Assembly (NCBI GenBank): GCA_003149065.1
Contig: QGFZ01000002.1
Location: 744,001-808,000 of the forward strand
From: Ruminococcaceae bacterium R-25
GTDB taxonomy: Bacteria > Bacillota > Clostridia > Saccharofermentanales > Saccharofermentanaceae
Direction: 5' to 3'
Length of the DNA stretch: 64,000 nt
Part shown: positions 1 through 64,000 of the stretch, piece after piece
Layout of the letters: the number at the start of each line of letters is the position of its first letter
Numbering within the stretch: position 1 is the stretch's first letter
Made by a program: the position numbers and the translations under genes
Notes under the pieces: generated by a model
What the model was told of the DNA's origin: nothing
Seen by the model: the letters and a program-made list of their open reading frames with translations, nothing else
Databases searched by the model: none

Positions 1-1052
1 CGAAAATGGGCCCCTGCAGGAATGTCGCACTGGAGATAAAGAAAGCATGTGAAGAGCGTGGTCTTGAATTCTGCGCATCGAATCACAGGGCAGAGCATTA
101 CTTCTTCATGAACATGGGACGCACCATAGACTGTGATGTTAACGATGAGACATACAGCGATTTCTACGGTCCTGCTTTTCTTTGCCCTGGACTGTCTGAT
201 GTAGAAGTTTTCAAGACAATAGATGATGTTGATGCCTGCCCGCCGGATAAGGCTTTTCTTGACGACTGGCTCGTGCGCACATGCGAGATGATCGACCGTT
301 TAAAGCCTTCGATCCTCTACTTCGATTCGTGGATACAGAACAATGCTTTCAAGCCTTATCTTAAGAAGGTATGCGCATACTACTACAACCGTGCAGAAGA
401 ATGGGGAAGGGAAGTAACGATTAATTTCAAGCACGACTCGATGCCCAAAGATGTTGCGACCTACGATGTCGAGCGCGGAGCACTTACTGGCATCGCGCCT
501 TCGCCGTGGCAGACTGATACTGCAATAGGAAGAATGTCATGGGGTTACATCAAAGACAATGAATTCAAGCCTTCAAGACAGATCATCTGCGACCTTGTAG
601 ATATCGTCAGCAAGAACGGAATGCTGCTTTTAAACGTCGGTCCCAAGCCTGACGGAACCATCACTGATGAAGAGACTGCCGTTCTTAAAGAGATCGGCGC
701 ATGGATCAAGGTAAATGGCGAAGGCATTTACGGAACTTCACCCTGGAAGATTTTCGGTGAGGGCGAAGTAAATAATGTGGCCGGTTCTTTTATGGACAAC
801 GATGAGAAGGAGTTTACTTCTTCAGATTACAGATTCACATGTACGGGAGGATATCTCTACGCTTTCTGCATGAAGCCTTCATGCGCTGATTATTGCATCA
901 AGTCGTTGAAGGATCAGGCTGTTGAAAGCGTTGAAGTGCTTGGCGGATATAAGGCCGTAAGTTTTTCGAACACTGGGGACGGACTTAAGATCACTACAGA
1001 TAAAGCACCGCTATCTGACAAACCTCTGTGCTTTAAAATCAAGTTGAAATAG
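1..1052 (+). CDS. alpha-L-fucosidase (GH29), C-terminal part
   Basis: Partial gene: the frame is open to the left window edge (first full codon at 3), so the ATG at 6 is probably internal. The protein resembles the C-terminal three quarters of glycoside hydrolase family 29, retaining enzymes that release terminal L-fucose from glycans. About residue 107 counted from that ATG there is a YFDSW motif after a LKPSILY strand, the position where GH29 carries its catalytic Asp nucleophile. The segment around 205-235 (ICDLVDIVSKNGMLLLNVGP, PDGTI) is the classic GH29 end-of-barrel signature. A small beta-rich C-terminal domain follows. No export signal can be judged because the start is missing. An AraC-type regulator follows 86 bases downstream. 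Family assignment is firm; substrate specificity is not. Confidence 0.88.
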   Translation, partial: KMGPCRNVALEIKKACEERGLEFCASNHRAEHYFFMNMGRTIDCDVNDETYSDFYGPAFLCPGLSDVEVFKTIDDVDACPPDKAFLDDWLVRTCEMIDRLKPSILYFDSWIQNNAFKPYLKKVCAYYYNRAEEWGREVTINFKHDSMPKDVATYDVERGALTGIAPSPWQTDTAIGRMSWGYIKDNEFKPSRQIICDLVDIVSKNGMLLLNVGPKPDGTITDEETAVLKEIGAWIKVNGEGIYGTSPWKIFGEGEVNNVAGSFMDNDEKEFTSSDYRFTCTGGYLYAFCMKPSCADYCIKSLKDQAVESVEVLGGYKAVSFSNTGDGLKITTDKAPLSDKPLCFKIKLK

Positions 1053-1138
1053 GCACGGACAAAATCGTATCGGAAATGACAGGAGAGGTTCTAATCCTGA
1101 AGTTATACTGACAGCATCAAAGGAAGGAGGACCGGTTC

Positions 1139-2023
1139 ATGGAATGGCTCACAGGCATCAGGGCAGCGATAGATTTTATCGAGAGCAATCTTGAAGAAGA
1201 CATCAGTGTACAGGATGTTGCCGGCAAGGTTTTTATCTCACCGATCTTTCTGCAGCGCGGCTTCTCGTTCATGACGGGATATAACGTCGGCGAATACATT
1301 AGAAACCGCAGGCTGTACCAGGCAGCGATCGACCTGAGAAGTACGGAAGATCCTATAATCGACATCGCTTACCGCTATTGCTATGAGACACCCGAGAGCT
1401 TTACAAAGGCATTCTCACGCTTCCACGGAGCAACGCCTTCGCAGGTCCGCTCAGGCGCACCGTTCAATCAGTTCCTTCCCGTAAAGATCAATATAACTGT
1501 TCAAGGAGGAGACAAAATGGATTATAAGATCACACGCAAAGATGGGCTCAAGGTAATAGGTTTTCAGAAGATCTTCGACAGCGAGACTTCTTATACTGAG
1601 ATTCCGAAGTTCTGGGGCGAGATGGTAGAAAAATACCTCTCAAATGTCGAGGCCGGCAAGGAACCAGCAAACGAGTACGAGAAAGCAGTCCTGGACAACC
1701 GCATCGGCGAGTTCGGCATCTGCATCGACGACATCGGATCCACTAAGTTCAGATATCTTATTGCCGGTGAATACAAGGGCGGCGAGGTGCCTCTCGGCAT
1801 GGAGATCTATGAGTTCCCTGTAGGTGACTGGGCGGTGTTTGACATCACAGGTCCGTGCCCCGGCGCTCTGCAGTCGGTCAACACAAAGATCTTCACAGAG
1901 TGGCTTCCCGGCAATCCCGACTACGAGCTCTCCGGCAACGCAAATGTCGAGTGGTATGCCGACGGTGATCCTGCTGCGGCAGATTACAAGAGCGCAATCT
2001 GGATACCGGTTAAGAAGAAATAA
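1139..2023 (+). CDS. AraC-family regulator with GyrI-like effector-binding domain
   Basis: 294 aa. Residues about 8-107 form an AraC/XylS double helix-turn-helix (VQDVAGKVFISPIFLQRGF, then PIIDIAYRYCYETPESFTKAF). Residues about 127-294 are a GyrI-like/Rob C-terminal effector domain that usually binds small hydrophobic molecules. This order (DNA-binding first) is a known family architecture. The start is set by AAGGAGG immediately upstream of the ATG. A second perfect ribosome binding site, AAGGAGGA at 1503-1510, lies inside the gene, 7 nt before an in-frame ATG at 1517, exactly where the GyrI domain begins. The gene could thus yield both full-length protein and a free 168-aa effector domain. 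The target is unknown; the preceding fucosidase gene is one possibility. Confidence 0.85.
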   Translation: MEWLTGIRAAIDFIESNLEEDISVQDVAGKVFISPIFLQRGFSFMTGYNVGEYIRNRRLYQAAIDLRSTEDPIIDIAYRYCYETPESFTKAFSRFHGATPSQVRSGAPFNQFLPVKINITVQGGDKMDYKITRKDGLKVIGFQKIFDSETSYTEIPKFWGEMVEKYLSNVEAGKEPANEYEKAVLDNRIGEFGICIDDIGSTKFRYLIAGEYKGGEVPLGMEIYEFPVGDWAVFDITGPCPGALQSVNTKIFTEWLPGNPDYELSGNANVEWYADGDPAAADYKSAIWIPVKKK

Positions 2024-2034
2024 GAGTTTTAAGT

Positions 2035-2061
2035 AGGCTGCCTGCGGGCGGCCTCATTTTT
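2035..2061 (+). terminator. Rho-independent terminator after the AraC-type gene
   Basis: An 8-bp stem, AGGCTGCC (2035-2042) with GGCGGCCT (2047-2054) around a TGCG loop, is followed by a T-rich tail (CATTTTT). Confidence 0.75.
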
Positions 2062-2131
2062 CGCGATTGCTCTTATTCTCCAAATGTGAAACAATATCAG
2101 GCGAAAATAAACCTTAAAGAGAGTAATTAAA

Positions 2132-3199
2132 GTGACCAAAGTTATTGTCGGAATGTCAGGTGGCGTAGACAGCGCTGTTGCTGCATATCTTTTGAAGCAG
2201 CAGGGCTATGAAGTCATTGGCGTAACGCTCCGTGTCTGGGGCTCTGACGAAGACGGCGACAGCAGATGCTGCGAGATCGATGAGGCAAGGCGCATCTGCG
2301 AGATCCTAGACATCAGATACCATCCGCATAACTGCACCTCTCTTTTCAAAGAAAACGTTGTAAATCCCTTTGTTGACGCATATCTTGAGGGCCTCACGCC
2401 CAATCCGTGCATCGAGTGCAACCGCTATGTTAAGTGGGCAAAGCTTATGGAACTTGCTGATATCTTCGGTGCGGATTATGTAGCTACAGGCCATTATGCA
2501 TATATCGAAAATCTTCCGAACGGCAGATATGCTGTCCGCAAGGCTTCGCACATCGGCAAGGACCAGACCTACATGCTCTATAAGCTTACGCAGGAGCAGC
2601 TCGCGCGAACCCTGATGCCGCTCGGCAAGTACACCAAAGACGAAGTCCGCGCAATCGCTGAGCAGGCTGGGCTCCCTTGTGCGAATAAGGAAGAATCCCA
2701 GGAGATCTGCTTTGTAACTGAGGGCAGATATACTGATTTTATCGGCGAGCACACTGACAGAACTTTGCCCGGCGAAGGCGATTTTGTCGACATGAACGGC
2801 AATGTTTTGGGAAAGCACAAGGGCATTCACCAGTATACTGTCGGTCAGCGCAAAGGCTTAGGGATCGCACTCGGCGTTCCTGCTTTTGTCGTCAAGATCT
2901 GCCCTGAGAATAATACTGTCGTTCTTGGTACAGAAGATGACCTTCTGGTCGATACATTCTGTTGCCGCAACGTTAATTTCCAGAGTGTTCCCGAGCCTGC
3001 TGAAGGCGAGAAGATCCGTTGTCTCGCAAAGGCAAGATATCACCAGACCGAGCGCCCGGCTACCGTTGAATGTTTGGGCGGCGGCAAGGTCCGTATCATT
3101 CTTGATGAACCCGTAAAGGGCGTATCGCCCGGACAGTCTTCCGTATTCTATGACGAGAACGGCTGTGTAGTAGGCGGCGGAATAATCGTAAGAGACTAA
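2132..3199 (+). CDS. mnmA: tRNA-specific 2-thiouridylase MnmA
   Basis: 355 aa, usual length for MnmA. It thiolates U34 of tRNA Lys, Glu and Gln in the cytoplasm using ATP and a persulfide from a cysteine desulfurase/sulfur carrier. The PP-loop SGGVDS is at residues 9-14. The two catalytic cysteines are in NPCIECN (C96) and EICFV (C193). GQRKGLG and the C-terminal beta-barrel (PGQSSVFYD) are present. The start is a GTG preceded by a purine-rich AAAGAGAG; the frame has no better ATG before the PP-loop strand. It stands alone between a terminator and a palindromic repeat array. Confidence 0.96.
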   Translation: MTKVIVGMSGGVDSAVAAYLLKQQGYEVIGVTLRVWGSDEDGDSRCCEIDEARRICEILDIRYHPHNCTSLFKENVVNPFVDAYLEGLTPNPCIECNRYVKWAKLMELADIFGADYVATGHYAYIENLPNGRYAVRKASHIGKDQTYMLYKLTQEQLARTLMPLGKYTKDEVRAIAEQAGLPCANKEESQEICFVTEGRYTDFIGEHTDRTLPGEGDFVDMNGNVLGKHKGIHQYTVGQRKGLGIALGVPAFVVKICPENNTVVLGTEDDLLVDTFCCRNVNFQSVPEPAEGEKIRCLAKARYHQTERPATVECLGGGKVRIILDEPVKGVSPGQSSVFYDENGCVVGGGIIVRD

Positions 3200-3206
3200 A
3201 CCATAA

Positions 3207-3495
3207 AAATACGGCAACCGATGTGGCAGCCGCCGTATTGAATGCCATAATTTTCCCAGAAAAAGCTCTAAAATACGGCAATTGATGCGGCTATAGCCTT
3301 ACTGAATGCCGTAGGTTACTCAAGAAATCTGGTAAAAATCTGGCACTGCCGGATTTTTAGCCGGATTATATATTGAGTAGCGATAAAAAGTCTGGCATAT
3401 AATCTGGCACTGCCCGACTCTTGCACGATTATGTAATGATAAACGGTAAAAAAGTCTGGCAGTTCTTTGGGTGTCGCCGTATTTTTGCACGATTC
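3207..3495. repeat. Degenerate 64-bp tandem palindromic array
   Basis: The 492-base gap between mnmA and the next gene is mostly filled by a degenerate repeat with a constant 64-base shift: ACGGCAA at 3211 and 3275, TGGCACTGCC at 3341 and 3405, TCTGGC at 3391 and 3455, TTGCACGATT at 3421 and 3485. Units contain inverted arms, for example AATACGGC (3208-3215) with GCCGTATT (3232-3239), which can serve as the mnmA terminator hairpin. One unit carries CGGCTATAGCC, the same core as the array at 48 kb. No coding potential is credible. Confidence 0.7.
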
Positions 3496-3691
3496 TTAAG
3501 CATGGTTGTTTTGAGCTGCAAAACGGGCAGCTATAGCTGAGAAAAATCCAAAGCTTTTGAACCCTCAAACGCCCATTTGCCACACCTTTGCCGAAAAATA
3601 GTTTGATTATCAAAGCAATTAATCGTATTATGCGGCTAGGAAGACAGGGAAGTCTTAACATTTGATACCGCCAGAAAAGGAGGTACTGAAT

Positions 3692-3907
3692 ATGGAAAAT
3701 CAAACAGCTTATTACGCTCCGGTGCAGCTGGAAGCTGTGGTACGGACAAAACCGCAGATCGATATCGTTGCAAGGATCAAGTGCAGAGAGAGCACATTCG
3801 GCAAGGTTCTGATGTGGGTATATATAGCGGCTGTTGCAATTGTTACTATTACCTTAGCCGTACTGTTTGGAATCCTGGCCTATTCCATTGGCACACTTTT
3901 GTACTGA
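3692..3907 (+). CDS. small single-pass membrane protein, unknown function
   Basis: 71 aa. The start is chosen at 3692 because AAAAGGAGGT lies 7 nt upstream; an earlier in-frame ATG has no such site. The first 45 residues are polar, ending in a basic stretch (RIKCRESTFGK); residues about 47-69 form one hydrophobic helix (VYIAAVAIVTITLAVLFGIL). The C-terminus is very short. I do not recognise the family. It lies upstream of the lipid operon in the same direction, separated by about 110 bases, and may be a separate transcript. Confidence 0.6.
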   Translation: MENQTAYYAPVQLEAVVRTKPQIDIVARIKCRESTFGKVLMWVYIAAVAIVTITLAVLFGILAYSIGTLLY

Positions 3908-4020
3908 TGATGACCGCAGAGCAGATCTGATACTGTCCGGAAGGCTCTGTATAGCTCTAATATGTTAATTATAATTTGGCGCTTCTTAGCCGTTGTGGTA
4001 CGATATCAGTGGAGGAAGTT

Positions 4021-4611
4021 ATGCTTAGAACTATAGGGATGATGTATGTTACCCTGATACCAACGGTGTTGGCGGGTATCTTCGTAATGTTGTGGTGTAA
4101 GCTGCCTATCTTAAAGGCGATAGCTAAGCCAATAGATTTCGGTAAGAATTTTTTTGACGGCAAGAGGCTTTTCGGTGATAACAAGACCTGGAAAGGCATG
4201 CTCGGATATATTCTTTTCAATACGCTTTTTTCTGTTCTTTGGGGCTTTGCCTGCACGGGCGGTGCACTTAAGGAACTGAATTTCTTCTATCAGTATCACG
4301 AAAATACGATCCCTTTTAATCTCCTTATCGGTGTTCTTTTGGGACTCGGTTATTCTCTTTTCGAACTCCCCAACAGCTTTCTTAAAAGAAGGCTTGATAT
4401 CACTCCCGGAAAATCTGTAAGCGGTTTTTGGAAAGTGTTCTTCATTTTCCTGGATCAGGCTGATTCGGTTTTCGGTGTGGCACTCGTAGTGTGGTTCTTC
4501 TATCCGCTCGGAATAGGACTTTATCTTTTGTATGTATTGGTTGGTGCAGGAACGCATCTGCTCTTAAACATGATGCTCTATTTCATGCACCTCCGTAAAA
4601 ATATGTTTTAA
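4021..4611 (+). CDS. CDP-archaeol synthase-like / CDP-diacylglycerol synthase-family protein
   Basis: 196 aa, five or so hydrophobic segments. Motifs typical of the CarS (CDP-archaeol synthase) branch of the CTP:phosphatidate cytidylyltransferase superfamily: DFGKNFFDGKRLFGDNKTWK near residues 30-55, KRRLDITPGKSVSG, and FLDQADSVFG near the end of the fourth segment. Such enzymes use CTP to activate a phosphorylated lipid as CDP-lipid in the membrane. The start at 4021 follows GGAGGAAG. It is the first gene of an eight-gene operon with a downstream CDP-alcohol phosphotransferase and decarboxylase, which fits a role as supplier of the CDP-lipid. Whether the lipid is diacyl, ether or isoprenoid cannot be told from sequence alone. 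Confidence 0.75.
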   Translation: MLRTIGMMYVTLIPTVLAGIFVMLWCKLPILKAIAKPIDFGKNFFDGKRLFGDNKTWKGMLGYILFNTLFSVLWGFACTGGALKELNFFYQYHENTIPFNLLIGVLLGLGYSLFELPNSFLKRRLDITPGKSVSGFWKVFFIFLDQADSVFGVALVVWFFYPLGIGLYLLYVLVGAGTHLLLNMMLYFMHLRKNMF

Positions 4612-4625
4612 GGAAAATCAACTTT

Positions 4626-7130
4626 ATGTTAGTAAGATTAAGCAGCAGGGAACAGGAAAACGGCAAGCTCGGAAACAAGGGAAAATTCCTTTTGCTCATG
4701 AAGCAGAACGGATTCAATGTCCCTGACGGATTTGTGCTCGACAGCGATACTTACGATGAGACTGTAAGAGGCAAAGCAGAAGAGATCATTTCCCAGGCTC
4801 TCGAAAACCTCAACAAGGACAACATTAAAGAAACATCCAATGGTTTAAATGAGCTGTTCAATAAAATAAAGCTTCCGGAAAAGACTGCAGATGGGATCAA
4901 GTCGATCGTAAGTTCCGATAAGCTCTATGCGGTACGAAGCAGTGGTACCAAGGAAGACCTGGATGAGTTCTCTTTCGCAGGACAGTATCAGACATTCCTT
5001 AACACAAAGCCTGAGGATGTTGAGGAAAGAGTCATCGACTGCTACAAGTCGATGTTCAGTGAGATCATATTAAGCTATCTCGTTAACCGCAAGATCGATA
5101 CGAACGATCTCAAGATGTCTGTTGTAGTTCAGGAAATGGTAGCTTCTGATAAGAGTGGTATCTGCTTTACGATCGATCCCGTGACGGGCAACGACAAGAC
5201 GATGCTCATCGAAGTTTCAGAGGGCCTTGGTGAGGATATCGTAAGCGGCAAGACTGTACCTGAACAGTATCACTACAACTGGTACGACAATAAAGAGACT
5301 GACAGAAAAGCAGATAACAAACTCATCTCTGAAGCAAAAGTTGAAGAGTACGCGAAGGTGTTTGCAAGCATCCAGCAGCAGTTCGGATATCCCTGTGATA
5401 TCGAATTTGCTATAAAGGATGATGAGCTATTTATTCTCCAGTCCAGAAGGATCACGAAGCTTAATTATTCCGGCATTAATGATGTATGGACCACGGCTGA
5501 CTTTAAAGACGGCGGCGTATCCGCAAATGTCTGCACGCCTTACATGTGGAGCCTTTACGAATATATCTGGGAATATTCGCTCAGAGTATTTATCGTAAGC
5601 ACCAAGATCTTAAAAGATGAGCAGCTCCCCAAAAAGCTGGGCGAAATGTATTACGGCAGATGTTACTGGAATCTTTCCGCCGTAAAGTTAACGATGGAAC
5701 AGATCATCGGCTATAAGGAAAGAGAGTTCGATAACGAATATGGAATCGTAGGTGACTACGAAGGCGACGGAAAAGTTACAGGTGCAACACCTAAGGTCCT
5801 TTTCCACATGATCCCGATCATAATCGAGCAGACCAAAGTCTTGAATGACAGAAAGAAGAATTCCGAGCGTTATAAGCAGGAACTCTTGGACCTCTACTAC
5901 GATTACAAGAAGCATCTTGATGATGGCACGATTGAAGACATCACGAAGGAGTTTTTCAGGATCACTCATGAGACTTATTTGAGATCCGAGACGACATATT
6001 TTCACCAGATCTTCATCAACACTATCCATCAGTCACTTTATAAGGACAGCCTTTTGAAGTATGTTTCCGAGAGCGAGTATTTATCACTCCTGGCGAGCAT
6101 CGATAATATCTCACATCTCCTTCCTTTCTACGACATGTGGGATATCACAAGAAAGATAAGAAGCAATGAAGATACCGCACAGTACTGGAAAGACACTGAA
6201 GCGGTTGAGATCGCCAAGGATCTTAACGGTGACAAGTTCGAACTCCCGCTCGTTAAAAAACTCATCGACGATTACGGCTATCACTCCGACAAGGAACTCG
6301 ATATCACATATCCCTGCTATTACGAAGAGCCTGAGGTCATGATCTCCATGGTAAAAGATATGGCGCTTCTTGATGATTCATATTCGCCTGAAGCTGATAA
6401 GGAGAGAGGCGTTGCAGTCTATACCAAGATCCTGGATAACCTGAAGAAAAATGTTTCTGCAGGTAAGTATAAAAAGATCGCAGATAAGGTTTCCAACATG
6501 CGTAAGATGCTCTGGTGGCGTGAGGAGTTCCGTGATGTTTCCACGAGATTCTACTACATGCTCCGTATGTATACGATCGAGTATGCGAAGAAGTTAGTAT
6601 CTGACGGCGTGCTCGAAAAGGTTGACGACGTATGGTTCTTAAAGGTCGGAAATCTCTGGGATTACATAGACGGTAAAAAGACAAAAGAAGACCTCAATGA
6701 CTTAATCAGAAGAAACAAGTTTTATTATAATGCTTATAGGAACTACATAAGCGACAACGAGATCGGACATAACTTCCATGTAATATCCGAAGCAGCAAAC
6801 AAGAACTCCATAAGAGGTCTTGGCGCGAATAACGGAAAGATCACGGGAACTGCAAGAGTCATTGAAGATTTCACGCAGATCGACAGGCTTCAGGAAGGCG
6901 ATATCCTCGTAACGAGATTTACGGATACAGGCTGGACACCTAAGTTTGCGATATTGTCCGGCATCGTTACAGAGTACGGCGGAATCTTATGTCATGCTGC
7001 GATCGTATCAAGAGAATACGGAATCCCAGCGATCGTCTGCTGCAAGGATGCGATGAGTAAGATTTCTGACGGACAGCAGATCACGATCGACGGAAGCACG
7101 GGAGTTGTATCCATTAACGGAGGATCTTAA
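4626..7130 (+). CDS. PEP synthase-like phosphotransferase (ATP-grasp + phosphohistidine domain), copy 1
   Basis: 834 aa. The N-terminal third is a pyruvate-phosphate-dikinase-type ATP-grasp domain (residues about 15-290; VRSSGTKEDLDEFSFAGQY, FTIDPVTGNDKTM, EVSEGLGEDIVSG, LFILQSRRIT). A long central domain (about 300-735) has no recognisable PEP-binding barrel. The last 80 residues are the swivelling PEP-utiliser domain with the phosphorylated His in GILCHAAIVSREYGIPA (H790). This order matches rifampicin phosphotransferase-like dikinases, which split ATP into AMP and phosphate and pass the beta-phosphate via His to an acceptor held by the central domain. Position inside a lipid operon suggests a lipid or isoprenoid alcohol as acceptor (inference). 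It starts 14 nt after the CarS-like gene and ends 2 nt before pssA. Confidence 0.8.
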   Translation: MLVRLSSREQENGKLGNKGKFLLLMKQNGFNVPDGFVLDSDTYDETVRGKAEEIISQALENLNKDNIKETSNGLNELFNKIKLPEKTADGIKSIVSSDKLYAVRSSGTKEDLDEFSFAGQYQTFLNTKPEDVEERVIDCYKSMFSEIILSYLVNRKIDTNDLKMSVVVQEMVASDKSGICFTIDPVTGNDKTMLIEVSEGLGEDIVSGKTVPEQYHYNWYDNKETDRKADNKLISEAKVEEYAKVFASIQQQFGYPCDIEFAIKDDELFILQSRRITKLNYSGINDVWTTADFKDGGVSANVCTPYMWSLYEYIWEYSLRVFIVSTKILKDEQLPKKLGEMYYGRCYWNLSAVKLTMEQIIGYKEREFDNEYGIVGDYEGDGKVTGATPKVLFHMIPIIIEQTKVLNDRKKNSERYKQELLDLYYDYKKHLDDGTIEDITKEFFRITHETYLRSETTYFHQIFINTIHQSLYKDSLLKYVSESEYLSLLASIDNISHLLPFYDMWDITRKIRSNEDTAQYWKDTEAVEIAKDLNGDKFELPLVKKLIDDYGYHSDKELDITYPCYYEEPEVMISMVKDMALLDDSYSPEADKERGVAVYTKILDNLKKNVSAGKYKKIADKVSNMRKMLWWREEFRDVSTRFYYMLRMYTIEYAKKLVSDGVLEKVDDVWFLKVGNLWDYIDGKKTKEDLNDLIRRNKFYYNAYRNYISDNEIGHNFHVISEAANKNSIRGLGANNGKITGTARVIEDFTQIDRLQEGDILVTRFTDTGWTPKFAILSGIVTEYGGILCHAAIVSREYGIPAIVCCKDAMSKISDGQQITIDGSTGVVSINGGS

Positions 7131-7132
7131 CA

Positions 7133-7744
7133 ATGATCATCGGCAAGTGGAATAAGTCAGTAATCTTAACTTATGCAGGACTGCTCATTGCGGTCTTGGG
7201 TATTTTTTTAGCGTTCACGCAGGAGAAGATCAATTACGCGTTCTGTTGCTTAATGGTTGCAGGTGTCTGCGATCTTTTCGACGGCATGGTCGCAAGAAGA
7301 TGCAAGAGAACAGAAGAAGAGAAGATGTTCGGAATCGAACTTGATTCACTTGTCGATGTTGTAAGCTTTATCGCGCTCCCTGTCTGCATCTTCATCAACA
7401 TCGGACTTACTCACATCTGGGATATCGTTATCTACATGCTCTTCGCACTCGTAGGAGTTGCAAGACTTGCTTACTTTAATATCGATACTGCAGACAGCGA
7501 AAAAGCGATCAAGTATTACACAGGCCTTCCCGTAACTTATGTTGCGCTGATCTTCCCTCTGCTTTATCTTTTGAGACTTCCTTTGGAAGATAAGATTTTC
7601 GTTCCCGTATTCACAGCAGGAATCGTCATCGTATCAATCCTCGAGATCATAAAGATCAAGGTTATCAAGCCCAAGGGGATCTGGTACGGAATATTCGGCA
7701 TTCTCGCGATCGCAATGCTCGTTATCTATCTTGTTGTTATTTGA
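7133..7744 (+). CDS. pssA: CDP-alcohol phosphatidyltransferase, phosphatidylserine synthase-like
   Basis: 203 aa, about six membrane helices. The CDP-alcohol phosphotransferase signature DGx2ARx8Gx3Dx3D is seen as DGMVARR...GIELDSLVD (residues about 46-72), with all metal-binding Asp residues present. Such enzymes transfer a phospholipid head group onto an alcohol from CDP-lipid. The next gene is a phosphatidylserine decarboxylase, so L-serine is the most likely acceptor. AGGAGG of its ribosome site lies in the last codons of the preceding gene, only 2 nt separating the two, which implies translational coupling. An archaetidylserine-synthase-like role is possible given the CarS-like neighbour. 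Confidence 0.85.
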   Translation: MIIGKWNKSVILTYAGLLIAVLGIFLAFTQEKINYAFCCLMVAGVCDLFDGMVARRCKRTEEEKMFGIELDSLVDVVSFIALPVCIFINIGLTHIWDIVIYMLFALVGVARLAYFNIDTADSEKAIKYYTGLPVTYVALIFPLLYLLRLPLEDKIFVPVFTAGIVIVSILEIIKIKVIKPKGIWYGIFGILAIAMLVIYLVVI

Positions 7745-7749
7745 AGCCT

Positions 7750-8604
7750 ATGAAGATCTACGACCGTAAGACAGACTCTTATGAAGAGATAGAGCAGTTC
7801 GGAGCAGGAAAACTCGATTTCCTGTATAACAATCCTGTCGGAAGGATTTTCCTTGGAATTGCCGTATCGCCTTTCGTGTCTAATATCTATGCGTCGAAAA
7901 ATGCGAAAAAGAGTTCAGTCAAAAAGATCCCCGGATTTATAGCTGAAAACAAGATTGACATGAGCGATTACATAGATAAGGATTACCAGTCGTTCAATGA
8001 TTTTTTCATAAGAGAACTTAAGCCCGGAAAGCGTCCTGTCGATATGGATAAGGATGCTCTCATAGCGCCCTGTGATTCAAAACTTCTCGTTTATGAGATA
8101 GACGATAAGACAAACATGTACATAAAGGGCAGAGGGTATACAGTATCTGAGATCCTGGGAGAAGAACGGGACGCAGGCATTTTCAAAAAAGGATATGCAC
8201 TTGTATTCAGACTGACCGTAGATGATTATCACAGATATAGTTACCCTGACAGGGGATGCATTATCTCGAGAAGAATGATAAAGGGCAAGCTCCACACAGT
8301 AAGTCCTGTTTCGAAAAATCACAAGATTTATGTGGAAAACACGAGACAGGTGAACATGCTTAAGACTGAGAATTTCGGCACCATAGCTTATATCGAAGTC
8401 GGCGCGATGCTCGTAGGAAGAATAGTGGATAACGGAAAAGATGTTTTCGATAAAGGACAGGAGAAAGGCTATTTCGAACCTGGAGGATCGACGATAGTAA
8501 TCCTCGTAAATAACGTAAAGATCGACAAAGATATTCTGGAACAGAGCGAATCAGGAATTGAGACAAAAGTCAGATTAGGAGAGAGGATAGGCAGAGCTTT
8601 ATGA
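7750..8604 (+). CDS. psd: phosphatidylserine decarboxylase proenzyme
   Basis: 284 aa. A pyruvoyl enzyme that turns phosphatidylserine into phosphatidylethanolamine. Seen: FNDFFIRELKPGKRP, ALIAPCDSKL, DDYHRYSYPDRG, and near the C-terminus PGGSTIVIL, where self-cleavage before the Ser creates the pyruvoyl group (GGST instead of the more common LGST). The ATG at 7750 gives an N-terminus (MKIYDRKT) of the shape usual in clostridial Psd; an in-frame TTG at 7741 overlapping the pssA stop is the alternative. The gene ends in an ATGA overlap with the UbiA gene. It works with the upstream pssA. Confidence 0.92.
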   Translation: MKIYDRKTDSYEEIEQFGAGKLDFLYNNPVGRIFLGIAVSPFVSNIYASKNAKKSSVKKIPGFIAENKIDMSDYIDKDYQSFNDFFIRELKPGKRPVDMDKDALIAPCDSKLLVYEIDDKTNMYIKGRGYTVSEILGEERDAGIFKKGYALVFRLTVDDYHRYSYPDRGCIISRRMIKGKLHTVSPVSKNHKIYVENTRQVNMLKTENFGTIAYIEVGAMLVGRIVDNGKDVFDKGQEKGYFEPGGSTIVILVNNVKIDKDILEQSESGIETKVRLGERIGRAL

Positions 8605-9509
8605 TAAAAAGACTTCACGTTTACTTCAAAGAGCGTTATCCGATAATACCGAGAATAATTTTGGGTATTATCCTTTTCCTTGAAATTCATTTCATCATCC
8701 TTCTTAACATGGGTGTCACCTGGAAAGAAGTTCATTTGGGACCTGCCGAAGCAACAGGTGCATTTACTGTCTTTGCATTTTTGCTGTGGCTTCGTATTGC
8801 TGACGACCTGAAGGACTTTGAGACAGATAAGAAACTGTTCCCTGAAAGGCCCCTTCCGAGCGGAAGAGTATTCAAGAAAGACGTCATGGTTGCATGCGTT
8901 ATCGTGCAGATCATTGCCATCGCGCTGAACGTTATCTTCATGCGCGAGAACATAATATTCTTCGTTATCCTCTACATCTACGGATATCTCATGAGCAAAT
9001 GGTTCTTCAAGAAAAAGAAGATCCAGCCGAGCCTTCCTCTAGCGCTTATTACGCATAATCCTGTACAGGCATTCATCAACCTCTACATCATTGCATTTAC
9101 GATCCAGAAATATAATCTTCCGGCGTTCACGCTGACCAACATAATGGCATTGTGGACACTCTATTTCCCGGCACTTATCTGGGAGGTTTCAAGAAAGATC
9201 AGAGCACCGAAAGACGAGACGGAATACACGACATATTCAAAGCTTTTCGGCTACAAGGATTCAACGAAGTTCGTGCTGATCCTTACTATCTTAGACATTA
9301 TCACGAACTTTATCCTTGTATGGAACCTCAACAAGATCTCGGTAGGAGTTCTCTTCCTTCTCGTTTCCTGGATGACATGGAAGTTCATCCAGTTCATTAA
9401 GAACCCCGAAAAGTTCGTCCTGGTAGAGAAAGTCGAGCTCTACACTTATCTGCAGGAATCGACGATGCTCTTAACTATCGTCTGCTTCATAATATTCGGA
9501 AAGATCTGA
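8601..9509 (+). CDS. UbiA-family prenyltransferase, unusual branch
   Basis: 302 aa, eight or nine membrane helices. The first Asp-rich motif reads DDLKDFETD (about residue 73), followed by PERPLPSGRV; the second polar loop reads KIRAPKDETEYTTYSKLFG. UbiA enzymes transfer a prenyl chain from its diphosphate to an aromatic ring, a lipid or a glycerol phosphate. The second loop differs from the DxxxD-type motif of menaquinone and heme-O enzymes, so this looks like a separate branch of unknown acceptor. It begins in a 4-bp overlap with psd and stops 1 nt before the second PEP-synthase-like gene. In archaea a UbiA enzyme acts between glycerol-phosphate prenylation and CarS, and the same enzyme classes sit together here. 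Confidence 0.8.
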   Translation: MIKRLHVYFKERYPIIPRIILGIILFLEIHFIILLNMGVTWKEVHLGPAEATGAFTVFAFLLWLRIADDLKDFETDKKLFPERPLPSGRVFKKDVMVACVIVQIIAIALNVIFMRENIIFFVILYIYGYLMSKWFFKKKKIQPSLPLALITHNPVQAFINLYIIAFTIQKYNLPAFTLTNIMALWTLYFPALIWEVSRKIRAPKDETEYTTYSKLFGYKDSTKFVLILTILDIITNFILVWNLNKISVGVLFLLVSWMTWKFIQFIKNPEKFVLVEKVELYTYLQESTMLLTIVCFIIFGKI

Positions 9510-9510
9510 A

Positions 9511-11784
9511 ATGTACGGCTCTAAGATCGACAATCTCATAAAGCTTCGTGACAACGGATTTAATGTTCCGGCGTTTACTGTTGTGCCTTATGAAGATGCG
9601 GTCAAAGGAGACCTTCAGTTTGATATGCCTTCTTCGGGAAAACTCTTTTCCGTAAGAAGTTCGGCAAATGTTGAAGACGGCGAATTCCAGAGCTTTGCAG
9701 GACAGTTTGATACATTCCTTAATGTCCCTGGCGAAAACGTAAAGGACAAGATAAAAGAGATCATCTCATCACTTAACAGCGACGGCGTAAAAGCATATTG
9801 CGAAAAGAGCGGCACCGATATTTCCGACATAAAGATGAACATCATAGTCCAGGACATGATCGATTCTGATATCGCAGGAGTTCTCTTTACAGCCAACCCG
9901 CAGGGTATCTTAAATGAGAGTGTCATAACGGTCGGAAGAGGCCTTGGCGAAGGCATCGTGTCCTCAAAAGTTGATACGACATCTTACTACTATAACCTCA
10001 CTGACAGGATCTGTTATTTCGAAGGAAAAGAAGACCTTTTAGATCAGGACAAGATCGAAGAACTGATCGGAATCTCCAATAAAATGAAGACCATTTTCGG
10101 CGAATATCTTGATATCGAATTTGCTGTTAAGAACGGCGTCATTTATATCCTTCAGGTGCGCCCGATCACAACGCTTAAGGCAGACGATCCGCTCATCATG
10201 GATAACAGCAATATCGTTGAAAGCTATCCGGGTATTTCATCGCCTCTTACGACTTCGTTCGTCGACTTGGTTTACAGCGGAGTATTTAAAGGTGTCTGCA
10301 GAAGGGTCCTAAAAAACGACAAAGAATTAAACAAGCACGAAGACGTTTTCCTCAACATGACAGGACATGTTAACGGACGCGTTTACTATAAGATCAGCAA
10401 CTGGTATACCGTAATCAAATTCCTGCCGATGAGCAAGAAGATAATACCTGTCTGGCAGGAGATGATGGGCGTCAGAAATAAGGCCTATAACGAAGACGAT
10501 GTAAAGGTCGGATTTTTCACGCGTATCGGAACATATTTCAATTCAGTGTATGAGCTCTGCGCGGTTCCGAAGAACATGAAAAAGCTCAATGAGAAATTCA
10601 TCGTGATCAATGATGATTTCTATAAAAAGTTCGATACGTCTTTATCGCCTGCAGAACTCGTTGCGCTATTCAACGATGTAAAGGTAAAACTTTTCGACTG
10701 CTGGGACGTAACGCTTCTTAATGACATGTATTCATTCATCTTTACCGGTCTTCTTAAGTCCAGGATGAAGAAGAAATACAAAAAAGACGACAACGAGATC
10801 AACGATTATATCAGCGGAATCTCTGACATCGAGAGCATGAAGCCTGTTATCGAGATCACAAGACTCGCCCTTCAAAAAGACGATATGAGCGAAGAAGAAT
10901 TCGCTAAAGCAAAGAAGGAATACATTAAGCTTTACGGCGACAGAAATCTCGAGGAATTAAAACTCGAGAGCAGGACATTCAGGAGCAACCCTGAGCTTTT
11001 GGACTGGCGCATAAACCAGTACAGAAAAGACATGCAAAGGCTTGAATCAACTTGGGATAGTTTCAACAAAGAAAAGAATACAGAAGATAAGTACGATGCA
11101 CTCACGAGATTTTATGTTAAGAAAAGTTCATTAGGTATCTATAACCGCGAGATCTCAAGGCTTAACAGGAGCCGCATTTACGGCATCGTAAGACTCATCA
11201 TTGATGCCCTTGGCGCGAAATATAAAGAACAGGGCCTGATCGAAAAAGCACACGATATCTACTACATGAAGATAGATGAAGCATTGGGCCTCGCGTCAGA
11301 TCCTCATGACATGAGAAAGACTGTATCTGACCGAAAGGACCAGTATAAACTCTACCGTGAACTGCCGCCTTATTCGAGACTGATCTTTTCTGAAGGTCCG
11401 TTTAACAAGCGCCATACAAACGTTAACCGTTATCACAAAAAGTTTAACGACAATGAGCTTTCGGGAGTGCCTTGTTCAGGCGGCATCTGCGAAGGCGAAG
11501 CGCTCGTAATAACTGACGTTAACGACACAGGCGATGTGAAGGATAAGATCCTGATCACTAAGATGACCGATCCCGGCTGGGTATTCCTTTTAACACAGGC
11601 AAAGGGAGTTATCTCAGAGAAGGGATCACTCCTGTCCCATACCGCAATAATCTCAAGAGAGATCGGCATTCCTTCGATCGTAGGCGTTAAAGATCTGATG
11701 GATACAGTGCAGTCAGGTGACATCATAAGGATGAACGGCGATAAGGGAAAGATAGAGATAGTAAAAAGGAGCAGCAATACATGA
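9511..11784 (+). CDS. PEP synthase-like phosphotransferase (ATP-grasp + phosphohistidine domain), copy 2
   Basis: 757 aa, same domain order as the gene at 4626 but clearly diverged. ATP-grasp region residues 1-225 (SVRSSANVEDGEFQSFAGQF, TANPQGILNESVI, GRGLGEGIVSSK, IYILQVRPITTL), central domain 230-650, and C-terminal swivelling domain with LLSHTAIISREIGIPSIVG (H710). There is no PEP/pyruvate barrel. The N-terminus is shorter than copy 1, beginning almost directly with the nucleotide-binding fold. Two diverged copies in one operon suggest two phosphorylation steps on different acceptors, or phosphorylation of the same chain twice (inference). It overlaps the following acyltransferase gene by ATGA. 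Confidence 0.8.
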   Translation: MYGSKIDNLIKLRDNGFNVPAFTVVPYEDAVKGDLQFDMPSSGKLFSVRSSANVEDGEFQSFAGQFDTFLNVPGENVKDKIKEIISSLNSDGVKAYCEKSGTDISDIKMNIIVQDMIDSDIAGVLFTANPQGILNESVITVGRGLGEGIVSSKVDTTSYYYNLTDRICYFEGKEDLLDQDKIEELIGISNKMKTIFGEYLDIEFAVKNGVIYILQVRPITTLKADDPLIMDNSNIVESYPGISSPLTTSFVDLVYSGVFKGVCRRVLKNDKELNKHEDVFLNMTGHVNGRVYYKISNWYTVIKFLPMSKKIIPVWQEMMGVRNKAYNEDDVKVGFFTRIGTYFNSVYELCAVPKNMKKLNEKFIVINDDFYKKFDTSLSPAELVALFNDVKVKLFDCWDVTLLNDMYSFIFTGLLKSRMKKKYKKDDNEINDYISGISDIESMKPVIEITRLALQKDDMSEEEFAKAKKEYIKLYGDRNLEELKLESRTFRSNPELLDWRINQYRKDMQRLESTWDSFNKEKNTEDKYDALTRFYVKKSSLGIYNREISRLNRSRIYGIVRLIIDALGAKYKEQGLIEKAHDIYYMKIDEALGLASDPHDMRKTVSDRKDQYKLYRELPPYSRLIFSEGPFNKRHTNVNRYHKKFNDNELSGVPCSGGICEGEALVITDVNDTGDVKDKILITKMTDPGWVFLLTQAKGVISEKGSLLSHTAIISREIGIPSIVGVKDLMDTVQSGDIIRMNGDKGKIEIVKRSSNT

Positions 11785-12851
11785 AGTTAGTTAAGTTCGA
11801 CAAGAAAGAAAAATACATCAAGGATTTTGTTAAGCTCGCAACGGTCATTTACGACTCGAACGACAACATGGAAGATCCGGATTCGATCAAAAAGATCCTT
11901 AAAGGCGAGCATCCTTTGAGCAAGTATTTCTCGCTTGCAAAATTCCTTATTTACGATGATTCGGATATCGTTAAAGGACGCTTCTGCATCACGTCTTATG
12001 AGGGTGATGAGACAGCGTACCTCGGCTTTTTCGAATGCGTTAATGATGCAGACGTTGCAAAGTTTTTATTCGACAGCGCATACGCATATTGCAGCGAAAA
12101 TGGTTTTGCAAAGATTCAGGGTCCTGTCGATGCTTCCTTCTGGATCAAGTACAGACTTAAGATCAACAAGTTTGAGGCTCCTTATACGGGCGAGCCTTAC
12201 AACAAGGATTACTATTTAAAGCTTTTCGAAGACAACGGTTTTACTGTTGCCGAGCACTACACATCACATGCTTTCAGAAGCGTCGGTGAGGAATATAAGA
12301 ATCCGAAGTTTGAAGAGCATTACCAGGAATTCCTTAACGCGGGATATGAGATAAGGAGCCCTAAGGAAGAAGAGTTTTCGCAGGCGATAGATGATGTCTA
12401 CAGACTCGTTACTGACCTCTACAGCGACTTCCCGATCTTCAAGGACGTTAAGCAGGAGGACTTCAGGGAAGTCTTCATGAGCTATAAGCAGATAATGAAC
12501 ATGAGCATGACAAAGCTCGCTTACTTTAACGGCAAAGCAGTCGGCTTCTATGTATCGATCCCGGATTACGGCAATCTCGTTTATCACACGGGTAATCCTA
12601 TCAATATCGCGAAGATACTCATGACGAAGAAAAAGCCCCAGCGATATGTAATGCTCTACATGGGTGTTGACCAGCAGCACAGGGGATTGGGAAAAGCGCT
12701 CGTTTACGCGATCATGAAAGAACTTATGGCATCAGGGCTTCCGAGCATCGGCGCCCTCATGAGAGACGGCAAATTAACACAGACTTATGCGAACGGTGAC
12801 ATCACCGGCGTTTACGAATATGTACTTTTGGAAAGGAAGATAGAGAAATGA
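11781..12851 (+). CDS. YghO-like GNAT-fold acyltransferase
   Basis: 356 aa. The layout resembles YghO-type proteins of the GNAT superfamily: an N-terminal degenerate GNAT half with the segment FAKIQGPVDASFWIKYRLKI (about residues 110-130), then a C-terminal GNAT half with an acyl-CoA loop of the form QHRGLGKALVYAI (about residue 295) before a conserved-looking GALMRDG. The acyl donor and acceptor are unknown. Its position between a phosphotransferase and an acyl-adenylating enzyme, with ATGA overlaps on both sides, suggests that it moves an acyl chain activated by the next gene onto the operon's lipid product (inference). Confidence 0.65.
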   Translation: MKLVKFDKKEKYIKDFVKLATVIYDSNDNMEDPDSIKKILKGEHPLSKYFSLAKFLIYDDSDIVKGRFCITSYEGDETAYLGFFECVNDADVAKFLFDSAYAYCSENGFAKIQGPVDASFWIKYRLKINKFEAPYTGEPYNKDYYLKLFEDNGFTVAEHYTSHAFRSVGEEYKNPKFEEHYQEFLNAGYEIRSPKEEEFSQAIDDVYRLVTDLYSDFPIFKDVKQEDFREVFMSYKQIMNMSMTKLAYFNGKAVGFYVSIPDYGNLVYHTGNPINIAKILMTKKKPQRYVMLYMGVDQQHRGLGKALVYAIMKELMASGLPSIGALMRDGKLTQTYANGDITGVYEYVLLERKIEK

Positions 12852-14305
12852 ATGAACTCGAAAAGTTTTTAAGAGCAGACTACGAAAAGTGGAAGGACAA
12901 TGATTATCTTCACGAGATGGTGGACGGCAAGTATGTCGGTATCACTTTCGGAGAATTCATAGAGAAGGTAAATTATCTTGCGACTTATCTCATCAATAAC
13001 GGCTTTAAAGATAAGCACATCGGAATCTACAGTCCGAACTCGCTTGCATGGATGATTTCTGACGTTGCGATAATGAACTATGTTGGCTTAAGCGTCGGAC
13101 TTAATAAAGACTGGAAAGACGATAACCTTGATTATGCGATCGGCAAATGTGAGATCTCCCTGATGCTTTACAGCAAGTGTCTGGAAGATAAGATCGATGC
13201 GGTAAGAGGCAAGTATCCTGATGTCCGTTTCATCTGCATCGAAGAGGATTTCGATAAGATGCTCGAAGAAGGAAAGGCTGCATGCAAGGAGCTTTTCGCT
13301 CTTGAACCTGTCGATGAGGACAAGCCTGCGAAGATCGTATTTACGAGCGGATCGACATCTTTCCCTAAGGCAGTAATGCTCTCTATCAAGAACATCTATT
13401 CGAGTTATGAAGCATTGGGCAAAAGGATCCAGGTCGACACGAATGACGTCTGCTATCTGTTCCTGCCCCTCAATCACACATACGGTTCGATCTTCAATTT
13501 CCTTTATTCTCTGGTATTCGGCTACAGCATTTACCTCACAGGTGACATCAAGAATATGGCTCAGGAAATGATGATGGTAAAGCCCACGGTCTTCTGCGCA
13601 GTACCTCTTGTCTGCGTTAAGTTCTGTGAGGGCGCGAAGGCAATGAACGTACCTTTGAAGATGCTCCTTGGCGGCAGAATGAGATATCTCTTTATCGGAG
13701 GTTCGTGCCTGCCTTACGATATCCGTCAGGCATTCATCGACCAGGGCATCAACCCCATGAACGCATATGCTCTTTCTGAGACATCTTCAGGCTTTTCAAT
13801 TGACTATCCTGACGTTACCGATATGGACAGTGCCGGCACGCTTTTAGAGTATGTTGACGCGAAAGTAATCGATCCTGATGAGGACGGTATCGGCGAACTC
13901 GCGATCAAGGGACCTAACGTTTTCCATGGTTATCTTAACGATCCTGAAGCTACAAAGAGAGCCTTTAACGAAGAAGGCTATTTCCTCACAGGAGACCTGG
14001 GAAAGATCGTCGGCAACATGGTCTATGTCAAGGGAAGAAAGGACACGATGCTCGTTCTCTTAAACGGCGAAAATGTTTCTTCCAAGCGTATCGCTGATAA
14101 GGTCAAGGAAGCAGATCCGAGGATCGCATCCGTTAAGGCTTATATCAGAGATGATCTTCTTACCTGCGATATCTTCGTAAAGGATAAGTCCTTCGTCAAC
14201 GATGACTGGCAGGCCGTTATCGACAGAGTCAATGAGGATCTCTCGAAATACGAGAAGATCAGAAAATTCAGCGTCACAGATATCGGAGCGCTGCTAAAAG
14301 GCTGA
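12848..14305 (+). CDS. acyl-CoA synthetase / acyl-AMP ligase (ANL superfamily)
   Basis: 485 aa. Adenylate-forming enzyme: phosphate loop FTSGSTSFPKAVMLS (residues about 168-182), aromatic/ATP motif YALSETSSG, and the hinge region YFLTGDLGKI followed by KGRKDTMLVLLNGENVS. The C-terminal lid is present (SKYEKIRKF carries a candidate catalytic Lys). It should activate a carboxylic acid, probably a fatty acid, with ATP. It is shorter than typical long-chain acyl-CoA synthetases and has no membrane segment. As last gene of the eight-gene operon it overlaps the acyltransferase start by ATGA. No carrier protein gene is next to it, so CoA is the simplest acceptor. Confidence 0.82.
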   Translation: MNELEKFLRADYEKWKDNDYLHEMVDGKYVGITFGEFIEKVNYLATYLINNGFKDKHIGIYSPNSLAWMISDVAIMNYVGLSVGLNKDWKDDNLDYAIGKCEISLMLYSKCLEDKIDAVRGKYPDVRFICIEEDFDKMLEEGKAACKELFALEPVDEDKPAKIVFTSGSTSFPKAVMLSIKNIYSSYEALGKRIQVDTNDVCYLFLPLNHTYGSIFNFLYSLVFGYSIYLTGDIKNMAQEMMMVKPTVFCAVPLVCVKFCEGAKAMNVPLKMLLGGRMRYLFIGGSCLPYDIRQAFIDQGINPMNAYALSETSSGFSIDYPDVTDMDSAGTLLEYVDAKVIDPDEDGIGELAIKGPNVFHGYLNDPEATKRAFNEEGYFLTGDLGKIVGNMVYVKGRKDTMLVLLNGENVSSKRIADKVKEADPRIASVKAYIRDDLLTCDIFVKDKSFVNDDWQAVIDRVNEDLSKYEKIRKFSVTDIGALLKG

Positions 14306-14335
14306 ACATTCTAAGGCAGTTTATCAGCCTTCAAA
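14298..14335 (+). terminator. possible hairpin at the end of the lipid operon
   Basis: AAGGCTGA, which contains the stop codon of the last gene, is repeated inverted as TCAGCCTT about 20 nt later. The following bases are A-rich rather than T-rich, so its use as terminator is uncertain. Confidence 0.35.
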
Positions 14336-14351
14336 AATGACACATAAGATT

Positions 14352-14396
14352 CCCCGTTTTATGGTTATAATGGTTTTCATCACACCAGAAACGGGG
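14352..14396. promoter_or_regulatory. dcd promoter region inside an inverted repeat
   Basis: CCCCGTTT (14352-14359) and AAACGGGG (14389-14396) are exact inverted copies flanking the TATAAT at 14366-14371. Only the right arm would be in the transcript, so the symmetry, if meaningful, acts on DNA, for instance as an operator pair. No clear -35 box is seen. Confidence 0.35.
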
Positions 14397-14406
14397 ACTT
14401 GTTTTT

Positions 14407-14943
14407 ATGATCTTATCCGACAAGACAATACTTAAGATGCTCGAAGAAAAGACTCTTACTATAGAGCCTGTTACACCTGAACAGATCCAGCCTGCAAGCG
14501 TCGATATACGCCTTGGAAATACCTTCAGTATTGTTGATGATACGCCTTCCAGCGTTATCACTCTCGAAAATGAGATCAAGTATAAGACGATCACAACTGA
14601 CACATTCCTCATCATGCCGGGCCAGTTCGTGCTCGCCACGACGATGGAATATTTCGAGCTCCCCGATAACCTTACTGCATTCGTTGAAGGCAGAAGCTCT
14701 TTGGGCAGAATGGGCCTCTTTATCCAGAACGCCAGCTGGGTTGATCCGGGCTTCAAGGGCGAGATCACGTTGGAGCTTTATAACGCCAACAGATGTGCGA
14801 TCGAACTTAAGGCGGGAAGAAGAGTCGGCCAGCTTGTTTTCGCGAAGATGGACGATCATGCATTGAATCCCTACGACGGCAAGTATCAGGGCCAGAAGGG
14901 CGCGACAGGATCCAGAGTATTTAAGGATAAAGAAAATAACTGA
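14407..14943 (+). CDS. dcd: dCTP deaminase (possibly bifunctional, dUMP-forming)
   Basis: 178 aa, normal length. Converts dCTP toward dUTP/dUMP for dTTP synthesis. Seen: [23 protein letters not shown], and [17 protein letters not shown], in which the Glu of TLEL is the catalytic base. The [10 protein letters not shown] stretch resembles bifunctional dCTP deaminase/dUTPase enzymes more than the monofunctional E. coli form (AHRIDPGW), so direct dUMP formation is plausible (inference). A -10 box TATAAT lies at 14366-14371, flanked by an inverted repeat CCCCGTTT (14352-14359) / AAACGGGG (14389-14396). Confidence 0.92.
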
Positions 14944-15045
14944 TATCCGATTTTTGAATCAGGCAGGAACCCCTCAACCTTGATTTGGCTGCTCCCTAGT
15001 ATTATCATTTTGCAGTAAAAATCAGATTAGAAATCAGGTATTTTA

Positions 15046-15813
15046 ATGGGCTATTTATACGAGACGCATCTTCATACATGTGAGGCAAGTGCATGCGGCA
15101 AAGTGCACGGTGAAGATTACATTCCTTACATGATGGAAAAAGGTTATGCCGGAATGGTCGTTACGGATCATTTCTTCAACGGCAACACTTGCGTTCCCGA
15201 AAATCTTTCCTGGAAGGAAAGAGTTGAGATTTACTGCTCCGGCTACGAGCGTGCTTTAAAGGCCGCTGAGGGCAAGGATTTCAATGTAATGTTCGGCATC
15301 GAATTCAATTTCTGGAAAGACGAATATCTCATTTACGGCGTTGATAAGCAGTGGCTACTTGATAACGAATGCATCATGAACATGACAAGGCATGAGCTCC
15401 TTGAAGCCGTTCACAAGGCTGGCGGCGTCATGATCCAGGCACACCCTTACAGAGAAAGAGATTATCTTGAAGACATCAAGCTCGCACCGACAGCCTGTGA
15501 TGGCGTTGAGGTTTATAACGCTGCAAACAAACCCAATATGAATGCGCTCGGATATGAATACTGCAAGAAGTTAGGACTCCCCATGACTGCAGGTTCCGAC
15601 ATTCACTACTATAATGACAATCCCATGGGAGCAATGCTTTTCGAGAGAAAGATCGAATCGGTAAAGGACCTCGCAAAGGCCCTGGTCGACGGCTCCGGAA
15701 TCCCTGTGTCGCTCAACCCTGACGGCACGATCATTCCTGTATCCGAAATGCCCGAGCAGACTGTATCTACAGAGCTTCCCACACTTCCTGTCATCTATCC
15801 CGAAGGACAGTAA
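15046..15813 (+). CDS. PHP-domain phosphoesterase
   Basis: 255 aa. Metal-binding PHP motifs in order: ETHLHTCE (residues 6-13), VVTDHFFNG (about 39), GIEFNF (about 84), IQAHPYRERD (about 130) and AGSDIHYYN (about 185). These fit a trinuclear metal site of PHP phosphoesterases related to histidinol-phosphatase, YciV/nucleoside 3',5'-bisphosphate phosphatase and polymerase PHP domains. The extra AxxCGK after HLHT is seen in many clostridial members. The substrate is unknown. The C-terminal 30 residues are Pro/Thr/Glu-rich. It is monocistronic by spacing. Confidence 0.8.
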   Translation: MGYLYETHLHTCEASACGKVHGEDYIPYMMEKGYAGMVVTDHFFNGNTCVPENLSWKERVEIYCSGYERALKAAEGKDFNVMFGIEFNFWKDEYLIYGVDKQWLLDNECIMNMTRHELLEAVHKAGGVMIQAHPYRERDYLEDIKLAPTACDGVEVYNAANKPNMNALGYEYCKKLGLPMTAGSDIHYYNDNPMGAMLFERKIESVKDLAKALVDGSGIPVSLNPDGTIIPVSEMPEQTVSTELPTLPVIYPEGQ

Positions 15814-15858
15814 TTAAACTCTATTCAGAATAGTTATAAGGAATCGAAAATAAACCTA

Positions 15859-15887
15859 TTGACATAGCAGGTAATACGTGTTAGATT
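15859..15887 (+). promoter_or_regulatory. sigma-A-type promoter of the ECF S-component leader
   Basis: TTGACA (15859-15864), a 17-nt spacer and TAGATT (15882-15887) make a near-consensus promoter. Transcription would start about 15894 and yield an untranslated leader of nearly 190 nt before the transporter gene. Confidence 0.8.
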
Positions 15888-15917
15888 TGTCGCAATCAAG
15901 CGGAAGGAGAAGCGAAT

Positions 15918-15998
15918 ATGAATAGCATTACTACAACTACGATGCATACCATGTGCTGTTTTGAAGTCACTCTCCCGCGAATGACCGGCATCTGTTGA
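15918..15998 (+). CDS. leader peptide upstream of ECF S-component
   Basis: A 26-codon reading frame with a good ribosome site (AGGAG at 15905-15909, 8 nt before ATG). Its product is rich in Thr (run of four, residues 5-8) and Met and holds three Cys (CC at 13-14 and the last residue). It lies between a strong promoter and a hairpin terminator. CTCCCG inside the frame (15972-15977) is complementary to the 5' arm of the terminator, so ribosome position can choose between antiterminator and terminator. A peptide-free riboswitch reading of the same region cannot be excluded. Confidence 0.55.
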   Translation: MNSITTTTMHTMCCFEVTLPRMTGIC

Positions 15999-16035
15999 AT
16001 GCCATCTTGATCTAAAAATCTAAATCAGGTTATCG

Positions 16036-16066
16036 ACGGGAGTTTTTATAAAGAGCTCCCGTTTTT
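16036..16066 (+). terminator. attenuator terminator before ECF S-component
   Basis: ACGGGAG (16036-16042) pairs with CTCCCGT (16056-16062), followed by TTTTT. It sits between the leader frame and the transporter gene, whose RBS begins at 16071, so it must be bypassed for expression. The competing partner is CTCCCG at 15972-15977. Confidence 0.75.
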
Positions 16067-16085
16067 GATAAGAAAGGACATGACA

Positions 16086-16634
16086 ATGAGCAGTAAAGAA
16101 AACAACAGAAACAACTTGAAGAAAATCGCATACGCAGGCGTGCTTGCAGCACTGGTATTTATCGGCACGGAACTTCACATCCCGACCGCGATCGGGCACA
16201 TCAATCTAGGTGACCTCATGATACTCGTAAGCTCATATATCTTAGGCCCTCTGGCCTTTTTCCCGGCAGCGATCGGCTCTACATTGGCAGACCTTCTTGC
16301 AGGTTATCCGCAGTATGCAGTTGCAACGTTCCTTATCAAAGGAATCATGGGTCTTGTTGCAGGTGTGCTTCTTAAGAGAAATGCAGAAGGAAAGACACAT
16401 CTGGTAAGAAAGCTCTCCGTTTCATTGGTAACGGAACTCATCATGATCGCAGGCTATTTTGCGTTTGAATCACTGCCTTTTATGTATGGCGTTGAAGCGG
16501 CATTGGGTTCAGTAATACCTAACGGTATTCAGGCAAGTGCGGCGATCGTCGGAGCAGTACCGCTTATGTATGTGAAGCTCTTCGATAAGTTCCAGTTGTC
16601 ACAACAGAAAAGTGAGGTTCGTGGTATAATCTGA
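16086..16634 (+). CDS. ECF transporter S-component (vitamin-type substrate unknown)
   Basis: 182 aa, about six membrane helices. Typical small S-component: after a short polar N-terminus, KKIAYAGVLAALVFIGTELH, INLGDLMILVSSYILGP, and GYPQYAVATFLIKGIMGL, a stretch characteristic of the ECF S family that includes riboflavin-, HMP- and related vitamin carriers. It would bind the substrate in the membrane and share an energising EcfAAT module encoded elsewhere. The ATG at 16086 is preferred because AGAAAGGA ends 7 nt before it; an ATG at 16080 is too close. Expression appears controlled by the upstream leader and terminator. Confidence 0.82.
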   Translation: MSSKENNRNNLKKIAYAGVLAALVFIGTELHIPTAIGHINLGDLMILVSSYILGPLAFFPAAIGSTLADLLAGYPQYAVATFLIKGIMGLVAGVLLKRNAEGKTHLVRKLSVSLVTELIMIAGYFAFESLPFMYGVEAALGSVIPNGIQASAAIVGAVPLMYVKLFDKFQLSQQKSEVRGII

Positions 16635-16674
16635 TTGTTGTAATAGTAAACTTTATGGAATAAGGAGTAACACT

Positions 16675-17160
16675 ATGGAAAACAACAATCTTATGCAGAA
16701 TTCGCTGGATCAGATGAACCAGCAGCAACAGCAAATGGCTACGCAGCAGGTGATACAGCAGCAACAGCAGTATGCTCAGCAGCAACAGCAGTATGCTCAG
16801 CAGCAGTATCAGCAGACAGCTTATCAGGCCCCTGTTCAGCAACAGCAGCCCGTTGATCCTAACTATGCTGAAGTTTCAAATGATTTCCTCACAAAGGCAA
16901 TTGTTGCAGGAGCAATTAGCAGTCTTCCTGTCGGCAGCATCATTGCGATCAACATGGCAACCAAGAACAGGGCAGCCCTCCTCGATTATCTGTCGCGCGG
17001 CGGCATGCACACTGTCAAGATCAAGATAAGTTCGGCACTCAGCAGAGGAGCCCGTTACTCCGGCATCGGATTTACGATCTTCTGGGCAGTATGGCTGCTC
17101 TACTACATAATCGCAACGAGTGTCGTAGTCATCGGAATCTTAACCCAAATGAATCATTGA
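16675..17160 (+). CDS. Gln-rich membrane protein, unknown function
   Basis: 161 aa with AAGGAG before the ATG. Residues 15-62 are a low-complexity tract of about 25 Gln mixed with Tyr and Ala (YAQQQQQYAQQQ-type repeats, CAG/CAA codons). Residues 70-95 and about 128-155 are hydrophobic helices separated by a basic loop (TKNRAALLDYLSRGGMH). The architecture, disordered Gln-rich cytoplasmic tail plus two helices, is common in clostridial genomes but I cannot assign a function. It is followed by a strong terminator. Confidence 0.7.
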   Translation: MENNNLMQNSLDQMNQQQQQMATQQVIQQQQQYAQQQQQYAQQQYQQTAYQAPVQQQQPVDPNYAEVSNDFLTKAIVAGAISSLPVGSIIAINMATKNRAALLDYLSRGGMHTVKIKISSALSRGARYSGIGFTIFWAVWLLYYIIATSVVVIGILTQMNH

Positions 17161-17184
17161 TCTATTGAAAAATGTAGAACAAAA

Positions 17185-17219
17185 AGACGGTGTCTCGTAA
17201 GAGGCACCGTCTGTTTTTT
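17185..17219 (+). terminator. strong Rho-independent terminator
   Basis: AGACGGTG (17185-17192) pairs with CACCGTCT (17205-17212), extended by CTC/GAG around a GTAA loop, followed by TTTTTT. Confidence 0.9.
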
Positions 17220-17232
17220 GAATTTCCTTAAT

Positions 17233-17377
17233 GGTTTTACACCGTTTTTAAAGTAAAAAGGTTTTGGTGTAAAAAACCGGGCCTTTTTTACACCACTTTC
17301 GAAATATATAAATCTGGTGTAAAAAACGCGGCTGTTTTTACACCATTTTCGAAATATATAAATCTGGTGTAAAAACT
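17233..17377. repeat. 50-bp tandem palindromic array
   Basis: Two full units and flanking partial units with an exact 50-base shift: GAAATATATAAATCTGGTGT at 17301 and 17351, GGTGTAAAAA at 17266, 17316 and 17366. Each unit folds on itself: GGTGTAAAAAA (17266-17276) with TTTTTTACACC (17284-17294), and the second copy 17316-17325 with 17335-17344. The loops (CCGGGCC, CGCGGCTG) differ while stems are conserved, indicating selection or conversion on stem sequence. The array lies between the convergent ends of the Gln-rich protein gene and pheA. Confidence 0.8.
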
Positions 17378-17439
17378 AAAGTGAACCCCCAAAGTTTGTC
17401 CAACTTCAGGGGATCACAAAACCAGACTCATTTGTTAAT

Positions 17440-18570
17440 TCAGATATACGTTCCGAGATAAGCGAATTCAGTAGGCTCAGCGTCGAGCTCGCAAAGGAGG
17501 GCAATGACTTCTTCTGAATAAACTGAAGCTTCGAAATCAAGATAGAACATGAATTCGAAATCCTTTCCCGCGATAGGACGTGATTCGATCTTCGTAAGGT
17601 TCAGACCCAGTGAAGAGAACTTGGCAAGTGTATCTGCAAGTGCGCCCGGTGTGTGGCCCAGAGCGAGCATTACTGAAGTCTTGGATGCACCTGGGAAGAT
17701 CATGAGCTCTTTTGTGATGCAGATGAATCTTGTGTAGTTGTTGTCTGTGTTCTGGATATCGTCTCTTACAGCTTCCAAGCCATAAAGCTGCTGGCAGTCT
17801 GAAGATGAGATCGCAGCAACGTCCTTGCGTCCGGAGTCAGCAACGCTCTTTGCTGCAACTGCAGTGTTTTCAACGATGTTTACCTTGATATCCGGATGCT
17901 CTTTGAGGAACTGGCTGCACTGGCCTATTGCCTGGTTATGAGAGTAAACCTCGCGGATATCGTCAAACCTTGTTCCGTGATTTGCGAGGAGCTTGTGGCT
18001 GATCCTTAATTTGTAGTCTTTTACGATATGGAATTTGTGGTCGACCATGAGGTCATAGACCTGTGTGACTGAACCGAATGAACTGTTTTCGATAGGGAGG
18101 ATGCCGAACTTGCAAAGACCGGATTCAACTGCCTGGAAAACGCCGTCGAAAGTTCTGAAATACATGATGTTTGCGTGATGGAAGATCTTGTCTGTGGCGA
18201 TCTGTGAGTAAGCGCCTTCAATACCCTGGCAGGCTACCATAGGTGCTTTGGGAAGTTCCATGGGAGTGGTCTCGAGGGCCTTTTTGATCTGGTCTGCGAG
18301 CTCGGTCCTTGTTCCATACTCGGTATTCCTGTAGGAGTGGCTTAAGTTAAACATTGTGGAGAAAAGAACGCGCTCGTAGTTATCAATAAGCTGATCTGAT
18401 GTCTCAAGTCCTGCAAGATAGCTTCTCTCATAGCGTCTGCTCTTAAGAGCGATCTCAGACTTCGTCAACGTCTCGTTTGCCATCTTGCTCGCTTCCAATC
18501 GTTCCTTGAAGAGCTCCTTGATCTGTTCATCGATCTCTTCAATTCGTTTTCCGGCCTGTTTCTGTGTCAT
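17440..18570 (-). CDS. pheA: bifunctional chorismate mutase / prephenate dehydratase
   Basis: 376 aa. The cytoplasmic P-protein of phenylalanine synthesis: chorismate to prephenate to phenylpyruvate. Residues 1-90 are an AroQ-type chorismate mutase helix bundle (RIEEIDEQIKELFKERLEAS). Residues about 95-270 are the prephenate dehydratase domain (GIEGAYSQIA, LPIENSSFGSV, NYTRFICI holding the catalytic Thr of TRF). Residues 285-376 are an ACT domain with GALADTLAKF and the Phe-binding ESRP motif. The start is set at 18570 by AGGAGG; upstream codons belong to the attenuator hairpin. Control by a Phe-rich leader peptide is visible directly upstream. Confidence 0.95.
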   Translation of the reverse strand: MTQKQAGKRIEEIDEQIKELFKERLEASKMANETLTKSEIALKSRRYERSYLAGLETSDQLIDNYERVLFSTMFNLSHSYRNTEYGTRTELADQIKKALETTPMELPKAPMVACQGIEGAYSQIATDKIFHHANIMYFRTFDGVFQAVESGLCKFGILPIENSSFGSVTQVYDLMVDHKFHIVKDYKLRISHKLLANHGTRFDDIREVYSHNQAIGQCSQFLKEHPDIKVNIVENTAVAAKSVADSGRKDVAAISSSDCQQLYGLEAVRDDIQNTDNNYTRFICITKELMIFPGASKTSVMLALGHTPGALADTLAKFSSLGLNLTKIESRPIAGKDFEFMFYLDFEASVYSEEVIALLCELDAEPTEFAYLGTYI

Positions 18571-18590
18571 GTTTCTTTCCTCCTGACAAA

Positions 18591-18623
18591 TTAAAAGCCC
18601 CACAGTCTTGTTCACTGCGGGGC
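18591..18623 (-). terminator. pheA attenuator terminator
   Basis: On the minus strand GCCCCGCAGT pairs with ACTGTGGGGC (10-bp arms at 18623-18614 and 18606-18597), followed by TTTTAA. The 5' arm includes GCAGTGAA (18618-18611), which is also complementary to TTCACTGC at 18667-18660. The two pairings exclude each other, giving terminator or antiterminator. Confidence 0.9.
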
Positions 18624-18667
18624 CCTATAATATACGTAAATCAAGTTATTTATTTACATGCAGTGAA

Positions 18668-18733
18668 CTAATTACCCCTATTCGTAAAGGCAAAAAATGA
18701 AAAGTCACGCCATGTAAATGCAAAATTAGTCAT
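18668..18733 (-). CDS. pheL: pheA leader peptide (Phe-rich)
   Basis: A 21-codon frame with six Phe codons, including TTT TCA TTT TTT GCC TTT, ending 1 nt before the antiterminator arm at 18667. This is the layout of a classical amino-acid attenuator: when charged tRNA-Phe is scarce the ribosome stalls on the Phe codons, the TTCACTGC arm pairs with the terminator arm, and pheA is read. The ATG is only 6 nt downstream of the -10 box and has no Shine-Dalgarno, so the peptide would be translated from a leaderless 5' end. Confidence 0.8.
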   Translation of the reverse strand: MTNFAFTWRDFSFFAFTNRGN

Positions 18734-18739
18734 GTGGCA

Positions 18740-18767
18740 ATTATATACCACATTCGGAGAATGTAAA
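18740..18767 (-). promoter_or_regulatory. pheA promoter
   Basis: On the minus strand TTTACA (18767-18762), a 16-nt spacer and a perfect TATAAT (18745-18740). The expected start point coincides with the A of the leader peptide ATG at 18733. Confidence 0.8.
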
Positions 18768-18869
18768 CACCCCTGTGAAAAAGTGTTCGAAAACTAAAAC
18801 TGCCGCAAACTGAAAATAGGCGAATTTGCGGTTATTAATAAAATTATTAAAAGTCAGGTTCCCTCGTGA

Positions 18870-18884
18870 TATAATTGCAAAGCT
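18870..18884 (+). promoter_or_regulatory. -10 box of a leaderless murT transcript
   Basis: TATAAT at 18870-18875 is 9 nt before the murT ATG and there is no Shine-Dalgarno in between (TGCAAAGCT). The -35 region is weak. A hairpin CCGCAAA (18803-18809) / TTTGCGG (18825-18831) lies between the divergent pheA and murT promoters. Confidence 0.55.
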
Positions 18885-20231
18885 ATGAAGATCAGAGTAT
18901 TTACAGCAATTCTTGTCTGCAAGATAGTAAGGTGCCTCGCAAAGCTTTTCGGACGCGGTTCGAGCTTGCCTGGTAAGTATGCCCTGAAGATCTGCCCGGA
19001 CATCTTATCGCACCTTAAACTTCCGGAGACTTCCATTGCCGTTACAGGCTCTAACGGAAAGACTTCGACAGTTGAGATGATCGCCCATGTGTTAAAGAGC
19101 AATGGGCTTAATGTCGCATATAACAAAGAAGGTTCCAACCAGATCGAAGGCGTGGCGACATTCCTTATCGGCGATTCCACGATGTCGGGCAAGGTTAAGA
19201 GCGACGTTATCCTTCTTGAGGCAGACGAGAGATATTCAAGACATATTTTCAAATATTTCCATCCGAAATATTTCGTTATAAATAACCTCTACAGGGACCA
19301 GATGACCAGAAACGGACATCCTGAGTTCATCAAGAGCGTTATCAGCCAGGCAGTGTACGATGACATGACATTGATCCTCAATGCCGACGATCCGCTCGTA
19401 TCGAGCTTTGGCAAGGGCAGGGAAGGCACTATCTATTTTGGCGCCGACAAGCTCCCTACGGATAAGCTGGAAAATGACGGAATCTATAACGACGGAAAGT
19501 ACTGCCCTGTCTGCAAGGCTCCGATGGAATATGAGTATTACCATTACAATCACATCGGCAAGTTCAAGTGTTCTTCATGCGGATTTGAAAGACACGATAC
19601 AGACCACACGCTTACTTCCACAAAAGAAGAAAACGGCAAGGCAAAGATCACGATCGACGGCAGATACGATATTCCTGTTTTCTTTACCGGAATCTATCAC
19701 TGCTATAACATCCTTGCGGCTTTCACGGCTTCTGTCACGGCAGGTATCAAGCCTGAAGCTGCAGCAGAATCTTTGGGCGGATATATCTTGAAGTCAGGCC
19801 GTATTTCAGACTTCACTTTAGGAAAATTGGACGGCAGACTCCTTCTCTCAAAGCACGAGAATTCCGTTTCTTACGACCGCTCGATCGATGTAGTCGTTTC
19901 AGATAACCGCAAGAAGAGCGTTATGTTCATTGTTGATGCGATAAGCCGAAAGTATTACACATCCGATTCGAGCTGGCTCTGGGATATCAATTTCGAGAAG
20001 CTCAAGGGCGCTAATATTGACAAGATAATCCTCGCCGGACAGTACTGCGATGACCTCGCTGTAAGGTTTGAACTCGCTGGCGCAGACGAGAGCAAGATCG
20101 AGATCTTTGAGCAGGTGCCCGATGCGGCCGAATACTGCGCGCATAATCTCGATTCATTCTTATACGTGATCACATGCTTCTCTGACAAAGAAAAGATCTT
20201 ATCGATCGTAACAAGGAGGGAGCTCGCATGA
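18885..20231 (+). CDS. murT: MurT-like Mur ligase (lipid II isoglutaminyl synthase family)
   Basis: 448 aa, typical MurT length. Mur ligase ATP loop TGSNGKTSTVEM (about residue 54), a four-Cys zinc ribbon inserted in the central domain (CPVC about 207, CSSC about 229), and a C-terminal DUF1727 domain with SSWLWDINFE. MurT together with GatD amidates the alpha-carboxyl of D-Glu in lipid II. Unusual: the family's NPAG-type motif in the C-terminal domain is replaced by KHENSVSYD, and the partner GatD lacks catalytic residues. The pair overlaps by ATGA. Its mRNA appears leaderless. It may be a paralogue with changed chemistry; whether a canonical pair exists elsewhere cannot be seen. Confidence 0.82.
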   Translation: MKIRVFTAILVCKIVRCLAKLFGRGSSLPGKYALKICPDILSHLKLPETSIAVTGSNGKTSTVEMIAHVLKSNGLNVAYNKEGSNQIEGVATFLIGDSTMSGKVKSDVILLEADERYSRHIFKYFHPKYFVINNLYRDQMTRNGHPEFIKSVISQAVYDDMTLILNADDPLVSSFGKGREGTIYFGADKLPTDKLENDGIYNDGKYCPVCKAPMEYEYYHYNHIGKFKCSSCGFERHDTDHTLTSTKEENGKAKITIDGRYDIPVFFTGIYHCYNILAAFTASVTAGIKPEAAAESLGGYILKSGRISDFTLGKLDGRLLLSKHENSVSYDRSIDVVVSDNRKKSVMFIVDAISRKYYTSDSSWLWDINFEKLKGANIDKIILAGQYCDDLAVRFELAGADESKIEIFEQVPDAAEYCAHNLDSFLYVITCFSDKEKILSIVTRRELA

Positions 20232-20950
20232 ACGTGAATATCCTTTACTTGTATCCCGATTTTATGAGCCTTTACGGCGATAACGGCAATGTCAGGATCA
20301 TGAAGAAAAGACTGGAAGACCAGGGCTTTGAAGTTGAGATCACAAAGCGCACGATCACAGACAGCAAGATCGATTTTGAGAACGCTGACTTTGTTTATAT
20401 GGGTTCCGGTTTTGAATCTAACAGGAATCTTGCGGCGAAGCACATGGCGCAGTTTAAAGACGGACTCTTTAAGGCCGTTGAAGACGGCGTTCCGATGCTT
20501 TTTACAGGCAACAGCTATGACATTTTAGGCAAGGGCATTACTGCTGCTGACGGCAGCTTTATTGAGGGCTTGGGACTCTTTGGATTTACGTTCAAGGAGC
20601 AGCTCGAAAAGCGTTACACAGGCGATGTGATCCTCGAAGAAAAAGATTCGGCTGAACGTTATGTCGGCTTCGTTAACAGAGCAGGTGTTCCTGATCTGGA
20701 AGAAGATCTCGTTTTCGATGTCATGAAGGTCATTGGAACTGTTCCGATGAAAAAAGACGGTGCCAGAAAGAATAATCTTCTTGGTATAAGTCTCATAGGT
20801 CCTGTTCTTCTTAAAAATCCCAAACTCGCTGATTCTTTCGTAAAGACTATTTGCGGACGCAAGGGTGTAGAGTTTAAGGAGACAGATTATCCTCATTCGG
20901 TCAAGAGTCACATTAAGACCCTTAAAGCCTTGTTGGAGACTGAAATCTGA
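20228..20950 (+). CDS. gatD: GatD-like glutamine amidotransferase, catalytic residues missing
   Basis: 240 aa, full length for GatD. N-terminal MNVNILYLYPDFMSLYGDNG and YMGSGFESNRN are typical of the family. GatD normally hydrolyses glutamine with a Cys in GICGGYQ-type context and a His in HGPVL. Here the nucleophile region reads LFTGNSYDILG, with Gly94 where S. aureus GatD has Cys94, and the His region reads LIGPVLLKNP, with Ile190 at the His position. The surrounding fold residues are intact and the frame is undisturbed, so it is not a decayed gene. It could be a structural partner of MurT, with ammonia from elsewhere, or serve another reaction. Confidence 0.82.
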   Translation: MNVNILYLYPDFMSLYGDNGNVRIMKKRLEDQGFEVEITKRTITDSKIDFENADFVYMGSGFESNRNLAAKHMAQFKDGLFKAVEDGVPMLFTGNSYDILGKGITAADGSFIEGLGLFGFTFKEQLEKRYTGDVILEEKDSAERYVGFVNRAGVPDLEEDLVFDVMKVIGTVPMKKDGARKNNLLGISLIGPVLLKNPKLADSFVKTICGRKGVEFKETDYPHSVKSHIKTLKALLETEI

Positions 20951-21000
20951 TATTACCTAAACAATTTATGATATAATTTTGTTTTAGGAGGGATAATAGC

Positions 21001-22095
21001 ATGGCTGATACGATCAAATGCCCGAATTGCGGGTCCAATCTCACACTTAATGCTGATACTCAGAAACTTGAGTGTCCCAGTTGCGGAGCTTCTTTTGATC
21101 CTGCAACTCTTAACGACATTACCGTAGGCGAACTTGAAACAAAGCCTGCTGAGCCGACAGATCCTGCGAAGGAATATGAGCAGGCCCAGGCAGCCGAAGG
21201 ACAGCCTCAGGCCGAACCCGAGCAGACTGAATTTGTCTGCAACGCATGCGGCGCAAAGATCGTTACCGATTCTCATACTGCTGCAACTTTCTGTACATTC
21301 TGCGGATCTCCCGCACTCGTAGGAAAGAGACTTACAGAGAAGTTCCAGCCTCAGTACATGATACCTTTCAAGTACTCGAGAAAGGCTGCTGAAGAAGCCT
21401 TCATCAAGTGGGCAGGAAAAGGTAAGTGGACGCCTTTCGGATTCGTTTCAAAGAAGAACGTCGAGAAGATGTCAGGTCTTTATGTTCCGTTCTGGCTCTT
21501 TAATATCAACGCTACTGTAGATGCAAGCGGTACCGGCGATAAGATCCATTACAGAGGCGATGATGAGATCATCGAGACATTTAACTTTGAGAGAAAAGGA
21601 AAGCTCAAGTGGGAGAATGTTCCGCTTGACGGTGAGACCAGGATCGATGACCTTTTGATGGAAGCGATCGAACCTTTCGATTTTAATGCTCTTATTCCAT
21701 ACGATTACAGATATCTTCCGGGCTTTTATGCCGACAGATACGACCAGTCTCCTCAAGATCTCGCTGCCCGTGCGACAAAGCGAGGTCTGGACGGAATCGA
21801 CAAAGCCCTCAAGGGTTCTTTGAAGGGCACTTTCGACAGATTCCATATCGTCAAGAACTTGAGCAGGATAGATACGATGGAAGCAAACTATGCATTGCTC
21901 CCTGTGTGGTTCCTGTCTTACAAATACCGCAACAAGTATTACTACTTTGCAATGAACGGACAGACAGGCGAAGTTGCAGGACAGCTTCCTGTAAGCCCTG
22001 CGAAGAAGGTCATGGTCTTCTTCATCATTCTTGCTATTCTGGCCGTTATCACAAGATTTATCTTGGGTATCATCATGAGGGGGTTCTGGGGATGA
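21001..22095 (+). CDS. zinc-ribbon membrane-anchored protein
   Basis: 364 aa, AGGAGG before the ATG and TATAAT upstream. Two N-terminal zinc ribbons: CPNC...CPSC (residues 7-29) and CNAC...CTFC (about 79-102), linked by a Pro/Glu/Ala-rich spacer. A large central domain (KFQPQYMIPFKYSRKAAEEAF, GLYVPFWLFN, YLPGFYADRYD) leads to one C-terminal membrane helix (about residues 338-358). This is a conserved uncharacterised Firmicutes family, often labelled TFIIB-type zinc-ribbon protein, usually next to a TPM-domain protein as here (ATGA overlap). The function is unknown; envelope housekeeping is a guess. Confidence 0.75.
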   Translation: MADTIKCPNCGSNLTLNADTQKLECPSCGASFDPATLNDITVGELETKPAEPTDPAKEYEQAQAAEGQPQAEPEQTEFVCNACGAKIVTDSHTAATFCTFCGSPALVGKRLTEKFQPQYMIPFKYSRKAAEEAFIKWAGKGKWTPFGFVSKKNVEKMSGLYVPFWLFNINATVDASGTGDKIHYRGDDEIIETFNFERKGKLKWENVPLDGETRIDDLLMEAIEPFDFNALIPYDYRYLPGFYADRYDQSPQDLAARATKRGLDGIDKALKGSLKGTFDRFHIVKNLSRIDTMEANYALLPVWFLSYKYRNKYYYFAMNGQTGEVAGQLPVSPAKKVMVFFIILAILAVITRFILGIIMRGFWG

Positions 22096-22976
22096 GCGAA
22101 AACGTTGAATATAACGAACTGAATCAGGATCAGGGAAAGGGCCCCAAGCTCTCGGTATTGTCCGAGCTTAACGGAGCTTCAATCGGTGTAGGCATTGCGC
22201 TTATCTGCATCATCATTGCAGGCATCGTTTTCTATGTCTTTATGAACCTGTCACCTAAAAAGAGAGTCAAGGTCGTAGATGATGCCGGTCTTTTCACGAG
22301 TGAAGAGTTCGATAACATCGAAGATGCAGCGAAAAAGCTCTCCAAGGAAAAAGACATCAATGTTGTTATCGTAACCACAAAGGATAAAGGCAGTAAATAT
22401 TCCAATTCTGATGCTGACGAGAAGAGATTTGCCGAAGATTACTACATGAAGAGTGTTAAGACAGTTCCTCTTCAGAACAACTCCGGCGTCTGCATTCTCA
22501 TCGATATAACACTCGATTACCAGGGCGGAAGATTCTTCTGGCTCTATACATACGGAACAGCACATTTCGCAGTATCTGACGATGAGTGCATGAACCTGTT
22601 CAGAAAGCATCTGGACGAACTCGGAAGCGGAGAATACGGAACGGCAGTAGAGGGCATCACCAAGGAACTGGATAATTATTCTTATCAGAGCTACGGTGCA
22701 ATTGTCTTCTTTACGATCTTTGTGCCTCTCGGATTGTCCGTTCTTGGAACAAATATTGCAGCACCTAAGAGAAGACTCGATAAGGTTCCGTTCATCGGCA
22801 CATATTCACAGCCGGGTGCCAATGTCGTTGATAAGACCGATTCTTTCCTCAAAAAGAAAGTGATCCACCACGAATCTTCGAGCAGCGGCGGTGGCGGATT
22901 CTCCGGTGGCGGCGGAGGCGGATTCTCCGGCGGTGGCGGAGGCGGATTCTCCGGTGGTGGCGGCGGACGCTTCTGA
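22092..22976 (+). CDS. TPM-domain membrane protein with Gly-rich tail
   Basis: 294 aa. One helix near residues 33-56, an extracytoplasmic TPM domain (about 60-190: VKVVDDAGLFTSEEFDNIED, DINVVIVTTKD, GVCILIDI), a second helix (about 205-225), and a tail of 24-bp DNA repeats encoding GGGGFSGGGG-type sequence ending in Arg-Phe. TPM domains occur in YgcG-like proteins and the photosystem repair phosphatase TLP18.3; here the enzymatic role is unproven. The start ATG overlaps the stop of the zinc-ribbon gene, so the two are co-translated. Confidence 0.8.
   Translation: MSENVEYNELNQDQGKGPKLSVLSELNGASIGVGIALICIIIAGIVFYVFMNLSPKKRVKVVDDAGLFTSEEFDNIEDAAKKLSKEKDINVVIVTTKDKGSKYSNSDADEKRFAEDYYMKSVKTVPLQNNSGVCILIDITLDYQGGRFFWLYTYGTAHFAVSDDECMNLFRKHLDELGSGEYGTAVEGITKELDNYSYQSYGAIVFFTIFVPLGLSVLGTNIAAPKRRLDKVPFIGTYSQPGANVVDKTDSFLKKKVIHHESSSSGGGGFSGGGGGGFSGGGGGGFSGGGGGRF
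22886..22970 (+). repeat. in-gene 24-bp tandem repeat (Gly-rich tail)
   Basis: Three near-identical copies of a unit beginning GGATTCTCCGG and rich in GGCGG code for GFSGGGGG repeats. Copy number is a likely site of strain variation. Confidence 0.75.
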
Positions 22977-23019
22977 TGTGTTAAAATATCGCGTATTTTA
23001 GGAATAGCGAAGGTTTATT

Positions 23020-23745
23020 ATGCTCAGCATCGTCGTGCCTGCCTATAACGAAGGCGAACACATCTACGATAATCTCATGACAATAGATAAAGCGCTTAAG
23101 GCGTTTACTTCAGACTATGAGATCATTGCAGTCAACGACGGCAGCAGCGACAACACAGGTGCCGAGGCAGCCCGGGCTGCAGCTGACAATCCCTCGATTA
23201 AAGATTTCGGTTACGATAAAAACCGCGGCAAGGGCGGAGCCGTATCCTGGGGCGCTGTCAACAGCAAGGGTGACATCGTTGGCTTTATTGATGCCGATCT
23301 GGATCTCTCACCGGATTTCATCAAGATGTATGTTGAGAAGATGAATTCCACAGGTGCCGACATCGTGATCGGTTCCAAGATGCATAAAGATTCCAAGCTT
23401 GAATATCCTTTCGCGCGCAAAGTATTTTCCATCTGCTACTACATAATGCTCAAAGTCCTGTTCGGCCTTAAGTGCCACGATACACAGACCGGCCTTAAGC
23501 TTTACAGAGGCTCCATAATAAGGGAGATCGCTCCGTTAAGACGCATCGACGGCTACGCTTTTGACATCGAGCTTTTAGCTCTTGCTTCCAAGAATAAGGC
23601 AAAGCTTATTGAGATGCCTGTAGAGCTCAATTTTACGAGGGGACAGTCTTTCGGCAGGATCAAGTTCAAGGACGTCTGGAAGATGTTCACTGACACCTGG
23701 AAGATCTGGTGGAATCTTAAGATCTCGAAGTCGTATTTTAAGTAA
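23020..23745 (+). CDS. family 2 glycosyltransferase (dolichol-phosphate-sugar synthase type)
   Basis: 241 aa. GT-A fold: LSIVVPAYNEGEHI at the N-terminus, AVNDGSSDNT (about 38-47), and the metal-binding DADLDLSP (about 92-99). The acceptor helix region HDTQTGLKLYRG and YAFDIELL are typical of dolichyl/undecaprenyl-phosphate mannosyl- or glucosyltransferases (DPM1-like). No C-terminal membrane segments follow, so it is a soluble or peripheral enzyme charging a polyprenyl phosphate with a hexose. It stands alone, ending before a small hairpin. Confidence 0.85.
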   Translation: MLSIVVPAYNEGEHIYDNLMTIDKALKAFTSDYEIIAVNDGSSDNTGAEAARAAADNPSIKDFGYDKNRGKGGAVSWGAVNSKGDIVGFIDADLDLSPDFIKMYVEKMNSTGADIVIGSKMHKDSKLEYPFARKVFSICYYIMLKVLFGLKCHDTQTGLKLYRGSIIREIAPLRRIDGYAFDIELLALASKNKAKLIEMPVELNFTRGQSFGRIKFKDVWKMFTDTWKIWWNLKISKSYFK

Positions 23746-23772
23746 AAAACCGTCTAATCCTAAACTCTGTTT

Positions 23773-23793
23773 GAGGTCTTAACGGCCTCTTTA
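23773..23793 (+). terminator. probable terminator after the glycosyltransferase gene
   Basis: GAGGTC (23773-23778) and GGCCTC (23784-23789, one G-T pair) with loop TTAAC, followed by TTT. The rest of the gap to the HD gene holds an inverted AGGGT/ACCCT and a perfect CTTTGAC-ATT-GTCAAAG hairpin (23907-23923) just before the next ribosome site. Confidence 0.5.
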
Positions 23794-23938
23794 TCAATTC
23801 CATAAATTGCCACACTTTATCGCACATAGTGACCTTAAATTGTAACGAATTCTATAGGGTAATAATTGACCCTTTGCGTTATACTTATCAAGGTGTAAAA
23901 ATTCATCTTTGACATTGTCAAAGAATAAGAGGTATAGA

Positions 23939-24523
23939 TTGGCATTACATTTTGCAAAACGCATAACTGAATATAAACTGGCGAAGGAATTATTCACTCG
24001 CGGCAAGGATATTATCTTAAGTCCTGAAGCGCAGGTATTAAAGACATTTACACAGCACGGTGAGACTACTGTTTTCGAGCACTGCGTAGCAGTTGCAAAA
24101 TACAGTCTCCTGATGGCACATTTCCTCGAGAGAACCCTCAAGATCGAGATCGATAAGGACAGCCTTGTAAGAGGCGCGCTCCTTCACGACTATTTCCTTT
24201 ACGACTGGCATGACAAGGCTGTAAAGGGCAGAAGGATCCACGGTTTTACACATCCGGGCGTTGCCAGGAGAAATGCTGAAAGGGATTTCGGCCTGAACGA
24301 CCTCGAAAAGGACATCATTTCCAAGCACATGTTCCCTCTGACACCAATCCCGCCCATGCACCGCGAGAGCTTTCTTGTTAACATTGCAGACAAGTGGTGC
24401 GCACTTGCAGAGACATTGAAACTCGATGTATCTTCTTACATCATCTACCGCGTTAACTTCAATATCGCTCTTGCAGAAGGCGAATATACTGTCGATTACG
24501 GCGAGACCAAAGCAGAATTTTAA
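23939..24523 (+). CDS. HD-domain phosphohydrolase
   Basis: 194 aa from a TTG start with AAGAGG 6 nt upstream; an earlier in-frame TTG at 23909 falls inside a hairpin and is unlikely. HD metal motifs: HGETTVFEHCVAVAKY (first His), LLHDYFLYDW (the HD pair, about residue 88), then HGFTHPGVA, ISKHMFP and IADKWCAL. Such proteins hydrolyse nucleotides or phosphomonoesters. The family, a short HD protein ending in an Asp-Lys motif, is common in Clostridia but its substrate is unknown. The gene ends 14 nt before the NUDIX gene, whose own -10 box overlaps that junction. Confidence 0.8.
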   Translation: MALHFAKRITEYKLAKELFTRGKDIILSPEAQVLKTFTQHGETTVFEHCVAVAKYSLLMAHFLERTLKIEIDKDSLVRGALLHDYFLYDWHDKAVKGRRIHGFTHPGVARRNAERDFGLNDLEKDIISKHMFPLTPIPPMHRESFLVNIADKWCALAETLKLDVSSYIIYRVNFNIALAEGEYTVDYGETKAEF

Positions 24524-24537
24524 GTTATAATTCTGCC

Positions 24538-25029
24538 ATGCGCGTAGATAATCTCACAACATTGATCTATATCACGAGGGGCGATAAGTGCCTCTTTATC
24601 CGCAAGACCAGAAAAGGCGATATGAACCTTGATAAGTACCTGGGAATAGGCGGACATTTTGAATCTGACGAGACAGCCGAAGAGTGCGTATTAAGAGAGC
24701 TCTATGAAGAAGCAGCCATCACTGAAGGCGATCTCGAAAACTTTTCCTACAGAGGACTTATCACATTCATTTCATCTGAATATCCGACTGAATATATGCA
24801 TACTTTCACGGCAACGGTTGCCGATGATTTTGAGCTTCCTGAGAGGTCCTGCGACGAGGGTGAGCTTTGCTGGGTACCCTTAAAAGAGATCAATGATCTC
24901 CCTGTCTGGGAAGGCGACAAGATCATGTTCGATTACCTTTTCGGCTCAATGAAAGATTCCGGATTCTTTACTATGAAATTCCGCTATGAAGGCGACAGGC
25001 TCGCCGAGCATATGGAGAAGAACTGGTAA
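24538..25029 (+). CDS. NUDIX hydrolase (8-oxo-dGTP diphosphatase-like)
   Basis: 163 aa. Complete Nudix box GHFESDETAEECVLRELYEE (within GX5EX7REUXEEXGU, residues about 38-60). N-terminal LTTLIYITRGDKCLFIRKT and later CWVPLKEINDLPVWEGDKIM match the MutT/MutX subgroup that cleaves oxidised dNTPs. There is no Shine-Dalgarno; TATAAT at 24526-24531 is 6 nt before the ATG, so its mRNA seems leaderless. A palindromic array follows. Confidence 0.82.
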   Translation: MRVDNLTTLIYITRGDKCLFIRKTRKGDMNLDKYLGIGGHFESDETAEECVLRELYEEAAITEGDLENFSYRGLITFISSEYPTEYMHTFTATVADDFELPERSCDEGELCWVPLKEINDLPVWEGDKIMFDYLFGSMKDSGFFTMKFRYEGDRLAEHMEKNW

Positions 25030-25040
25030 GAATTCCTCTG

Positions 25041-25131
25041 ACTATCGTAAATGGCAATTTTTGAGGGCTTTGCGATAGAAAAATGCCGTTTTTCTATCGC
25101 AAATGGTTTTTTTTTCGCCGTTTGCGATAGC
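25041..25131. repeat. 52-bp palindromic array with perfect 12-bp hairpin
   Basis: CTATCG recurs at 25042 and 25094 and TGCGATAG at 25071 and 25123, a 52-base shift. GCGATAGAAAAA (25072-25083) and TTTTTCTATCGC (25089-25100) form a perfect 12-bp stem with loop TGCCG; CGTTTGCGATAG can pair with the adjacent CTATCGCAAATGG as well. It lies directly after the NUDIX gene. Confidence 0.75.
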
Positions 25132-25152
25132 ACATAGTTTGGAATGTATATC

Positions 25153-25181
25153 TTGTCAGCAAAAAAACGATGTGATATATT
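25153..25181 (+). promoter_or_regulatory. promoter of the MFS leader transcript
   Basis: TTGTCA (25153-25158), 17-nt spacer, TATATT (25176-25181). The predicted transcript starts near 25188 and has about 190 nt before the MFS start. Confidence 0.75.
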
Positions 25182-25217
25182 TCACCTGACTAAATCTTAA
25201 AGAAAGGCAGATCTCAT

Positions 25218-25304
25218 ATGCATTGGATAACACCCAACATTCATCTTATGTTTGGTTCCATCAAGGTGTCCTATGGGAGAAGTCTGCCTGTTTGTAGGAA
25301 ATAA
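25218..25304 (+). CDS. leader peptide controlling the MFS transporter
   Basis: A 28-codon frame starting MHWITPNIHLMFG, with AAAGGCAG as ribosome site. The RBS/start region (AGGCAGATCTCAT) is nearly the reverse complement of the end of the frame (ATGGGAGAAGTCTGCCT, 25273-25289), and GGAGAAG (25276-25282) is complementary to CTTCTCC (25333-25339) in the terminator. This three-way pairing is how drug-induced ribosome stalling controls efflux and resistance genes. The peptide itself is not known to me. Confidence 0.6.
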   Translation: MHWITPNIHLMFGSIKVSYGRSLPVCRK

Positions 25305-25334
25305 CACCTTAAATTCATTCTAAAAACAGATGCT

Positions 25335-25372
25335 TCTCCTTTGTTCTTACGAAGAATAAAAGGAGATTTTTT
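25335..25372 (+). terminator. MFS attenuator hairpin and RBS sequestration
   Basis: TCTCCTTT (25335-25342) pairs with AAAGGAGA (25359-25366), continued by TTCTT/AAGAA around an ACG loop, then TTTTTT. The 3' arm is also the Shine-Dalgarno (AAGGAG) of the MFS gene, so the same hairpin can stop transcription and block translation. Confidence 0.85.
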
Positions 25373-25376
25373 ATTT

Positions 25377-26477
25377 ATGTCTAATTCAAAACTTAATATC
25401 AAAAAGCAGCTTGGTCTGCTCTATATATCAAACTTCCTGTTCAACAGTTCCATCGCCGGAGCTGCCTGGGTCTTACTCCTGGTATCTGACGGCTATTCGC
25501 TGATTCAGGTCGGCTTTGCGGAGACAGTATTTCACATAGTAAGCCTGATGGCCGAGATCCCGTCAGGTATGTTCGCCGATGTCTTCGGACGCAAGAAGAG
25601 TCTTATCGTAAGCTGTATCATGACGATGTTTTCAGCTGTAGTAAGAGGCTTTGTTCCCGGCTTTGCGGCGGTATGCGTTTCAGTCGGTTTTTCTGCACTG
25701 TCTTATAACTTCATATCGGGAAGCGACAGCGCGATAGCTTACGATTCTTTGCTCGAAGAAGGTCAGGAGAACAAGTACGACAAATATATTTCGAACCAGA
25801 CGATGATCTACAGGATCTCAAACGGCCTCGCGACCCTCTTTGCCGGAGCCGCGGTAATTATGGGCAACAGGAATGCGCATATCTTATCTGTCGGAATATC
25901 TTTGGTAAATCTCATCTGCCTTCTTTTCCTTAAAGAAAACAAGGTCATCTTAAAGAAAGCAGGAGATTCTTTGAGCAAGCGTATAAAGGACGTTTACAAG
26001 GGCAGCTTCAGCTTCCTTAAAGGCAATAAGAAAGTTGCAGGACTTATCTTCAGGAATGCGCTCGTGGGCGGCATTGACGTTTTGTTGCTGTTCTTCCTTC
26101 AGGCCAAGCTTCCGATGACGGGAATTCCCGACTGGACTTTGGGACCCTTGCTCTTCATCATGTCTTTGGGCGGCATATTAGGCGCTCTTGCTGCGCGCAA
26201 GGTGAAGAAGACCACATTAGGGAAATTATTCATCGTCTGTATCGCTCTGGCTCTGACGGGCCTTCTAAGCGAGTTTACGGGCATATGGTACCTGATGACT
26301 TTGGGAGGATTCGTTACTGCCTTTGCAGATGACCTGATCCAGATAAGGTCTGATATGGCTTTAAATCAGATGGTTCCGGCCGGGCAGCGCGCTACTCTTA
26401 TGTCCGTAAATTCATTTTGCTTTTCGTGCATAATGATAGTGATGTCACCACTTGCGGGCGTCATCTTCTCAATTTAA
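25377..26477 (+). CDS. MFS transporter, drug-efflux type
   Basis: 366 aa, about eleven to twelve helices. Start at 25377 after AAGGAG; upstream in-frame codons lie in the attenuator hairpin. The N-terminal half shows GFAETVFHIVSLMAEIPSGMFADVFGRKKSLIVSC, containing the MFS loop 2-3 signature (G..aDvfGRKk), and a mid-half ISGSDSAIAYDSLLEEG. This subgroup includes macrolide/tetracycline exporters and many uncharacterised ones. Control by a translated leader and terminator supports an antibiotic-inducible efflux role (inference). Confidence 0.82.
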   Translation: MSNSKLNIKKQLGLLYISNFLFNSSIAGAAWVLLLVSDGYSLIQVGFAETVFHIVSLMAEIPSGMFADVFGRKKSLIVSCIMTMFSAVVRGFVPGFAAVCVSVGFSALSYNFISGSDSAIAYDSLLEEGQENKYDKYISNQTMIYRISNGLATLFAGAAVIMGNRNAHILSVGISLVNLICLLFLKENKVILKKAGDSLSKRIKDVYKGSFSFLKGNKKVAGLIFRNALVGGIDVLLLFFLQAKLPMTGIPDWTLGPLLFIMSLGGILGALAARKVKKTTLGKLFIVCIALALTGLLSEFTGIWYLMTLGGFVTAFADDLIQIRSDMALNQMVPAGQRATLMSVNSFCFSCIMIVMSPLAGVIFSI

Positions 26478-26527
26478 TCAAAAAAATGTTATTATTTTAA
26501 GAGGATGAACGAAAAGGAGACCGTTGG

Positions 26528-27412
26528 GTGAGATACGCTCCTGAAGACAAAAAATACTATTTCAGTACCGAGATGATCCTGAGCAAAGATGGGTCAGAGG
26601 CTAGTTATGAGCATTTCAAGGCCTATCAGCAGGAGATGCTTGCTCACCCGAAAAGCTGGTTTGCCGGATATTCCAAAACGGTTGACGGTGAGCCTCAAAA
26701 TCCTGTTCCCGGAATAATCATCGGTGTAGCTTTCTTTGCCGGTATCTTATGTTCGATCTTCTGCCTGTGCTTACAGAGATTTGAGTATCTGCCGTGGATA
26801 TTGGGCGCAGTGATGGTGCTCTTAGGTGTGTCTTCGCTTTTAATGGCCGGTACCAGTGCTAAAAAATTCGAGGGGTTTGCCGAGAGTGCTCTTTGCCAGA
26901 GGATAGAAGGCGTTATAGGGATCCTCGGAGGAATAGGACTGGTCGTGCTTAATTTCGTATGCCCTAAGGATGTTCCTGTTATCTTTGCACTCTCCATATT
27001 TTGTGAAGTGTCACTGGTAATATTCTTAGTGATGCTTGTTAAGACCATAGGCTATAAAACGGCATCGAAGAGTGTATATTCTGAAGAGGTCCAGGCTGAC
27101 TGCATCGGATATGCAAGGACATTTGAGGCGCAGACTACCGGCACTGAAGGAAATCTGCCTGACTATATTCCTATGACATCTCCTGTTTTCGAGTACTATT
27201 ACGGCGGGCAGAAGTATCAGTCCTGCTATGACAATTTTGATATATCTGCAAACGGCACTATTGAGGTAGGTTCCAGGAGCGCCATCAGGATCATTCCTGA
27301 TGCGCCGGAACACGTTCTTGGCAGCAACAAAAAGTACTACCATACTCCGCTGATATTTGCGGTCGTAGGTTTTGCTTCATTTGTTGTTCTGCTTATTCTT
27401 ATCCTGAGGTGA
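26528..27412 (+). CDS. multi-pass membrane protein, unknown function
   Basis: 294 aa from a GTG start with AAAAGGAG upstream. An N-terminal 60-residue polar region precedes four hydrophobic segments (about 60-82, 87-107, 128-147, 152-172), then a soluble domain (about 185-265) with SPVFEYYYGGQKYQSCYDNF and a final helix (about 272-292). The soluble part resembles DUF3592-like modules of membrane proteins. It runs 3 nt before the DUF4298-cyclase gene and so belongs to that transcript. I do not recognise a function. Confidence 0.65.
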   Translation: MRYAPEDKKYYFSTEMILSKDGSEASYEHFKAYQQEMLAHPKSWFAGYSKTVDGEPQNPVPGIIIGVAFFAGILCSIFCLCLQRFEYLPWILGAVMVLLGVSSLLMAGTSAKKFEGFAESALCQRIEGVIGILGGIGLVVLNFVCPKDVPVIFALSIFCEVSLVIFLVMLVKTIGYKTASKSVYSEEVQADCIGYARTFEAQTTGTEGNLPDYIPMTSPVFEYYYGGQKYQSCYDNFDISANGTIEVGSRSAIRIIPDAPEHVLGSNKKYYHTPLIFAVVGFASFVVLLILILR

Positions 27413-27415
27413 TCC

Positions 27416-28378
27416 ATGAAAACTGACAAGGCACAAGAACGGATAAAAGCTATGGAGGCGATCTTTGACAAGGCTGCCAAGGTCATGCAGGATCTTGAAA
27501 AGCACATGTCCAGATTCGAGGATATCCAGTCCGATATAAAAAAGCTTGAAGCTTATTACACGAGCGAAGACTGGAAAAATGATTTCAAATTAGATGAGGA
27601 AGGCCTGCTCCCGGATGACCTCAAAAGAGGGGTCTTATCGGAGGATGGGGTCTACGATCTCCTCGAAAAGAATAAGGAATTGCTTGAAAGGGTAAAAGAA
27701 GAAGAGAAGGCTAAAACCTCTTGTGATTCAAGCAAAGTAACAATGTTACACAGCAGAACAAAGGAGAAATCAATGAAGATCTACGACATTTCACAGGAAG
27801 TATTCGGATGCCAGGTTTATCCCGGTGATCCTTCTCCGGAGAGACAGGAACTTTTGAAGATCAGTAACGGCAATGTCTGCAATCTGACTGCCTTTAATAT
27901 GTGCGCTCATAACGGAACGCATGTTGATGCGCCTTATCATTTCATAGATGGCGGCAAGACGATCGACCAGATCGACATGAAGAGATTTGTCGGTTATTGC
28001 TACGTAGTTTCACATGATGGTGACATTACGGAAATGGATGCGAAGAGGATCATCAAAAAGGCAGGAGCTGCCTCTGTTGAAAATGAATGTGACTGCGTTA
28101 ACAGGATCCTTGTTAAGGGCAAAGCGACAATGACAGAAGAGGCTGCAAAAGTTTTCGCTGACAGCAGGATCCTTTTATTCGGAAATGAATCCCAGACTGT
28201 AGGACCCGAAGATGCTCCGATGGATGTGCATCTTATTATGTTGGGTGCTGAGATCGTTCTTCTCGAAGGAATAAGGCTCGATGCCGTAGAAGATGGTGTA
28301 TACTTGCTTAATGCGGCTCCGATCAATCTCGGAGGTGCTGACGGAGCTCCTTGCAGGGCATTCCTGTTATCCGTCTGA
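27416..28378 (+). CDS. DUF4298 - cyclase (kynurenine formamidase-like) fusion
   Basis: 320 aa. Residues 1-100 are a helical DUF4298-type domain (coiled, RIKAMEAIFDKAAKVMQDLE; LEAYYTSEDWKNDF; GVLSEDGVYDLLE). Residues 120-320 are a cyclase-family metal hydrolase with HNGTHVDAPYHFIDGG (about 164-179), the HxGTHxDxPxH signature of bacterial kynurenine formamidase-like amidohydrolases, and NLGGADGAPCRAFLL at the end. Both halves are usually separate proteins. At the joint there is AAAGGAG 7 nt before an in-frame ATG (27773), so the cyclase can also be made alone. Confidence 0.8.
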   Translation: MKTDKAQERIKAMEAIFDKAAKVMQDLEKHMSRFEDIQSDIKKLEAYYTSEDWKNDFKLDEEGLLPDDLKRGVLSEDGVYDLLEKNKELLERVKEEEKAKTSCDSSKVTMLHSRTKEKSMKIYDISQEVFGCQVYPGDPSPERQELLKISNGNVCNLTAFNMCAHNGTHVDAPYHFIDGGKTIDQIDMKRFVGYCYVVSHDGDITEMDAKRIIKKAGAASVENECDCVNRILVKGKATMTEEAAKVFADSRILLFGNESQTVGPEDAPMDVHLIMLGAEIVLLEGIRLDAVEDGVYLLNAAPINLGGADGAPCRAFLLSV

Positions 28379-28401
28379 ATCTGTTTTAAGAAGAGTATTA
28401 C

Positions 28402-28824
28402 ATGACTGATTTTGAAATTACCGGAAATATAACTCCTGAAGAATACATGGAGCTTAGAAAGCTGGTCGGCTGGGGACTGTTCCCTTTAGAGCAGGCAAAA
28501 GAGGGAATCAAGAATACATATATCCTCATTTGTCTTAGAAAAGACGGTAAGCCGATAGCATTGGGCAGAGCCGTAAGCGACCGCGGATATGTAGTTTACA
28601 TAGCTGATGTAATAGTCGTTCCCGAATACCAGGGACAGGGCCTTGGCAGGGTAATAATGGAAATGCTGATGACAAGGATAAAGGAAGCGCTAAAGCCCGG
28701 CTACAGGGTAATGGTGAGTCTCCTTGCAGCAAAAGGCAAAGAGAGTTTTTATAACAAGTTCGGTTTTGTGGACAGGCCGAATGAAAGCTTCGGATGTGGA
28801 ATGCACCAGTGGCTCGAAGGCTGA
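28402..28824 (+). CDS. GNAT-family N-acetyltransferase
   Basis: 140 aa. GNAT fold with the acetyl-CoA loop YQGQGLGRVIMEML (about residues 75-88) after VYIADVIVVPE. The C-terminus has ESFYNKFGFVDRPN, the usual last strand of this small-molecule/peptide acetyltransferase class. The substrate is unknown. It follows the cyclase fusion by 23 nt in the same direction. Confidence 0.85.
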   Translation: MTDFEITGNITPEEYMELRKLVGWGLFPLEQAKEGIKNTYILICLRKDGKPIALGRAVSDRGYVVYIADVIVVPEYQGQGLGRVIMEMLMTRIKEALKPGYRVMVSLLAAKGKESFYNKFGFVDRPNESFGCGMHQWLEG

Positions 28825-28909
28825 ACAAAAGGCTTTTTGATTAAACTATTAACAAGGTGAACATTTATTTAATTACTTCCAAAATCATAGAACACTTAAA
28901 GTTAGAGAG

Positions 28910-28915
28910 TATAAT
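28910..28915 (+). promoter_or_regulatory. -10 box of the diguanylate cyclase gene
   Basis: TATAAT with AGGATGAGG as the following ribosome site. A matching -35 box is weak. Confidence 0.4.
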
Positions 28916-28949
28916 AAAATTAAATTTTCTTTAGGATGAGGGTTCGGTA

Positions 28950-30356
28950 ATGGACTATAAAGATCTGTTAGAAAGTTTCCAGGGCGTCGCAAGTATCCTG
29001 GCTGTTGACCTCAAAGTTGAATCGGGTGACAGCAGATACAAGGTCGTTGATGGAAATGAAGCTTACAAGAGGACTGTTGTTAAGTCTCTTGATGAGTTTG
29101 AACAGAATGTCCCTTATACCAGATACATAATGAAGGCATCGAACTTCGAATCCCTTCTGGAGACAGTCGCTTCCAGTGGCAAACCGCTTCATACATATTT
29201 TGATATCGAGTTATATAACGCATGGATGGAGGTATTCTATCTGCCTCTTAAGTCTGATGATCCCGACAGAAAACTTATCCTGTTCACTTATGAGATGAAT
29301 CAGAAAGCTAATGTTGATAAGCTTACGGATATTACTCCTGAGACTGCTACCAATGTTATCCAGACATGTTTGAAACTCCGTGAGACAGACGATTTCAAAG
29401 AATCAATGAAGGAAGTTGTTAAGGATATCAGAAGACAGTGCGGTTCTCAGAGATGCAGTGTTCTCATGACTGACTATGAGAAGCGCGATTACAGGCTCCT
29501 TTGTGAAGACTATGACCGCGATGATCCGAACCAGATGCCTATGGAATCTTTCCTTACAGAAGAATTCTACGCTGTAATCGAGACGTGGCCGAGACTTATC
29601 AACAAGAGTAATTGTTTTATTATCACGAGCGAAGGGGACATGGATAATGCCGCCGAGATCGCTCCCGAATGGATCGCTTCTTTGAAAGATGCAGGCATTA
29701 ATACAATTGTTATCTATCCTTTGAGATCTGTTAACAAGACGATCGGATATATCTGGGCAGGTAACTTCCCGGTCGAAAAGACACAGATGATCAAGGAAAC
29801 GCTTGGACTTACAGCTTTTATCCTTTCTGCCGAGATCGCAAATGACCAGAACGTCAAGAAGATGAAGATCATGAGTTCTACTGACCTTCTGACCGGCGTC
29901 TATAACCGTAATGCAATGAACAACAGGATCAGTTACGATGTCAATGGTGAAGATGAGATCGTAAAGCCTTTCGGTGTATTCTTTATCGATGTCAACGGCC
30001 TTAAGACCATCAACGATACACAAGGACACCTGGCAGGCGATAATCTGCTTAAAGATGTTGCAACGACACTTAAAGAACTTAAGAGTGACAAGGCTGAGAT
30101 CTACCGTGTAGGCGGTGATGAATTCCTCATCATCACACCTGAAACAATGAGAGATGATTTTGACAGTTTGAAAGAACAGCTGATCAGTATGTCAGAGCGT
30201 CCCGGCAGGGCGCATTATGCCGTCGGAGCTTGTCACAGCACCGAGTATGATGATGTCAGACGTGCAATGCAGATCGCAGATGCCAGAATGTATGATGTCA
30301 AAGAAGAATACTATTCAAGGCATCCCGAGTACGAGTGGCATAATAAGCCCGTATAA
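28950..30356 (+). CDS. diguanylate cyclase with N-terminal sensor domains
   Basis: 468 aa, soluble. The C-terminal GGDEF domain (about 305-455) is intact: DVNGLKTINDTQGHLAGDN for substrate/metal binding and RVGGDEF with the GGDEF loop at residues 388-392. It should make c-di-GMP from two GTP. The N-terminal 300 residues look like a PAS-type module (about 10-120) followed by a GAF-like domain (about 135-295). No membrane segment or RxxD inhibitory site is obvious. The adjacent minus-strand gene encodes an EAL protein that could degrade its product. Confidence 0.88.
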   Translation: MDYKDLLESFQGVASILAVDLKVESGDSRYKVVDGNEAYKRTVVKSLDEFEQNVPYTRYIMKASNFESLLETVASSGKPLHTYFDIELYNAWMEVFYLPLKSDDPDRKLILFTYEMNQKANVDKLTDITPETATNVIQTCLKLRETDDFKESMKEVVKDIRRQCGSQRCSVLMTDYEKRDYRLLCEDYDRDDPNQMPMESFLTEEFYAVIETWPRLINKSNCFIITSEGDMDNAAEIAPEWIASLKDAGINTIVIYPLRSVNKTIGYIWAGNFPVEKTQMIKETLGLTAFILSAEIANDQNVKKMKIMSSTDLLTGVYNRNAMNNRISYDVNGEDEIVKPFGVFFIDVNGLKTINDTQGHLAGDNLLKDVATTLKELKSDKAEIYRVGGDEFLIITPETMRDDFDSLKEQLISMSERPGRAHYAVGACHSTEYDDVRRAMQIADARMYDVKEEYYSRHPEYEWHNKPV

Positions 30357-30359
30357 GGA

Positions 30360-30863
30360 TCAGAATTCAGTCAATTCCCACTTCATAGGAAGGAACTTAC
30401 CATCGCCTTCGATTACGTCGAAGGCGTCTTTTTTGTGATTCCATTTCAAATATTTAAGTTTGCCGCCATATTCTTCACTGCAGATGACACCGTCATAGCA
30501 AAGACCGAAATAGGTTCCGTTTCCTGCGCTCAGGAGACTGTAAGGTCCGAGAGAAGAATGGCAGACAATAACATTAGTGATCTTGGTTGTTGGAGCATCA
30601 TCGATTATTCCTATCAGGAGCTCGTCAATGCCGTCTTTGTCAAGATCGATCAAAAGATAACCGATGCGGTTATTCTTGTCCTTAAGATCTCTTCCGATAG
30701 GATGATTCTGGTATTCCTCTTTGAAGCCGTTCTTAACACCGTCTCTGTAATACTCGAGAGTTGCTACATACCAGTCTTTTTTGATGACCTTGCAGCTTGT
30801 TACGCCCGGAATCAGCGCAAGTAAAAGCGCTACCGTTAAGATAGTCGAAAAAACCTTTTTCAT
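30360..30863 (-). CDS. small lipoprotein, unknown function
   Basis: 167 aa. Signal peptide with lipobox GVTSC (Cys24), so it is likely anchored outside the membrane. The mature part contains IGYLLIDLDKDGIDELLIG, an EF-hand-like DxDxDG stretch that occurs in many secreted clostridial proteins and may bind calcium. It is only 4 nt from the convergent diguanylate cyclase end and downstream of the EAL-GNAT gene on the same strand. I do not recognise a family. Confidence 0.65.
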   Translation of the reverse strand: MKKVFSTILTVALLLALIPGVTSCKVIKKDWYVATLEYYRDGVKNGFKEEYQNHPIGRDLKDKNNRIGYLLIDLDKDGIDELLIGIIDDAPTTKITNVIVCHSSLGPYSLLSAGNGTYFGLCYDGVICSEEYGGKLKYLKWNHKKDAFDVIEGDGKFLPMKWELTEF

Positions 30864-30905
30864 GATTATTTACCCCTTATCCGTAAATATAAGAGATATT
30901 TTACA

Positions 30906-33503
30906 TTAATCCTTGAACTTTTCCAATCTGATCAGATGTTCTTCATCAGGTTCGGTAATGCCGTCTTTGTAGTTGTAGCCCATCTTGAGATAGAAAGGAA
31001 CGCCTGTTATGGAAGCGGGGATCTCGATGCGCTTAGCTCTTGTGAAGAATTCGTCTTTTTCGAGAGTGTCTATGACAAAGCGTCCGACGCCCTTTCCCTG
31101 ATATTCGGGAGATACAAAGATCGTGAAAAGCGAACTCTCATCTTCTTTGCCCCAGTAAGGACCGATCGCACCGCAGGCAATTATTTTTCCTGACAGCTCG
31201 AAAACATAGAAGTGCGTCCATGAAGCCCTCTCTAAAACATGTTCGGGAGTTTCAATCGCAATGAGCTGATCCATTATATCTTCAGGATAGTCTTTCTTAT
31301 TTGAAATGCTTATAGTCTTGCGGATAAGGTCGGATACTGCCTGTGCATCGTTTTCATTTATAAGTCTTGCCTTAATTTCAGGCTCGTTCATTTCTTTGTC
31401 CTCTTTCTGTTCCTCAGGCTGTGCGGGTGCTGAATTAATAGCGGGAGTCTTGGCAGGCAAGCCCATCACCGCTTCGTATTCTTCCTTGGGCATCGGCTCT
31501 GCGTAGTAGAAGCCTTGGATCATGCTGCAGCCTTCTGCAGCGAGGAAATCTACCTGGTATTTGTCTTCTACACCTTCTGCAACCGTTGTCATGTTGAGCT
31601 TTTTCGCGAGGTGGAGGGCTTCAGATACAACGATCTCAGTCCTCTTATTGTCCTTTTCGCCTCTGAAAAAACCTGCATCGAGTTTCAGGATATCAAGAGG
31701 CATATCCTTCAGTGAATTGAGTGAAGAATAGCCTGAACCGAAGTCGTCCATGGAAACGAGGAACCCGTATTCTTTGAACTTCTTGATGGTCGTGAGCATG
31801 AGCTTCTGGTCGTCAAAGAATGCGCTCTCTGTAAGCTCGATCTCGATCAGCTCATGAGGTGTGCCTTCTCTGTCTACGATATCCCTGATATGCTCTGCGA
31901 GATTGGTCTCGGAAAAATGAGCACGTGATACGTTTACTGAAACGGGTACGCATTTCCTGTTTTCATCGAGCCACTTTTTCTGGTCTCTTGCGACATGTGT
32001 AAGCATATAGTCGTCGATCTCAGTGATGAAGCCGCTCTTTTCGAAAATGGGTATAAACTTGCTCGGAGATACGAATCCCATATCCTTGGAATTCCAGCGG
32101 ATAAGGGCTTCTGCACCCATCTGCTCGTTGGTCCTCGGATCGTATTTAGGCTGGTAGTAAACCTTGAATTCTTCCTTTTCGACAGCGTCTCTCTGGCGTT
32201 CTGTTACCGTGTCGATCCATTTTTCATCTTCGACCAGTTTATCACCGAAGAAAGCGATGCCGGATTCTTCTGTATATTCAAGAGTCGTGCGGGCAGCTGA
32301 TGCGTTATTGTAGAGCAGATCGATATCGGCATTCTTCCTGACCTTCGGATCAATCATGTGAACGCCTGCCTGGAACTTGAAATCGTGATCGCCGCCAATA
32401 GCCTCAAGGCTCTTTATGATCTTCTCGAGCCTTGCTTTTAACTGCTCTTCGCTCTCTGCCTTAAGGAGGAGTTGGAAGTTGTTGATCGTTCCATGGGAAC
32501 AGATCTCTTTCTTATCTAAGAATGCGCAGATGGTCTGGTATACAAGTCTTAAAGTCTGTTCGCCCTGGTCGACGGAATGGCAGAGTACGTAATTTCTGTA
32601 TCTTACGAAAATGAGGCTTACGATCGCATACTGCGTGCCTTTGCGTCTCTTCCTTAATATTTCCTTGCTCTTCATCGCAAACCAGAACCAGTTCCTGTCG
32701 ACGGTTATATTGTCTCTGAAGATAACTTTTCTGATACGCCTGTTATTTTTATGAGTCCTGATCACGTTGGATACAAGGAGGATGAAAACGAAGGTAACAA
32801 GGACATTTGCAACGACCTTATAGAAGAAGTGATAAGCAAAATCACTTATGGTCATGGGGAAGCTTGCCTTAAATCCGATGACCTCGCTTCCGCCTTTTAC
32901 CTGATATGCGATCCAGTAATCGAAATATACGACCTTTTCTTTAACGAGTTTATTGTAAAAATTCAGATCGAGGGCAGTAATGTTCGGAGTGATCTTATCG
33001 TCATCGATCCTTATGTGGTCTGAACTGCTCTTGTCGGCAAAGAAAAAGACGTCATCTTCTATGCTGTAAATGAAGTCCACTTTTTTAGTCTGGATTTTGC
33101 CGGTATCTGAAAAAGAAGGCAGGAAAAGATATTTGCCTCCGTTTTCATCAGGCTCAATGATCTTGAGTATGGCGGAAGTCTTACCGTTTTCGGGATATTT
33201 GACCTTAAAGTTTTTACCGTCAGCATCGGCAACAAAGACTGTGTACAGCGATGACTTATCGGGCATCTCAAACTGCGCAGACAGTTCCCCGATACTCGTG
33301 TCAGTTGAACTGTCGTACATGTCTTTATATTTGGTGGTGAGCTCGATCTCGTCTTTTAACTTAAGGTTAGTTGTATAGATCGAGAACAGGTCGAGCGACA
33401 GTTCCTTCATGCCGAGGAACATCAAAAACACGAACGTATATAAGATAAGGGGCAATACGATCAGGTTTTTGGGCAGTTGATATCTTTTTTCTCTTTTAGC
33501 CAT
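30906..33503 (-). CDS. membrane EAL phosphodiesterase fused to a GNAT acetyltransferase
   Basis: 865 aa from the ATG at 33503 (AAGGAAA upstream; TATAAT on the same strand just before). Order: helix (about 12-33), extracytoplasmic sensor (about 35-215), helix (about 220-243), degenerate GGDEF-like domain in which the active loop is lost (SHGTINNFQ), EAL domain (about 450-690) with GAEALIRW, ELTESAFFDD, DDFGSGYSSLNSL, AEGVED and IQGFYYAEPM intact, so a c-di-GMP phosphodiesterase is expected. After a Glu/Pro/Lys linker, residues 705-865 form a GNAT domain (YQGKGVGRFVI). This fusion is unusual. AAAGAGGA lies 8 nt before an in-frame ATG (31391-31389) exactly at the GNAT start. Confidence 0.85.
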   Translation of the reverse strand: MAKREKRYQLPKNLIVLPLILYTFVFLMFLGMKELSLDLFSIYTTNLKLKDEIELTTKYKDMYDSSTDTSIGELSAQFEMPDKSSLYTVFVADADGKNFKVKYPENGKTSAILKIIEPDENGGKYLFLPSFSDTGKIQTKKVDFIYSIEDDVFFFADKSSSDHIRIDDDKITPNITALDLNFYNKLVKEKVVYFDYWIAYQVKGGSEVIGFKASFPMTISDFAYHFFYKVVANVLVTFVFILLVSNVIRTHKNNRRIRKVIFRDNITVDRNWFWFAMKSKEILRKRRKGTQYAIVSLIFVRYRNYVLCHSVDQGEQTLRLVYQTICAFLDKKEICSHGTINNFQLLLKAESEEQLKARLEKIIKSLEAIGGDHDFKFQAGVHMIDPKVRKNADIDLLYNNASAARTTLEYTEESGIAFFGDKLVEDEKWIDTVTERQRDAVEKEEFKVYYQPKYDPRTNEQMGAEALIRWNSKDMGFVSPSKFIPIFEKSGFITEIDDYMLTHVARDQKKWLDENRKCVPVSVNVSRAHFSETNLAEHIRDIVDREGTPHELIEIELTESAFFDDQKLMLTTIKKFKEYGFLVSMDDFGSGYSSLNSLKDMPLDILKLDAGFFRGEKDNKRTEIVVSEALHLAKKLNMTTVAEGVEDKYQVDFLAAEGCSMIQGFYYAEPMPKEEYEAVMGLPAKTPAINSAPAQPEEQKEDKEMNEPEIKARLINENDAQAVSDLIRKTISISNKKDYPEDIMDQLIAIETPEHVLERASWTHFYVFELSGKIIACGAIGPYWGKEDESSLFTIFVSPEYQGKGVGRFVIDTLEKDEFFTRAKRIEIPASITGVPFYLKMGYNYKDGITEPDEEHLIRLEKFKD

Positions 33504-33678
33504 TTTCCTTATTCCATTCCGTGGTGATATGCCTGCATTATAACACGGTAAAAACTCCGGTTCATTTATAGTGAATATATTTAAGAAAGAATTAAGAGAT
33601 CGATACATAAACGATACACAGGAAGAGTATTTTCATAGTTAGGATCATTATTTTGGCAAATTATCGAACAGGAACAGT

Positions 33679-33735
33679 TTAAGGTTAGGTTAAGGTTAAC
33701 AAGGTTCTATGTTAAGGTTGTTTCTGTATGATAAT
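33679..33735 (+). promoter_or_regulatory. direct-repeat operator and promoter of the M13 peptidase gene
   Basis: AAGGTT occurs four times, at 33681, 33692, 33701 and 33714, three of them in the context TTAAGGTT and two spaced by 11 bp. They end at the -35 region of a promoter with TATGATAAT (33727-33735). Tandem half-sites with near one-turn spacing overlapping a poor -35 box are typical of an OmpR-type activator. No such regulator is encoded in the window. Confidence 0.6.
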
Positions 33736-33765
33736 CGTGCAATACAAAGAAATGGGGAGTAGAGT

Positions 33766-35769
33766 ATGAAGAAACTTGCAGCTATTGTTCTTGCCGCCTG
33801 TATGGTCATGCCTGTTGTGACAGGGTGCAGTACCGTAACGGTTCCTGATGTAACAACCAGCGAGACTACAGTAAAGGAATTAGAACCCGCGAGAGCTCAG
33901 GACGACTATTTCAGATTCATCAATCAGAATAATTTTGACAAATCCAAGTTCAAATACGGTGAATCGGGTTATGAACTCGCTTTCGACGACACATTACAGA
34001 AAGAACAGGTAAAGACTGTTATCAAGGACTGCGTAGCTGGAAGCGGCTATGCCAAAGGCAGTGAAGAAGACGTGATCAAGACTGCTTACGAATATTTCAC
34101 CGCTTATGATTTTAAAAATGAGCCGATCCCGAAAGATCTCATGGACATCATCGATGCTGTCGATAATGCAAAGAGCGTAGATGAGTTTTTAATGCTCGAT
34201 GCAAAAATCGCTAAAGATTACGGCACAACGGGACTCCTTGGCATCAGTCCTGATATCAATCCTTTTAAGCCCACTGAGAGAGTAATTCAGTTTACACAGG
34301 TGGATAGCGTTTTTTCGACAACATTTATACAGATGCGTGATGACCAGTATGCAGTTAATGACATTAAAGATGATGTCGTTATGGTCCTTACCACAAGGGG
34401 CCGTGATAAGGAGACCGCAGGTGAGACCGGCAAAGCTTTAGCTTATATTGCAATGGATCTCTATGCTGCAACCAATGTCTCACTCGCAGAAGAGATCATG
34501 TCATTTAAGGAAGTTAAGGTCTTATCTGCTGATGAAATGAACAAGGTCATGACCAATGTCGATGTTGTAAAGTATCTTAAGGCAATCGGTATCGATACTT
34601 CCCTTGTAAATAATTATTATGTTTATGATGAGAAGCAGCTCACAGCTCTTAATAAGATCTTTGTAGAAGAGAATCTTGATGCTCTTAAGGCATGGGAATT
34701 AGGTATTATCTACAGCCGGTACATGAGATATATTGCTCCGCATTACCAGCAGCTGGAATCTTATGTCGGCAGGAATTACAAGTCTTTAGAGGAACAGGCG
34801 GTAGAAGAGATCAGAACAGCATTTCCTGATCAGACCGATCCCATTTATGTTGAACGCTATTATTCAAAAGCAACTGATGATGCATTAAGAAAAATGTGCG
34901 ATGACATCAGGGGCGGATATAGAAACATCATTAAAAATGCTTCCTGGCTCAGTGAAGAAACCAGGACAGAGCTCCTCAAAAAACTTGAAAACATTGTCTA
35001 TATCACAGGCACAGGCTTAAAGAGACATAACAATGCCGAGTATGCAAATATCTGCGGTAAAAACTACTATGAGCTCACGCTGAACATTTCAAGGCTTAAG
35101 ACACAGAGGCTGATCGATGATTTCAATGATCAGAAGCCTGTTACAAGGACTGAGAGCGATATGCCGATGCAGATGATGAATGCCTGCTACGATCCTTCAG
35201 GTAATACTATCTGTATCACGGTAGCTATCACAAATAAACCGTTCTTCGATGTTGATGCAGATTTCTACACAAATCTCGGAGGTCTGGGTTCAGTCATCGC
35301 ACATGAGATGGGACATGCTTTTGACAGCGACTGCATCCAGTTTAATTCAAAGGGTGAATACGATCCTAATTGGATCCCTGATTCAGATATGCAGAAACTC
35401 CTTGAAAGAAATGAAAAGGCGAAAAAGTATTTCGAAGATAATTTCACGGTGTTCGGTGTTTACCATGTTGACGGTAAGCAGACTTTAGGCGAGAACTATG
35501 CTGACCTTGGCGGAGTTGAATGCATTACATCGCTTTGCAAGACCAAGGAAGACAGGATCAAGCTTTTCGAAAGCTATGCAACTATTTGGTGCATGATGAG
35601 TACCGACGATGCGATCATCAACCAGCTCGCATATGATTCGCACAGCCCTTCATATATAAGAGTTAATGCGATCTTATCGTCAATAAAAGAGTTCTATGAG
35701 ACTTATGATGTCAAAGAGGGTGACGGCATGTACATAGCGCCCGAAAACAGGATCTCACGCTGGTACTGA
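33766..35769 (+). CDS. M13-family (neprilysin/PepO-like) zinc metallopeptidase lipoprotein
   Basis: 667 aa. Lipoprotein signal with lipobox VTGC. Zinc motif IAHEMGHAFDS (HExxH at residues 513-517) and the third ligand in ENYADLGG (Glu576) are both present, as in PepO and neprilysin. QDDYFRFIN near the N-terminus of the mature part is the family opening. It would cleave peptides of up to some 40 residues at the cell surface. It is 14 nt upstream of an ABC exporter of the MacB/FtsX type, with which it is probably cotranscribed. Upstream repeats suggest control by a two-component activator. Confidence 0.92.
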   Translation: MKKLAAIVLAACMVMPVVTGCSTVTVPDVTTSETTVKELEPARAQDDYFRFINQNNFDKSKFKYGESGYELAFDDTLQKEQVKTVIKDCVAGSGYAKGSEEDVIKTAYEYFTAYDFKNEPIPKDLMDIIDAVDNAKSVDEFLMLDAKIAKDYGTTGLLGISPDINPFKPTERVIQFTQVDSVFSTTFIQMRDDQYAVNDIKDDVVMVLTTRGRDKETAGETGKALAYIAMDLYAATNVSLAEEIMSFKEVKVLSADEMNKVMTNVDVVKYLKAIGIDTSLVNNYYVYDEKQLTALNKIFVEENLDALKAWELGIIYSRYMRYIAPHYQQLESYVGRNYKSLEEQAVEEIRTAFPDQTDPIYVERYYSKATDDALRKMCDDIRGGYRNIIKNASWLSEETRTELLKKLENIVYITGTGLKRHNNAEYANICGKNYYELTLNISRLKTQRLIDDFNDQKPVTRTESDMPMQMMNACYDPSGNTICITVAITNKPFFDVDADFYTNLGGLGSVIAHEMGHAFDSDCIQFNSKGEYDPNWIPDSDMQKLLERNEKAKKYFEDNFTVFGVYHVDGKQTLGENYADLGGVECITSLCKTKEDRIKLFESYATIWCMMSTDDAIINQLAYDSHSPSYIRVNAILSSIKEFYETYDVKEGDGMYIAPENRISRWY

Positions 35770-35783
35770 TGGGGGAATAGAGA

Positions 35784-38249
35784 ATGAATATTGTATTGAA
35801 AAACTCACTTAAAAATATATTCGGAAAACCTTTCCGTACGCTGCTCGTAATCTTTGCAATCTTTGTCTGCAGCCTTTGCGCTCTGCTCTGCTTTGATTTG
35901 AGCGAGAGTATTACGCAGGTTCTTACGGCTTTTATGGGCAGCATCTCAAGAGCTGACTTTATGGTCGTTTCAGGCGGCAGCGATCTTTCAAAGCTCCCTG
36001 ACGGTTTCCCGGAAGCCGATATGATGACTATTAACTGCAACAACGAAATGCTCTATAAGGATATCGACGGAGAATACTGCTATGTAACAACAGATTCTCT
36101 TTCAATCTATGGTATCGATGTTGATGAAGCAGTTGATATGAAGTTCATCAAGCATATCGATCTTAAAGACGATGAGATGTACATTACAAGCAAGTTCGCC
36201 GAAGAATTCGGATACAAAGCCGGTGATAAGATCATTGTTCATGACAGGTCCCTTGAACCGGTTGAACTTACAATAGGTGGTATCCTGCCGGAAGACAATA
36301 AGAATCCGCTTATCAACGGTAATGATGCTATCGTAAATATCAATACGAGCGACAAGCTCTCATGCGGATTTAGAGAAGCAAATGTCGCAATGATCGATCT
36401 TAAGGATGACAGCAAGATCAGTGACGCTAAAAAGATGCTCGAGGAGAGATTCCCTGATGCACAGATCGCAGATCTTTTCCTGACCGAATCCGACATGGAT
36501 ATGATCAACGAGCTTAAGGCTGTATTTTACCTTCTGTTCGCAGTCACATTCCTTCTCGTTATCTTCGTTACGGCATCTATCTGCAACCGTATCGTAAGCG
36601 AGAGAATGTCTTATATCGGAACGCTCAGAAGCCTTGGTATGAGCACTGCACGTACAGGAAGGATCCTTCTTCTTGAAAACGTCCTTTATGCTCTCATTGG
36701 AAGCATACCTGCAACGATCCTTTATTCGTTAATAAGACTTCCTATCCTGAACCTGATGTTCATGGGTGAAGATTCCAGCGGCAATGCAGTTGAATTTGAG
36801 CTTCCCGGCTATTCGGCAGCACTGGTAATAGGTGTCATTTTAGGTGCAGTCCTTATCGAGTGCCTTATTCCTTTAAGAGCAATACTTAAGGCTCTCAAGA
36901 CATCTATCAGAGATATCATTTTCGATAACAGAGACACAGAGTATAAGTTCAACAGATCAACATTGATCTTCGGCCTTATCTGCCTTGCAGTTGCGGTCCT
37001 GACATTCTTTTTGAGAAAGAATATCTTCTTTGCAACGATCTGCCTGGTTGCTGCAGTTGCAGCTCTCGCATTCCTCTTCCCGAGGATCTTGAAGCTCGTT
37101 ACAACAGGTGTGAAGAAGATCGCTGACAAATTTGAAAAGAGCACCTGGTCTCTTGCATCAGTTGAAGCTATTTCCCGTAAGAGCACTGTCGGAAGCGGCG
37201 TATTGTGTGCTACAGCGGCTGCAATGTGCATCGTTGTTTATGCGCTTACAGGCGGCCTTACAGATTCAATTAATGTTGTTCCTTATGACTGCGATGTCGT
37301 AATGGAAACAACCAAAGAGAATAAATACTATACATACATTGAACATCTTGACGGAGTAACCGATTCTGAGAACCTTTATACAGCACTTAAGTTGATCACA
37401 GTTAATGATGAAACAAAGGAAGGTTACGGATACTACTTCGGTATGCCGGACGGAGGCTTCAAGTATTACGAAGGCTTTATAGGACTTCCTGATAAGATCG
37501 AAGAAGGCTGTGTCTGCCTCGATAAGAGCTTTGCAAGCCGCAAAGGCATTAAAACAGGCGATACCATAAAGATCACGATCAATCCGGAAAGCGTATTCCC
37601 TGTAACAAGAGAATACAAAGTAAGCAATATCGTTGAGTGCAATAACAACGGATACAGCGGCGAAGCGATCATTGTAAGTGAAGCAGAGTATAAGTTCCTG
37701 TTCCGTGACACTCCCGGCGAGATCCTGATCAAGTGCGAAGATCCTGAAGCCATCAAAAAGACGCTCGAGACATATGCAAAGGGCAATTACAATACAGTAG
37801 AAACATTTGATGAGAAGGCTGAAAACCTGAACGAAAACAACTCGAAAACGATTGCAGTTGTTACGGCGATAATAATCGTTGCCCTCGGCATGACAGCTAT
37901 CGGTATGATCTCCAACCAGTTAATCGGTTTCGAAGGAAGAAAGAAGGAGTGCGCAGTAATGCTCTCAACAGCAATGAACAAGAGCAGACTCTCAGGCATT
38001 CTTTTGAAAGAAGTTCTTATCACTTCAACAACAGCTTCTGCTGCAGGTACTCTCGTCGGAACTTTCCTGACACTTGTACTTAAAACAGCAATGGGAAGCG
38101 CACAGACTGTAGTTATGGATATTAATGTTAATCCTTTGCACAATCTTCTGTTCTTCGTGATCATGAGTGTCGTATTTACGGCAACGGTACTCTTCCCGAT
38201 CAGGAACCTCAGGAAGATGAAGATTGCAGAGCAGATCAAATATGAGTAA
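35784..38249 (+). CDS. ABC transporter permease, MacB/FtsX family (double-FtsX)
   Basis: 821 aa. A first helix (about 17-40), an extracytoplasmic MacB-type periplasmic-core domain (about 45-235), three helices around 240-365, then a second half of the same plan: helices about 395-440, extracytoplasmic part about 500-660, three helices to the end. The FtsX core ERMSYIGTLRSLGMSTARTGRILL and its second copy EGRKKECAVMLSTAMNKSRL are seen. It pairs with the ATPase that follows after 19 nt. Typical cargoes are peptides, bacteriocins or lipoproteins; in Firmicutes these exporters often confer peptide-antibiotic resistance. Confidence 0.88.
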   Translation: MNIVLKNSLKNIFGKPFRTLLVIFAIFVCSLCALLCFDLSESITQVLTAFMGSISRADFMVVSGGSDLSKLPDGFPEADMMTINCNNEMLYKDIDGEYCYVTTDSLSIYGIDVDEAVDMKFIKHIDLKDDEMYITSKFAEEFGYKAGDKIIVHDRSLEPVELTIGGILPEDNKNPLINGNDAIVNINTSDKLSCGFREANVAMIDLKDDSKISDAKKMLEERFPDAQIADLFLTESDMDMINELKAVFYLLFAVTFLLVIFVTASICNRIVSERMSYIGTLRSLGMSTARTGRILLLENVLYALIGSIPATILYSLIRLPILNLMFMGEDSSGNAVEFELPGYSAALVIGVILGAVLIECLIPLRAILKALKTSIRDIIFDNRDTEYKFNRSTLIFGLICLAVAVLTFFLRKNIFFATICLVAAVAALAFLFPRILKLVTTGVKKIADKFEKSTWSLASVEAISRKSTVGSGVLCATAAAMCIVVYALTGGLTDSINVVPYDCDVVMETTKENKYYTYIEHLDGVTDSENLYTALKLITVNDETKEGYGYYFGMPDGGFKYYEGFIGLPDKIEEGCVCLDKSFASRKGIKTGDTIKITINPESVFPVTREYKVSNIVECNNNGYSGEAIIVSEAEYKFLFRDTPGEILIKCEDPEAIKKTLETYAKGNYNTVETFDEKAENLNENNSKTIAVVTAIIIVALGMTAIGMISNQLIGFEGRKKECAVMLSTAMNKSRLSGILLKEVLITSTTASAAGTLVGTFLTLVLKTAMGSAQTVVMDINVNPLHNLLFFVIMSVVFTATVLFPIRNLRKMKIAEQIKYE

Positions 38250-38268
38250 TAACATGGAGGATAATAAA

Positions 38269-38943
38269 ATGAGCACAATTATTGAAGTGAAAAATGTAAG
38301 CAAGACATTCGGTAAGAACGAAAATATTAACCATGTCCTTAACGGCGCTGACATGACGGTTAACGAAGGAGAATTCGTATCACTGATGGGCGCATCCGGT
38401 TCAGGTAAATCGACATTGCTTTATCTCATCGGCGGCCTTGACCGTGCATTTGAAGGTAATATCTCAATTTGCGGAAAAGACTTAGGTTCTTTAAAGGATA
38501 AGGAACTGTCTGATCTGAGACTTAAGAATATGGGATTCGTATTCCAGTTCTATAACCTCGTAATGAATCTCAATGTTCAGGATAACATCCTCCTTCCTCA
38601 GACGATCAACGGAAAGAAGAAATCTGAATTAAAGCCTGCTCTTGATGAGATATTGGAGATCACAGGACTTACCGATAAGAGAAAGGCCATGCCTAATACA
38701 TTGTCAGGCGGCCAGCAGCAGAGAGTTGCGATCGCAAGAGCAGTATTAGGCAATCCGCAGATCATCCTCGCAGACGAGCCTACAGGCAACCTTGATGCAC
38801 AGTCTAGCAGGGAGATCATGGAACTGTTCTCAAAGCTCAACAAGGAAAAGGGACTTACCATCCTTCAGGTAACACACTCAGAGAAGTGTGCATCATACGG
38901 AACACGTATCATAAGGCTCGAGGACGGTAAGACTATAGGATAA
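38269..38943 (+). CDS. ABC transporter ATP-binding protein, LolD/MacB type
   Basis: 224 aa, standard length. Start at 38269 is preferred: GGAGG at 38256-38260 stands 8 nt upstream, whereas the earlier frame overlaps the permease. Walker A GASGSGKST, Q-loop FVFQFYNL, signature LSGGQQQR, Walker B IILADEPTGNLD, H-loop QVTHSEKCA. It energises the preceding permease. A Rho-independent hairpin follows at 38984. Confidence 0.95.
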   Translation: MSTIIEVKNVSKTFGKNENINHVLNGADMTVNEGEFVSLMGASGSGKSTLLYLIGGLDRAFEGNISICGKDLGSLKDKELSDLRLKNMGFVFQFYNLVMNLNVQDNILLPQTINGKKKSELKPALDEILEITGLTDKRKAMPNTLSGGQQQRVAIARAVLGNPQIILADEPTGNLDAQSSREIMELFSKLNKEKGLTILQVTHSEKCASYGTRIIRLEDGKTIG

Positions 38944-38983
38944 CGACAACCCTCTTTATACTACCCCCAAGATATAGATGCAG

Positions 38984-39017
38984 AAAGCAGCCAAGCGGAG
39001 AGCGAGGCTGCTTTTTG
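38984..39017 (+). terminator. terminator of the peptidase/ABC operon
   Basis: AAAGCAGCC (38984-38992) pairs with GGCTGCTTT (39006-39014), continuing into TTTTTG. Confidence 0.85.
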
Positions 39018-39046
39018 TTTGTGATGTCAGTGAACAGGAAAAAATA

Positions 39047-39145
39047 CCAGAAAAAAGTCCGACTATATCGGACATAAATCTGGAATTTTAAGTTGCGGTG
39101 GCAAAAATTCCGGAAAAGTTCCGACTGTGTCGGACTTTTTTCTGG
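39047..39145. repeat. palindromic array with 17-bp perfect inverted repeat
   Basis: CCAGAAAAAAGTCCGAC (39047-39063) is exactly inverted at 39129-39145. Inside, the unit CCGACTATATCGGA (39059) recurs as CCGACTGTGTCGGA (39121), a 62-base shift, each copy also a small hairpin. It lies between the ABC terminator and the next promoter. Confidence 0.75.
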
Positions 39146-39175
39146 AAAACCGGATATGGTCGAGATGCTCTAATC

Positions 39176-39228
39176 TTGACAATGTAAAGATAGCACGCAT
39201 ATAATCTATGTTGACAGTGTAAAGATAG
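39176..39228 (+). promoter_or_regulatory. promoter with duplicated operator (probable TetR-family site)
   Basis: TTGACA (39176-39181), 18-nt spacer, TATAAT (39200-39205). TTGACAATGTAAAGATAG (39176-39193) is repeated with one mismatch at 39211-39228, 35 bp further. One copy covers the -35 box, the other lies between the -10 box and the start codon, which fits double-site repression, most simply by the TetR protein encoded one gene downstream. Confidence 0.7.
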
Positions 39229-39238
39229 GGGAGAACAT

Positions 39239-40315
39239 GTGAGAAAAAAGATTATGATCATAGCGTTATGTATTATTCTGGTGCCTGTACTTCTTCTGAT
39301 AGTATGGGCATTGATGAGCCCGGGGAAGATAAGGACATATGATGATCCGAAGAGCCTTTCGGAAAAGTTTGTAATGGATATCAACGGAGCACCGAACGGG
39401 TTCTTCATTAACAGCAGGAATACGGATAATCCTGTTCTGCTTCTTGTTTCCAGCGGCCCCGGTACAGATGATTATGTCTTTACTGACAAGTATGAGGATA
39501 TGCATCTGGAAGACGAGTTTACTGTAGTTTATTGGGATTACCGCTATATGGGGATCGCATATAACAGCAAGGCGGATACTGGCAGCATCACGCTTGATAA
39601 TCTTCTTGAAGATACATATGCAGTAACAGAATATCTCAAGACGAGATTTGATCAGGATAAGATATTCATCATGGGATTTTCGGGAGGAACACATATAGCT
39701 TTAAGAGAAGTTCAGAGGCATCCCGAGAATTACTATGCTTATATAGGTATGGCGCAGTGTGTAACAGATTCTGAAGAAAACGATACTGTCATGTATAACT
39801 TCATGAAGGATGTTTTTACCAATAGAAACGATAATAAAAAAATTAATAAACTTGAGGCAGCTGTTAATCATCTTGACAGTGGCAACATACAGTGTAAAGA
39901 TTGGTATACTTATGTTAATCTCCTGCATGAAGCAGGCGGAGGAACCATATATAATAAAAGTGAGTTTGAAGGTATAACCTGGCCGATCATTACATGCCGC
40001 TGCTATACGTTAACTGAGAAGATCAATTACGTAAGAGGCATGAAGATGTACCGCAAGACAAAACTTGCAGATGAACTCGACGGGTTTGATTACAGGCAGA
40101 GCATTACATCTCTTGATGTGCCTTCATACTTCATCAGCGGCGAATACGATTACAATTGTCCTTGGAAACTTGTGGAGGATTATTGCAGTAAATTAGATTC
40201 GCCGCAGAAAGAATTTTATAAAATACCTGATGCTGCACACAGTCCGTTGTGGGAGAATCCGGATGTGACTTGTGAAGTGTTAAGAACGATAAAGGAGAAA
40301 ACTGTTAATGGCTGA
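39239..40315 (+). CDS. membrane-anchored alpha/beta hydrolase
   Basis: 358 aa, GTG start with GGGGAG upstream. One N-terminal helix (about 4-25) anchors the enzyme. Alpha/beta-hydrolase signs: VLLLVSSGPGTDDYV (oxyanion region), nucleophile elbow IMGFSGGTHIA (Ser about 143), and C-terminal DAAHSPLWENP with the catalytic His. The pattern resembles proline-iminopeptidase-like hydrolases. It overlaps the TetR gene by 8 nt, so the two are coupled. It is probably the main target of the operator upstream. Confidence 0.8.
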   Translation: MRKKIMIIALCIILVPVLLLIVWALMSPGKIRTYDDPKSLSEKFVMDINGAPNGFFINSRNTDNPVLLLVSSGPGTDDYVFTDKYEDMHLEDEFTVVYWDYRYMGIAYNSKADTGSITLDNLLEDTYAVTEYLKTRFDQDKIFIMGFSGGTHIALREVQRHPENYYAYIGMAQCVTDSEENDTVMYNFMKDVFTNRNDNKKINKLEAAVNHLDSGNIQCKDWYTYVNLLHEAGGGTIYNKSEFEGITWPIITCRCYTLTEKINYVRGMKMYRKTKLADELDGFDYRQSITSLDVPSYFISGEYDYNCPWKLVEDYCSKLDSPQKEFYKIPDAAHSPLWENPDVTCEVLRTIKEKTVNG

Positions 40316-40883
40316 CAGCTATCATCACGGGAATCTTAGGCAGGCACTTATCGAAGCCGGAATCAAGATCATAAATGAGAGCGGTGAGGAGAATCTCTCA
40401 CTCAGAAAAGTTGCTGCGCTCTGCAATGTATCACATGCTGCGCCTTATGCTCACTTTAAGGATAAGGATGAGTTATTGGAAGCAATCAAGAATTCTGTAA
40501 CAGACAGATTTATGGAAGAACTACTAAATGCAGTTGAAGGTAAGCCTACAGCAGACCAGGCTATCATCGCGATGGGAAGAACCTATATACAGTTTTTCAG
40601 TGCAAATCCTGATTATTTCGCATTCATCTTCGGCAAGCAGAATATCAATGCTCATCTCAAGATGAACAGGGAATATAAAGATGACTATCCGCCTTTCCTG
40701 CTTTTGAGAAGAATGTATCTTAAACACCTTGAAGAAAACGGTTTGGAAAAGACATTTGAAGAACAGGAGATCGAACTTATCAAGATCTGGTCAATAGTTC
40801 ACGGCATGGCATCCATCGCATGCATGAAAGGAATAAAATCTTCTGTTAACTGGAATGATATAGACGAAAGGTTATTGGTGTAA
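40308..40883 (+). CDS. TetR-family transcriptional regulator
   Basis: 191 aa. N-terminal helix-turn-helix HGNLRQALIEAGIKIINESG, LSLRKVAALCNVSHAAPYAHF, typical of the TetR family; the ligand domain follows and contains a WSIVHGMASIA segment common in this subgroup. It lies inside an operon whose promoter has two copies of an 18-bp direct repeat, so autoregulation is likely. The inducer is unknown. Confidence 0.92.
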   Translation: MADSYHHGNLRQALIEAGIKIINESGEENLSLRKVAALCNVSHAAPYAHFKDKDELLEAIKNSVTDRFMEELLNAVEGKPTADQAIIAMGRTYIQFFSANPDYFAFIFGKQNINAHLKMNREYKDDYPPFLLLRRMYLKHLEENGLEKTFEEQEIELIKIWSIVHGMASIACMKGIKSSVNWNDIDERLLV

Positions 40884-40886
40884 GAC

Positions 40887-41288
40887 GTGATTGATTATAG
40901 TGATCAGAAAGAATTCACAAAAGAAGAACTCGAGAGATTATTTCTCTCTGTTGACTGGTCATCCGGACATTTCCCGGATAAGCTCGTTATTGCAATGAGA
41001 AACTACAATGCTGTTTATTCTGCATGGGACGGAGATAAGCTCGTCGGCCTTATCTCTGTAATGGACGACGGGATAATGAATGCTTATGTTCATTATCTTT
41101 TAGTAGATCCGGAATATCAGGGCCTTTCGATCGGCAAAGAACTGGTAAACAGAGTAAAGGAATATTACAAGGATTATATGCGCATCTGCGTTATTGCATA
41201 CGATAAGGCTTTAGAGTTTTATAAGCGCTTAGGATTCGAGGAAAGTGAAGACTGCTCTCCTATGTGCATTACTACGCTTTGGACATAA
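40887..41288 (+). CDS. GNAT-family N-acetyltransferase
   Basis: 133 aa, GTG start 3 nt after the TetR stop. Begins IDYSDQKEFTKEELERLF, then DWSSGHFPDKL, HYLLVDPEYQGLSIGKELV (acetyl-CoA loop Q-x-x-x-x-G) and ALEFYKRLGFE. This small group often acetylates amino groups of drugs or small metabolites. Fourth gene-pair member of the TetR operon by spacing; the S41-type gene follows after 15 nt. Confidence 0.85.
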   Translation: MIDYSDQKEFTKEELERLFLSVDWSSGHFPDKLVIAMRNYNAVYSAWDGDKLVGLISVMDDGIMNAYVHYLLVDPEYQGLSIGKELVNRVKEYYKDYMRICVIAYDKALEFYKRLGFEESEDCSPMCITTLWT

Positions 41289-41303
41289 GCGGAGGAACAT
41301 TAT

Positions 41304-43070
41304 TTGGAAATCGTTTTTGACATCATCGGTGAGATATTAGAACTCTTAAGTCTGGTCGATATACAGACCAAATACTTAATGGCATTTACTGCCATTTGGT
41401 TTTATGTGCTGATAATTGCCACAGTGGTGATCAAAAAGAATAAGAAGAAAATATTCAGAATATTAGCATTTATTCCGCTAATTAATTTCGCGGTCTTTTA
41501 TCTTTTTAACTTTACCAGAGGCGCTCAGCTCACGGGCTTTCTAAGATACGGTCCACATTTGGCAGTTGCGCTTGTTTATATGGCTGCCTCACTCTGGATC
41601 TCAAGAGGCAAAAGAAAAGTCTTGCCGCACATTATCAGCGCGGTCCTGACGGGTGTTATCCTGGCGTGGTCAGTATTTTTTGTGCTGGCAATAGGTTCCG
41701 CATATCATTTCGGAAATTTCAGCCATCCCGGGTATAAGAAATCAATGGCAGGACTTATAAATGAACTCGAAAAGAATTATGTCTTAAGAGATTATAAGGA
41801 GATCGATTTCGATCATCTGCGCGAAGTTTATATCCCCATGGCTGCTGAAGCAGAGAAGAATAAGGATGAAGAAGCTTTTGCGGAAGCTGTTGCGAATCTC
41901 TGCTATGAGTTCCATGACGGGCACCTCTCGCTCAGGATCACAAATGAGGAACTGAGTTGGAAAGTTGCAGAAAAGATGGCAGGCAACGATTACGGATTTT
42001 CGATGATCAGGACCGACGACGGAAAGACTGTTGTGATCCTTGCTGATGAGAATACTGATGCATATGCTAAGGGCATTAGAAACGGCGTAGTCGTTACGGC
42101 ATGGGACGGGGTTCCGATCGATGAAGCACTAGCAGAAGTCCGTTGCGTTCAGTTTTCGATATATACTATTGCTTATCCTATTGCTGAGAATGAGGATGTG
42201 GTAAAGCCGATCTTCCTTGCGGGAAAGGGCGGCGATACGTTAAAGGTAAGATTCATTGACGAATCGGGAGCTGAAAAGGAAGTTTCGGTAAATAAGACCG
42301 GAAGCTACTTAGGCAGGTTCAATACGGCAATCTATCCTCTTACGGAAAAATGGTCAAGCGAATTTGCAAATGCCTTTATGTTGGATGATCATTGCGGATA
42401 TATCTGCATTCCAAGAGAATCTTTTGACGATGCGAAAGATATCCCTGCAGCACTTGCTGATGAGTATCCTGAAGTAAAAGAACTTCTGGTATCAAGGATC
42501 GAAGGGCTAAAAGCCCAGGGCATGGACAGGCTCATCCTGGATATCAGAGGCAACGATGGCGGCATTGATGTTGTCTATGAAGAAATCGTATCGCTTTTTG
42601 CAAACGAGCAGCAGATCTCATATGGTGCTTTCTATGACGGAAAGAATTACAAAAAGAGTGAGCACTGGTCGTGGACTATTGTGCCTGACGGAAGATATTC
42701 TGATATCCCTGTAGTTGTTCTCGTAAATGCAGGGTGCGCGAGTTCGGGCGATATGCTGGCATACCGCCTGTCGCAGTGTCCCAATATCACCATGATGGGG
42801 ATCACGACCACATGGGGTTCAGCGCAGAGCCTGGGCGGCGAGTGCCTTTTAAGCGGCGGAAGCATAGTAGTGAGATATCCTCTGATCGCCACTCTCGATG
42901 TTAACGGTCAGATCATCGTTGATGCCGGTAAGGACAGAAAGAGTTCCATCAAATTGGATGAGAAGATCCCTCTTGATTCAAAAGCTGTCAAGGTAATGTA
43001 TGAGATGGGCGCAGACTACGATCTGGCATATACAAGACTCTATCTCAACAAGAGAATGGAAGAACAGTAA
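41304..43070 (+). CDS. membrane protein with S41-type peptidase domain
   Basis: 588 aa, TTG start preceded by GGAGGAAC. Four helices in the first 140 residues (about 19-38, 49-70, 82-100, 110-135) precede a soluble part: an N-terminal helical cap (about 145-230), a small PDZ-like section (about 235-300), and the tail-specific protease fold with LILDIRGNDGG and VVVLVNAGCASSGDMLAYRL (catalytic Ser in ASSGD, about residues 480-482). The Lys expected later (TWGSAQSLGG region) is not obvious, so activity is uncertain. It is the last gene of the TetR operon. Confidence 0.78.
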   Translation: MEIVFDIIGEILELLSLVDIQTKYLMAFTAIWFYVLIIATVVIKKNKKKIFRILAFIPLINFAVFYLFNFTRGAQLTGFLRYGPHLAVALVYMAASLWISRGKRKVLPHIISAVLTGVILAWSVFFVLAIGSAYHFGNFSHPGYKKSMAGLINELEKNYVLRDYKEIDFDHLREVYIPMAAEAEKNKDEEAFAEAVANLCYEFHDGHLSLRITNEELSWKVAEKMAGNDYGFSMIRTDDGKTVVILADENTDAYAKGIRNGVVVTAWDGVPIDEALAEVRCVQFSIYTIAYPIAENEDVVKPIFLAGKGGDTLKVRFIDESGAEKEVSVNKTGSYLGRFNTAIYPLTEKWSSEFANAFMLDDHCGYICIPRESFDDAKDIPAALADEYPEVKELLVSRIEGLKAQGMDRLILDIRGNDGGIDVVYEEIVSLFANEQQISYGAFYDGKNYKKSEHWSWTIVPDGRYSDIPVVVLVNAGCASSGDMLAYRLSQCPNITMMGITTTWGSAQSLGGECLLSGGSIVVRYPLIATLDVNGQIIVDAGKDRKSSIKLDEKIPLDSKAVKVMYEMGADYDLAYTRLYLNKRMEEQ

Positions 43071-43177
43071 TTCCGGGGAAATATAGGCATTTTTCAGGCA
43101 GTAATGTTTTTGATGCTGTTTGTATGTATCACGCTGTTAGAATGACCCGGTTAAATCAGATCAAAGAGGATTAATAT

Positions 43178-44233
43178 ATGAAAAACAGGATCGTATGTGC
43201 TTTGCTGGCAACTGTGCTTTTCTTCACGGGATGCAGCGTAAACAGGCCCGTCAGCGGAGTTTCGGAAGAAACGTCTGTAAGTGAGACAACTGTAGAGACG
43301 ACAGAAACGGAAACAACCGTAACAGAAACGACCGCTGAAGCTGAAAAGTTCGTTTTCCAAAGGCATGTCCATACAAACCTCCTTTCGCAATATGTAACAG
43401 AAGAAATGTGGCAGTCGCTCTATAACCTGATGGATGCGATCTATGAAGGCGCGGATACTTTCGAGTGCACTGATAAGAAAGCTTACGACTGGTGTATAAA
43501 TGAAGCGGTCATAGGAAATTTCCTGCCGCCTGTATGTACCTTTGTAGCAGGCGAAGGCTTTGAAAACGGTACGGGCAGGATCAAATACAAGATGGATAAG
43601 GATAAGCTCAAAGAGAGGATCGCTGCCTTCGAAAAAGAGATCGAGAGAATGCTCAATGAAGCCATCCGTTCTGATTATTCCGATTTTGAAAAAGTCATGG
43701 GCTTATATGATTATATGTGTAAGAATTTCGTCTACGATTTCAATCCGTTAGACGGACAGGGGATAGATGATTTCAGCGATTACGCCTGCCTCATGAAGAA
43801 GAACGGGATCTGCTGTGAGATCGCAGGCGCTTATTCTTATCTTCTGATGCAGTGCGGGGTCGAAGCCACTTCGATGGGAGGCGACGGAACTGCGGGTTTT
43901 CACTCGTGGACATATGTTTTTATTAACGGACAGGGTTATCATGTCGATGCCACCTGGGGGCTTTACGGAGATTATCCCGACGGCATGCTCAATCTCCAGT
44001 ATTTCATGCTGACCGAAGCAGAACGTGCAAAGGATTTTGAAAAAGAGATCAAGCCTGATTATCTTTGGCCCTGGGTTGACGAGTGTGACATGAAAAAGTT
44101 CCCGGCAACAGATGAGAGGTTCAAAGATATGCACTATGGCACCGCTTTTTTCAAGAGTATGGATACGGTAAAGAATACCATCACATACATTTACAATGGT
44201 TCTGAGACGACGTTCAGCTACGGCGATATGTAA
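43178..44233 (+). CDS. lipoprotein with transglutaminase-like domain
   Basis: 351 aa. Lipobox FTGC (Cys20), then a low-complexity Thr/Glu/Val stretch (ETTETETTVTETT) as a wall-spanning spacer. The transglutaminase-like core has the three catalytic positions: KKNGICCEIAGAYSYLL (Cys about 213), AGFHSWTYVFI (His about 246) and YHVDATWGLYGD (Asp about 261). Such surface proteins may be proteases or cross-linking enzymes. Monocistronic by spacing. Confidence 0.85.
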   Translation: MKNRIVCALLATVLFFTGCSVNRPVSGVSEETSVSETTVETTETETTVTETTAEAEKFVFQRHVHTNLLSQYVTEEMWQSLYNLMDAIYEGADTFECTDKKAYDWCINEAVIGNFLPPVCTFVAGEGFENGTGRIKYKMDKDKLKERIAAFEKEIERMLNEAIRSDYSDFEKVMGLYDYMCKNFVYDFNPLDGQGIDDFSDYACLMKKNGICCEIAGAYSYLLMQCGVEATSMGGDGTAGFHSWTYVFINGQGYHVDATWGLYGDYPDGMLNLQYFMLTEAERAKDFEKEIKPDYLWPWVDECDMKKFPATDERFKDMHYGTAFFKSMDTVKNTITYIYNGSETTFSYGDM

Positions 44234-44287
44234 AACAATAGAATCTGTGTGCTAATATAGCTTTGTGGATCAAGGGAGGATACTGCT

Positions 44288-44737
44288 ATGAACATACTCA
44301 AGGCTGAAGCATCAGATCTGAAGGAAATATTGGATCTCCAGTATCTCGCATACCAGAGCGAGGCGGCACTATTCGGCAACAAGGATATTCCGCCTCTAAA
44401 AGAAACTCTGGAAGAACTGACAGAAGAATTTAATAAAGGCATCATCTTAAAGTTGGTGGATAACGGTACTATCGTAGGTTCTGTCAGAGCGTTCGAAAAG
44501 AGGGGCACTGCTTATATCGGCAAGCTGATGGTGCATCCGGATTACAGGCGCCAGGGAAACGGCAGCATGCTGCTTAGAGCCATAGAGAAGTTTTATCCCG
44601 AATCAAGATATGAGCTTTTTACGAGCACCAGGAGCGCAGACAATATAAAGCTCTATGAATCATTAGGATACAAGATCTTCAAAGAACAGAAGATCGATGA
44701 TGAACTGACATTCGTTTATCTGCAGAGAAACGCTTAA
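44288..44737 (+). CDS. GNAT-family N-acetyltransferase
   Basis: 149 aa with GGGAGGATAC before the ATG. AEASDLKEILDLQYLAYQSEA, AYIGKLMVHPDYRRQGNGSMLLRA (acetyl-CoA loop RRQGNG) and KLYESLGYKIFKEQ. Its stop codon shares TTAA with the convergent ferritin-like gene, so the two genes overlap by 4 bases. Confidence 0.88.
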   Translation: MNILKAEASDLKEILDLQYLAYQSEAALFGNKDIPPLKETLEELTEEFNKGIILKLVDNGTIVGSVRAFEKRGTAYIGKLMVHPDYRRQGNGSMLLRAIEKFYPESRYELFTSTRSADNIKLYESLGYKIFKEQKIDDELTFVYLQRNA

Positions 44738-45471
44738 GCAGAAGCTCTCATTTTATCGATCATTTCAAACGACTGCTTTAAGTAGGCGAAGTTATCTCCG
44801 CGGAACTTTTTGTAGTTATAACCGCCTGCTTTAAGGAGCTTTCCGTACATCAGATAAACTGCAGTAGTAGTGCATCCCATAACAAAACGCCTGAATGCTT
44901 TCCTGTTGCCGAAATGAGAGAGCGTATATGTCTGGAATACTATGTGCGGGAGCTCGTCATGAAGCATCTGGTTGCAGATAACTCTGAGGTCTTTTGAACC
45001 TATCTGATCAGCAACATTTCCTAACGCCGAATAGTAAGACAGGGCAATGGTTTCTGCTGTAACCAGGACTGCGATCTCTGTAAATAATTTCCCGTCATGG
45101 CGGAGATTTCTGAAGGTCTTGTCGAGCTTGTTTTTCTTTGCCTTAGGCTCATCGTGATGCTTCAGATACCATGCAAGATATGCAGAGTGGAAATTCTCTT
45201 CCTTGATGAAAAGATTCATGGTCTCTGCATAGTATGGTTCGTTGTATTCTTTTTCGAACTTTTGGGCGAGCTCAGCAAGATAGACACCGTCACTGTGTTC
45301 GCCCATCTGGAAAGCCTTGATGGATTTGAAGATCAGCTTGCGCTGTTCAGGTGTAAGGACCGGTTCTTCAGAAAAATCAAGCTGCAGTCTCTCTTTGTCA
45401 TTTTCTCTGAAATGAGTGAGCCATTTTTCGTAATCGTAATTAACCCAGACTTCTTTTGTCAGATCGTGCAT
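44734..45471 (-). CDS. ferritin-like di-iron protein, unknown function
   Basis: 245 aa from the ATG at 45471, chosen because AAAGGAGA is just upstream. A helical bundle with repeated metal-ligand patterns: KEENFHSAYLAWYL and HDELPHIVFQTY (two ExxH motifs), plus FQMGEHSDGVYLAELA and TAETIALSYYSAL providing further Glu residues. This is the pattern of ferritin-like di-iron oxygenases/oxidases. The exact family is not recognised; acyl-desaturase-like or peroxide-handling functions are possible. It is the last gene of a three-gene minus-strand unit with a small membrane protein and a lipoprotein. Confidence 0.65.
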   Translation of the reverse strand: MHDLTKEVWVNYDYEKWLTHFRENDKERLQLDFSEEPVLTPEQRKLIFKSIKAFQMGEHSDGVYLAELAQKFEKEYNEPYYAETMNLFIKEENFHSAYLAWYLKHHDEPKAKKNKLDKTFRNLRHDGKLFTEIAVLVTAETIALSYYSALGNVADQIGSKDLRVICNQMLHDELPHIVFQTYTLSHFGNRKAFRRFVMGCTTTAVYLMYGKLLKAGGYNYKKFRGDNFAYLKQSFEMIDKMRASA

Positions 45472-45491
45472 GGTGTCATCTCCTTTCAGAT

Positions 45492-45815
45492 TTATGAAGT
45501 TTGGTTTCTTCTGCGCTCGTATTCCGCTCTTTCCCATACTTCTCTATCATATGCTTCTTTTCTTTTTCTGGCGACTTTGCCGCCTATGAAATGAACGATG
45601 GAGAACATCGCGAGTAAGACCAGGATCAGATAAAGAAATGCCAGGGCTGCACTGTATCCTGCGGTTTCGGATTTTTCGAGAAATGCCGCGATATATACCA
45701 TGAGGAGACCGGGAACCGTAATGATCGCACCCAGGATAAGAGAGGCTTTAAGATAGCCTTGAAAGAAATCGAATGCCTTATACTCTCTTATGCTGTGATA
45801 CTGATCTCCGTTCAT
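45492..45815 (-). CDS. two-helix membrane protein
   Basis: 107 aa. Hydrophobic segments about residues 24-45 and 57-80; a strongly charged tail (VARKRKEAYDREVWERAEYE) follows. The N-terminus is polar. No family recognised. It is 16 nt after the lipoprotein gene and 20 nt before the ferritin-like gene on the same strand. Confidence 0.6.
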   Translation of the reverse strand: MNGDQYHSIREYKAFDFFQGYLKASLILGAIITVPGLLMVYIAAFLEKSETAGYSAALAFLYLILVLLAMFSIVHFIGGKVARKRKEAYDREVWERAEYERRRNQTS

Positions 45816-45831
45816 TGTCTTAACCTCGTTT

Positions 45832-46638
45832 TCAGATGCAGTTGTTCAGGTAATATGTAACTTCCTTGTTTATCTCCAGGTAATAGAGATAAGAACCGAA
45901 CATCATATCGTGCGTAAAAGATCCGTATACATCCTGTTCATCGCCGTTCGCATCAACAACTTTAAATGTTACTTCAATACTGAACGGCTCGTCTTCAGGG
46001 ATCTTGCCGCTGAGCTGCTCTTCTTTGATCTCCATATAGACGAAATCGCCTTTCCTGATGAGCTTTCCTGAGGGAAGTTTTGCAGTAGGACCCAGGGCGA
46101 CCTTATGATTTACCATCACATAACAGTTAACGCATTTTATGTCATCGCAATTTATCTTCAGAGCGATCTTTGCCGGCTCTTTTTTATCTGAACTGTGGCA
46201 GCCTGAAGAGCCCCAGATTCCAAAGCCGTTTGACTCGATGAAATCAGGTGTAAAGATGTCTTTTCCCACGGTATTCTGCGCTCTGTAAAAACACCAGTCG
46301 CCTCTGATGCTGTTTAAGTTAGATACCATAAGATAGTTGTGGTCCGGGTCATCCGACAGGAGGTAGATACGCCTGTCTTCGTTGTGATCAACGTAGCCGA
46401 TGCATTCTGAAATCGATTCCTCCGGCACCGTCTCACTTCTCCAGCCGAACAGTGTATAGGGTCTTCCATTCCAGTCTATGGTCATCTCACCGAAATCACT
46501 GTCATAGTAGCTATCGTACATGGGAGCTTCTTCAGGGAGCTGGTATTTTCCCTGCTTTTTAAGATCCCTCTTATTGGCGCAGCCTGATAAGAGGATCGCT
46601 CCACATAATAAAACTGCTGCCATTCTCGTTTTCTTCAT
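45832..46638 (-). CDS. lipoprotein, unknown function
   Basis: 268 aa. Signal peptide with lipobox LSGC (Cys20). The mature part, mostly beta-strand, has no motif I know. A WYF-rich region with paired Cys (SSGCHSS and DDIKCVNC) could bind a ligand or a metal. A good promoter lies upstream. Confidence 0.65.
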   Translation of the reverse strand: MKKTRMAAVLLCGAILLSGCANKRDLKKQGKYQLPEEAPMYDSYYDSDFGEMTIDWNGRPYTLFGWRSETVPEESISECIGYVDHNEDRRIYLLSDDPDHNYLMVSNLNSIRGDWCFYRAQNTVGKDIFTPDFIESNGFGIWGSSGCHSSDKKEPAKIALKINCDDIKCVNCYVMVNHKVALGPTAKLPSGKLIRKGDFVYMEIKEEQLSGKIPEDEPFSIEVTFKVVDANGDEQDVYGSFTHDMMFGSYLYYLEINKEVTYYLNNCI

Positions 46639-46677
46639 TATTTATTATCTCCTTTTAACCCTTGCGAGGTTGAGGAT

Positions 46678-46706
46678 ATAATACACCAGCTGAGATTGTA
46701 TTGCAA
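46678..46706 (-). promoter_or_regulatory. promoter of the lipoprotein/ferritin-like operon
   Basis: On the minus strand TTGCAA (46706-46701), 17-nt spacer and TATTAT (46683-46678); the ribosome site AAAAGGAG precedes the ATG at 46638. The remaining 150 bases to the aldo-keto reductase are AT-rich without a clear element. Confidence 0.6.
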
Positions 46707-46878
46707 CATATTTTTATCGAAATACAATAAATATTTACCGAATGCCTTAATATTGCCGAGATGCCGTTTTCAGAAAATTTACAAAATGCAGTAGGGCTTA
46801 TGGACATAAATGCCTTAGATATTACAAGGCTTGACCCACCTTTAAGTATATAATTCAGAAAAAAGGGAGATGATTCAT

Positions 46879-48060
46879 ATGCAGCAACGAAACGGTATAT
46901 CGATCTTAGGTTACGGATGCATGAGATTTACCAGAAACGGCAATTCGCTGGACTTTGAAAAATCCGAGCGTGAATTTATGCGCGCATATGAACTCGGTGT
47001 CAATTATTTTGATACAGCCTACATCTATCCCGGCAGCGAAGATCTCGTCGGCCGCATCATCGAAAAAAACGGCATAAGGGATAAGATCAATCTTGCTACA
47101 AAGCTCCCTCAATATCTCATAAAGAACAGGGCTGGCCTGGACAAGTATTTCGATGAGGAGCTTAAGCGCCTCAGGACCGACTATGTCGACTATTATCTGA
47201 TGCATCACATGACAGACTATGCCCAGTGGGAAAAATTAAAAGAACTGGGCATCTTAGAGTGGATCGAAGAGAAAAAAAAGAGCGGCCAGATAAGACACAT
47301 CGGTTTTTCTTTCCACGGCGATACCAAGACATATTTAAGCATCCTTAACGATTACGACTGGGAGCTGAGCCTCGTTCAGTACAATTACCTGGATGAGCAC
47401 ACACAGGCAGGACGTGCCGGCATTGAAGCCGCAGCAAAAAAGGGCGTTAAGGTGTGCATCATGGAGCCTTTAAGAGGCGGTAAGTTAGTAGACCTCCTGC
47501 CTGAAAAAGCGAAGAAAGAGATCGCTAATGAGCGCCATGGCAGATCTCCTGCCGAGTGGGCTTTCAGGTGGCTCTGGAACCAGCCTGAAATTACTTGTGT
47601 TTTATCGGGCATGAATTCCATCGAAATGATCGAAGAAAACTGCCGCATCGCATCAGAAGTAAAGGCAGGAGAGTTCGGCGACGAGGAAAAGGCTTTCATC
47701 GCCAAGATCAGGAATTACATCATTGAGAGCACCAAGGTCAACTGCACAGGCTGCAGATACTGCATGCCTTGCCCCAAAGGCGTTGATATCCCGGCCATAT
47801 TCTCATGCTACAACCATATGTATTCGGAGAATAAGAGTTCCGGACGTTTGGAGTATTTCCAGACTGTCGCTCTGCGCATGACTCCCGCCGATGCTTCTTT
47901 GTGCGTTAAGTGCGGAAAGTGCGAGCAGCACTGCCCCCAGAGCATCCCGATCAGGGAAAAGCTCGTTGAAGCCGACAAGCATTTAAGACCCTGGTGGCAG
48001 AAGATCTATCTTAAGCTCGCCAAGCGGGTTATGGTCGGCAAGAAGAAATCTGTTTCTTAA
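46879..48060 (+). CDS. aldo-keto reductase with C-terminal 4Fe-4S domain
   Basis: 393 aa from the ATG at 46879, since AAAAGGGAG ends 9 nt upstream. Residues 1-270: TIM-barrel AKR (GISILGYGCMRFTRNG, NYFDTAYIYPGSEDLVG, YVDYYLMHHM, HIGFSFHGD) with the catalytic Tyr in DTAYIY. Residues about 295-375: two ferredoxin-like cysteine sets, CTGCRYCMPCPKGVD and CVKCGKCEQHCPQSI, for [4Fe-4S] clusters. This type reduces or oxidises small carbonyl compounds in anaerobes and likely takes electrons from ferredoxin. The physiological substrate is unknown. Confidence 0.9.
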   Translation: MQQRNGISILGYGCMRFTRNGNSLDFEKSEREFMRAYELGVNYFDTAYIYPGSEDLVGRIIEKNGIRDKINLATKLPQYLIKNRAGLDKYFDEELKRLRTDYVDYYLMHHMTDYAQWEKLKELGILEWIEEKKKSGQIRHIGFSFHGDTKTYLSILNDYDWELSLVQYNYLDEHTQAGRAGIEAAAKKGVKVCIMEPLRGGKLVDLLPEKAKKEIANERHGRSPAEWAFRWLWNQPEITCVLSGMNSIEMIEENCRIASEVKAGEFGDEEKAFIAKIRNYIIESTKVNCTGCRYCMPCPKGVDIPAIFSCYNHMYSENKSSGRLEYFQTVALRMTPADASLCVKCGKCEQHCPQSIPIREKLVEADKHLRPWWQKIYLKLAKRVMVGKKKSVS

Positions 48061-48075
48061 GTTGTATTTTATAAT

Positions 48076-48107
48076 CCAGGCAAAATTTCGGGCAGCGCCT
48101 GGTTTTT
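48076..48107 (+). terminator. terminator of the aldo-keto reductase gene
   Basis: CCAGGC (48076-48081) pairs with GCCTGG (48097-48102), followed by TTTTT. Confidence 0.65.
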
Positions 48108-48142
48108 AACCTGGATTTTAAACCATGTTGAATTCGAGCGGC

Positions 48143-48330
48143 AAAATGAACGGCTATAGCCGCCCAAACCGCCGCCCAAACGGCCCAAAACAGCAAAAAT
48201 GACGGCAAAATAAACGGCTATAGCCGCCCAAACTACCGCCCAAACATCCCAAAACAGCAAAAATGACGGCTATATGAACGGCTATAGCCGTCAAAACCGC
48301 CGCCCAAACGGGCCTTATGTGCCAAAAGCA
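48143..48330. repeat. 64-bp tandem palindromic array
   Basis: Three units with a constant 64-base shift; the palindrome CGGCTATAGCCG occurs at 48151, 48215 and 48279. Between them run CCCAAAC and CAAAAATGACGG blocks that are conserved between units 1 and 2. The third unit is incomplete. It fills most of the gap after the aldo-keto reductase; the remaining 230 bases up to 48558 hold possible leader structures for the hyd genes. Confidence 0.85.
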
Positions 48331-48382
48331 GTTACCAGTCATTCATCCCAGCTACAGGAAACAATCCATAATTCTTATGAAA

Positions 48383-48529
48383 CGTGACTTATTTTTGAAT
48401 AACAGGTCACGCTGATTGCTTTTGCTTTCGCGAGGTGTTACCTTATCCTTAACAGTTCTGAATGTGGAAGGTTCGTCCTGACACGGAAGGCTTTAAGTAA
48501 ATCTACATACTTATTTGCTTCAGAACCTT
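48383..48529 (+). promoter_or_regulatory. possible structured leader of the hyd operon
   Basis: Inverted CGTGAC (48383-48388)/GTCACG (48406-48411). Further on, TTCAGAAC (48519-48526) can pair with GTTCTGAA (48455-48462) while the overlapping GAACCTT (48523-48529) can instead pair with AAGGTTC (48468-48474). The two folds exclude each other. No terminator run of T is seen, so if it is a switch it would act on translation or by protein binding. Confidence 0.3.
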
Positions 48530-48558
48530 GTTTGCTCGAATGAGTGAAAGGAGGTCAA

Positions 48559-48816
48559 ATGGAGACGAGAGTTGCTATTATCGGCATTATTGTCGAAAAT
48601 CCCGATTCAGTTGCACAGATTAATGACATACTCCACGAAGTCAGGGATTATGTCGTCGGAAGGATGGGTATTCCTTACAAAGAGAGGAATATCTCCATTA
48701 TCAGTGTCGTCGTTGACGCACCCGAAAATTTGATCAGTTCGGTATCCGGCAAGCTCGGCATGCTCGACGGCGTATCGGCAAAGATAACGTATTCGAGACT
48801 TGCTAAAAATGACTGA
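48559..48816 (+). CDS. TM1266-family iron-only hydrogenase system regulator
   Basis: 85 aa. ACT-like fold with METRVAIIGIIVENPDSV, REVRDYVVGRMGIPYKERNI-type core, and ISIISVVVDAPENLISSVSGKLGML, matching the small protein often coded beside hydE/hydF/hydG. The ATG at 48559 is chosen over an in-frame GTG at 48544 because AAAGGAGG (48547-48554) ends 4 nt before it. Its proposed role is regulation of [FeFe]-hydrogenase genes. The hydE ATG lies inside its last codons. Confidence 0.85.
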   Translation: METRVAIIGIIVENPDSVAQINDILHEVRDYVVGRMGIPYKERNISIISVVVDAPENLISSVSGKLGMLDGVSAKITYSRLAKND

Positions 48817-49879
48817 AATCCAGGACATAATCCAAAAACTTTGTGACACAGGCGATCTGACCCGTGATGAGATCATCACGCTTCTCGAAAACCGTAACTC
48901 TGAGATACAGTCCTATCTCGCGAAAAGAGCTTCCGAAACTGCACAAAAGCACTACGGAAACAAAGTCTACGTAAGAGGCCTTATCGAGTTTACGAACTAC
49001 TGCAGGAACGATTGTTACTACTGCGGTATCAGGTGCGGAAACAAGAATGCCGAGCGATACAGATTATCCAAAGAAGAGATAGTCGAATGCGCTTCCTACG
49101 GATACGGCTTAGGCTTCAGGACTATAGTCCTGCAGGGCGGCGAGGATATGTTCTACACGGACGACATGATGGTGGACATCATAAAGTCGATCAAGAAGGA
49201 ACACCCTGACTGCGCAGTGACGCTTTCGATTGGTGAGAAGAGTTATGAATCTTACAAAGCCTTTTTCGATGCAGGTGCAGACAGATATCTTCTAAGGCAT
49301 GAGACAGCAGACTTTGATCACTACAGAAAGCTCCATCCGGAAAACCTTTCTGCAGAAAACAGACAGCAGTGTCTTTATAACCTGAAGAAGATCGGTTTCC
49401 AGACAGGTGCGGGATTTATGGTAGGTTCACCTTACCAGACCGTTGATAACATCGCTGATGATCTGTTGTTCCTTAAGAAACTTGATCCGGAGATGATCGG
49501 CATCGGTCCCTTCATACCGCACAAGGATACGGTTTTCGCAGACGAGAAAGCAGGAGATCTGAATCTCACATTGTTCCTGTTAAGCGTTATAAGACTGATG
49601 CTTCCGACAGTTCTTTTGCCTGCGACAACAGCACTTGGAACGATAAATCCGAGGGGAAGAGAACTTGGAATTTTGGCGGGCGCGAATGTAGTTATGCCGA
49701 ACTTATCACCCGTTGGTGTCAGAAAGAAATATGCTCTGTACGATAACAAGATATGCACCGGTGAGGAAGCCGCGGAATGCATGAATTGCTTGAAGAACAG
49801 AATAAGCAGTATAGGCTACGAGATCGTCACTGACAGAGGTGACAACATCAAATATTTAGACATGAAACAAGCTAAATAA
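48809..49879 (+). CDS. hydE: [FeFe]-hydrogenase maturase HydE (radical SAM)
   Basis: 356 aa. Radical-SAM motif NYCRNDCYYCGI (CxxxCxxC, about residues 66-73), EFTN before it, then TIVLQGGEDMFYTDD, LSIGEK and HETADFDHYRKLHP. HydE builds part of the dithiomethylamine/CO-CN precursor of the H-cluster. ATG 48809 overlaps the stop of the TM1266-type gene; an in-frame TTG at 48800 is the alternative. It precedes hydF by 33 nt. HydG and HydA are not in the window. Confidence 0.93.
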   Translation: MTEIQDIIQKLCDTGDLTRDEIITLLENRNSEIQSYLAKRASETAQKHYGNKVYVRGLIEFTNYCRNDCYYCGIRCGNKNAERYRLSKEEIVECASYGYGLGFRTIVLQGGEDMFYTDDMMVDIIKSIKKEHPDCAVTLSIGEKSYESYKAFFDAGADRYLLRHETADFDHYRKLHPENLSAENRQQCLYNLKKIGFQTGAGFMVGSPYQTVDNIADDLLFLKKLDPEMIGIGPFIPHKDTVFADEKAGDLNLTLFLLSVIRLMLPTVLLPATTALGTINPRGRELGILAGANVVMPNLSPVGVRKKYALYDNKICTGEEAAECMNCLKNRISSIGYEIVTDRGDNIKYLDMKQAK

Positions 49880-49912
49880 AATGTACGATCCTAAATCAAT
49901 GAGAGGTATACA

Positions 49913-51055
49913 ATGGAACGCACACACATTGCATTTTTTGGGCGCCGAAATGCAGGCAAATCAAGCCTCGTAAACAGGTTTACATCTCAGGAGCTTTCCA
50001 TAGTTTCTGATGTGGCAGGCACAACTACGGACCCTGTCAGAAAGACGATGGAACTGCTGCCTTTAGGTCCTGTAATCATAATCGACACTCCCGGCATCGA
50101 CGATGAGGGAGCGCTCGGAAACCAGCGTATCGAGAGAAGTATCAGAGTTCTTGACGAGACCGATATCGCGATCCTTGTTGTTGACGGCAGCATCGGAATG
50201 GCAGATGACGAGAAGCAGCTTATTGATGAATTTAAAAAGCGCAGGATACCGTATCTTGTTGTAATCAACAAGAGCGATCTCGGCGCGTCTGAAGTGCCTG
50301 AAGGTGCAATGGTGGTTAGCGCTCTTAAGGGCGAAGGCATAGAGGAATTAAAGGAGAAGGTAGCTGTCATTATCAGCCAGCGCAAATCCCGTCCTCTGGT
50401 ATCTGACCTTGTTGAAGAAGGCGACCTTGTCGTCCTCGTAGTACCGATTGACAAGTCCGCTCCTAAGGACCGCCTTATCCTGCCTCAGCAGATGGTCATA
50501 AGAGACCTCTTAGGCAAGGGCGCCATTCCTGTTGTAGTTAAGGATACTGAGCTTGCCATAGCGCTCGAAAAAGTCGGCAAGGTAAGAATGGTAATTACCG
50601 ACAGTCAGGCTTTCGCAAAGGTATCGAAGATCGTTCCGAAGGAAATTCCGCTGACGTCTTTTTCAATCCTGATGGCTAGATTCAAGGGTATTCTTGACCA
50701 GTCGATCGAAGGTGCTAATATGCTCGACAAGTTACAGGACGGAGCAAAGATCCTGATCAGCGAAGGCTGCACCCATCACCGCCAGTGTGAAGACATCGGA
50801 ACGGTAAAGCTCCCTGGATGGATTAGGGAATATACGGGCGTTGATTTTGAATTCAAGTTCACGTCTGGCCTTGAGTTCCCCAAAGACCTTTCAGAGTACG
50901 ATCTTATAATCCATTGCGGTGCATGCATGTTAGGCGAGACCGAAGTTAACAGCCGTTACCGGAAGGCAAAAGACCAGGGCATACCAATGACTAACTATGG
51001 TATTGCGATCGGTAAGATGAAAGGTATTTTAGACAGGGTAATTACTTTCTATTGA
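49913..51055 (+). CDS. hydF: [FeFe]-hydrogenase maturation GTPase HydF
   Basis: 380 aa. GTPase domain with FGRRNAGKSSLVNRF (P-loop), GTTTDPV (switch), DTPGIDD and NKSD. C-terminal cluster/dimer domain with the HydF ligands CTHHRQC and, later, HCGACM, the CxH...HCxxC pattern of the family. It scaffolds the H-cluster precursor and hands it to HydA. Its stop overlaps the end of the convergent YwaF-like gene by 14 bases. Confidence 0.95.
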   Translation: MERTHIAFFGRRNAGKSSLVNRFTSQELSIVSDVAGTTTDPVRKTMELLPLGPVIIIDTPGIDDEGALGNQRIERSIRVLDETDIAILVVDGSIGMADDEKQLIDEFKKRRIPYLVVINKSDLGASEVPEGAMVVSALKGEGIEELKEKVAVIISQRKSRPLVSDLVEEGDLVVLVVPIDKSAPKDRLILPQQMVIRDLLGKGAIPVVVKDTELAIALEKVGKVRMVITDSQAFAKVSKIVPKEIPLTSFSILMARFKGILDQSIEGANMLDKLQDGAKILISEGCTHHRQCEDIGTVKLPGWIREYTGVDFEFKFTSGLEFPKDLSEYDLIIHCGACMLGETEVNSRYRKAKDQGIPMTNYGIAIGKMKGILDRVITFY

Positions 51056-51746
51056 TCAGATTTAAGAGAGAGTAGATTCCATATTCCAACACAAGTATCA
51101 ATAAGATACAAACTGCAAGGCCGGCGATATAGTATGTATCGCCGGTCAAATTATGTATCCACTCAAGAGGAGAGCTTTCCGGTGGATACATGAGATACAT
51201 GTAATTCTCTCCAGTGTTCTGATTAAGGACATAGATGGGAGGGGTAACAAGTGCCAGAAACATACATGGGTACCAGATGTGCTTGAAAGATACCCTTACG
51301 GTTTTCCTGACAAGGAAAAACAAGGGGATAAACACTAAAAGCGTGTGCGTGAAAAAGCAGAGCATCGGAAGGTAAGACCAGAAGGGCTTATATGTCCAGT
51401 CTGGGAAAAGTAGAGCGCCGACGGCCCCCGGCATTATGAGGACCAGGGAGATCTCGGAAAAGAAAGACTGGAGCCTGCCCTTAGTTAATGAGGCCAAAAG
51501 ATTTACGAAGATTCCGATATTGCAGAGATGAAGGGGCAGGAGGTCTAAATAGTTCCTTCCTTCGCTCAAAAGGAAGAGATCCTGGAGAGCTTCGCCTAAG
51601 AACAGGGCAACGGAGAGGATAATGGCGGCTTTCCGGGCATGATCTTCAGAACTCCTTCTTAAGACCAGAAGTCCTATGGTTACCGCTATTGCGATGACTA
51701 TGAGCATCCCTATGTGCTCCGGACAGAAATGCGAGAATGTCGTCAT
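51042..51746 (-). CDS. YwaF/TIGR02206-like membrane protein
   Basis: 234 aa if started at ATG 51746 with CGGAG upstream. Six or seven helices. LDLLPLHLCNIGIFVNLLASL and YLPMLCFFTHTLLVFIPLFF are characteristic of a widespread Bacillota integral-membrane family (YwaF). No function is established. It is divergent from the histidine-kinase gene, with about 130 bases between starts. Confidence 0.75.
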   Translation of the reverse strand: MTTFSHFCPEHIGMLIVIAIAVTIGLLVLRRSSEDHARKAAIILSVALFLGEALQDLFLLSEGRNYLDLLPLHLCNIGIFVNLLASLTKGRLQSFFSEISLVLIMPGAVGALLFPDWTYKPFWSYLPMLCFFTHTLLVFIPLFFLVRKTVRVSFKHIWYPCMFLALVTPPIYVLNQNTGENYMYLMYPPESSPLEWIHNLTGDTYYIAGLAVCILLILVLEYGIYSLLNLINRK

Positions 51747-51880
51747 CTTTGATAAAACTCCGTTTGAATAATTTAATTGTATCACGGCCTGATTTCCGTG
51801 ACTGTTTTGTGCAGTCGTTCAGATTGCGGTTGCCCATTTTCTTATTTATTATGAATCCATCAGTATCAGTTGAGGTTTTT

Positions 51881-54436
51881 ATGCGCAATAACCGCACGAC
51901 ACTTGTAACGACACTTACAGCGACCTTCGTCCTTATGGCATTGCTGGTCGCTTATACTACAATGCTTATGTACAAGTCGTCTTATTCTCATACCTATGAG
52001 CTAGGAAATGATAAGGCGGCAGCCATAACAGCTGATATTGAGAATTATCTTGAGACCGCGAGATCAGTCCTCTGGGTGGCAGCAGATACCGTAGACCACA
52101 TGGTCGCAAAGGGCGCCACAAACGAGGAGATCGTTGAATATATCACCCGTGAGTCAACAAATACAGCTTCCCAGTTCGATGAGAGCTACACTGGCCTTTA
52201 CGGCTATATCAATGGCAAGTACGTCGACGGTGTCGGCTGGGTACCGCCGGCAGATTACGATCCTACCGTAAGAGACTGGTACAAGGATGCTGTTGCTGCA
52301 GGCGGAGAACCTCTGGTAGTAAATCCCTATGTAGATGCTCAGACGGGAAATGTGATCATATCAGTATGCAAAGCGCTCACTAATAACAATGACGTATTGG
52401 GCCTTGACCTTACACTTTCAGGCGTTCAGGAAACAGTCGAGGGCATTCAGATCGATGGCAAAGGATATGGATTTATCCTAAATTACGACGGTACGGTAAT
52501 AGCCCATAAGAACGGAAATGAGAAGGGCAAGAACTATAGCGAAGATCCCGAGAAGAAAGATCTCTATGAGAAGATCATGAGCGTCGGCAAGGGAAATTTC
52601 GAGATGGACATTGACGGCAAGACGTGCACGGTCTTTGTCGATGAGATCCATAACCAGTGGCACTTAGCTATCGTTGTTCAGAAAAACACGCTTCTGACGA
52701 ATACCTTTACGGTCCTTTTTGTAAGCATTCTTACCGGCCTTTTAGTTTACTCATTGATCTCGTTTTTCATCATCATCGGTTACAGACATGAGAGCAAGAA
52801 CAACAAGCGAATGGAAGAAATGAAGGCCAATGAGCAGAAGAGGGAATATGAAGCTAAGCTCCTCGTGCTCGAAAAGAAGGCGGCTGACTCTGCAAACAAA
52901 GCCAAGAGTGACTTTTTGGCTGACATGTCCCACGAGATAAGAACACCTATCAATGCCGTGCTCGGAATGAATGAGATGATTTTAAGAGAGTCAAAAGACG
53001 AACAGATCCTTGAGTATTCTTCCAACATCAAGAGCGCCGGAAACACGCTTTTGTCGATCATAAATAACATTCTGGATTTCTCGAAGATCGAAGATGGCAA
53101 GATGAATCTTGTTCCTGTTGAATTTGATATCGCAGAGCTTATCAATAATCTCGTAAATGCGATCAGCGAACGTGCGCGTTCCAAGGGATTGGAATACCAC
53201 GTCGAAGTTGATGAGACTATTCCTTCTAAGATTTACGGAGACGACGTAAGGATCAGCCAGATCGTATTAAACCTCCTTACCAATGCAGTCAAATACACTG
53301 AGACGGGAAGCGTCACTTTGCGCGTTAAGAATATCGGAACAACTGACGGCAATGTCAAACTCCGCTTCGAAGTTGCCGATACGGGAATCGGAATCAAGGA
53401 AGAAGATCTGGGCAAGCTTTTCGAATCTTTCAAGCGTATCGAAGAAAAGCGCAACCGTCATATCGAAGGAACGGGCCTTGGTATCTCCATTGTCTGCAAG
53501 CTCCTTGCCATGATGAACAGCAAGCTCGATGTCGAGAGTAAGTATGCGATTGGTTCTACATTCGGTTTTGATCTGAACCTTAAAGTCGTTGATGATACTC
53601 CTGTCGGCAAATACGACGAGAAGAGGAAGAGCGCGCTTGCTGCACAGAGCGAGGAAACACATATCTTTGCACCTGATGCAAAGGTGCTCGTAACTGACGA
53701 CAACGGCATGAACCTCAAGGTTGCTGCCAACTTCATGAAGATCTTCGGAATAAATCCTGTTACCTGTTCTTCAGGTAAGGAGACTATTGAACTGATGAAG
53801 AAGAACAAGTTCGATGTCGTTTTCTTGGATCACATGATGCCCAACATGGACGGCATGGAAACACTTAAGATCCTTAAGGATGAAAACCTCCTTAACGGAG
53901 CTTCTGTTATCGCGCTTACCGCCAATGCGATCGCAGGTGCTGAAGACCAGTATCTGAAGGCAGGCTTTGACGGCTATCTTTCAAAGCCGATCATGATAAA
54001 TGATATTGAAAAAGCATTAAAGAGATTCCTTCCTGCTGATGTGATCTCAGATAATCAGGACACAGTTTCTGAAAAGAAGACTAACTCTCTGTCACTTGAT
54101 AAAGCGCGTTCATTAGGCCTCAATGTTGACGCAGGTCTCATGTATACATGCAATGAAGAAGATTTCTATATGGATCTTTTGCAGGAGTATGCGGAAAGCG
54201 CTTCCGGCAAGTGTTCTGAATTGTCTTCCTATCTCGAAAACGATGACCTCAAAAACTATGAGATATTAGTCCATTCCCTAAAGAGCGCATCGAAGACTGT
54301 TGGCGCTGATGAACTGTCCGAAAAGGCTAAGGCTTTGGAGCAGGCTTCAAGAGAATTGGATAAGGATTTCGTTAAGGCTAACCACGAAGAATTTGTACAG
54401 CTTTTCGAAGAACTCGCACAGAAGATCCTCGGATAA
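51881..54436 (+). CDS. hybrid sensor histidine kinase with response-regulator and HPt domains
   Basis: 851 aa from ATG 51881 (GAGG 5 nt upstream; an earlier in-frame ATG at 51851 lacks an RBS). Helix about 10-32, an extracytoplasmic Cache-type domain (about 35-275; GVGWVPPADYDPTVRDWYKD), helix about 283-305, HisKA with DMSHEIRTP (His351), HATPase with LNLLTNAVKYTETG, VADTGIGI and GTGLGISI, then a REC domain with phosphoacceptor in VFLDHMMPNMDG (Asp650), and a C-terminal HPt with ILVHSLKSASK (His798). It should autophosphorylate and relay phosphate through Asp to the HPt His, then to an unlinked regulator. The N-terminal Cache domain suggests sensing of small extracellular molecules. Confidence 0.92.
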   Translation: MRNNRTTLVTTLTATFVLMALLVAYTTMLMYKSSYSHTYELGNDKAAAITADIENYLETARSVLWVAADTVDHMVAKGATNEEIVEYITRESTNTASQFDESYTGLYGYINGKYVDGVGWVPPADYDPTVRDWYKDAVAAGGEPLVVNPYVDAQTGNVIISVCKALTNNNDVLGLDLTLSGVQETVEGIQIDGKGYGFILNYDGTVIAHKNGNEKGKNYSEDPEKKDLYEKIMSVGKGNFEMDIDGKTCTVFVDEIHNQWHLAIVVQKNTLLTNTFTVLFVSILTGLLVYSLISFFIIIGYRHESKNNKRMEEMKANEQKREYEAKLLVLEKKAADSANKAKSDFLADMSHEIRTPINAVLGMNEMILRESKDEQILEYSSNIKSAGNTLLSIINNILDFSKIEDGKMNLVPVEFDIAELINNLVNAISERARSKGLEYHVEVDETIPSKIYGDDVRISQIVLNLLTNAVKYTETGSVTLRVKNIGTTDGNVKLRFEVADTGIGIKEEDLGKLFESFKRIEEKRNRHIEGTGLGISIVCKLLAMMNSKLDVESKYAIGSTFGFDLNLKVVDDTPVGKYDEKRKSALAAQSEETHIFAPDAKVLVTDDNGMNLKVAANFMKIFGINPVTCSSGKETIELMKKNKFDVVFLDHMMPNMDGMETLKILKDENLLNGASVIALTANAIAGAEDQYLKAGFDGYLSKPIMINDIEKALKRFLPADVISDNQDTVSEKKTNSLSLDKARSLGLNVDAGLMYTCNEEDFYMDLLQEYAESASGKCSELSSYLENDDLKNYEILVHSLKSASKTVGADELSEKAKALEQASRELDKDFVKANHEEFVQLFEELAQKILG

Positions 54437-54526
54437 CCGAAATATCAAGCAACATCTAGAATTCTAGCGTTTCCCTATGTTATATTAAAAGGGTAGTAAT
54501 CCTTTTAGGGATAGGGGGGATTTATT

Positions 54527-56329
54527 ATGTTCGTAAACAAACTCAATCAGCTGTACAAGCCTTACAGACGTTTGTATTATTCTGATGCAACGTCAGAGCA
54601 GATCGAAGCTTTCCGCAAAGGAACGCCTTTTGAAGCTGTCAGTAAGTTCGAAGGTGCTTTCGGAACTTACGATCACGTTGGCGTTTTCTATGTAAAGCAG
54701 CTCGGCAGATTCGTAATCGGAATCGAATACAGAGTAGGCGATGAACGCGTCCGTTATCCGGATGACCTTAAGTACATTGAGCTTGAGGGCACATTTTTCT
54801 ACTCTGTTGAAGTCGACGACGGCGTTCCGACAGACAAGGATGCAATAAGGGAGATCTTCGAAAAGATCGCTCTGGATGACGATGCCCACAGATCTTATTC
54901 CGACCTCTCGATCAAGGAAGAGACGGAAGTCATTGGAATTTTCGAGAGCGAGAGAAAAGAGAGGATCCTCTACGAATGGAAGGTCGATATCGACCGTGCT
55001 GCTGCCATCATCAATGATGACATGGATGCACTGAAAAAGAAGACTCTTTATAGGCAGTCGTTTTTCGATCCGATCACAAAACATTACAACTGGAACCACC
55101 TCCAGGCCTTCCTTGAGATGCCGATGGACTATGGAATCAACGATTATGCGTTTGTCCATTTCGACATCAAGGAATTCAGGGTCATTAATGAGGTGTATGG
55201 CCATATTGCCGCTAACAGAGTGCTTTGTAACATTGTTAAAGCGATGAACGAGGCTGAATTTGTCTATGCAAGTGCCAGATGCCACAACGATAATTTCGCC
55301 ATGATGATCGAAGACATGCCTGAGGATGAGATGATCGAATGCCTACAGGATTTCTTCGAAAAACTCTCTTATTTCGATGGTGATCCTAACTATAAGATCT
55401 ACTACAGAGTCGGCGTTGTTCCAATGCAGAGAACGATCCTTAACGGCAACCGTGTAGCAGATGCGGCAAAGCTCGCCCAGTCTTTGGGTCAGAACATGAA
55501 TAAGACGGAGATCACCATCTTCACGGATAAGATGCATGATGACATCTCCTGGGGTAATTACATCAAGGCGTCCATGGATAATGCCGTTTCAAATGACGAG
55601 TTCATGGTCTTCTTCCAGCCGAAGTTCGATATTACAGGTGATGAAACAGTTCTGAAGGGCATTGAAGCACTCGTAAGATGGAATTACAGACAGGAGGACA
55701 TCTTGTCTCCGGTTAAGTTCGTTCCTTTCTTCGAGAGGGACGGATCTATCGGAAAGATCGATGATGTTGTCTTGAAAAAGTCCTGCGAGACTCTGGCAAG
55801 ATGGAAGAGAGAAGGCAAGAACCTCTATACGGTTTCTGTTAACCTTTCAAGGAGCAGGTTCTATTTTGAGAACCTCATTGATCACCTGGTATCGATCGTT
55901 GACAGCTATCATGTTGACCATCACTACATTGAATTCGAGCTTACTGAGAGCGCTACTTACGAAGACATGGACCACATGATGGGTATCCTCGAAGAACTCC
56001 GTGATAAAGGTTTCCAGATCTCAATGGATGACTTCGGTACCGGTTATTCTTCTTTGTCTCTTTTGACCGAGATGCCTCTTGATACGCTTAAGATCGACAA
56101 GAGCTTTGTTGACAAGCTCGGTCTGGAGCATGAGAAGAAGAGCGATGTCGCAGTAATAAGCCACATCATTTCTCTTGCAAAAGAACTCGGCTTCACGACT
56201 CTGGCAGAAGGCGCCGAAAACGAGGCCCAGGTAAGAAGGCTCAAGGAATTGGGCTGCGAGACCATACAGGGATACTATTTCAGCAAGCCGGTTACGATCG
56301 AAGAGTTTGAGAAAAAGTATATTAAATAA
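54527..56329 (+). CDS. EAL c-di-GMP phosphodiesterase with degenerate GGDEF
   Basis: 600 aa, soluble. N-terminal 170 residues form an unclear sensor. Residues about 200-325 have the GGDEF fold (FDIKEFRVINEVYGHIAANR) but the active loop is RCHNDNFAMM instead of GGDEF, so it is not a cyclase. The EAL domain (about 345-595) is complete: GIEALVRW, ELTESATYED, DDFGTGYSSLSLL, DKSF, AEGAENEAQ and IQGYYFSKPV. It should hydrolyse c-di-GMP to pGpG. It follows the hybrid kinase after 90 bases and may be part of its output or independently expressed. Confidence 0.9.
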   Translation: MFVNKLNQLYKPYRRLYYSDATSEQIEAFRKGTPFEAVSKFEGAFGTYDHVGVFYVKQLGRFVIGIEYRVGDERVRYPDDLKYIELEGTFFYSVEVDDGVPTDKDAIREIFEKIALDDDAHRSYSDLSIKEETEVIGIFESERKERILYEWKVDIDRAAAIINDDMDALKKKTLYRQSFFDPITKHYNWNHLQAFLEMPMDYGINDYAFVHFDIKEFRVINEVYGHIAANRVLCNIVKAMNEAEFVYASARCHNDNFAMMIEDMPEDEMIECLQDFFEKLSYFDGDPNYKIYYRVGVVPMQRTILNGNRVADAAKLAQSLGQNMNKTEITIFTDKMHDDISWGNYIKASMDNAVSNDEFMVFFQPKFDITGDETVLKGIEALVRWNYRQEDILSPVKFVPFFERDGSIGKIDDVVLKKSCETLARWKREGKNLYTVSVNLSRSRFYFENLIDHLVSIVDSYHVDHHYIEFELTESATYEDMDHMMGILEELRDKGFQISMDDFGTGYSSLSLLTEMPLDTLKIDKSFVDKLGLEHEKKSDVAVISHIISLAKELGFTTLAEGAENEAQVRRLKELGCETIQGYYFSKPVTIEEFEKKYIK

Positions 56330-56352
56330 TTCAAATATAACCTGTTAAATAA

Positions 56353-56385
56353 AAAGACCCGTAAACATTGAGTTTGCGGGTCTTT
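56353..56385 (+). terminator. terminator after the EAL gene
   Basis: AAAGACCCGTAAAC (56353-56366) pairs with GTTTGCGGGTCTTT (56372-56385) around a short ATTGA loop, with one G-T pair; only a weak T tail. Confidence 0.8.
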
Positions 56386-56414
56386 AGTCTTAATGACGCT
56401 CTTGAATTATTGTA

Positions 56415-56443
56415 TTGTTGATTTTGTTTTACGGGTGTACAAT
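56415..56443 (+). promoter_or_regulatory. promoter of a leaderless transporter mRNA
   Basis: TTGTTG (56415-56420), 17-nt spacer and TACAAT (56438-56443). The transcript would start about 3 nt before the ATG at 56453, where no Shine-Dalgarno exists. Confidence 0.55.
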
Positions 56444-56452
56444 CGTGTCGCT

Positions 56453-57565
56453 ATGTTGGAACGAATCAAGAAAGACCCTGTATTTTTCATCTCCGGGATA
56501 CTTGCGATAGTATCCTGTTTCTTTGTCATACCTGACGCGAAGTATTTAGAATATATTGATTTCAGGGTCTTAGCTATCCTGTTCTGCATGATGCTCGTCG
56601 TATCTGAACTCGTTATTCTCGGAGTTTTCGATAAGCTCACAAATAAGCTCTTGTCCAAAGTAAATTCATCAAGGCTCGTATCCCTGATCCTCGTCTGGCT
56701 TGCATTCTTCATGGGCATGCTCCTCACAAATGACGTTACGCTCGTAACGCTCGTGCCTTTCGCAATCGCGCTCATGAAGTCATTCGACGACAGGAGAACA
56801 CTGACATTCACCTTGATCTTAATGACTGTCGCAACCAATCTGGGAAGCATGCAGACACCGATTGGAAACCCTCAGAATATCTATCTTTACACGTACTACA
56901 ACATGGAGATAGGGCACTTCCTGGCATTGGTCCTGCCGTATTCTTTATGTTCTCTAGTGCTCGTTACCATTGCGGTATTTATCCTCTGCAAGGATATGAA
57001 GATCCGGCACGAAGAGAAGACCGAAGAAAAGAAGATATCCGTATTAAAACTTGCAATCTGCGCAGTGCTCTTTGTGTTGAGCCTCCTGGTCGTCTTAAGG
57101 GTAATCCACTTCCTGATCGCATTTGCAGTGCTCGCTGTGGTAATGCTCATTATGGACAGAAAAGCATTTAAGGGTGTCGATTATACGCTCCTTATCACAT
57201 TCGTATTCTTCTTTGTTTTCGTAGGCAACATGGGAAGGATCGATGCAGTTTACGAAGCAATATCGAAGATCGTCGAAAAGTCACCCGCGCTTACCGCGAT
57301 CATTTCCTCACAGGTAATAAGCAACGTTCCGGCAGCTATCCTCCTGTCTGTATTTACAAACAACGCAGATGCCCTTGTGATCGGCTCGAACTTAGGCGGC
57401 CTCGGAACTCTCATCGCGAGCATGGCAAGCCTTATTACATATAAGTTCCATGCAGCGCTCCCGAAAGCAAAAGAAAAGACAGTAAGCTACGTAGGTGCTT
57501 TTTCTATTGTAAATATCGTGTTCCTTGCTGTGCTTTTAGCGCTTTATTTCTTAATTCGGAAATAA
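56453..57565 (+). CDS. ArsB/CitMHS-type anion permease
   Basis: 370 aa with ten or eleven helices. Family marks: LLTNDVTLVTLVPFAIAL (about 88-105), NLGSMQTPIGNPQNIYLY (about 130-147) and SQVISNVPAAILLS (about 290-303), the inverted-repeat Asn/Pro motifs of the ion-transporter superfamily (ArsB, NhaD, citrate/phosphate carriers). The substrate is unknown. ATG 56453 is chosen from the family start; an in-frame GTG at 56435 lies within the predicted promoter. Confidence 0.82.
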   Translation: MLERIKKDPVFFISGILAIVSCFFVIPDAKYLEYIDFRVLAILFCMMLVVSELVILGVFDKLTNKLLSKVNSSRLVSLILVWLAFFMGMLLTNDVTLVTLVPFAIALMKSFDDRRTLTFTLILMTVATNLGSMQTPIGNPQNIYLYTYYNMEIGHFLALVLPYSLCSLVLVTIAVFILCKDMKIRHEEKTEEKKISVLKLAICAVLFVLSLLVVLRVIHFLIAFAVLAVVMLIMDRKAFKGVDYTLLITFVFFFVFVGNMGRIDAVYEAISKIVEKSPALTAIISSQVISNVPAAILLSVFTNNADALVIGSNLGGLGTLIASMASLITYKFHAALPKAKEKTVSYVGAFSIVNIVFLAVLLALYFLIRK

Positions 57566-57609
57566 AGACTTTTGCTTAAGAAGTGAATGAGTCATCTTAT
57601 AAATCCCTG

Positions 57610-58017
57610 TCAGCGGGCCATGTCGATAACGGCGTCAAGATTTTTTACGTCTACGGTTATTCCGTAATACCCGGGATCGACTATTGCGCCGATCTTTACC
57701 GGTGTCTTTCCTTCGTTTACTTCTCTGTTGGTCTTAAGCACTTCGCAAAATTCGGAATGTATCAGAAGATATCCCGCGCGTCCTGTCTTTTCGAAGAATT
57801 CTACCGCACGCTCCTGAGTGGAAAATAACGGCAGATATCCGGTGTCGTCAGGGCCGGGAATAAGGAATAGTCTGGTACCGCCGTCTTTGTGGTCACCGAA
57901 TGGGGTTGAAAACCAAACTTTTATCTTCCCGAATTCACGAAGGAATTCCACATCGTTGATCTGTTTCTTCTCGTGCTGCTCTAACAGTTTTAGAGCCTGT
58001 TCTTCATGGTTATCCAT
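57610..58017 (-). CDS. SseB-like protein
   Basis: 135 aa. A helical N-terminus followed by the SseB-type core: LFLIPGPDDTGYLPLFSTQERAVEFFEKTG with a YLPxFt-like strand and KIGAIVDPGYYGITVDV. Function of this widespread domain is unclear. The start ATG overlaps the stop of the upstream gene at 58010, making a two-gene unit. Confidence 0.65.
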   Translation of the reverse strand: MDNHEEQALKLLEQHEKKQINDVEFLREFGKIKVWFSTPFGDHKDGGTRLFLIPGPDDTGYLPLFSTQERAVEFFEKTGRAGYLLIHSEFCEVLKTNREVNEGKTPVKIGAIVDPGYYGITVDVKNLDAVIDMAR

Positions 58018-58420
58018 ATTCTGCCTCCTGTTCTGTAAGGTTAGGATGCGCCTGTGCCTGGTTTTCGAGTTCCTGTTTTAAGCTGTTGTAATCCTGCAGG
58101 AAGATAACGTTGATCAGTATATCTAAAGCTTCTGCAAAATAAGCTATACCTTTTTCCATTCCGCTGGCAGTGTATTCATAAAGGGCGCTGTTGTAGGAGA
58201 GCCCCAGATCTCTGAACAGCTTCATTACATCAACCTGTCTGCCGTGAACGTAAATGTCCAGTTCCAATGCGGACTCAAAGTTCGTATGATCTATTGAGAT
58301 GATTACATCGCGGTTCTTCCAGGCGATCCTCTCGTAGTTAATGCTGCTTAATTCGAGCCATATGCTGTAACCGCAATCTATAAGGAAGGCCATCTTGTTT
58401 TCGCATAATGTTTTAAACAT
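58010..58420 (-). CDS. unknown soluble protein
   Basis: 136 aa, AAGGAGG 7 nt before the ATG. FLIDCGYSIWLELSSINYERIAWKNRDVII and FESALELDIYVHG show an alpha/beta pattern without a known motif. It is translationally coupled to the SseB-like gene. Confidence 0.5.
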   Translation of the reverse strand: MFKTLCENKMAFLIDCGYSIWLELSSINYERIAWKNRDVIISIDHTNFESALELDIYVHGRQVDVMKLFRDLGLSYNSALYEYTASGMEKGIAYFAEALDILINVIFLQDYNSLKQELENQAQAHPNLTEQEAEYG

Positions 58421-58461
58421 GTTACAGGTCCTCCTTTCCGGGAATTGAACCGGTGATCAAA

Positions 58462-59250
58462 CTATTCGTTCTTGATGTTCTTCTTGGCGAGCTTGCCCCA
58501 GTTCCTGATACCGACGAAAGCTTCGATGAGATATATCGTTTTCTTTGTGACGTAGACCGGATCGCCCTTTAAGACATACTGTGCTACTGCGATAATGTCT
58601 GTTACGATCCACCAGCCATACTGGGCTTTGTATCTGAATGCTTCAAGAAGACTTGCTACAATGCCGATCGCAAAGATCGCTGCATCGATCCACTTCATGG
58701 CTGTTACATTCCAGCCGTACTGAGTAGCGAACTTCATCCATGTGTTGCCTGCCCAGAAGCTGAGTGCGTAGTAGACCAGTACTGTCAGTGCAATGATCGC
58801 TCCCGCAACGATCAGGTGCTGCCACCACTTAAGGACTTTGGACTTGGCAAGGAGCTTATCGTCTTCGTCCTTGTGCTTGTACCAGTTGACCCAGCTGTAG
58901 ATGTTTAATGGTGTATAAACGATCACTTCGAGCCAGAATGTTGCCCATATTCCGAAGTATCCCAGGTAGATCGCGAAAACGATCGTGTTGATCATCGCGA
59001 AAGGAAAGTTCATTCTGTTTGCCTTGGCGCAGAAGAAGATGCACATGATGCCGCACAAACCGGAAATGAAATTGATTATCGCAAGCCACTGCGGTGTGCC
59101 TTCCTGAGGCTCTATCGCGTAGTAGATGGAGATGCCGAGCATGATGACACACATCAGTATCTCGTACCACTTAAGGCTCTTAAAAGCCCTGCCGATCTTA
59201 ACGAATATATTCGCTTCTTTTTCTTTTATGTTTGCTGTTATACCATCCAT
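58462..59250 (-). CDS. pnuC: nicotinamide riboside transporter PnuC
   Basis: 262 aa, seven helices. PnuC marks: LAIINFISGLCGIMCIFFCAK, AMINTIVFAIYLG, TPLNIYSWVNWYKH and GDPVYVTKKTIYLIEAFVGI. It takes up the NAD precursor nicotinamide riboside, trapped by phosphorylation. The start overlaps the adenylyltransferase stop by 13 bases, and the NrtR operator upstream of nrtR probably controls all three genes. Confidence 0.93.
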   Translation of the reverse strand: MDGITANIKEKEANIFVKIGRAFKSLKWYEILMCVIMLGISIYYAIEPQEGTPQWLAIINFISGLCGIMCIFFCAKANRMNFPFAMINTIVFAIYLGYFGIWATFWLEVIVYTPLNIYSWVNWYKHKDEDDKLLAKSKVLKWWQHLIVAGAIIALTVLVYYALSFWAGNTWMKFATQYGWNVTAMKWIDAAIFAIGIVASLLEAFRYKAQYGWWIVTDIIAVAQYVLKGDPVYVTKKTIYLIEAFVGIRNWGKLAKKNIKNE

Positions 59251-59726
59251 TTTTTCCGTTCCTCCAAAATTTCCATTGCCCTTATCATTGTTCCGCTTAT
59301 AGGGTAGGTCTTGCGTTCTGCATCGACGATGATGTGAGTTGCTTCCGGATATGCCCTTGAGAAGTATTCTCCGTACTGCGGTTCGCTCGAGTAAACATAA
59401 TCCATATGCGGTACATACTGCCTTACGAGCGGTGTTTCTTTGTCCCAGTCTTCCTCGCCGTCAGGTCCTCTTAACGGGTTGTCGTCAATTATCTGAAACT
59501 CAACGTTAGGGTAGAGGGCGCACACTTTTTTAAGCTGTTCTATGCGTGATCCGACTGTGAGCATCTCATCGTGATTGGTCTTAAGGATCCTGAGTTCGTC
59601 ATCGCCGTTGATGAACATTATGACTACAACGTGGTCACACATCCTTGCTGCGGTATCGATGCAGTAAAGGTGACCCTTATGCATCGGCATGAACTTTCCG
59701 CCGTAAAAACCCTGTATCTTACCCAT
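59238..59726 (-). CDS. nicotinamide mononucleotide adenylyltransferase (NadR/NadM type)
   Basis: 162 aa. Nucleotidyl-transferase signs GGKFMPMHKGHLYC (T/HxGH-type motif) and SGTMIRAMEIL (ISxTxxR-type motif). It matches the N-terminal adenylyltransferase half of NadR and has no ribosylnicotinamide-kinase domain. It would convert NMN with ATP to NAD. It sits between nrtR and pnuC; a kinase for imported nicotinamide riboside is not in the window. Confidence 0.85.
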   Translation of the reverse strand: MGKIQGFYGGKFMPMHKGHLYCIDTAARMCDHVVVIMFINGDDELRILKTNHDEMLTVGSRIEQLKKVCALYPNVEFQIIDDNPLRGPDGEEDWDKETPLVRQYVPHMDYVYSSEPQYGEYFSRAYPEATHIIVDAERKTYPISGTMIRAMEILEERKKWMV

Positions 59727-59729
59727 CTT

Positions 59730-60491
59730 TTATTCCTCGTTAAGTTTGTATAGCCTTGCCGGCTTTCCTTTCGATATGACGGTCTTTTCGAGATCTGTTG
59801 CCTTGCCTGATGAGACATAATCTCTTAAGAAGGTCTTCCTGAAATTCGGCAGATCCAATGACTTGTTCTTGATCGTCTCGTAGATCCTCTTGAGCTCTGA
59901 AATGGTGAATTCATTCTTGTTCTTTAAAAGATTGAATGCATCATCTTCGTAATCTATTCTGTTTCTTAATCTGGTTATCGCCATCTTGATTATCTCGTTG
60001 TGATCGAAAGCCAGATCGCTTTCTGTTATGGTCAATCCTTCATTGGTGAAGACGATTCCGTTCACGTCATACTTTATCTTAAAAAGCCTTGCATCCTGGG
60101 CATCGTCACCTGCCTTGATGTCTAGCATATGCTTTGGAACAAGCGCAGTGTAAGCGACTGATATGACGGTGGTCCTGGGGTCTCTTCCCAAATTGCCGAA
60201 AGTGTAGAGCTGCTTTAGATAGACGTTGTCTATGTTGGTCTCTGTCTTTAATTCTCTGGCAGCAGCTTCATCGATCGATTCTTTGCCTGCCTGGAGAAAA
60301 CCTCCCGGGATAGCCCAACAGCCTTTATACGGATATTCGCCTCGCTTGATCAGAAGTATTGAGAGATCATCGGAGGAATCCAATGTGAGTACCACAATAT
60401 CTGCCGTGACTGAAGGACGCTCGAATTCTGAAGCATCGTACTTCTTAAGGAACTCGATCTCTTCTTTTGTTGAACGCTTATTGTTTTTCAT
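59730..60491 (-). CDS. nrtR: NrtR, NUDIX-type transcriptional regulator of NAD metabolism
   Basis: 253 aa. Nudix-like ADP-ribose sensor domain (about 30-165) with GCWAIPGGFLQAGKESIDEA; the second half of the box (ARELKTETN) departs from REUXEEXGU, as in regulators that bind but do not hydrolyse ADP-ribose. C-terminal winged helix (about 180-253; ISELKRIYETI, LPNFRKTFLRDYV). AAGGAGGAGC precedes the ATG. It is the first gene of nrtR-NMNAT-pnuC and has a clear palindromic operator in its own promoter. Confidence 0.93.
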   Translation of the reverse strand: MKNNKRSTKEEIEFLKKYDASEFERPSVTADIVVLTLDSSDDLSILLIKRGEYPYKGCWAIPGGFLQAGKESIDEAAARELKTETNIDNVYLKQLYTFGNLGRDPRTTVISVAYTALVPKHMLDIKAGDDAQDARLFKIKYDVNGIVFTNEGLTITESDLAFDHNEIIKMAITRLRNRIDYEDDAFNLLKNKNEFTISELKRIYETIKNKSLDLPNFRKTFLRDYVSSGKATDLEKTVISKGKPARLYKLNEE

Positions 60492-60526
60492 GGCTGCTCC
60501 TCCTTATGGTTATCTTAACCACTTGT

Positions 60527-60555
60527 ATTATGGTACATTTTACCATAAGTGTCAA
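60527..60555 (-). promoter_or_regulatory. nrtR promoter with NrtR operator in its spacer
   Basis: On the minus strand TTGACA (60555-60550), 17-nt spacer, CATAAT (60532-60527). The spacer contains most of a 21-bp palindrome TTATGGTA-CATTT-TACCATAA (60528-60548 on the plus strand), the size and shape of NrtR operators. A second palindrome TGGTTA-TCT-TAACCA (60507-60521) lies between promoter and start codon. Binding would block RNA polymerase directly, giving autoregulation of the NAD-salvage operon. Confidence 0.8.
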
Positions 60556-60592
60556 TATGCAATTTGGAAAGGCGGGGGGACGGGGGCATAAA

Positions 60593-60640
60593 AATACCGT
60601 CCTGGCCTGCTTTTTCAGCGGCCGGGACGGTATTAAAAAA
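60593..60640. terminator. bidirectional terminator
   Basis: AATACCGTCC (60593-60602) and GGACGGTATT (60625-60634) form a 10-bp stem extended by GGCC pairs. A-rich and T-rich flanks make it usable for the minus-strand solute-binding gene that ends at 60659. Confidence 0.8.
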
Positions 60641-60658
60641 CAAAGTTATAAACAAGAC

Positions 60659-63061
60659 TTATCCGCGCTCATCCAGGACTTTCTGAGCTCTGTCCTGGGC
60701 GATCTTTACAACAGAAGCCAGATCCTTCTGGCCGGAAAAATAAGAAGGCATCTCTTCGATCAGGATCATGCTGATGGGTCCGTCGATTGAGTCGATGCCG
60801 GAGCACGTCATGATTATCTTTTCGAGATCATCGATGTTATTCGGCGAGAAAACAACGCGGTGATCGGGAGCGCTGCCTCCACCGAAGTATACGTCGTAAC
60901 CTGCGCCGTTAAAATAATCGAGGGCGGCTTCAGAGCCTTTGCGGAAAGCTTTTCGGTTTAATACAAAACTGTTGCTCATGGCGATGGAAGTCTGTATGTC
61001 ATCAGACAACAGGATCTTAACGAATTCTCCGCAGGCATTTACATCTGCTGCCTGAGCTGAGACAGATACGGAGATGTAGGGTGAGAGCAAAGGGCCGCGG
61101 CCATCTGCTGAAGGGTAGCCGAGAATAGCTGTAGCACCCCAGTATTGTGCAATGGCAGGTAAATATCCACCCGCGCCGAAACACTGTGTTGTTATAGCAA
61201 CAGCCTCAGTTTCGGAACTGTTTTGGTAGCTTGAAGTGAAATCACCCCAGGATACTGCGCGCTCGCGGACGTTTTCTTTGACGAATCTTGCGAGTTCGGC
61301 AAATTCAGGACCTGAAAAATCCGCTTTGCCGTTCTTGATGAACTTATCCGACATCCCATTGAAGACCTTTGCGAAATAGTAGGCCTGGCCGTAGGTGATG
61401 ATGTCTTCGCCGTTTAACTTGCTCTTTAAGAATTTCTCATATTCTGCTGTCGTAAATCCGACGCCTGAAGCACCGGCATTATCAGGAGAAGTCTGGATTC
61501 CGTTAATGGTGAAACAGATGGGAAGATTATATAGCTTGCCGTCCTTTTTAGAGATGTCGATAACGTTAGTATAGTATTTGGAAGAATCAAGATTGCCGAC
61601 GAAAGGCGTAAGATCAGCAAGATAACTGCTGTTGCAAAGCTGCCCGAATGAACCTACGTTAAGAAGTATATCCGGACCTTCGCCGTTCATGATATCAATT
61701 GCGAGCTTGTCACTCAATTTCGAATTGCTGTTAAGTTCAGCTACGAAATAATCGTCGTTGCTGGTTGCAGACATCATTTCGGTATAATCCGTTGGATCAT
61801 AACGGTTGGTTACTACGATATAGTAACTGCCGTTGGTCTCATTAAACTTGAGGATAGCCTGGCCGATCTCGCCGGTCGAATATTCTGTTGCGGAATAGAG
61901 CTCAAGAATGGTTTTTCCTGCATGCGGGTTCTTTGCTGCTTTTGTAAGTTCGATCGCGGTAAATCTGACTTTCGAAGGGCTTTCCGCATAAGAGAATATA
62001 GAAGAGTCACTGCCCGAAAGCATGATCGAATCTCCGTTAACATCACTGATTCCAAGGGCTTCAAGCGTATTTCTATTGATTCCGCAATAACTGAAATTGA
62101 AGTATTCTTCCATCATCTTCTTTTCGAAGTTGAGCTTTAAGATACCATCTGAAGTTTTTGCATAGACGAAGCCGTCAGAACCATTGACCGCTAATGAGGA
62201 TTTTGACAGGTCGAGCCATTCATATTCTTTGGCATCTGCTTTTGTGATATTCATTGTTGTAAGGTCTAACTCGTAGAATACATCGACATCAGTCTTTGCC
62301 GGAATAACGACAGTCTTGTCATCCTTTTCGGCGAAGAAATAAATGAAACTCAGTCCGGGGTTATTTTCTGTAAGATCGACATCATTTGTCTTGCCGTCCG
62401 GTGAAGTTATATGAAGAATATAGCCGCCTTCATTGGCGTCGGCATTCCAGACAGACTCGGCATCGATACTGTATCCGTTAACAACGACCGAATGGATAAA
62501 ATCAGGCTGGTAAGGGTTATAGCTGTGCGTGTCTGTAACTGTGCCCGTAAGAGGATCGTACTCATTCTCGTAATACTCGTATGTGCCGGTTACATCATCA
62601 ACGACCTTGATGAATTGCGCATATATCTTTCCTTTGGAGTACTTGGCGCTGTTGACGTTATCTTTGGGATCTAAACCGTCGAGCATATTGATGCTCCTGA
62701 TCGTCTTACCGGAATTTCTGTCAACAACAGTAACATTGAAAATATTATAATCACGCATGTTGATGCTGTTCCAGTCAACGGATTCAGGCAGACTATATGT
62801 TCCGGTCGTTAGGATGATGATCTTTTCATCATCACAACCGAGCATACTCTGATCTAAAACATCAATGGATCTGTCCGGGTCGGTTACCGGGTCGATCTTC
62901 AATACTCTGCTGTCAAACCAGGGCGTATCAGCTTCAATCTTTTTGCCGCTGCTGCTCTCGCCGGTTCCGCCCTTGGATTCATTCTTTTTGCACGATGCCA
63001 AAGGCAGTGCCATGGACGCAACCAGGATACAGGCTGCGATCTTAGTAAAGCAATTTTTCAT
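60659..63061 (-). CDS. large extracellular solute-binding lipoprotein
   Basis: 800 aa from ATG 63061 with AAAGGAGAAC upstream. Signal peptide with lipobox LASC. A Ser/Gly-rich linker and a 370-residue beta-rich N-terminal region (repeating VDxNSGKTI, DGFVYAKTSDG-like strands, perhaps a propeller) precede a C-terminal half resembling ABC sugar-binding proteins (EIGQAILKFNETNGSYYIVV, MNGEGPDILLNVGSFG, ADLTPFVG, KKDGKLYNLPI, SYFSGQKDLASVV). Plain solute-binding proteins have only the second half. No permease genes are next to it, so it may serve a distant transporter or act as a surface sensor. Confidence 0.72.
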   Translation of the reverse strand: MKNCFTKIAACILVASMALPLASCKKNESKGGTGESSSGKKIEADTPWFDSRVLKIDPVTDPDRSIDVLDQSMLGCDDEKIIILTTGTYSLPESVDWNSINMRDYNIFNVTVVDRNSGKTIRSINMLDGLDPKDNVNSAKYSKGKIYAQFIKVVDDVTGTYEYYENEYDPLTGTVTDTHSYNPYQPDFIHSVVVNGYSIDAESVWNADANEGGYILHITSPDGKTNDVDLTENNPGLSFIYFFAEKDDKTVVIPAKTDVDVFYELDLTTMNITKADAKEYEWLDLSKSSLAVNGSDGFVYAKTSDGILKLNFEKKMMEEYFNFSYCGINRNTLEALGISDVNGDSIMLSGSDSSIFSYAESPSKVRFTAIELTKAAKNPHAGKTILELYSATEYSTGEIGQAILKFNETNGSYYIVVTNRYDPTDYTEMMSATSNDDYFVAELNSNSKLSDKLAIDIMNGEGPDILLNVGSFGQLCNSSYLADLTPFVGNLDSSKYYTNVIDISKKDGKLYNLPICFTINGIQTSPDNAGASGVGFTTAEYEKFLKSKLNGEDIITYGQAYYFAKVFNGMSDKFIKNGKADFSGPEFAELARFVKENVRERAVSWGDFTSSYQNSSETEAVAITTQCFGAGGYLPAIAQYWGATAILGYPSADGRGPLLSPYISVSVSAQAADVNACGEFVKILLSDDIQTSIAMSNSFVLNRKAFRKGSEAALDYFNGAGYDVYFGGGSAPDHRVVFSPNNIDDLEKIIMTCSGIDSIDGPISMILIEEMPSYFSGQKDLASVVKIAQDRAQKVLDERG

Positions 63062-63145
63062 AACGGTTCTCCTTTTTATCCCTTGAACCATTATAGGCGT
63101 GATTTAACAATATAAAAGGCGGCTTGCCTCATTGCCACAGAATTA

Positions 63146-64000
63146 TTACTTATCAGTCATCTGCTCGTAAGTTATGCCGTACTTGAGAGCAATATCTCTC
63201 GCATAAGAGCAGCAGTCGGGTTCGGCGCGCTTTAGCATGAACGTATTCTTATCGTCTTTGCGTTCCATTATGATGCTGATGATGTCTCCCTGACCGTTCC
63301 AGTTGTTCATCTCGGGAATCTCCTTTGCGAGATCGTGAAGATGTGTATTGAAGATGACGTATGAGCCCTTTTCTTTAAGGACTCTTATGAGGTCTCTGGC
63401 AAGGTAAACACCATCTGAGGATGATGTAGTTGAATAAGTCTCATTAAAGAGAATGAGAGTGTTGTCATCTGACTGACTTACGATATCCTTGACTCTTACT
63501 GCTTCTTCACCCAGACGGCCGTAATTGATCGTGAGGTTCTCATCAATAGGGAAGTGCGTAAGGATATTCGTAAAAGGCATTCCGGTAAAGGAGTCCGCAG
63601 CAACGAACAGTCCGTGTGAAGCCATAACGGAAGCGATTCCTATAGCCTGTTCGATTATCGTCTTACCGCCTCTGTTAGGACCTGTGAGGATAAATATGCG
63701 CTCATCTTCTTTGAAGGCAAAATCATTCTTTACGATGTCCTGCACACCTTCGACCGCAAGCCTTAAATTGTATAATCCCTTGATGTCGAACCTTACATTC
63801 TCATCGATAACAGGGAAGCAGATGTCATAACCCTTGTCTTTAAGACTTCTGCCGAATCTTGCCATTGCAAGATAGAACGTCAGACCCTCGTACATACCGG
63901 TGAGCTCTTTGGTATCGCAATCGGCATATTTGGTAAATGTTTTCTGTATATCGCTGAAGTGCTTCTTTAAGTGCTTCTGGAGCTTTGGAGCTATAGCCTG
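63146..64000 (-). CDS. MutS-like ATPase, C-terminal part
   Basis: The frame is open to the window end, so the N-terminus is missing; at least 284 aa are present. MutS-type ATPase: Walker A GPNRGGKTIIEQ, a region where MutS has DELGRGTS is here LILFNETYSTTSSSDGVYLA, then FNTHLHDLA as the switch His. In place of the canonical Walker B Asp there is an Asn (FNET), with the Glu kept, so hydrolysis may differ. Classical mismatch repair MutS would show DELG. This is one of the MutS-related subfamilies of unclear function. Confidence 0.75.
   Translation of the reverse strand, partial: QAIAPKLQKHLKKHFSDIQKTFTKYADCDTKELTGMYEGLTFYLAMARFGRSLKDKGYDICFPVIDENVRFDIKGLYNLRLAVEGVQDIVKNDFAFKEDERIFILTGPNRGGKTIIEQAIGIASVMASHGLFVAADSFTGMPFTNILTHFPIDENLTINYGRLGEEAVRVKDIVSQSDDNTLILFNETYSTTSSSDGVYLARDLIRVLKEKGSYVIFNTHLHDLAKEIPEMNNWNGQGDIISIIMERKDDKNTFMLKRAEPDCCSYARDIALKYGITYEQMTDK

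Follow-up and report, generated by a model that had tools for sequence, protein, structure and literature searches.

Which lipid, if any, would be made by a bacterial operon that brings enzymes of CDP-lipid synthesis together with a UbiA-type membrane protein, two phosphohistidine dikinases, an acyltransferase and an acyl-adenylating ligase? This is the question raised by positions 4021–14305 of the window, by which we mean the whole 64,000-nucleotide stretch of DNA that was analysed.

Architecture of the operon

All eight open reading frames are present, co-directional on the + strand and separated by gaps of no more than 14 nt; in the gene order carS-pps1-pssA-psd-ubiA-pps2-GNAT-ligase, the successive junctions are 14 nt, 2 nt, two 4-nt overlaps, 1 nt, and two further 4-nt overlaps. 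The original prediction of eight tightly packed, co-directional genes is thereby confirmed, as are its short junctions, with one amendment: the pssA/psd overlap reads TTGA and not ATGA, the start codon of psd being TTG. The gene identities that had been assigned are also borne out, by a Pfam or NCBIfam family match for every product except the GNAT, which is identified by an hhalign comparison with YghO and by its AlphaFold fold. An Rfam scan of the whole window returned no match, and a promoter scan gave nothing better than did shuffled sequence.

The first gene, carS (4021..4611, + strand), encodes a 196-aa protein resembling CTP:lipid-phosphate cytidylyltransferases, which scores 72.9 bits against PF01864 (cut-off 22) and 75.7 bits against the archaeal equivalog model NF003114, under the cut-off of 148; its favoured start is the ATG at 4021, which is preceded by GGAGG. 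The product of pssA (7133..7744, +) is a CDP-alcohol phosphatidyltransferase (PF01066) of phosphatidylserine-synthase-like type; its DxxDGxxAR motif is conserved across 60 aligned sequences, and its score against TIGR00473 (76.3 bits) is under the cut-off of 107. The phosphatidylserine decarboxylase-like product of psd (7741..8604, +; PF02666, 174.5 bits) has a GGST processing site at residues 248–251 that is kept in all 71 of 71 sequences. The operon copy is the sole Psd of the window genome; an ordinary CdsA is encoded elsewhere in that genome, besides the operon's CarS. Two Psd genes occur in each of seven relatives that carry the operon, and in the three of these that were examined (L158, L159 and L161) the second psd adjoins a pssA of its own, its product being 41–43% identical to the window's Psd. 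In view of the CdsA encoded elsewhere and the second pssA-psd pair in relatives, the operon looks like a private polar-lipid pathway, separate from that of the normal phospholipids.

Conservation among rumen and gut Clostridia

It had been left to a gene-neighbourhood search to establish whether this gene set occurs in other genomes. The order is conserved: exactly the same eight-gene arrangement was found again in 41 loci, and the taxa named in the record titles are Saccharofermentans, Butyrivibrio and other Lachnospiraceae. The UbiA ortholog has strong matches in 41 genomes among the 115 from the window's own family (43 were listed, two of them weak), in seven of 392 evenly drawn genomes of the class and, within the GTDB collection, in 250 stretches; 80 of these stretches were examined as loci. 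A phylum-wide search of 398 genomes yielded one weak match and no strong UbiA ortholog besides the window's own, and a search of plasmids for UbiA gave no match. Weak matches in four Clostridia (G221, G409, G442 and G472; G300 and G394 were left out) are considered to be other UbiA proteins, because no other operon genes lie nearby. Many of the remaining loci are broken by contig ends or bear small changes; at one of them, L160, the same set is shuffled and lacks the ligase (pps1-pps2-gnat-psd-ubiA-pssA-carS). Most of the record titles that name a source refer to the rumen or a herbivore gut, and many rumen and gut Clostridia share the same eight-gene operon.

The genes that neighbour the operon vary between lineages, and we therefore view it as a self-contained unit. 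The eight genes also diverge together: among the 39 loci with complete, full-length sets, the protein distance matrices for all eight genes correlate with r values of 0.66–0.94, mostly 0.8–0.94, with values of 0.66–0.75 arising where the slowly evolving ubiA is involved.

UbiA and the question of an archaeal-type lipid

The product of ubiA (8601..9509, +) is a 302-aa membrane protein of the UbiA superfamily (PF01040, 38 bits, cut-off 34.2) that scores 397 bits against NF010118, under the cut-off of 443. Its closest solved relative, in both sequence and fold, is archaeal DGGGP synthase, which provides the best Foldseek matches to the AlphaFold model (7bpu/6m31, TM 0.64–0.69). The first Asp motif (D68-D72-D76) is intact; at the second, which is acidic in DGGGP synthase, 77 of 77 sequences have E195-x-x-R198-K199 (aligned by eye). 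A catalytic role for UbiA may not be universal, because the protein is truncated in locus L153 and the second motif is missing from the UbiA of L160.

The original prediction drew a parallel with archaeal ether lipids. A true archaeal-type route (GGGP/DGGGP/CDP-archaeol/archaetidylserine/archaetidylethanolamine), gained by Clostridia, would accommodate the CarS, UbiA, PssA and Psd families that are all in the operon, the kinship of its UbiA with DGGGP synthase, and a gene whose product resembles G1PDH (226.7 bits, cut-off 413) and which is located beyond the window's edge, 6.7 kb upstream of carS. However, that gene is near just two other loci, both from close relatives, and in other lineages the operon lacks this neighbour; the closest solved structure to its product is annotated as a glycerol dehydrogenase. 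Moreover, a search of the window genome for GGGP synthase (PcrB family) gave zero matches, and no trans-prenyl synthase of GGPP-or-longer type was found there: the genome's single PF00348 protein is of farnesyl type (best model NF045485 farnesyl diphosphate synthase, 273.5 bits, cut-off 275; 218.3 bits against CrtE, cut-off 460). Nearly all relatives in the family also have one PF00348 protein, whether or not they carry the operon. Nor does the archaeal route have a role for PPS1, PPS2, the GNAT or the ligase. Given that GGGP synthase was not found, that the sole prenyl synthase is of farnesyl type and that the second Asp motif of UbiA is degenerate, the archaeal parallel is not supported, and we consider a lipid of that type to be very unlikely, while it is possible that the lipid contains an isoprenoid. 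The wider expectation, of an additional and unusual polar lipid with CDP-lipid and serine/ethanolamine head-group steps, has fared better and is supported; the operon is conserved elsewhere.

The dikinases, and the exchange of pps1 for dgkA

Two of the genes, pps1 (4626..7130, +; 834 aa) and pps2 (9511..11784, +; 757 aa), encode dikinases that resemble rifampin phosphotransferase (RPH), each matching PF01326 and PF00391 in a three-part architecture with PPDK_N at the N terminus and the PEP-utilizers domain, with its swivel His, at the C terminus. The nearest solved chains are 5hv2/5fbs for PPS1 (E 1e-70) and 5fbs/5hv2 for PPS2. In PPS1, the residues R104, E260, Q272, R274 and swivel H790 are invariant in 66 of 66 orthologs, and on the acceptor side R632 is present in 65 and E633 in all 66; PPS2 has K5, R49, E203, Q215, R217, swivel H710, R546 and E547 in 74 of 74. 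The acceptor-domain Arg-Glu pair, R666/E667 in the catalytic mechanism of RPH-Lm (PMC4844700), corresponds to R632/E633 of PPS1 in a phmmer alignment and, by eye, to R546/E547 of PPS2. As judged from these alignments, both proteins retain the catalytic residues of RPH-type dikinases. A rifampin-inactivating assignment (RIF_Ptrans_rph, NF041857) was not obtained, the two PPS proteins scoring 323.8 and 207.1 bits where 999 is required; PPS2 also falls under the cut-off of NF004882 (817 bits versus 850). In nearly all untruncated clusters, pps2 adjoins ubiA.

The strongest evidence that PPS1 may be a lipid-alcohol kinase comes from its replacement. We found pps1 and dgkA to be mutually exclusive, with pps1 only in 80 loci, dgkA only in six and both in none, these being counts of loci and not of independent events. 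In the six loci without pps1 (L108, L120, L121, L122, L123 and L157), a DAGK_prokar gene lies immediately 5' of carS; Pfam confirmed the DgkA family (PF01219) for four of them. Three (L120, L121 and L123) are minimal clusters, dgkA-carS-ubiA-pps2-gnat, without pssA and psd. Because the dgkA-type loci share a divergent clade of carS, at 38–46% identity to the window's carS, the exchange may represent just one or two events. Since a DgkA-type kinase takes the place of pps1 beside carS, we infer that PPS1 phosphorylates a lipid alcohol.

Gram-positive DgkA homologues can phosphorylate undecaprenol too, and so the substrate of the operon kinase could be a prenol instead. The main rival to our reading builds on prenol salvage: PPS1 or DgkA, and also PPS2, would be prenol kinases and activate an isoprenoid for use by UbiA, such as undecaprenol or the phytol that chlorophyll releases in the guts of herbivores; the lipid would then contain a salvaged isoprenoid ether, and the UbiA product would be the substrate of CarS. 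Such a scheme suits a genome with no dedicated prenyl synthase, its one PF00348 protein being of farnesyl type and having a counterpart in nearly all relatives with or without the operon, and it gives work to two phospho-transfer enzymes beside UbiA; R198/K199 of UbiA might fit a donor whose phosphate is not a Mg-diphosphate, and the record titles that name a source point mostly to the rumen or a herbivore gut. On the other hand, the common arrangements place pps1 and dgkA beside carS and not beside ubiA, the involvement of phytol is speculation, and the sampling of metagenome-assembled genomes has a large habitat bias. We regard prenol salvage as rather unlikely, and continue with PPS1 as a putative kinase of a lipid alcohol.

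The GNAT and the acyl ligase

The seventh gene (11781..12851, +) encodes a tandem-GNAT acyltransferase of the YghO type. Its Pfam score is marginal, at 19.3 bits for a cut-off of 20.7; its profile aligns with E. coli YghO in hhalign (98.4%, 311 columns, E 5.5e-15 for one comparison), where plain BLASTP gave no match, and its AlphaFold model (pLDDT 88) matches the tandem-GNAT fold. The eighth gene (12848..14305, +) encodes an acyl-adenylating ligase (PF00501, 187 bits) of fatty-acid CoA/ACP ligase-like type, which resembles the structures of malonyl/fatty-acyl-CoA ligases; among the eight genes it diverges most (28–99% identity).

An N-acyltransferase role has been proposed for the YghO family, and YghO/CC_1154 is involved in dihydroceramide synthesis (PMC9386255). 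Homology to these proteins, together with an acyl ligase as in Caulobacter, would be expected of a ceramide/sphingolipid-like pathway in which the GNAT acylates a long-chain base, but no serine-palmitoyltransferase-like enzyme was found in the window genome (19.5 bits at best, with the cut-off at 535) or in the neighbourhoods seen. We rejected this extremely improbable reading because the window genome yielded no such enzyme.

A sister cluster with a BtaA-family gene

Six genomes (L129, L130, L131, L154, L155 and L156) carry relatives of ubiA, pps2, gnat and the ligase beside a DUF3419 gene and a gene for a 444-aa membrane protein; carS, pssA and psd are missing from this sister cluster, which is distant from the window operon. 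The idea that the 444-aa protein is a CTP-dependent lipid kinase, from a motif likeness seen by eye, was unsupported by Pfam, NCBIfam or hhalign to CdsA. Among 392 Clostridia genomes, DUF3419 scores above its cut-off in just four, three of them being the sampled carriers of the sister cluster; the chance of that overlap, calculated by hand, is ~4e-7 if the genomes are independent, and two of them are congeneric. In L153, the fourth carrier, there are pps2, gnat, DUF3419, ligases and, in place of an intact UbiA, a 167-aa UbiA-like fragment that was seen by eye and has no family match. BtaA, which belongs to the DUF3419 family, places its head group on diacylglycerol (PMC10685587). Because this family replaces the CDP branch, and BtaA uses diacylglycerol, the product of the shared ubiA-pps2-gnat-ligase core is most likely a diacylglycerol-like lipid alcohol.

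The same loci bear upon a variant phosphatidylethanolamine (PE) pathway, in which PssA and Psd would yield normal PE from diacylglycerol-derived precursors, and the GNAT and ligase would acylate its amine or head group (N-acyl-PE-like). The N-acyltransferase activity proposed for the YghO family would be apt for that chemistry, as would an operon that supplies the window genome's only Psd, but GNAT, ubiA and pps2 are kept in the minimal clusters that lack pssA and psd (L120, L121 and L123), and again where the BtaA-family gene replaces these two; furthermore, with CdsA present, CarS and PPS1 would be redundant. We therefore consider the variant PE pathway to be decidedly improbable.

A proposed second polar-lipid pathway

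On balance, we think it probable that the eight genes amount to a second, self-contained pathway for a polar lipid, in which the core product passes to PPS1, and then to CarS, PssA and Psd, to acquire a phosphoethanolamine head group. UbiA, PPS2, the YghO-like GNAT and the ligase would build a two-chain, diacylglycerol-like lipid alcohol; probably, UbiA would place one chain and the GNAT would transfer the other, an acyl chain first activated by the ligase. Tentatively, PPS2 would probably phosphorylate the substrate of UbiA. From the DgkA replacement, PPS1 would phosphorylate the lipid alcohol in the RPH manner, from ATP via phospho-His to the alcohol, with release of AMP and Pi. From their families, CarS would convert the lipid phosphate to a CDP-lipid, PssA would swap CMP for serine, and Psd would decarboxylate the product to leave an ethanolamine head group. 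These steps past the lipid alcohol are modelled on established family functions and on the gene replacements; the hydrophobic part, the PPS2 substrate and the UbiA donor are what we infer. A more specific picture, which we offer as a speculative possibility, is of a hybrid membrane lipid with an acyl chain and a UbiA-placed, possibly salvaged isoprenoid chain, with phosphohistidine dikinases of antibiotic-kinase fold as lipid kinases, and with interchangeable phosphoethanolamine and betaine branches.

The families are known, but the open-access papers searched (by gene set, Butyrivibrio lipids, RPH with UbiA, and BtaA with UbiA) yielded neither the pathway nor an RPH-like dikinase as a lipid kinase nor head-group branches that can be switched, and no description of the operon turned up there either, in line with the original remark that no described pathway with this exact gene set was known to its author. 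Cultured isolates that bear the operon include Butyrivibrio sp. XPD2006 and INlla14, Lachnospiraceae bacteria P6A3 and AC2028, and Ruminococcaceae bacterium YRB3002. If our proposal is correct, abundant rumen bacteria, cultured isolates included, have a dedicated second polar-lipid pathway, and the large, unexplored family of RPH-like dikinases gains a role in membrane lipids. The pps1/dgkA and carS/BtaA replacements make it possible to go from a loose list of genes to enzyme assignments that are specific and open to test.

Comparison with known systems

In its step logic, from lipid alcohol to lipid phosphate to CDP-lipid and then to serine and ethanolamine, the operon follows PE synthesis by DgkA-CdsA-PssA-Psd; it differs in having an RPH-like kinase and CarS in place of DgkA and CdsA, and in copies that are distinct from the housekeeping ones. 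It shares CarS, a UbiA that is nearest to DGGGP synthase, and PssA- and Psd-family enzymes with the archaeal CDP-archaeol/archaetidylserine/archaetidylethanolamine pathway, from which it departs in the missing GGGP synthase, a prenyl synthase of farnesyl type only, the addition of dikinases and acyl enzymes, and the altered second motif of UbiA. The archaeal-lipid genes of Cloacimonadota (PMC7852524) likewise place a UbiA-family lipid enzyme in a bacterium; there, GGGP and DGGGP synthases occur without CarS, whereas here CarS occurs without GGGP synthase. Betaine-lipid synthesis by BtaA/DUF3419 is approached by the sister clusters, which carry a DUF3419 enzyme, of a type known to act on diacylglycerol, while the window operon has a CDP/PssA/Psd head-group branch instead. 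Finally, PPS1 and PPS2 have the ATP-grasp, acceptor and C-terminal His-swivel architecture of the RPH dikinases (5hv1–5hv3, 5fbs–5fbu) and of the HpeHI phenol dikinase, and have in common with RPH the ATP-site Arg, the swivel His and the acceptor-side Arg-Glu pair; unlike RPH, they are encoded in a lipid operon, score under every NCBIfam equivalog cut-off, and are proposed to act upon a lipid alcohol.

Genes near the operon and variant clusters

A glycerol-1-phosphate-dehydrogenase-like Fe-ADH_2 protein is encoded on the window's own contig, 2.7–3.8 kb before window base 1 (G000:C2:740251-741309, equivalent to L162:1462-2520 in the upstream neighbourhood); it scores 226.7 bits against NF002022, which is below the cut-off. 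Among the fetched neighbourhoods, such a protein was found elsewhere in L053 and L057 only. Within the window, a single run of genes on the (-) strand (58462-60491) encodes PnuC-like transporter, nicotinamide-nucleotide adenylyltransferase-like and Nudix proteins; from these families, assigned by eye, this is a probable NAD salvage operon.

The Clostridia-type operon is also present in L066, L089 and L103, MAGs whose titles name Fibrobacter succinogenes or Candidatus Saccharibacteria. With a UbiA that is 79% identical to that of the window, L066 probably carries a wrong taxon label; those of L089 and L103 are doubtful.

Cluster layout varies. Four loci (L055, L061, L065 and L070) have an additional gene, cluster c14, between gnat and ligase; its product looks GNAT-like by eye. 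The shuffled cluster of L160 contains pps1 as two ORFs (L160:2356-4741), a split that may reflect a frameshift, an assembly error or decay. Another cluster (L153:4224-13267) combines gnat, pps2 and the BtaA-family DUF3419 gene with two different ligases; in place of a full UbiA it has just a 167-aa UbiA-like fragment, which retains the first Asp motif.

Clusters of the DUF3419 type are associated with a polytopic membrane protein of 444-445 aa (L129:12683-14017; L130:14144-15481), for which Pfam and NCBIfam gave no match. To the eye, its block 'ADSTAALIG...KSxEGS' is reminiscent of CTP-dependent lipid kinases.

Follow-up and report, generated by a model that had tools for sequence, protein, structure and literature searches.

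The region upstream of pheA

The window analyzed here is a stretch of 64,000 nucleotides from the genome of Ruminococcaceae bacterium R-25, and the locus of interest is the minus-strand gene pheA with the sequence ahead of it (Table 1). Assignment of the pheA product is based on domain matches to PF00800 (E value of 4e-58) and PRK10622 (E value of 9e-55); a match to the PRK11898 prephenate dehydratase (E value of 2e-63) falls just below the family cutoff. A preliminary description of this DNA had placed upstream of the gene a promoter, an antiterminator and a terminator, together with a leader of 21 codons, six of them for Phe, and had read these elements as a Phe attenuator. All four elements were recovered in our analysis, to which we now add a pairing between segments 1 and 2 and a predicted leaderless start.

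The promoter is strong, with 11 of 12 consensus matches in its two hexamers and a 16-nt spacer between them. The Phe residues of the leader peptide occupy codons 4, 6, 11, 13, 14, and 16. Segment 1 reads ATTTACATG..GTGA (18719 to 18705, leader codons 5 to 10) and is paired in the predicted fold with TCAC..CATGTAAAT of segment 2, whose first base is also the final base of the stop codon of the leader; the sequence after the stop is TTCACTGCATGTAAAT (18667 to 18652). The antiterminator is formed by TTCACTGC (18667 to 18660), which is complementary to GCAGTGAA (18618 to 18611), and segment 3 overlaps the 5' arm and the loop of the terminator. Pairing of 1:2 plus 3:4 is the terminating arrangement and pairing of 2:3 the antiterminating one, and the addition of segment 1 to segments 2 to 4 completes the four-segment design known from enteric bacteria. 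The region folds at -48.5 kcal/mol, compared with -27.5 +/- 3.6 kcal/mol for dinucleotide shuffles (z score of -5.8; 0 of 200 shuffles were as stable). The mean terminator energy across 57 loci is -21.4 kcal/mol, and the T tract in the source genome is short (TTTTAATTTG).

Table 1. Features of the pheA upstream region, in window coordinates
Feature	Position	Strand	Remarks
-35 element TTTACA	18762..18767	minus	From sequence; TTTACA or TTGCAA-like among relatives
-10 element TATAAT	18740..18745	minus	From sequence; nearly invariant in the genus alignment
Leader peptide ORF MTNFAFTWRDFSFFAFTNRGN*	18668..18733	minus	21 sense codons, stop TAG, six Phe
Segment 1 ATTTACATGGCGTGA	18705..18719	minus	Inside the leader ORF; base-paired to segment 2 in the predicted fold; covariation
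Segment 2 GTTCACTGCATGTAAAT	18652..18668	minus	Pairs with segment 1 or 3
Segment 3 GCAGTGAAC	18610..18618	minus	Antiterminator 3' arm; complementary to segment 2 over 9 bp
Intrinsic terminator (segments 3:4)	18594..18626	minus	13 pairs, 7-nt loop; T-rich tail to ~18588
Shine-Dalgarno sequence AGGAGG of pheA	18579..18584	minus	From sequence
pheA, bifunctional chorismate mutase/prephenate dehydratase	17440..18570	minus	ATG at 18570

Conservation and covariation across the genus

Upstream regions of pheA were taken from the family, and 73 of these loci belong to the Saccharofermentans-like genus of the source genome; relatives with 93 to 98% PheA identity are mostly rumen or gut Saccharofermentans/Ruminococcaceae genomes (Clostridia, Bacillota). 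A Phe-rich leader with 5 to 10 Phe codons lies at the same place ahead of pheA in 62 of the 73 loci. The peptides range from that of the source genome via MRNFWFTSFDFTFFALTKSE to MNRKSFTSFDFFFGFGFFTRSE and MTRKNFTGFEFFRSFAFFFMNTRSGFIA, and Phe accounts for 390 of 1,180 leader codons (33%) in 57 loci. The Phe codons are retained in all clades, and the other codons vary. In most loci the leader stop codon lies 1 to 5 nt ahead of a TCACT core. The remaining 11 genus loci have pheA without a Phe leader (L056, L059 to L062, L069, and L073 to L077); a search of 20 loci lacking the leader, from genus members and outgroup genera, found no Rfam elements, T-boxes included.

Covariation was scored on 35 distinct aligned sequences. 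In helices 1:2 and 3:4, 12 pairs had two-sided changes, compared with a shuffled mean of 6.5 (reached in 0 of 500 shuffles), and in helix 2:3, 97.5% of cells were paired, with 20 two-sided cells against a shuffled mean of 8.7 (0 of 500); these shuffles ignore relatedness, and the structure itself came from one of the aligned sequences. The terminator helix 3:4 had 92.6% of cells paired and seven pairs with two-sided changes. Controls with slid partners, which keep relatedness, were far lower, and the signal was lost in them. For clades C, E, F, and G, column-wise covariation is clearer than a swap test of segment 1 against segment 2 between clades. The alignment indicates that all three helices (1:2, 2:3, and 3:4) are kept by compensatory changes, and conservation across ~60 species rules out chance. 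The Phe attenuator interpretation thus gains the two kinds of comparative evidence that the preliminary description had proposed to look for, namely Phe codons that persist in relatives and stems that both show compensatory change, and where the element is kept, neither the codons nor the alternative pairing has been lost.

A very probably leaderless leader transcript

Transcription usually starts ~7 nt after the -10 box, and the RNA is therefore expected to begin on the leader ATG or immediately beside it. Because this ATG (first base at 18733) lies 6 nt past TATAAT and is not preceded by a Shine-Dalgarno sequence, the pheA leader transcript is very probably leaderless, with a start predicted on the A of the ATG or on a neighboring base. 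Among 60 loci, the distance from the -10 element to the leader ATG is 6 nt in 34, 7 nt in 17, 8 nt in 3, 9 nt in 4, and 10 nt in 2, so that it is 6 to 8 nt in 54 of 60, as expected of leaderless mRNAs; several loci with a longer distance have a second in-frame ATG just upstream. A Shine-Dalgarno-like motif precedes the leader ATG in only 1 of 57 loci, compared with 56 of 57 for the pheA start codon.

It is conceivable that the attenuator is the same but its transcript is not leaderless, with transcription starting further upstream, or the leader starting at the in-frame GTG at 18751, and the leader translated from a 5' untranslated region devoid of a Shine-Dalgarno sequence. Such a GTG is indeed present, and the transcription start is a predicted one. 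However, TATAAT sits between this GTG and the ATG, neither codon is preceded by a Shine-Dalgarno sequence, and it is the -10 element, the -35 element and the spacing that are conserved genus-wide, whereas the sequence further upstream is not; we therefore regard this possibility as unlikely and retain the leaderless start.

The source genome contains 111 occurrences of TATAAT-N5..7-ATG, compared with 70 of the reversed pattern. The frame is open for at least 60 codons at 26 of 40 TATAAT-N6-ATG sites but at only 11 of 55 N5 or N7 sites (Fisher P value of 1.4e-5), and this excess suggests that the genome uses leaderless-type starts elsewhere. Leaderless genes are thus seemingly common in this genome (G000, loci L176 to L265), which is unusual for Clostridia: a study of C. 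difficile identified only 15 potentially leaderless genes (PMC7438776), and in Firmicutes such genes have been reported mainly from Lactobacillales and Mycoplasma (PMC3160421). Among the ~90 TATAAT-N5..7-ATG sites of the source genome that were read, no other amino-acid-rich leader was found.

Predicted switching by ribosome position

The switch was modeled by ensemble folding of each leader, before segment 4 is made, with a masked ribosome footprint that was assumed to cover ~15 nt upstream and 13 nt downstream. Across 57 loci, the mean probability of 2:3 pairing was 0.56 in naked RNA. A ribosome stalled at a Phe codon raised it to 0.86, and one at the stop codon lowered it to 0.01; with the ribosome at the stop, the probability of 3:4 pairing in the complete RNA was 0.95. 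A switch by ribosome position was predicted for 56 of the 57 loci. The value for naked RNA implies that 1:2 pairing is strong only in some clades; in others it is predicted to be weak, and the naked RNA already favors 2:3. Basal termination without leader translation may, on this model, vary between clades.

Taken together, we consider it highly likely that the element is a ribosome-mediated transcription attenuator that senses the supply of Phe-tRNA-Phe for pheA, with its leader translated from a leaderless transcript. RNA polymerase would initiate on the A of the leader ATG or immediately beside it; a ribosome would load on the 5' end of the RNA. When charged tRNA-Phe is scarce, the ribosome would stall on the Phe codons and cover segment 1, allowing 2:3 pairing, which would block the terminator and let pheA be transcribed. 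When Phe is plentiful, the ribosome would reach the stop codon that abuts segment 2 and cover this segment, so that 3:4 pairs and transcription stops. In an untranslated leader, 1:2 pairing would tend to free segment 3 for the terminator. The anatomy, the conserved Phe codons, the covariation, the spacing of the -10 element and ATG, and the mutually exclusive folds are shown by the loci and their predicted structures. From these we infer where transcription starts, that the leader is translated, and that the element responds to Phe. Points that speak against the model are the short T tract, the weak 1:2 pairing in some clades and the lack of the leader at 11 of the 73 loci.

Distribution and a re-coded copy ahead of glmS

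A covariance model of the element was built from 22 leaders. At a threshold of an E value of <=0.01, it matched 63 of 188 genomes of the order, all within one of 30 genera, a distribution that suggests an innovation at the level of the genus. In a sample of 391 genomes covering the class, it matched 13, ten of them in the genus of the source genome. Two of the three matches outside the genus (among L333 to L335) were rejected as GC-rich terminators without a leader, and the third, L332, is a different leader with a Shine-Dalgarno sequence, discussed below. Upstream regions of ~36 more distant pheA loci were read, and no convincing Phe leader was found in them.

In nine genomes the covariance model detects a second element, homologous and likewise apparently leaderless, ahead of glmS, at 57 to 69 bits (sequences L277 to L284 and L287, the first ~270 bases in coding orientation, and L294 to L302); wherever the second frame was read in these genomes, purF follows glmS. 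The copy has TTTACA, TAAAAT, 6 nt and an ATG, followed by a conserved peptide of the form MK[IM]IWFISY[AE]YAL...; 3' of the peptide lies TATTCACTGC and then a GGTCCC.. terminator with GCAGTGAATA. This peptide can be aligned with the pheA leader of the same clade (MRNFWFTSFDF..), with most Phe residues changed to Tyr, Ile or Ala. No such leader was found before glmS in the other genus members that were read. It could be, and we offer this tentatively as a scenario that we hold to be rather more doubtful than probable, that the leaderless scaffold arose in the genus, became the Phe sensor of pheA beside the T-box of pheS, and in one clade was later duplicated to glmS-purF, where its Phe codons were replaced and the resulting leader-peptide switch put amino-sugar and purine synthesis under the control of a new input. 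Judging from the glmS copy, attenuator modules of this kind may be transferred to another gene and have their codons changed there.

This re-coded copy, with its few Phe codons, also bears on the specificity of the element, since the scaffold is apparently able to work without a run of Phe codons. The pheA element might accordingly be a general sensor of translation or coupling that responds to any slowing of the ribosome and not to Phe alone. Against this, the target is a gene of the Phe pathway and every clade has preserved the Phe codons of its leader as other codons diverged, which makes this explanation very improbable and argues for an attenuator that senses Phe.

T-boxes in the source genome

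The source genome contains five T-boxes (RF00230), which on translation and alignment lie ahead of trpE, trpD, pheS, aspS, and an XRE/AMP-ligase gene. The trpE and trpD T-boxes have UGG at the specifier position. In the pheS T-box the specifier, in the register read here, is apparently UUC or UUU, both of them Phe codons. Two tRNA-Phe sensors thus apparently coexist in one genome, a T-box on pheS and a leader attenuator on pheA. In the T-box before aspS (L005, 1501 to 1693), the specifier, read from the alignment, is seemingly AAC (Asn) and not an Asp codon; an Asn specifier would suit a nondiscriminating aspartyl-tRNA synthetase. The fifth T-box (L003, 1501 to 1744, minus strand) has a possible AUC (Ile) specifier, and the protein encoded downstream, with helix-turn-helix, cupin-like and AMP-ligase-like parts, is an unusual target.

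At pheA itself, no T-box was found at the gathering score or at E values up to 10, and the enterobacterial Phe_leader family of Rfam likewise gave no match to the leader at either setting. The sole Rfam family with a full-length weak match was the trpB motif, which was dropped at 27 bits against a cutoff of 59. Control of pheA by a T-box or some other RNA sensor, with the short open reading frame present by coincidence, is hardly credible, given this lack of a T-box match at any threshold and the conserved leader and switch geometry, even though Bacillota usually rely on T-boxes and five of them, including that of pheS, occur in this genome.

Comparison with known systems

Leader-peptide attenuation of a Phe gene is textbook knowledge in E. 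coli, and classical leader-peptide attenuators are proteobacterial and actinobacterial. In Bacillota, such control is usually exerted by tRNA-sensing T-boxes, and to our knowledge, Phe attenuation by ribosome stalling has rarely been described there. The clostridial element resembles the enteric pheA attenuator (pheL; Rfam Phe_leader) in its Phe-rich leader, in the mutually exclusive 1:2/3:4 and 2:3 pairings, and in its target gene. Unlike pheL, however, it is very probably leaderless rather than led by a Shine-Dalgarno sequence, has no Rfam match and resides in Clostridia; it is probably of independent origin.

In the open-licence literature, our searches turned up no pheA leader-peptide attenuator from Clostridia, leaderless or not. 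The remark in the preliminary description that an enteric-type attenuator is unexpected in Bacillota is fair, but examples do exist there. For hisZ and hisS* of bacilli, a His leader peptide has been predicted (PMC2965389); this is likewise classical attenuation in T-box-dominated Bacillota but concerns His instead of Phe and Bacilli instead of Clostridia. A second case is L332 (125 to 330), where we noticed a Phe/Tyr-rich leader, MSLFVFAAAYFYFYFIMTRSKSDLCCK*, and a terminator in another clostridial family, followed by genes whose translations read as DAHP synthase-like and prephenate-dehydrogenase-like. It shares with the pheA element an aromatic leader, a terminator and the class Clostridia but differs in its clear Shine-Dalgarno sequence (AAGGAG), its 5' untranslated region and its downstream gene, and is apparently an independent aromatic attenuator. 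The uORFC-13-1 motif upstream of aroF in Acholeplasma also combines a predicted upstream open reading frame containing Phe codons with a terminator before an aromatic-pathway gene; in contrast to the pheA leader, it is preceded by a ribosome binding site, its Phe codons number at least one, its target is aroF and its lineage is another (PMC8632094).

Leaderless leader peptides have precedents in trpL, leuL, and ilvL of Streptomyces (PMC8079986) and in trpL of Sinorhizobium meliloti (PMC7298713). There, as predicted here, the 5' end of the attenuator coincides with the leader ATG, but those leaders sense other amino acids and belong to other phyla. An apparently leaderless leader would have no Shine-Dalgarno step before the stall, and the pheA leader could thus serve as a natural test of leaderless initiation coupled to transcription termination. 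It offers a clear case of attenuation of the enteric type, deeply conserved and found in a class, Clostridia, that is dominated by T-boxes, and within one genome it would set two modes of tRNA-Phe sensing side by side, with the synthetase gene under a T-box and the biosynthetic gene under a stalling ribosome. The class of mechanism is known from the systems compared here; the combination of features is unusual.

Follow-up and report, generated by a model that had tools for sequence, protein, structure and literature searches.

What does a GatD subunit do once the residues with which it would hydrolyse glutamine have gone? The question is raised by a murT-gatD pair of Ruminococcaceae bacterium R-25, which lies in the 64,000-nucleotide stretch of contig QGFZ01000002.1 analysed here (positions 744,001 to 808,000, hereafter the window). 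Several Gram-positive pathogens cannot do without MurT/GatD, and drug-target work assumes that the ammonia of GatD comes from glutamine. An initial annotation, made from the sequence of the window, suggested that the pair may be either a paralogue with new chemistry or an amidating complex that takes free ammonia. Our analysis favours the use of free ammonia.

Gene pair, family and fold

The Mur ligase-like subunit MurT (448 aa) is encoded at 18885..20231 of the forward strand and carries the P-loop GSNGKT, the residue pair D114/E115, a Cys4 zinc ribbon and a MurT C-terminal domain. The gatD-like gene, in whose product (240 aa) the glutaminase dyad is replaced, follows at 20228..20950 of the same strand; its ATG at 20228 overlaps the murT stop codon by four bases (ATGA), and an AGGAGG ribosome-binding site was read in the sequence 8 bases 5' of the start (20214..20219, forward strand). 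Pfam searches identified MurT_C (E 1.1e-21) and Mur_ligase_M in the murT product and a CobB/CobQ-type glutaminase domain in the gatD product. The latter aligns with S. aureus GatD along 221 residues (5n9m, E 2.4e-30; 6gs2, E 2.6e-30) and the NCBIfam GatD models with E values of 3e-36 and 1e-26; it nevertheless misses the equivalog cut-offs of these models by a wide margin (125 bits against 450 and 94 against 400), and MurT likewise scores far under its NCBIfam equivalog cut-off. By sequence, the solved structures nearest to the pair are the MurT/GatD complexes of S. aureus, S. pneumoniae and S. pyogenes, those nearest to MurT being 7q8e and 6gs2.

AlphaFold (AF2) models of both subunits were built from alignments of the clade's own sequences. 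The GatD model (mean pLDDT 95.2) gave a Z of 28.8 to the GatD of 6h5e and of 9sqj, with an rmsd of 2.3 A over 235 residues to the former, and a Z of at most 17.4 to other class I glutaminases; it has the class I glutaminase fold and the extended C-terminal helix typical of GatD (predicted at residues 222-237). The MurT model (mean pLDDT 87.2) reached a Z of 36.0 to the MurT of 9sqj and 35.2 to that of 6fqb, as against at most 26.4 to other Mur ligases. Sequence alignments and the predicted structure are thus concordant in assigning the smaller subunit to the GatD family, and the conserved fold and open reading frame that had been claimed for it hold.

An Rfam search of the 64-kb window returned no matches. 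Elsewhere in the window, an intergenic 50-base unit with a palindrome (GTGTAAAAA..TTTTTACAC) occurs twice at 17265-17375 and is possibly a repeat element or a terminator; a tandem array of a 64-base unit lies at 48139-48311 (2.7 copies, 87% matches), and the ORF at 21906-22976 ends in a GGGGFSGG tail that is encoded by 24-base repeats (22887-22963).

The active site of GatD

The catalytic triad of the S. aureus enzyme is made up of Asp349 from MurT and the GatD residues Cys94 and His189 (PMC5871853, PMC6113224, PMC3266927). When S. aureus GatD serves as the anchor of the alignments, Gly94 (GGC, 20507-20509) stands on Cys94, and Ile190 (ATA, 20795..20797, forward strand) replaces His189, exactly the two replacements initially proposed. 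Around the first site the residues T92-I93-C94-G95-G96-Y97 of S. aureus pair with F92-T93-G94-N95-S96-Y97 of the window, and around the second L188-H189-G190-P191 pairs with L189-I190-G191-P192. Because the flanking columns pair without gaps, realignment cannot restore either the Cys or the His.

The replacement at the nucleophile elbow is itself a conserved feature. T93-G94-N95 (20504..20512, forward strand) takes the place of the canonical I/V-C-G, and among 74 non-redundant GatDs of the clade I93T is seen in 67, C94G in 70 and Asn at position 95 (G95N) in 66. The oxyanion Gly60 is Ser in the window GatD, and E-N-H at 147-149 has become V-N-R; across the clade G60, Q66, C94, Q98, T122, E147, N148, H149, N169, N170 and H189, all conserved at 99-100% in canonical GatDs, are lost or strongly changed. 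Arg129 (20612..20614, forward strand), which corresponds to the glutamine-capturing Arg128 of S. aureus, is kept, as it is in 67 of the 74. The window GatD has retained its fold and lost the Cys-His dyad together with most of the canonical site of glutamine hydrolysis. Since it lacks what defines a glutaminase, we advise against classing it among glutamine-hydrolysing subunits.

In S. aureus, each of the GatD substitutions C94A, C94S, C94G and H189A abolishes glutamine-dependent activity (PMC5871853, PMC6113224, PMC3266927), and MurT D349N severely reduces or abolishes it (PMC6113224). The equivalent of Asp349 in the window MurT, D361, is still Asp; in most of the clade it is Asn or Glu. One might suppose that GatD remains active on glutamine through other residues, for instance Thr93 or one contributed by MurT, or that it serves as a glutamine-binding regulator of MurT. 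The conserved Arg128 and the nearly invariant T-G-N would fit such a role. Set against this are the eleven altered columns, the lack of any conserved Cys or His nearby and the failure of the S. aureus C94S, C94G, C94A and H189A mutants with glutamine, and we hold the proposal to be quite improbable.

Six other class I amidotransferases of the same genome (TrpG, CarA, GuaA, PyrG, HisH and a PuuD-like protein) have Cys and His intact. Glutamine is therefore still used elsewhere in the cell, and a genome-wide abandonment of glutamine use was ruled out.

Sole copy and alternative loci in Saccharofermentans

The initial annotation had considered a paralogue; if that means a second copy, we do not find one. 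Searches of the window genome for GatD and MurT_C, with E values up to 10, gave one match each, so no second murT/gatD pair, canonical or otherwise, was detected; a single MurT_C was likewise present in 14 of 14 tested genomes with altered pairs, including the complete genome of Ruminococcus sp. FMBCY1 and three Collinsella.

Among 70 Saccharofermentans genomes (most genomes compared in this study being metagenome-assembled), 25 carry the window form (form A), 9 a form B and 12 a form C; a canonical pair is present in 17, and the remaining 7 gave no match. Neither Cys nor His is present in any of forms A, B and C. The 34 genomes with form A or B are independent assemblies that include two cultured isolates, and neither residue occurs in any of them, one copy ending before the His position. 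Carriers of altered pairs include the isolates YAD3003 and AB4001, and many are of rumen origin. Values of dN/dS among related A-type gatD genes range from 0.06 to 0.11 (synonymous sites are near saturation in wider pairs); gatD is under strong purifying selection. Conservation across genomes and these ratios rule out a sequencing error or a pseudogene; together with the gapless flanks, the recurrence of the same state in independent assemblies leaves no room for the misalignment or miscalled codons by which the initial reading could have fallen.

All altered forms sit at the same place, with a prephenate dehydratase gene on one side and genes for a zinc-ribbon protein, a glycosyltransferase, an HD protein and a NUDIX protein on the other. 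In a relative with the canonical pair (G016) the pair sits between purA and a sortase gene, adjoining dnaA. The window genome has purA and the sortase gene about 75 bases apart, which means that the canonical site is empty, and in one form-C genome the two are likewise adjacent; canonical genomes possess the glycosyltransferase-HD-NUDIX region without the pair. As at most one of the two loci is filled per genome, the distribution suggests, without proving it, that canonical and altered pairs are functional replacements of each other. One genome (G026) with both forms A and C was rejected as a true case of co-occurrence: its form-C pair lies on a 9.4 kb contig and encodes a MurT that hardly differs from the one in G005, which makes binning contamination the probable cause.

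Four genomes of the genus that are 94-99% complete (G011, G014, G037 and G057) gave no GatD match, and the function of the pair appears to be dispensable in some Saccharofermentans species. This dispensability, with the 7 of 70 genomes lacking a match, is what speaks for a pair that no longer modifies D-Glu and acts as a regulator or scaffold, or on another lipid-linked substrate. We regard such a role as very improbable, given that the clade's MurTs show little or no variation at their catalytic residues and that altered and canonical pairs substitute for each other genome by genome.

Spread and repeated loss of the dyad

In a class-wide sample MurT_C was matched in 153 of 293 genomes. Of these, 36 score at or below 95.2 bits (one canonical exception set aside), a share of about 24% that is defined by a score threshold and backed by typing of 33 of these and of some genomes that score higher; none of the 33 has both Cys and His. 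The altered-pair clade comprises Clostridia and also Collinsella. One set of clade sequences was fetched with patterns containing T-G-N and L-I-G-P and is biased for that reason; the genus and class searches made no use of such patterns. In a published MurT/GatD phylogeny, Bacillota and Actinomycetota groups are intermingled (PMC11915815).

In our MurT trees (quick searches, no outgroup, unrooted) the remodelled MurTs form one group (SH-aLRT 99). The dyad is also altered in several lineages outside this clade, in the combinations G-H, A-H, S-H, S-Q, C-Q, C-D and A/G with S/T. The tree requires 8 dyad changes in the family, of which at least 7 are forced by well-supported branches, and most altered lineages outside the clade have a canonical MurT loop. 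In the open-access literature we found no description of natural Cys-less GatDs.

Several of these lineages deserve individual mention. The family of L288, L290, L291 and L292 (G615, G668, G574 and G652) combines GatDs with AS, AT, GT and GS in place of the dyad with a fully canonical MurT, and is probably the cleanest natural test of an ammonia-dependent MurT/GatD. L289 and L304 (G537, G565) retain the His of GatD and have Ser in place of its Cys, a change that human CPS1 also shows. L207, L208 and L209 (G145, G224, G279) pair a Gly-His GatD with a badly altered MurT, in which the Mg-binding Asp-Glu and the acceptor Asn are replaced; going by these residues, both subunits may be non-catalytic. 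L071 (G106 C45:46000-55641) holds two tandem murT/gatD pairs, one GatD having His at position 94 and the other Cys without His189.

MurT: ligase residues kept, active site remodelled

The window MurT retains the P-loop Lys, the Mg-binding Asp-Glu, the acceptor Asn85, the zinc ribbon and the C-terminal domain. The 54 non-redundant clade MurTs show no variation at K59, N85, E110, D112, E113, N132, R140, K321, N322 or the four zinc Cys, and very little at T60, D136 and R304 (residues K59 to R304, K321 and N322 are in S. pneumoniae numbering; D114-E115, R116 and H145 are in that of the window). In S. pneumoniae MurT, no activity remains after K59A, N85A or D112S/E113S; it drops to 10-13% with D136A and R140A, and stands at 71% with D139A and 102% with E143A (PMC6085368). 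In the loop concerned, the clade keeps D136 and R140 and replaces D139 and E143. Residues of MurT that face GatD (R135, D361 and an acidic residue at 201) are mostly kept.

Further features set the clade apart. Arg116 (19230..19232, forward strand; pneumococcal position 114), directly after the Mg-binding D114-E115, is Arg in 51 of 54 clade MurTs and Ala in 90% of canonical ones. His145 (19317..19319, forward strand; pneumococcal Glu143), in a loop at the GatD interface, is His in 45 of 54 as against Glu in 96% of canonical sequences; pneumococcal position 141 is Asn in 51 of 54 (Y/F141N). The conserved K-N-P loop has gained two residues to read K-H-E-N (19851..19862, forward strand), an insertion present in 94 of 94 clade sequences and 0 of 97 canonical ones. 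The claim that MurT lacks its NPAG-type motif therefore needs to be narrowed: in the window loop K323-H-E-N326-S-V-S the P and G are replaced and no contiguous K-N-P is left, but the loop K and N are kept.

Such remodelling raises the chief alternative, possible if doubtful, namely that the clade MurT is an amine or amino-acid ligase that joins an amino acid or polyamine to the alpha-carboxyl of D-Glu, with GatD as a structural or substrate-docking partner. A114R, Y/F141N, E143H and the insertion accompany the GatD changes of the clade; the independent dyad losses elsewhere left MurT unchanged, so that loss of the glutaminase does not by itself require a remodelled MurT. The added positive charge could hold a carboxylate, and Arg and His near the reactive centre are equally compatible with an amino acid or another amine as nucleophile. 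Against this, the MurT residues that face GatD are largely retained, and the open-access literature that we found documents no D-Glu substituent for these organisms (in Negativicutes, D-Glu carries cadaverine or putrescine). Nor does the insertion point to a nucleophile, both loop lengths being found among amino-acid-adding Mur ligases: the inserted loop had been considered as a marker of such ligases and was dropped when, by eye, MurF of the same genome proved to have a long loop and MurC, MurE and FolC short ones (this MurE carries a D-N-P-R motif, which we take to be of the meso-diaminopimelate type). That the clade as a whole represents a new kind of D-Glu alpha-carboxyl ligase, a dead glutaminase with a remodelled MurT that modifies lipid II with an amino acid or polyamine, is unlikely. 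If true, it would mean an unrecorded peptidoglycan substituent in gut and rumen bacteria and a named enzyme for D-Glu side groups.

Free ammonia as a proposed nitrogen source

To the explanation that we favour, in which MurT amidates D-Glu with free ammonia and a glutaminase-dead GatD is retained as its partner, we give about an even chance. MurT would still phosphorylate the alpha-carboxyl of D-Glu in lipid II, GatD, although non-catalytic, would be indispensable for stabilising MurT and closing its site, ammonia would enter MurT from solution instead of being released from glutamine in GatD, and the product would be D-isoglutamine. Paired with GatD C94G, S. aureus MurT is unable to use glutamine and retains NH3-dependent amidation at pH 8.5 (PMC3266927). 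In vertebrate CPS1 the glutaminase domain has lost its Cys and ammonia is taken from solution (PMC4655335). Given the C94G activity, the recurrent loss of the dyad beside an unchanged MurT and the CPS1 route, free ammonia is the simplest nitrogen source. Since S. aureus MurT requires GatD even for NH3-dependent amidation (PMC3266927), we infer that GatD would remain necessary to MurT here.

The sole copy, the clean and empty canonical site, purifying selection, the retained ligase residues and the six intact amidotransferases all favour the ammonia explanation. It is further favoured by alteration of the dyad on at least seven occasions, among them C-to-S with His kept and A/G with S/T beside a canonical MurT, and by the Asn or Glu that most of the clade, though not the window, has for the triad Asp of MurT. 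Ammonia is plentiful in the rumen, and the origin of many carriers there would suit its use. Several points weigh against it. The S. aureus enzyme does not use ammonia at pH 7.5 (PMC3266927), the Arg and His gained near the reactive centre of MurT would give no evident help in binding ammonium, Arg128, which captures glutamine, remains conserved, and the conservation of T-G-N exceeds the needs of a merely structural subunit.

Implications

The large natural clade and the several separate lineages without a glutaminase indicate that glutaminase and ligase activities are separable in evolution. Altered pairs offer natural material on the roles of GatD beyond hydrolysis, on the use of ammonia by MurT in the ammonia-rich rumen and on other groups attached to D-Glu. 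Annotation as glutamine-hydrolysing is probably wrong for roughly one in four MurT-bearing genomes of the class that was sampled.

Comparison with known systems

By its sequence features the pair falls within the MurT/GatD architecture and lacks the glutaminase hallmark of GatD, a natural Cys-less form that we did not find described in the open-access literature. With the lipid II isoglutaminyl synthases of S. aureus (6gs2/6h5e), S. pneumoniae (6fqb) and S. pyogenes (9sqj) it shares operon order, both folds, the P-loop, Mg and acceptor residues and zinc ribbon of MurT, and the glutamine-capturing Arg of GatD; it differs in lacking the Cys and His of GatD and in having T-G-N, the MurT changes A114R and E143H and the two-residue insertion. 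The S. aureus C94G laboratory mutant likewise has Gly at position 94, loses glutamine use and keeps NH3-dependent amidation at pH 8.5, but in the window form His189 and most of the glutamine site are gone as well, and the accompanying MurT is different. The MurT-like proteins of pseudomurein archaea are also MurT homologues without a working glutaminase, although they have no GatD partner whatever. CPS1 of ureotelic vertebrates offers a parallel in a class I glutaminase domain that is structurally kept without its catalytic Cys, next to a synthase that uses free ammonia; unlike the window pair, it belongs to another synthase, is a fused polypeptide and serves the animal urea cycle.
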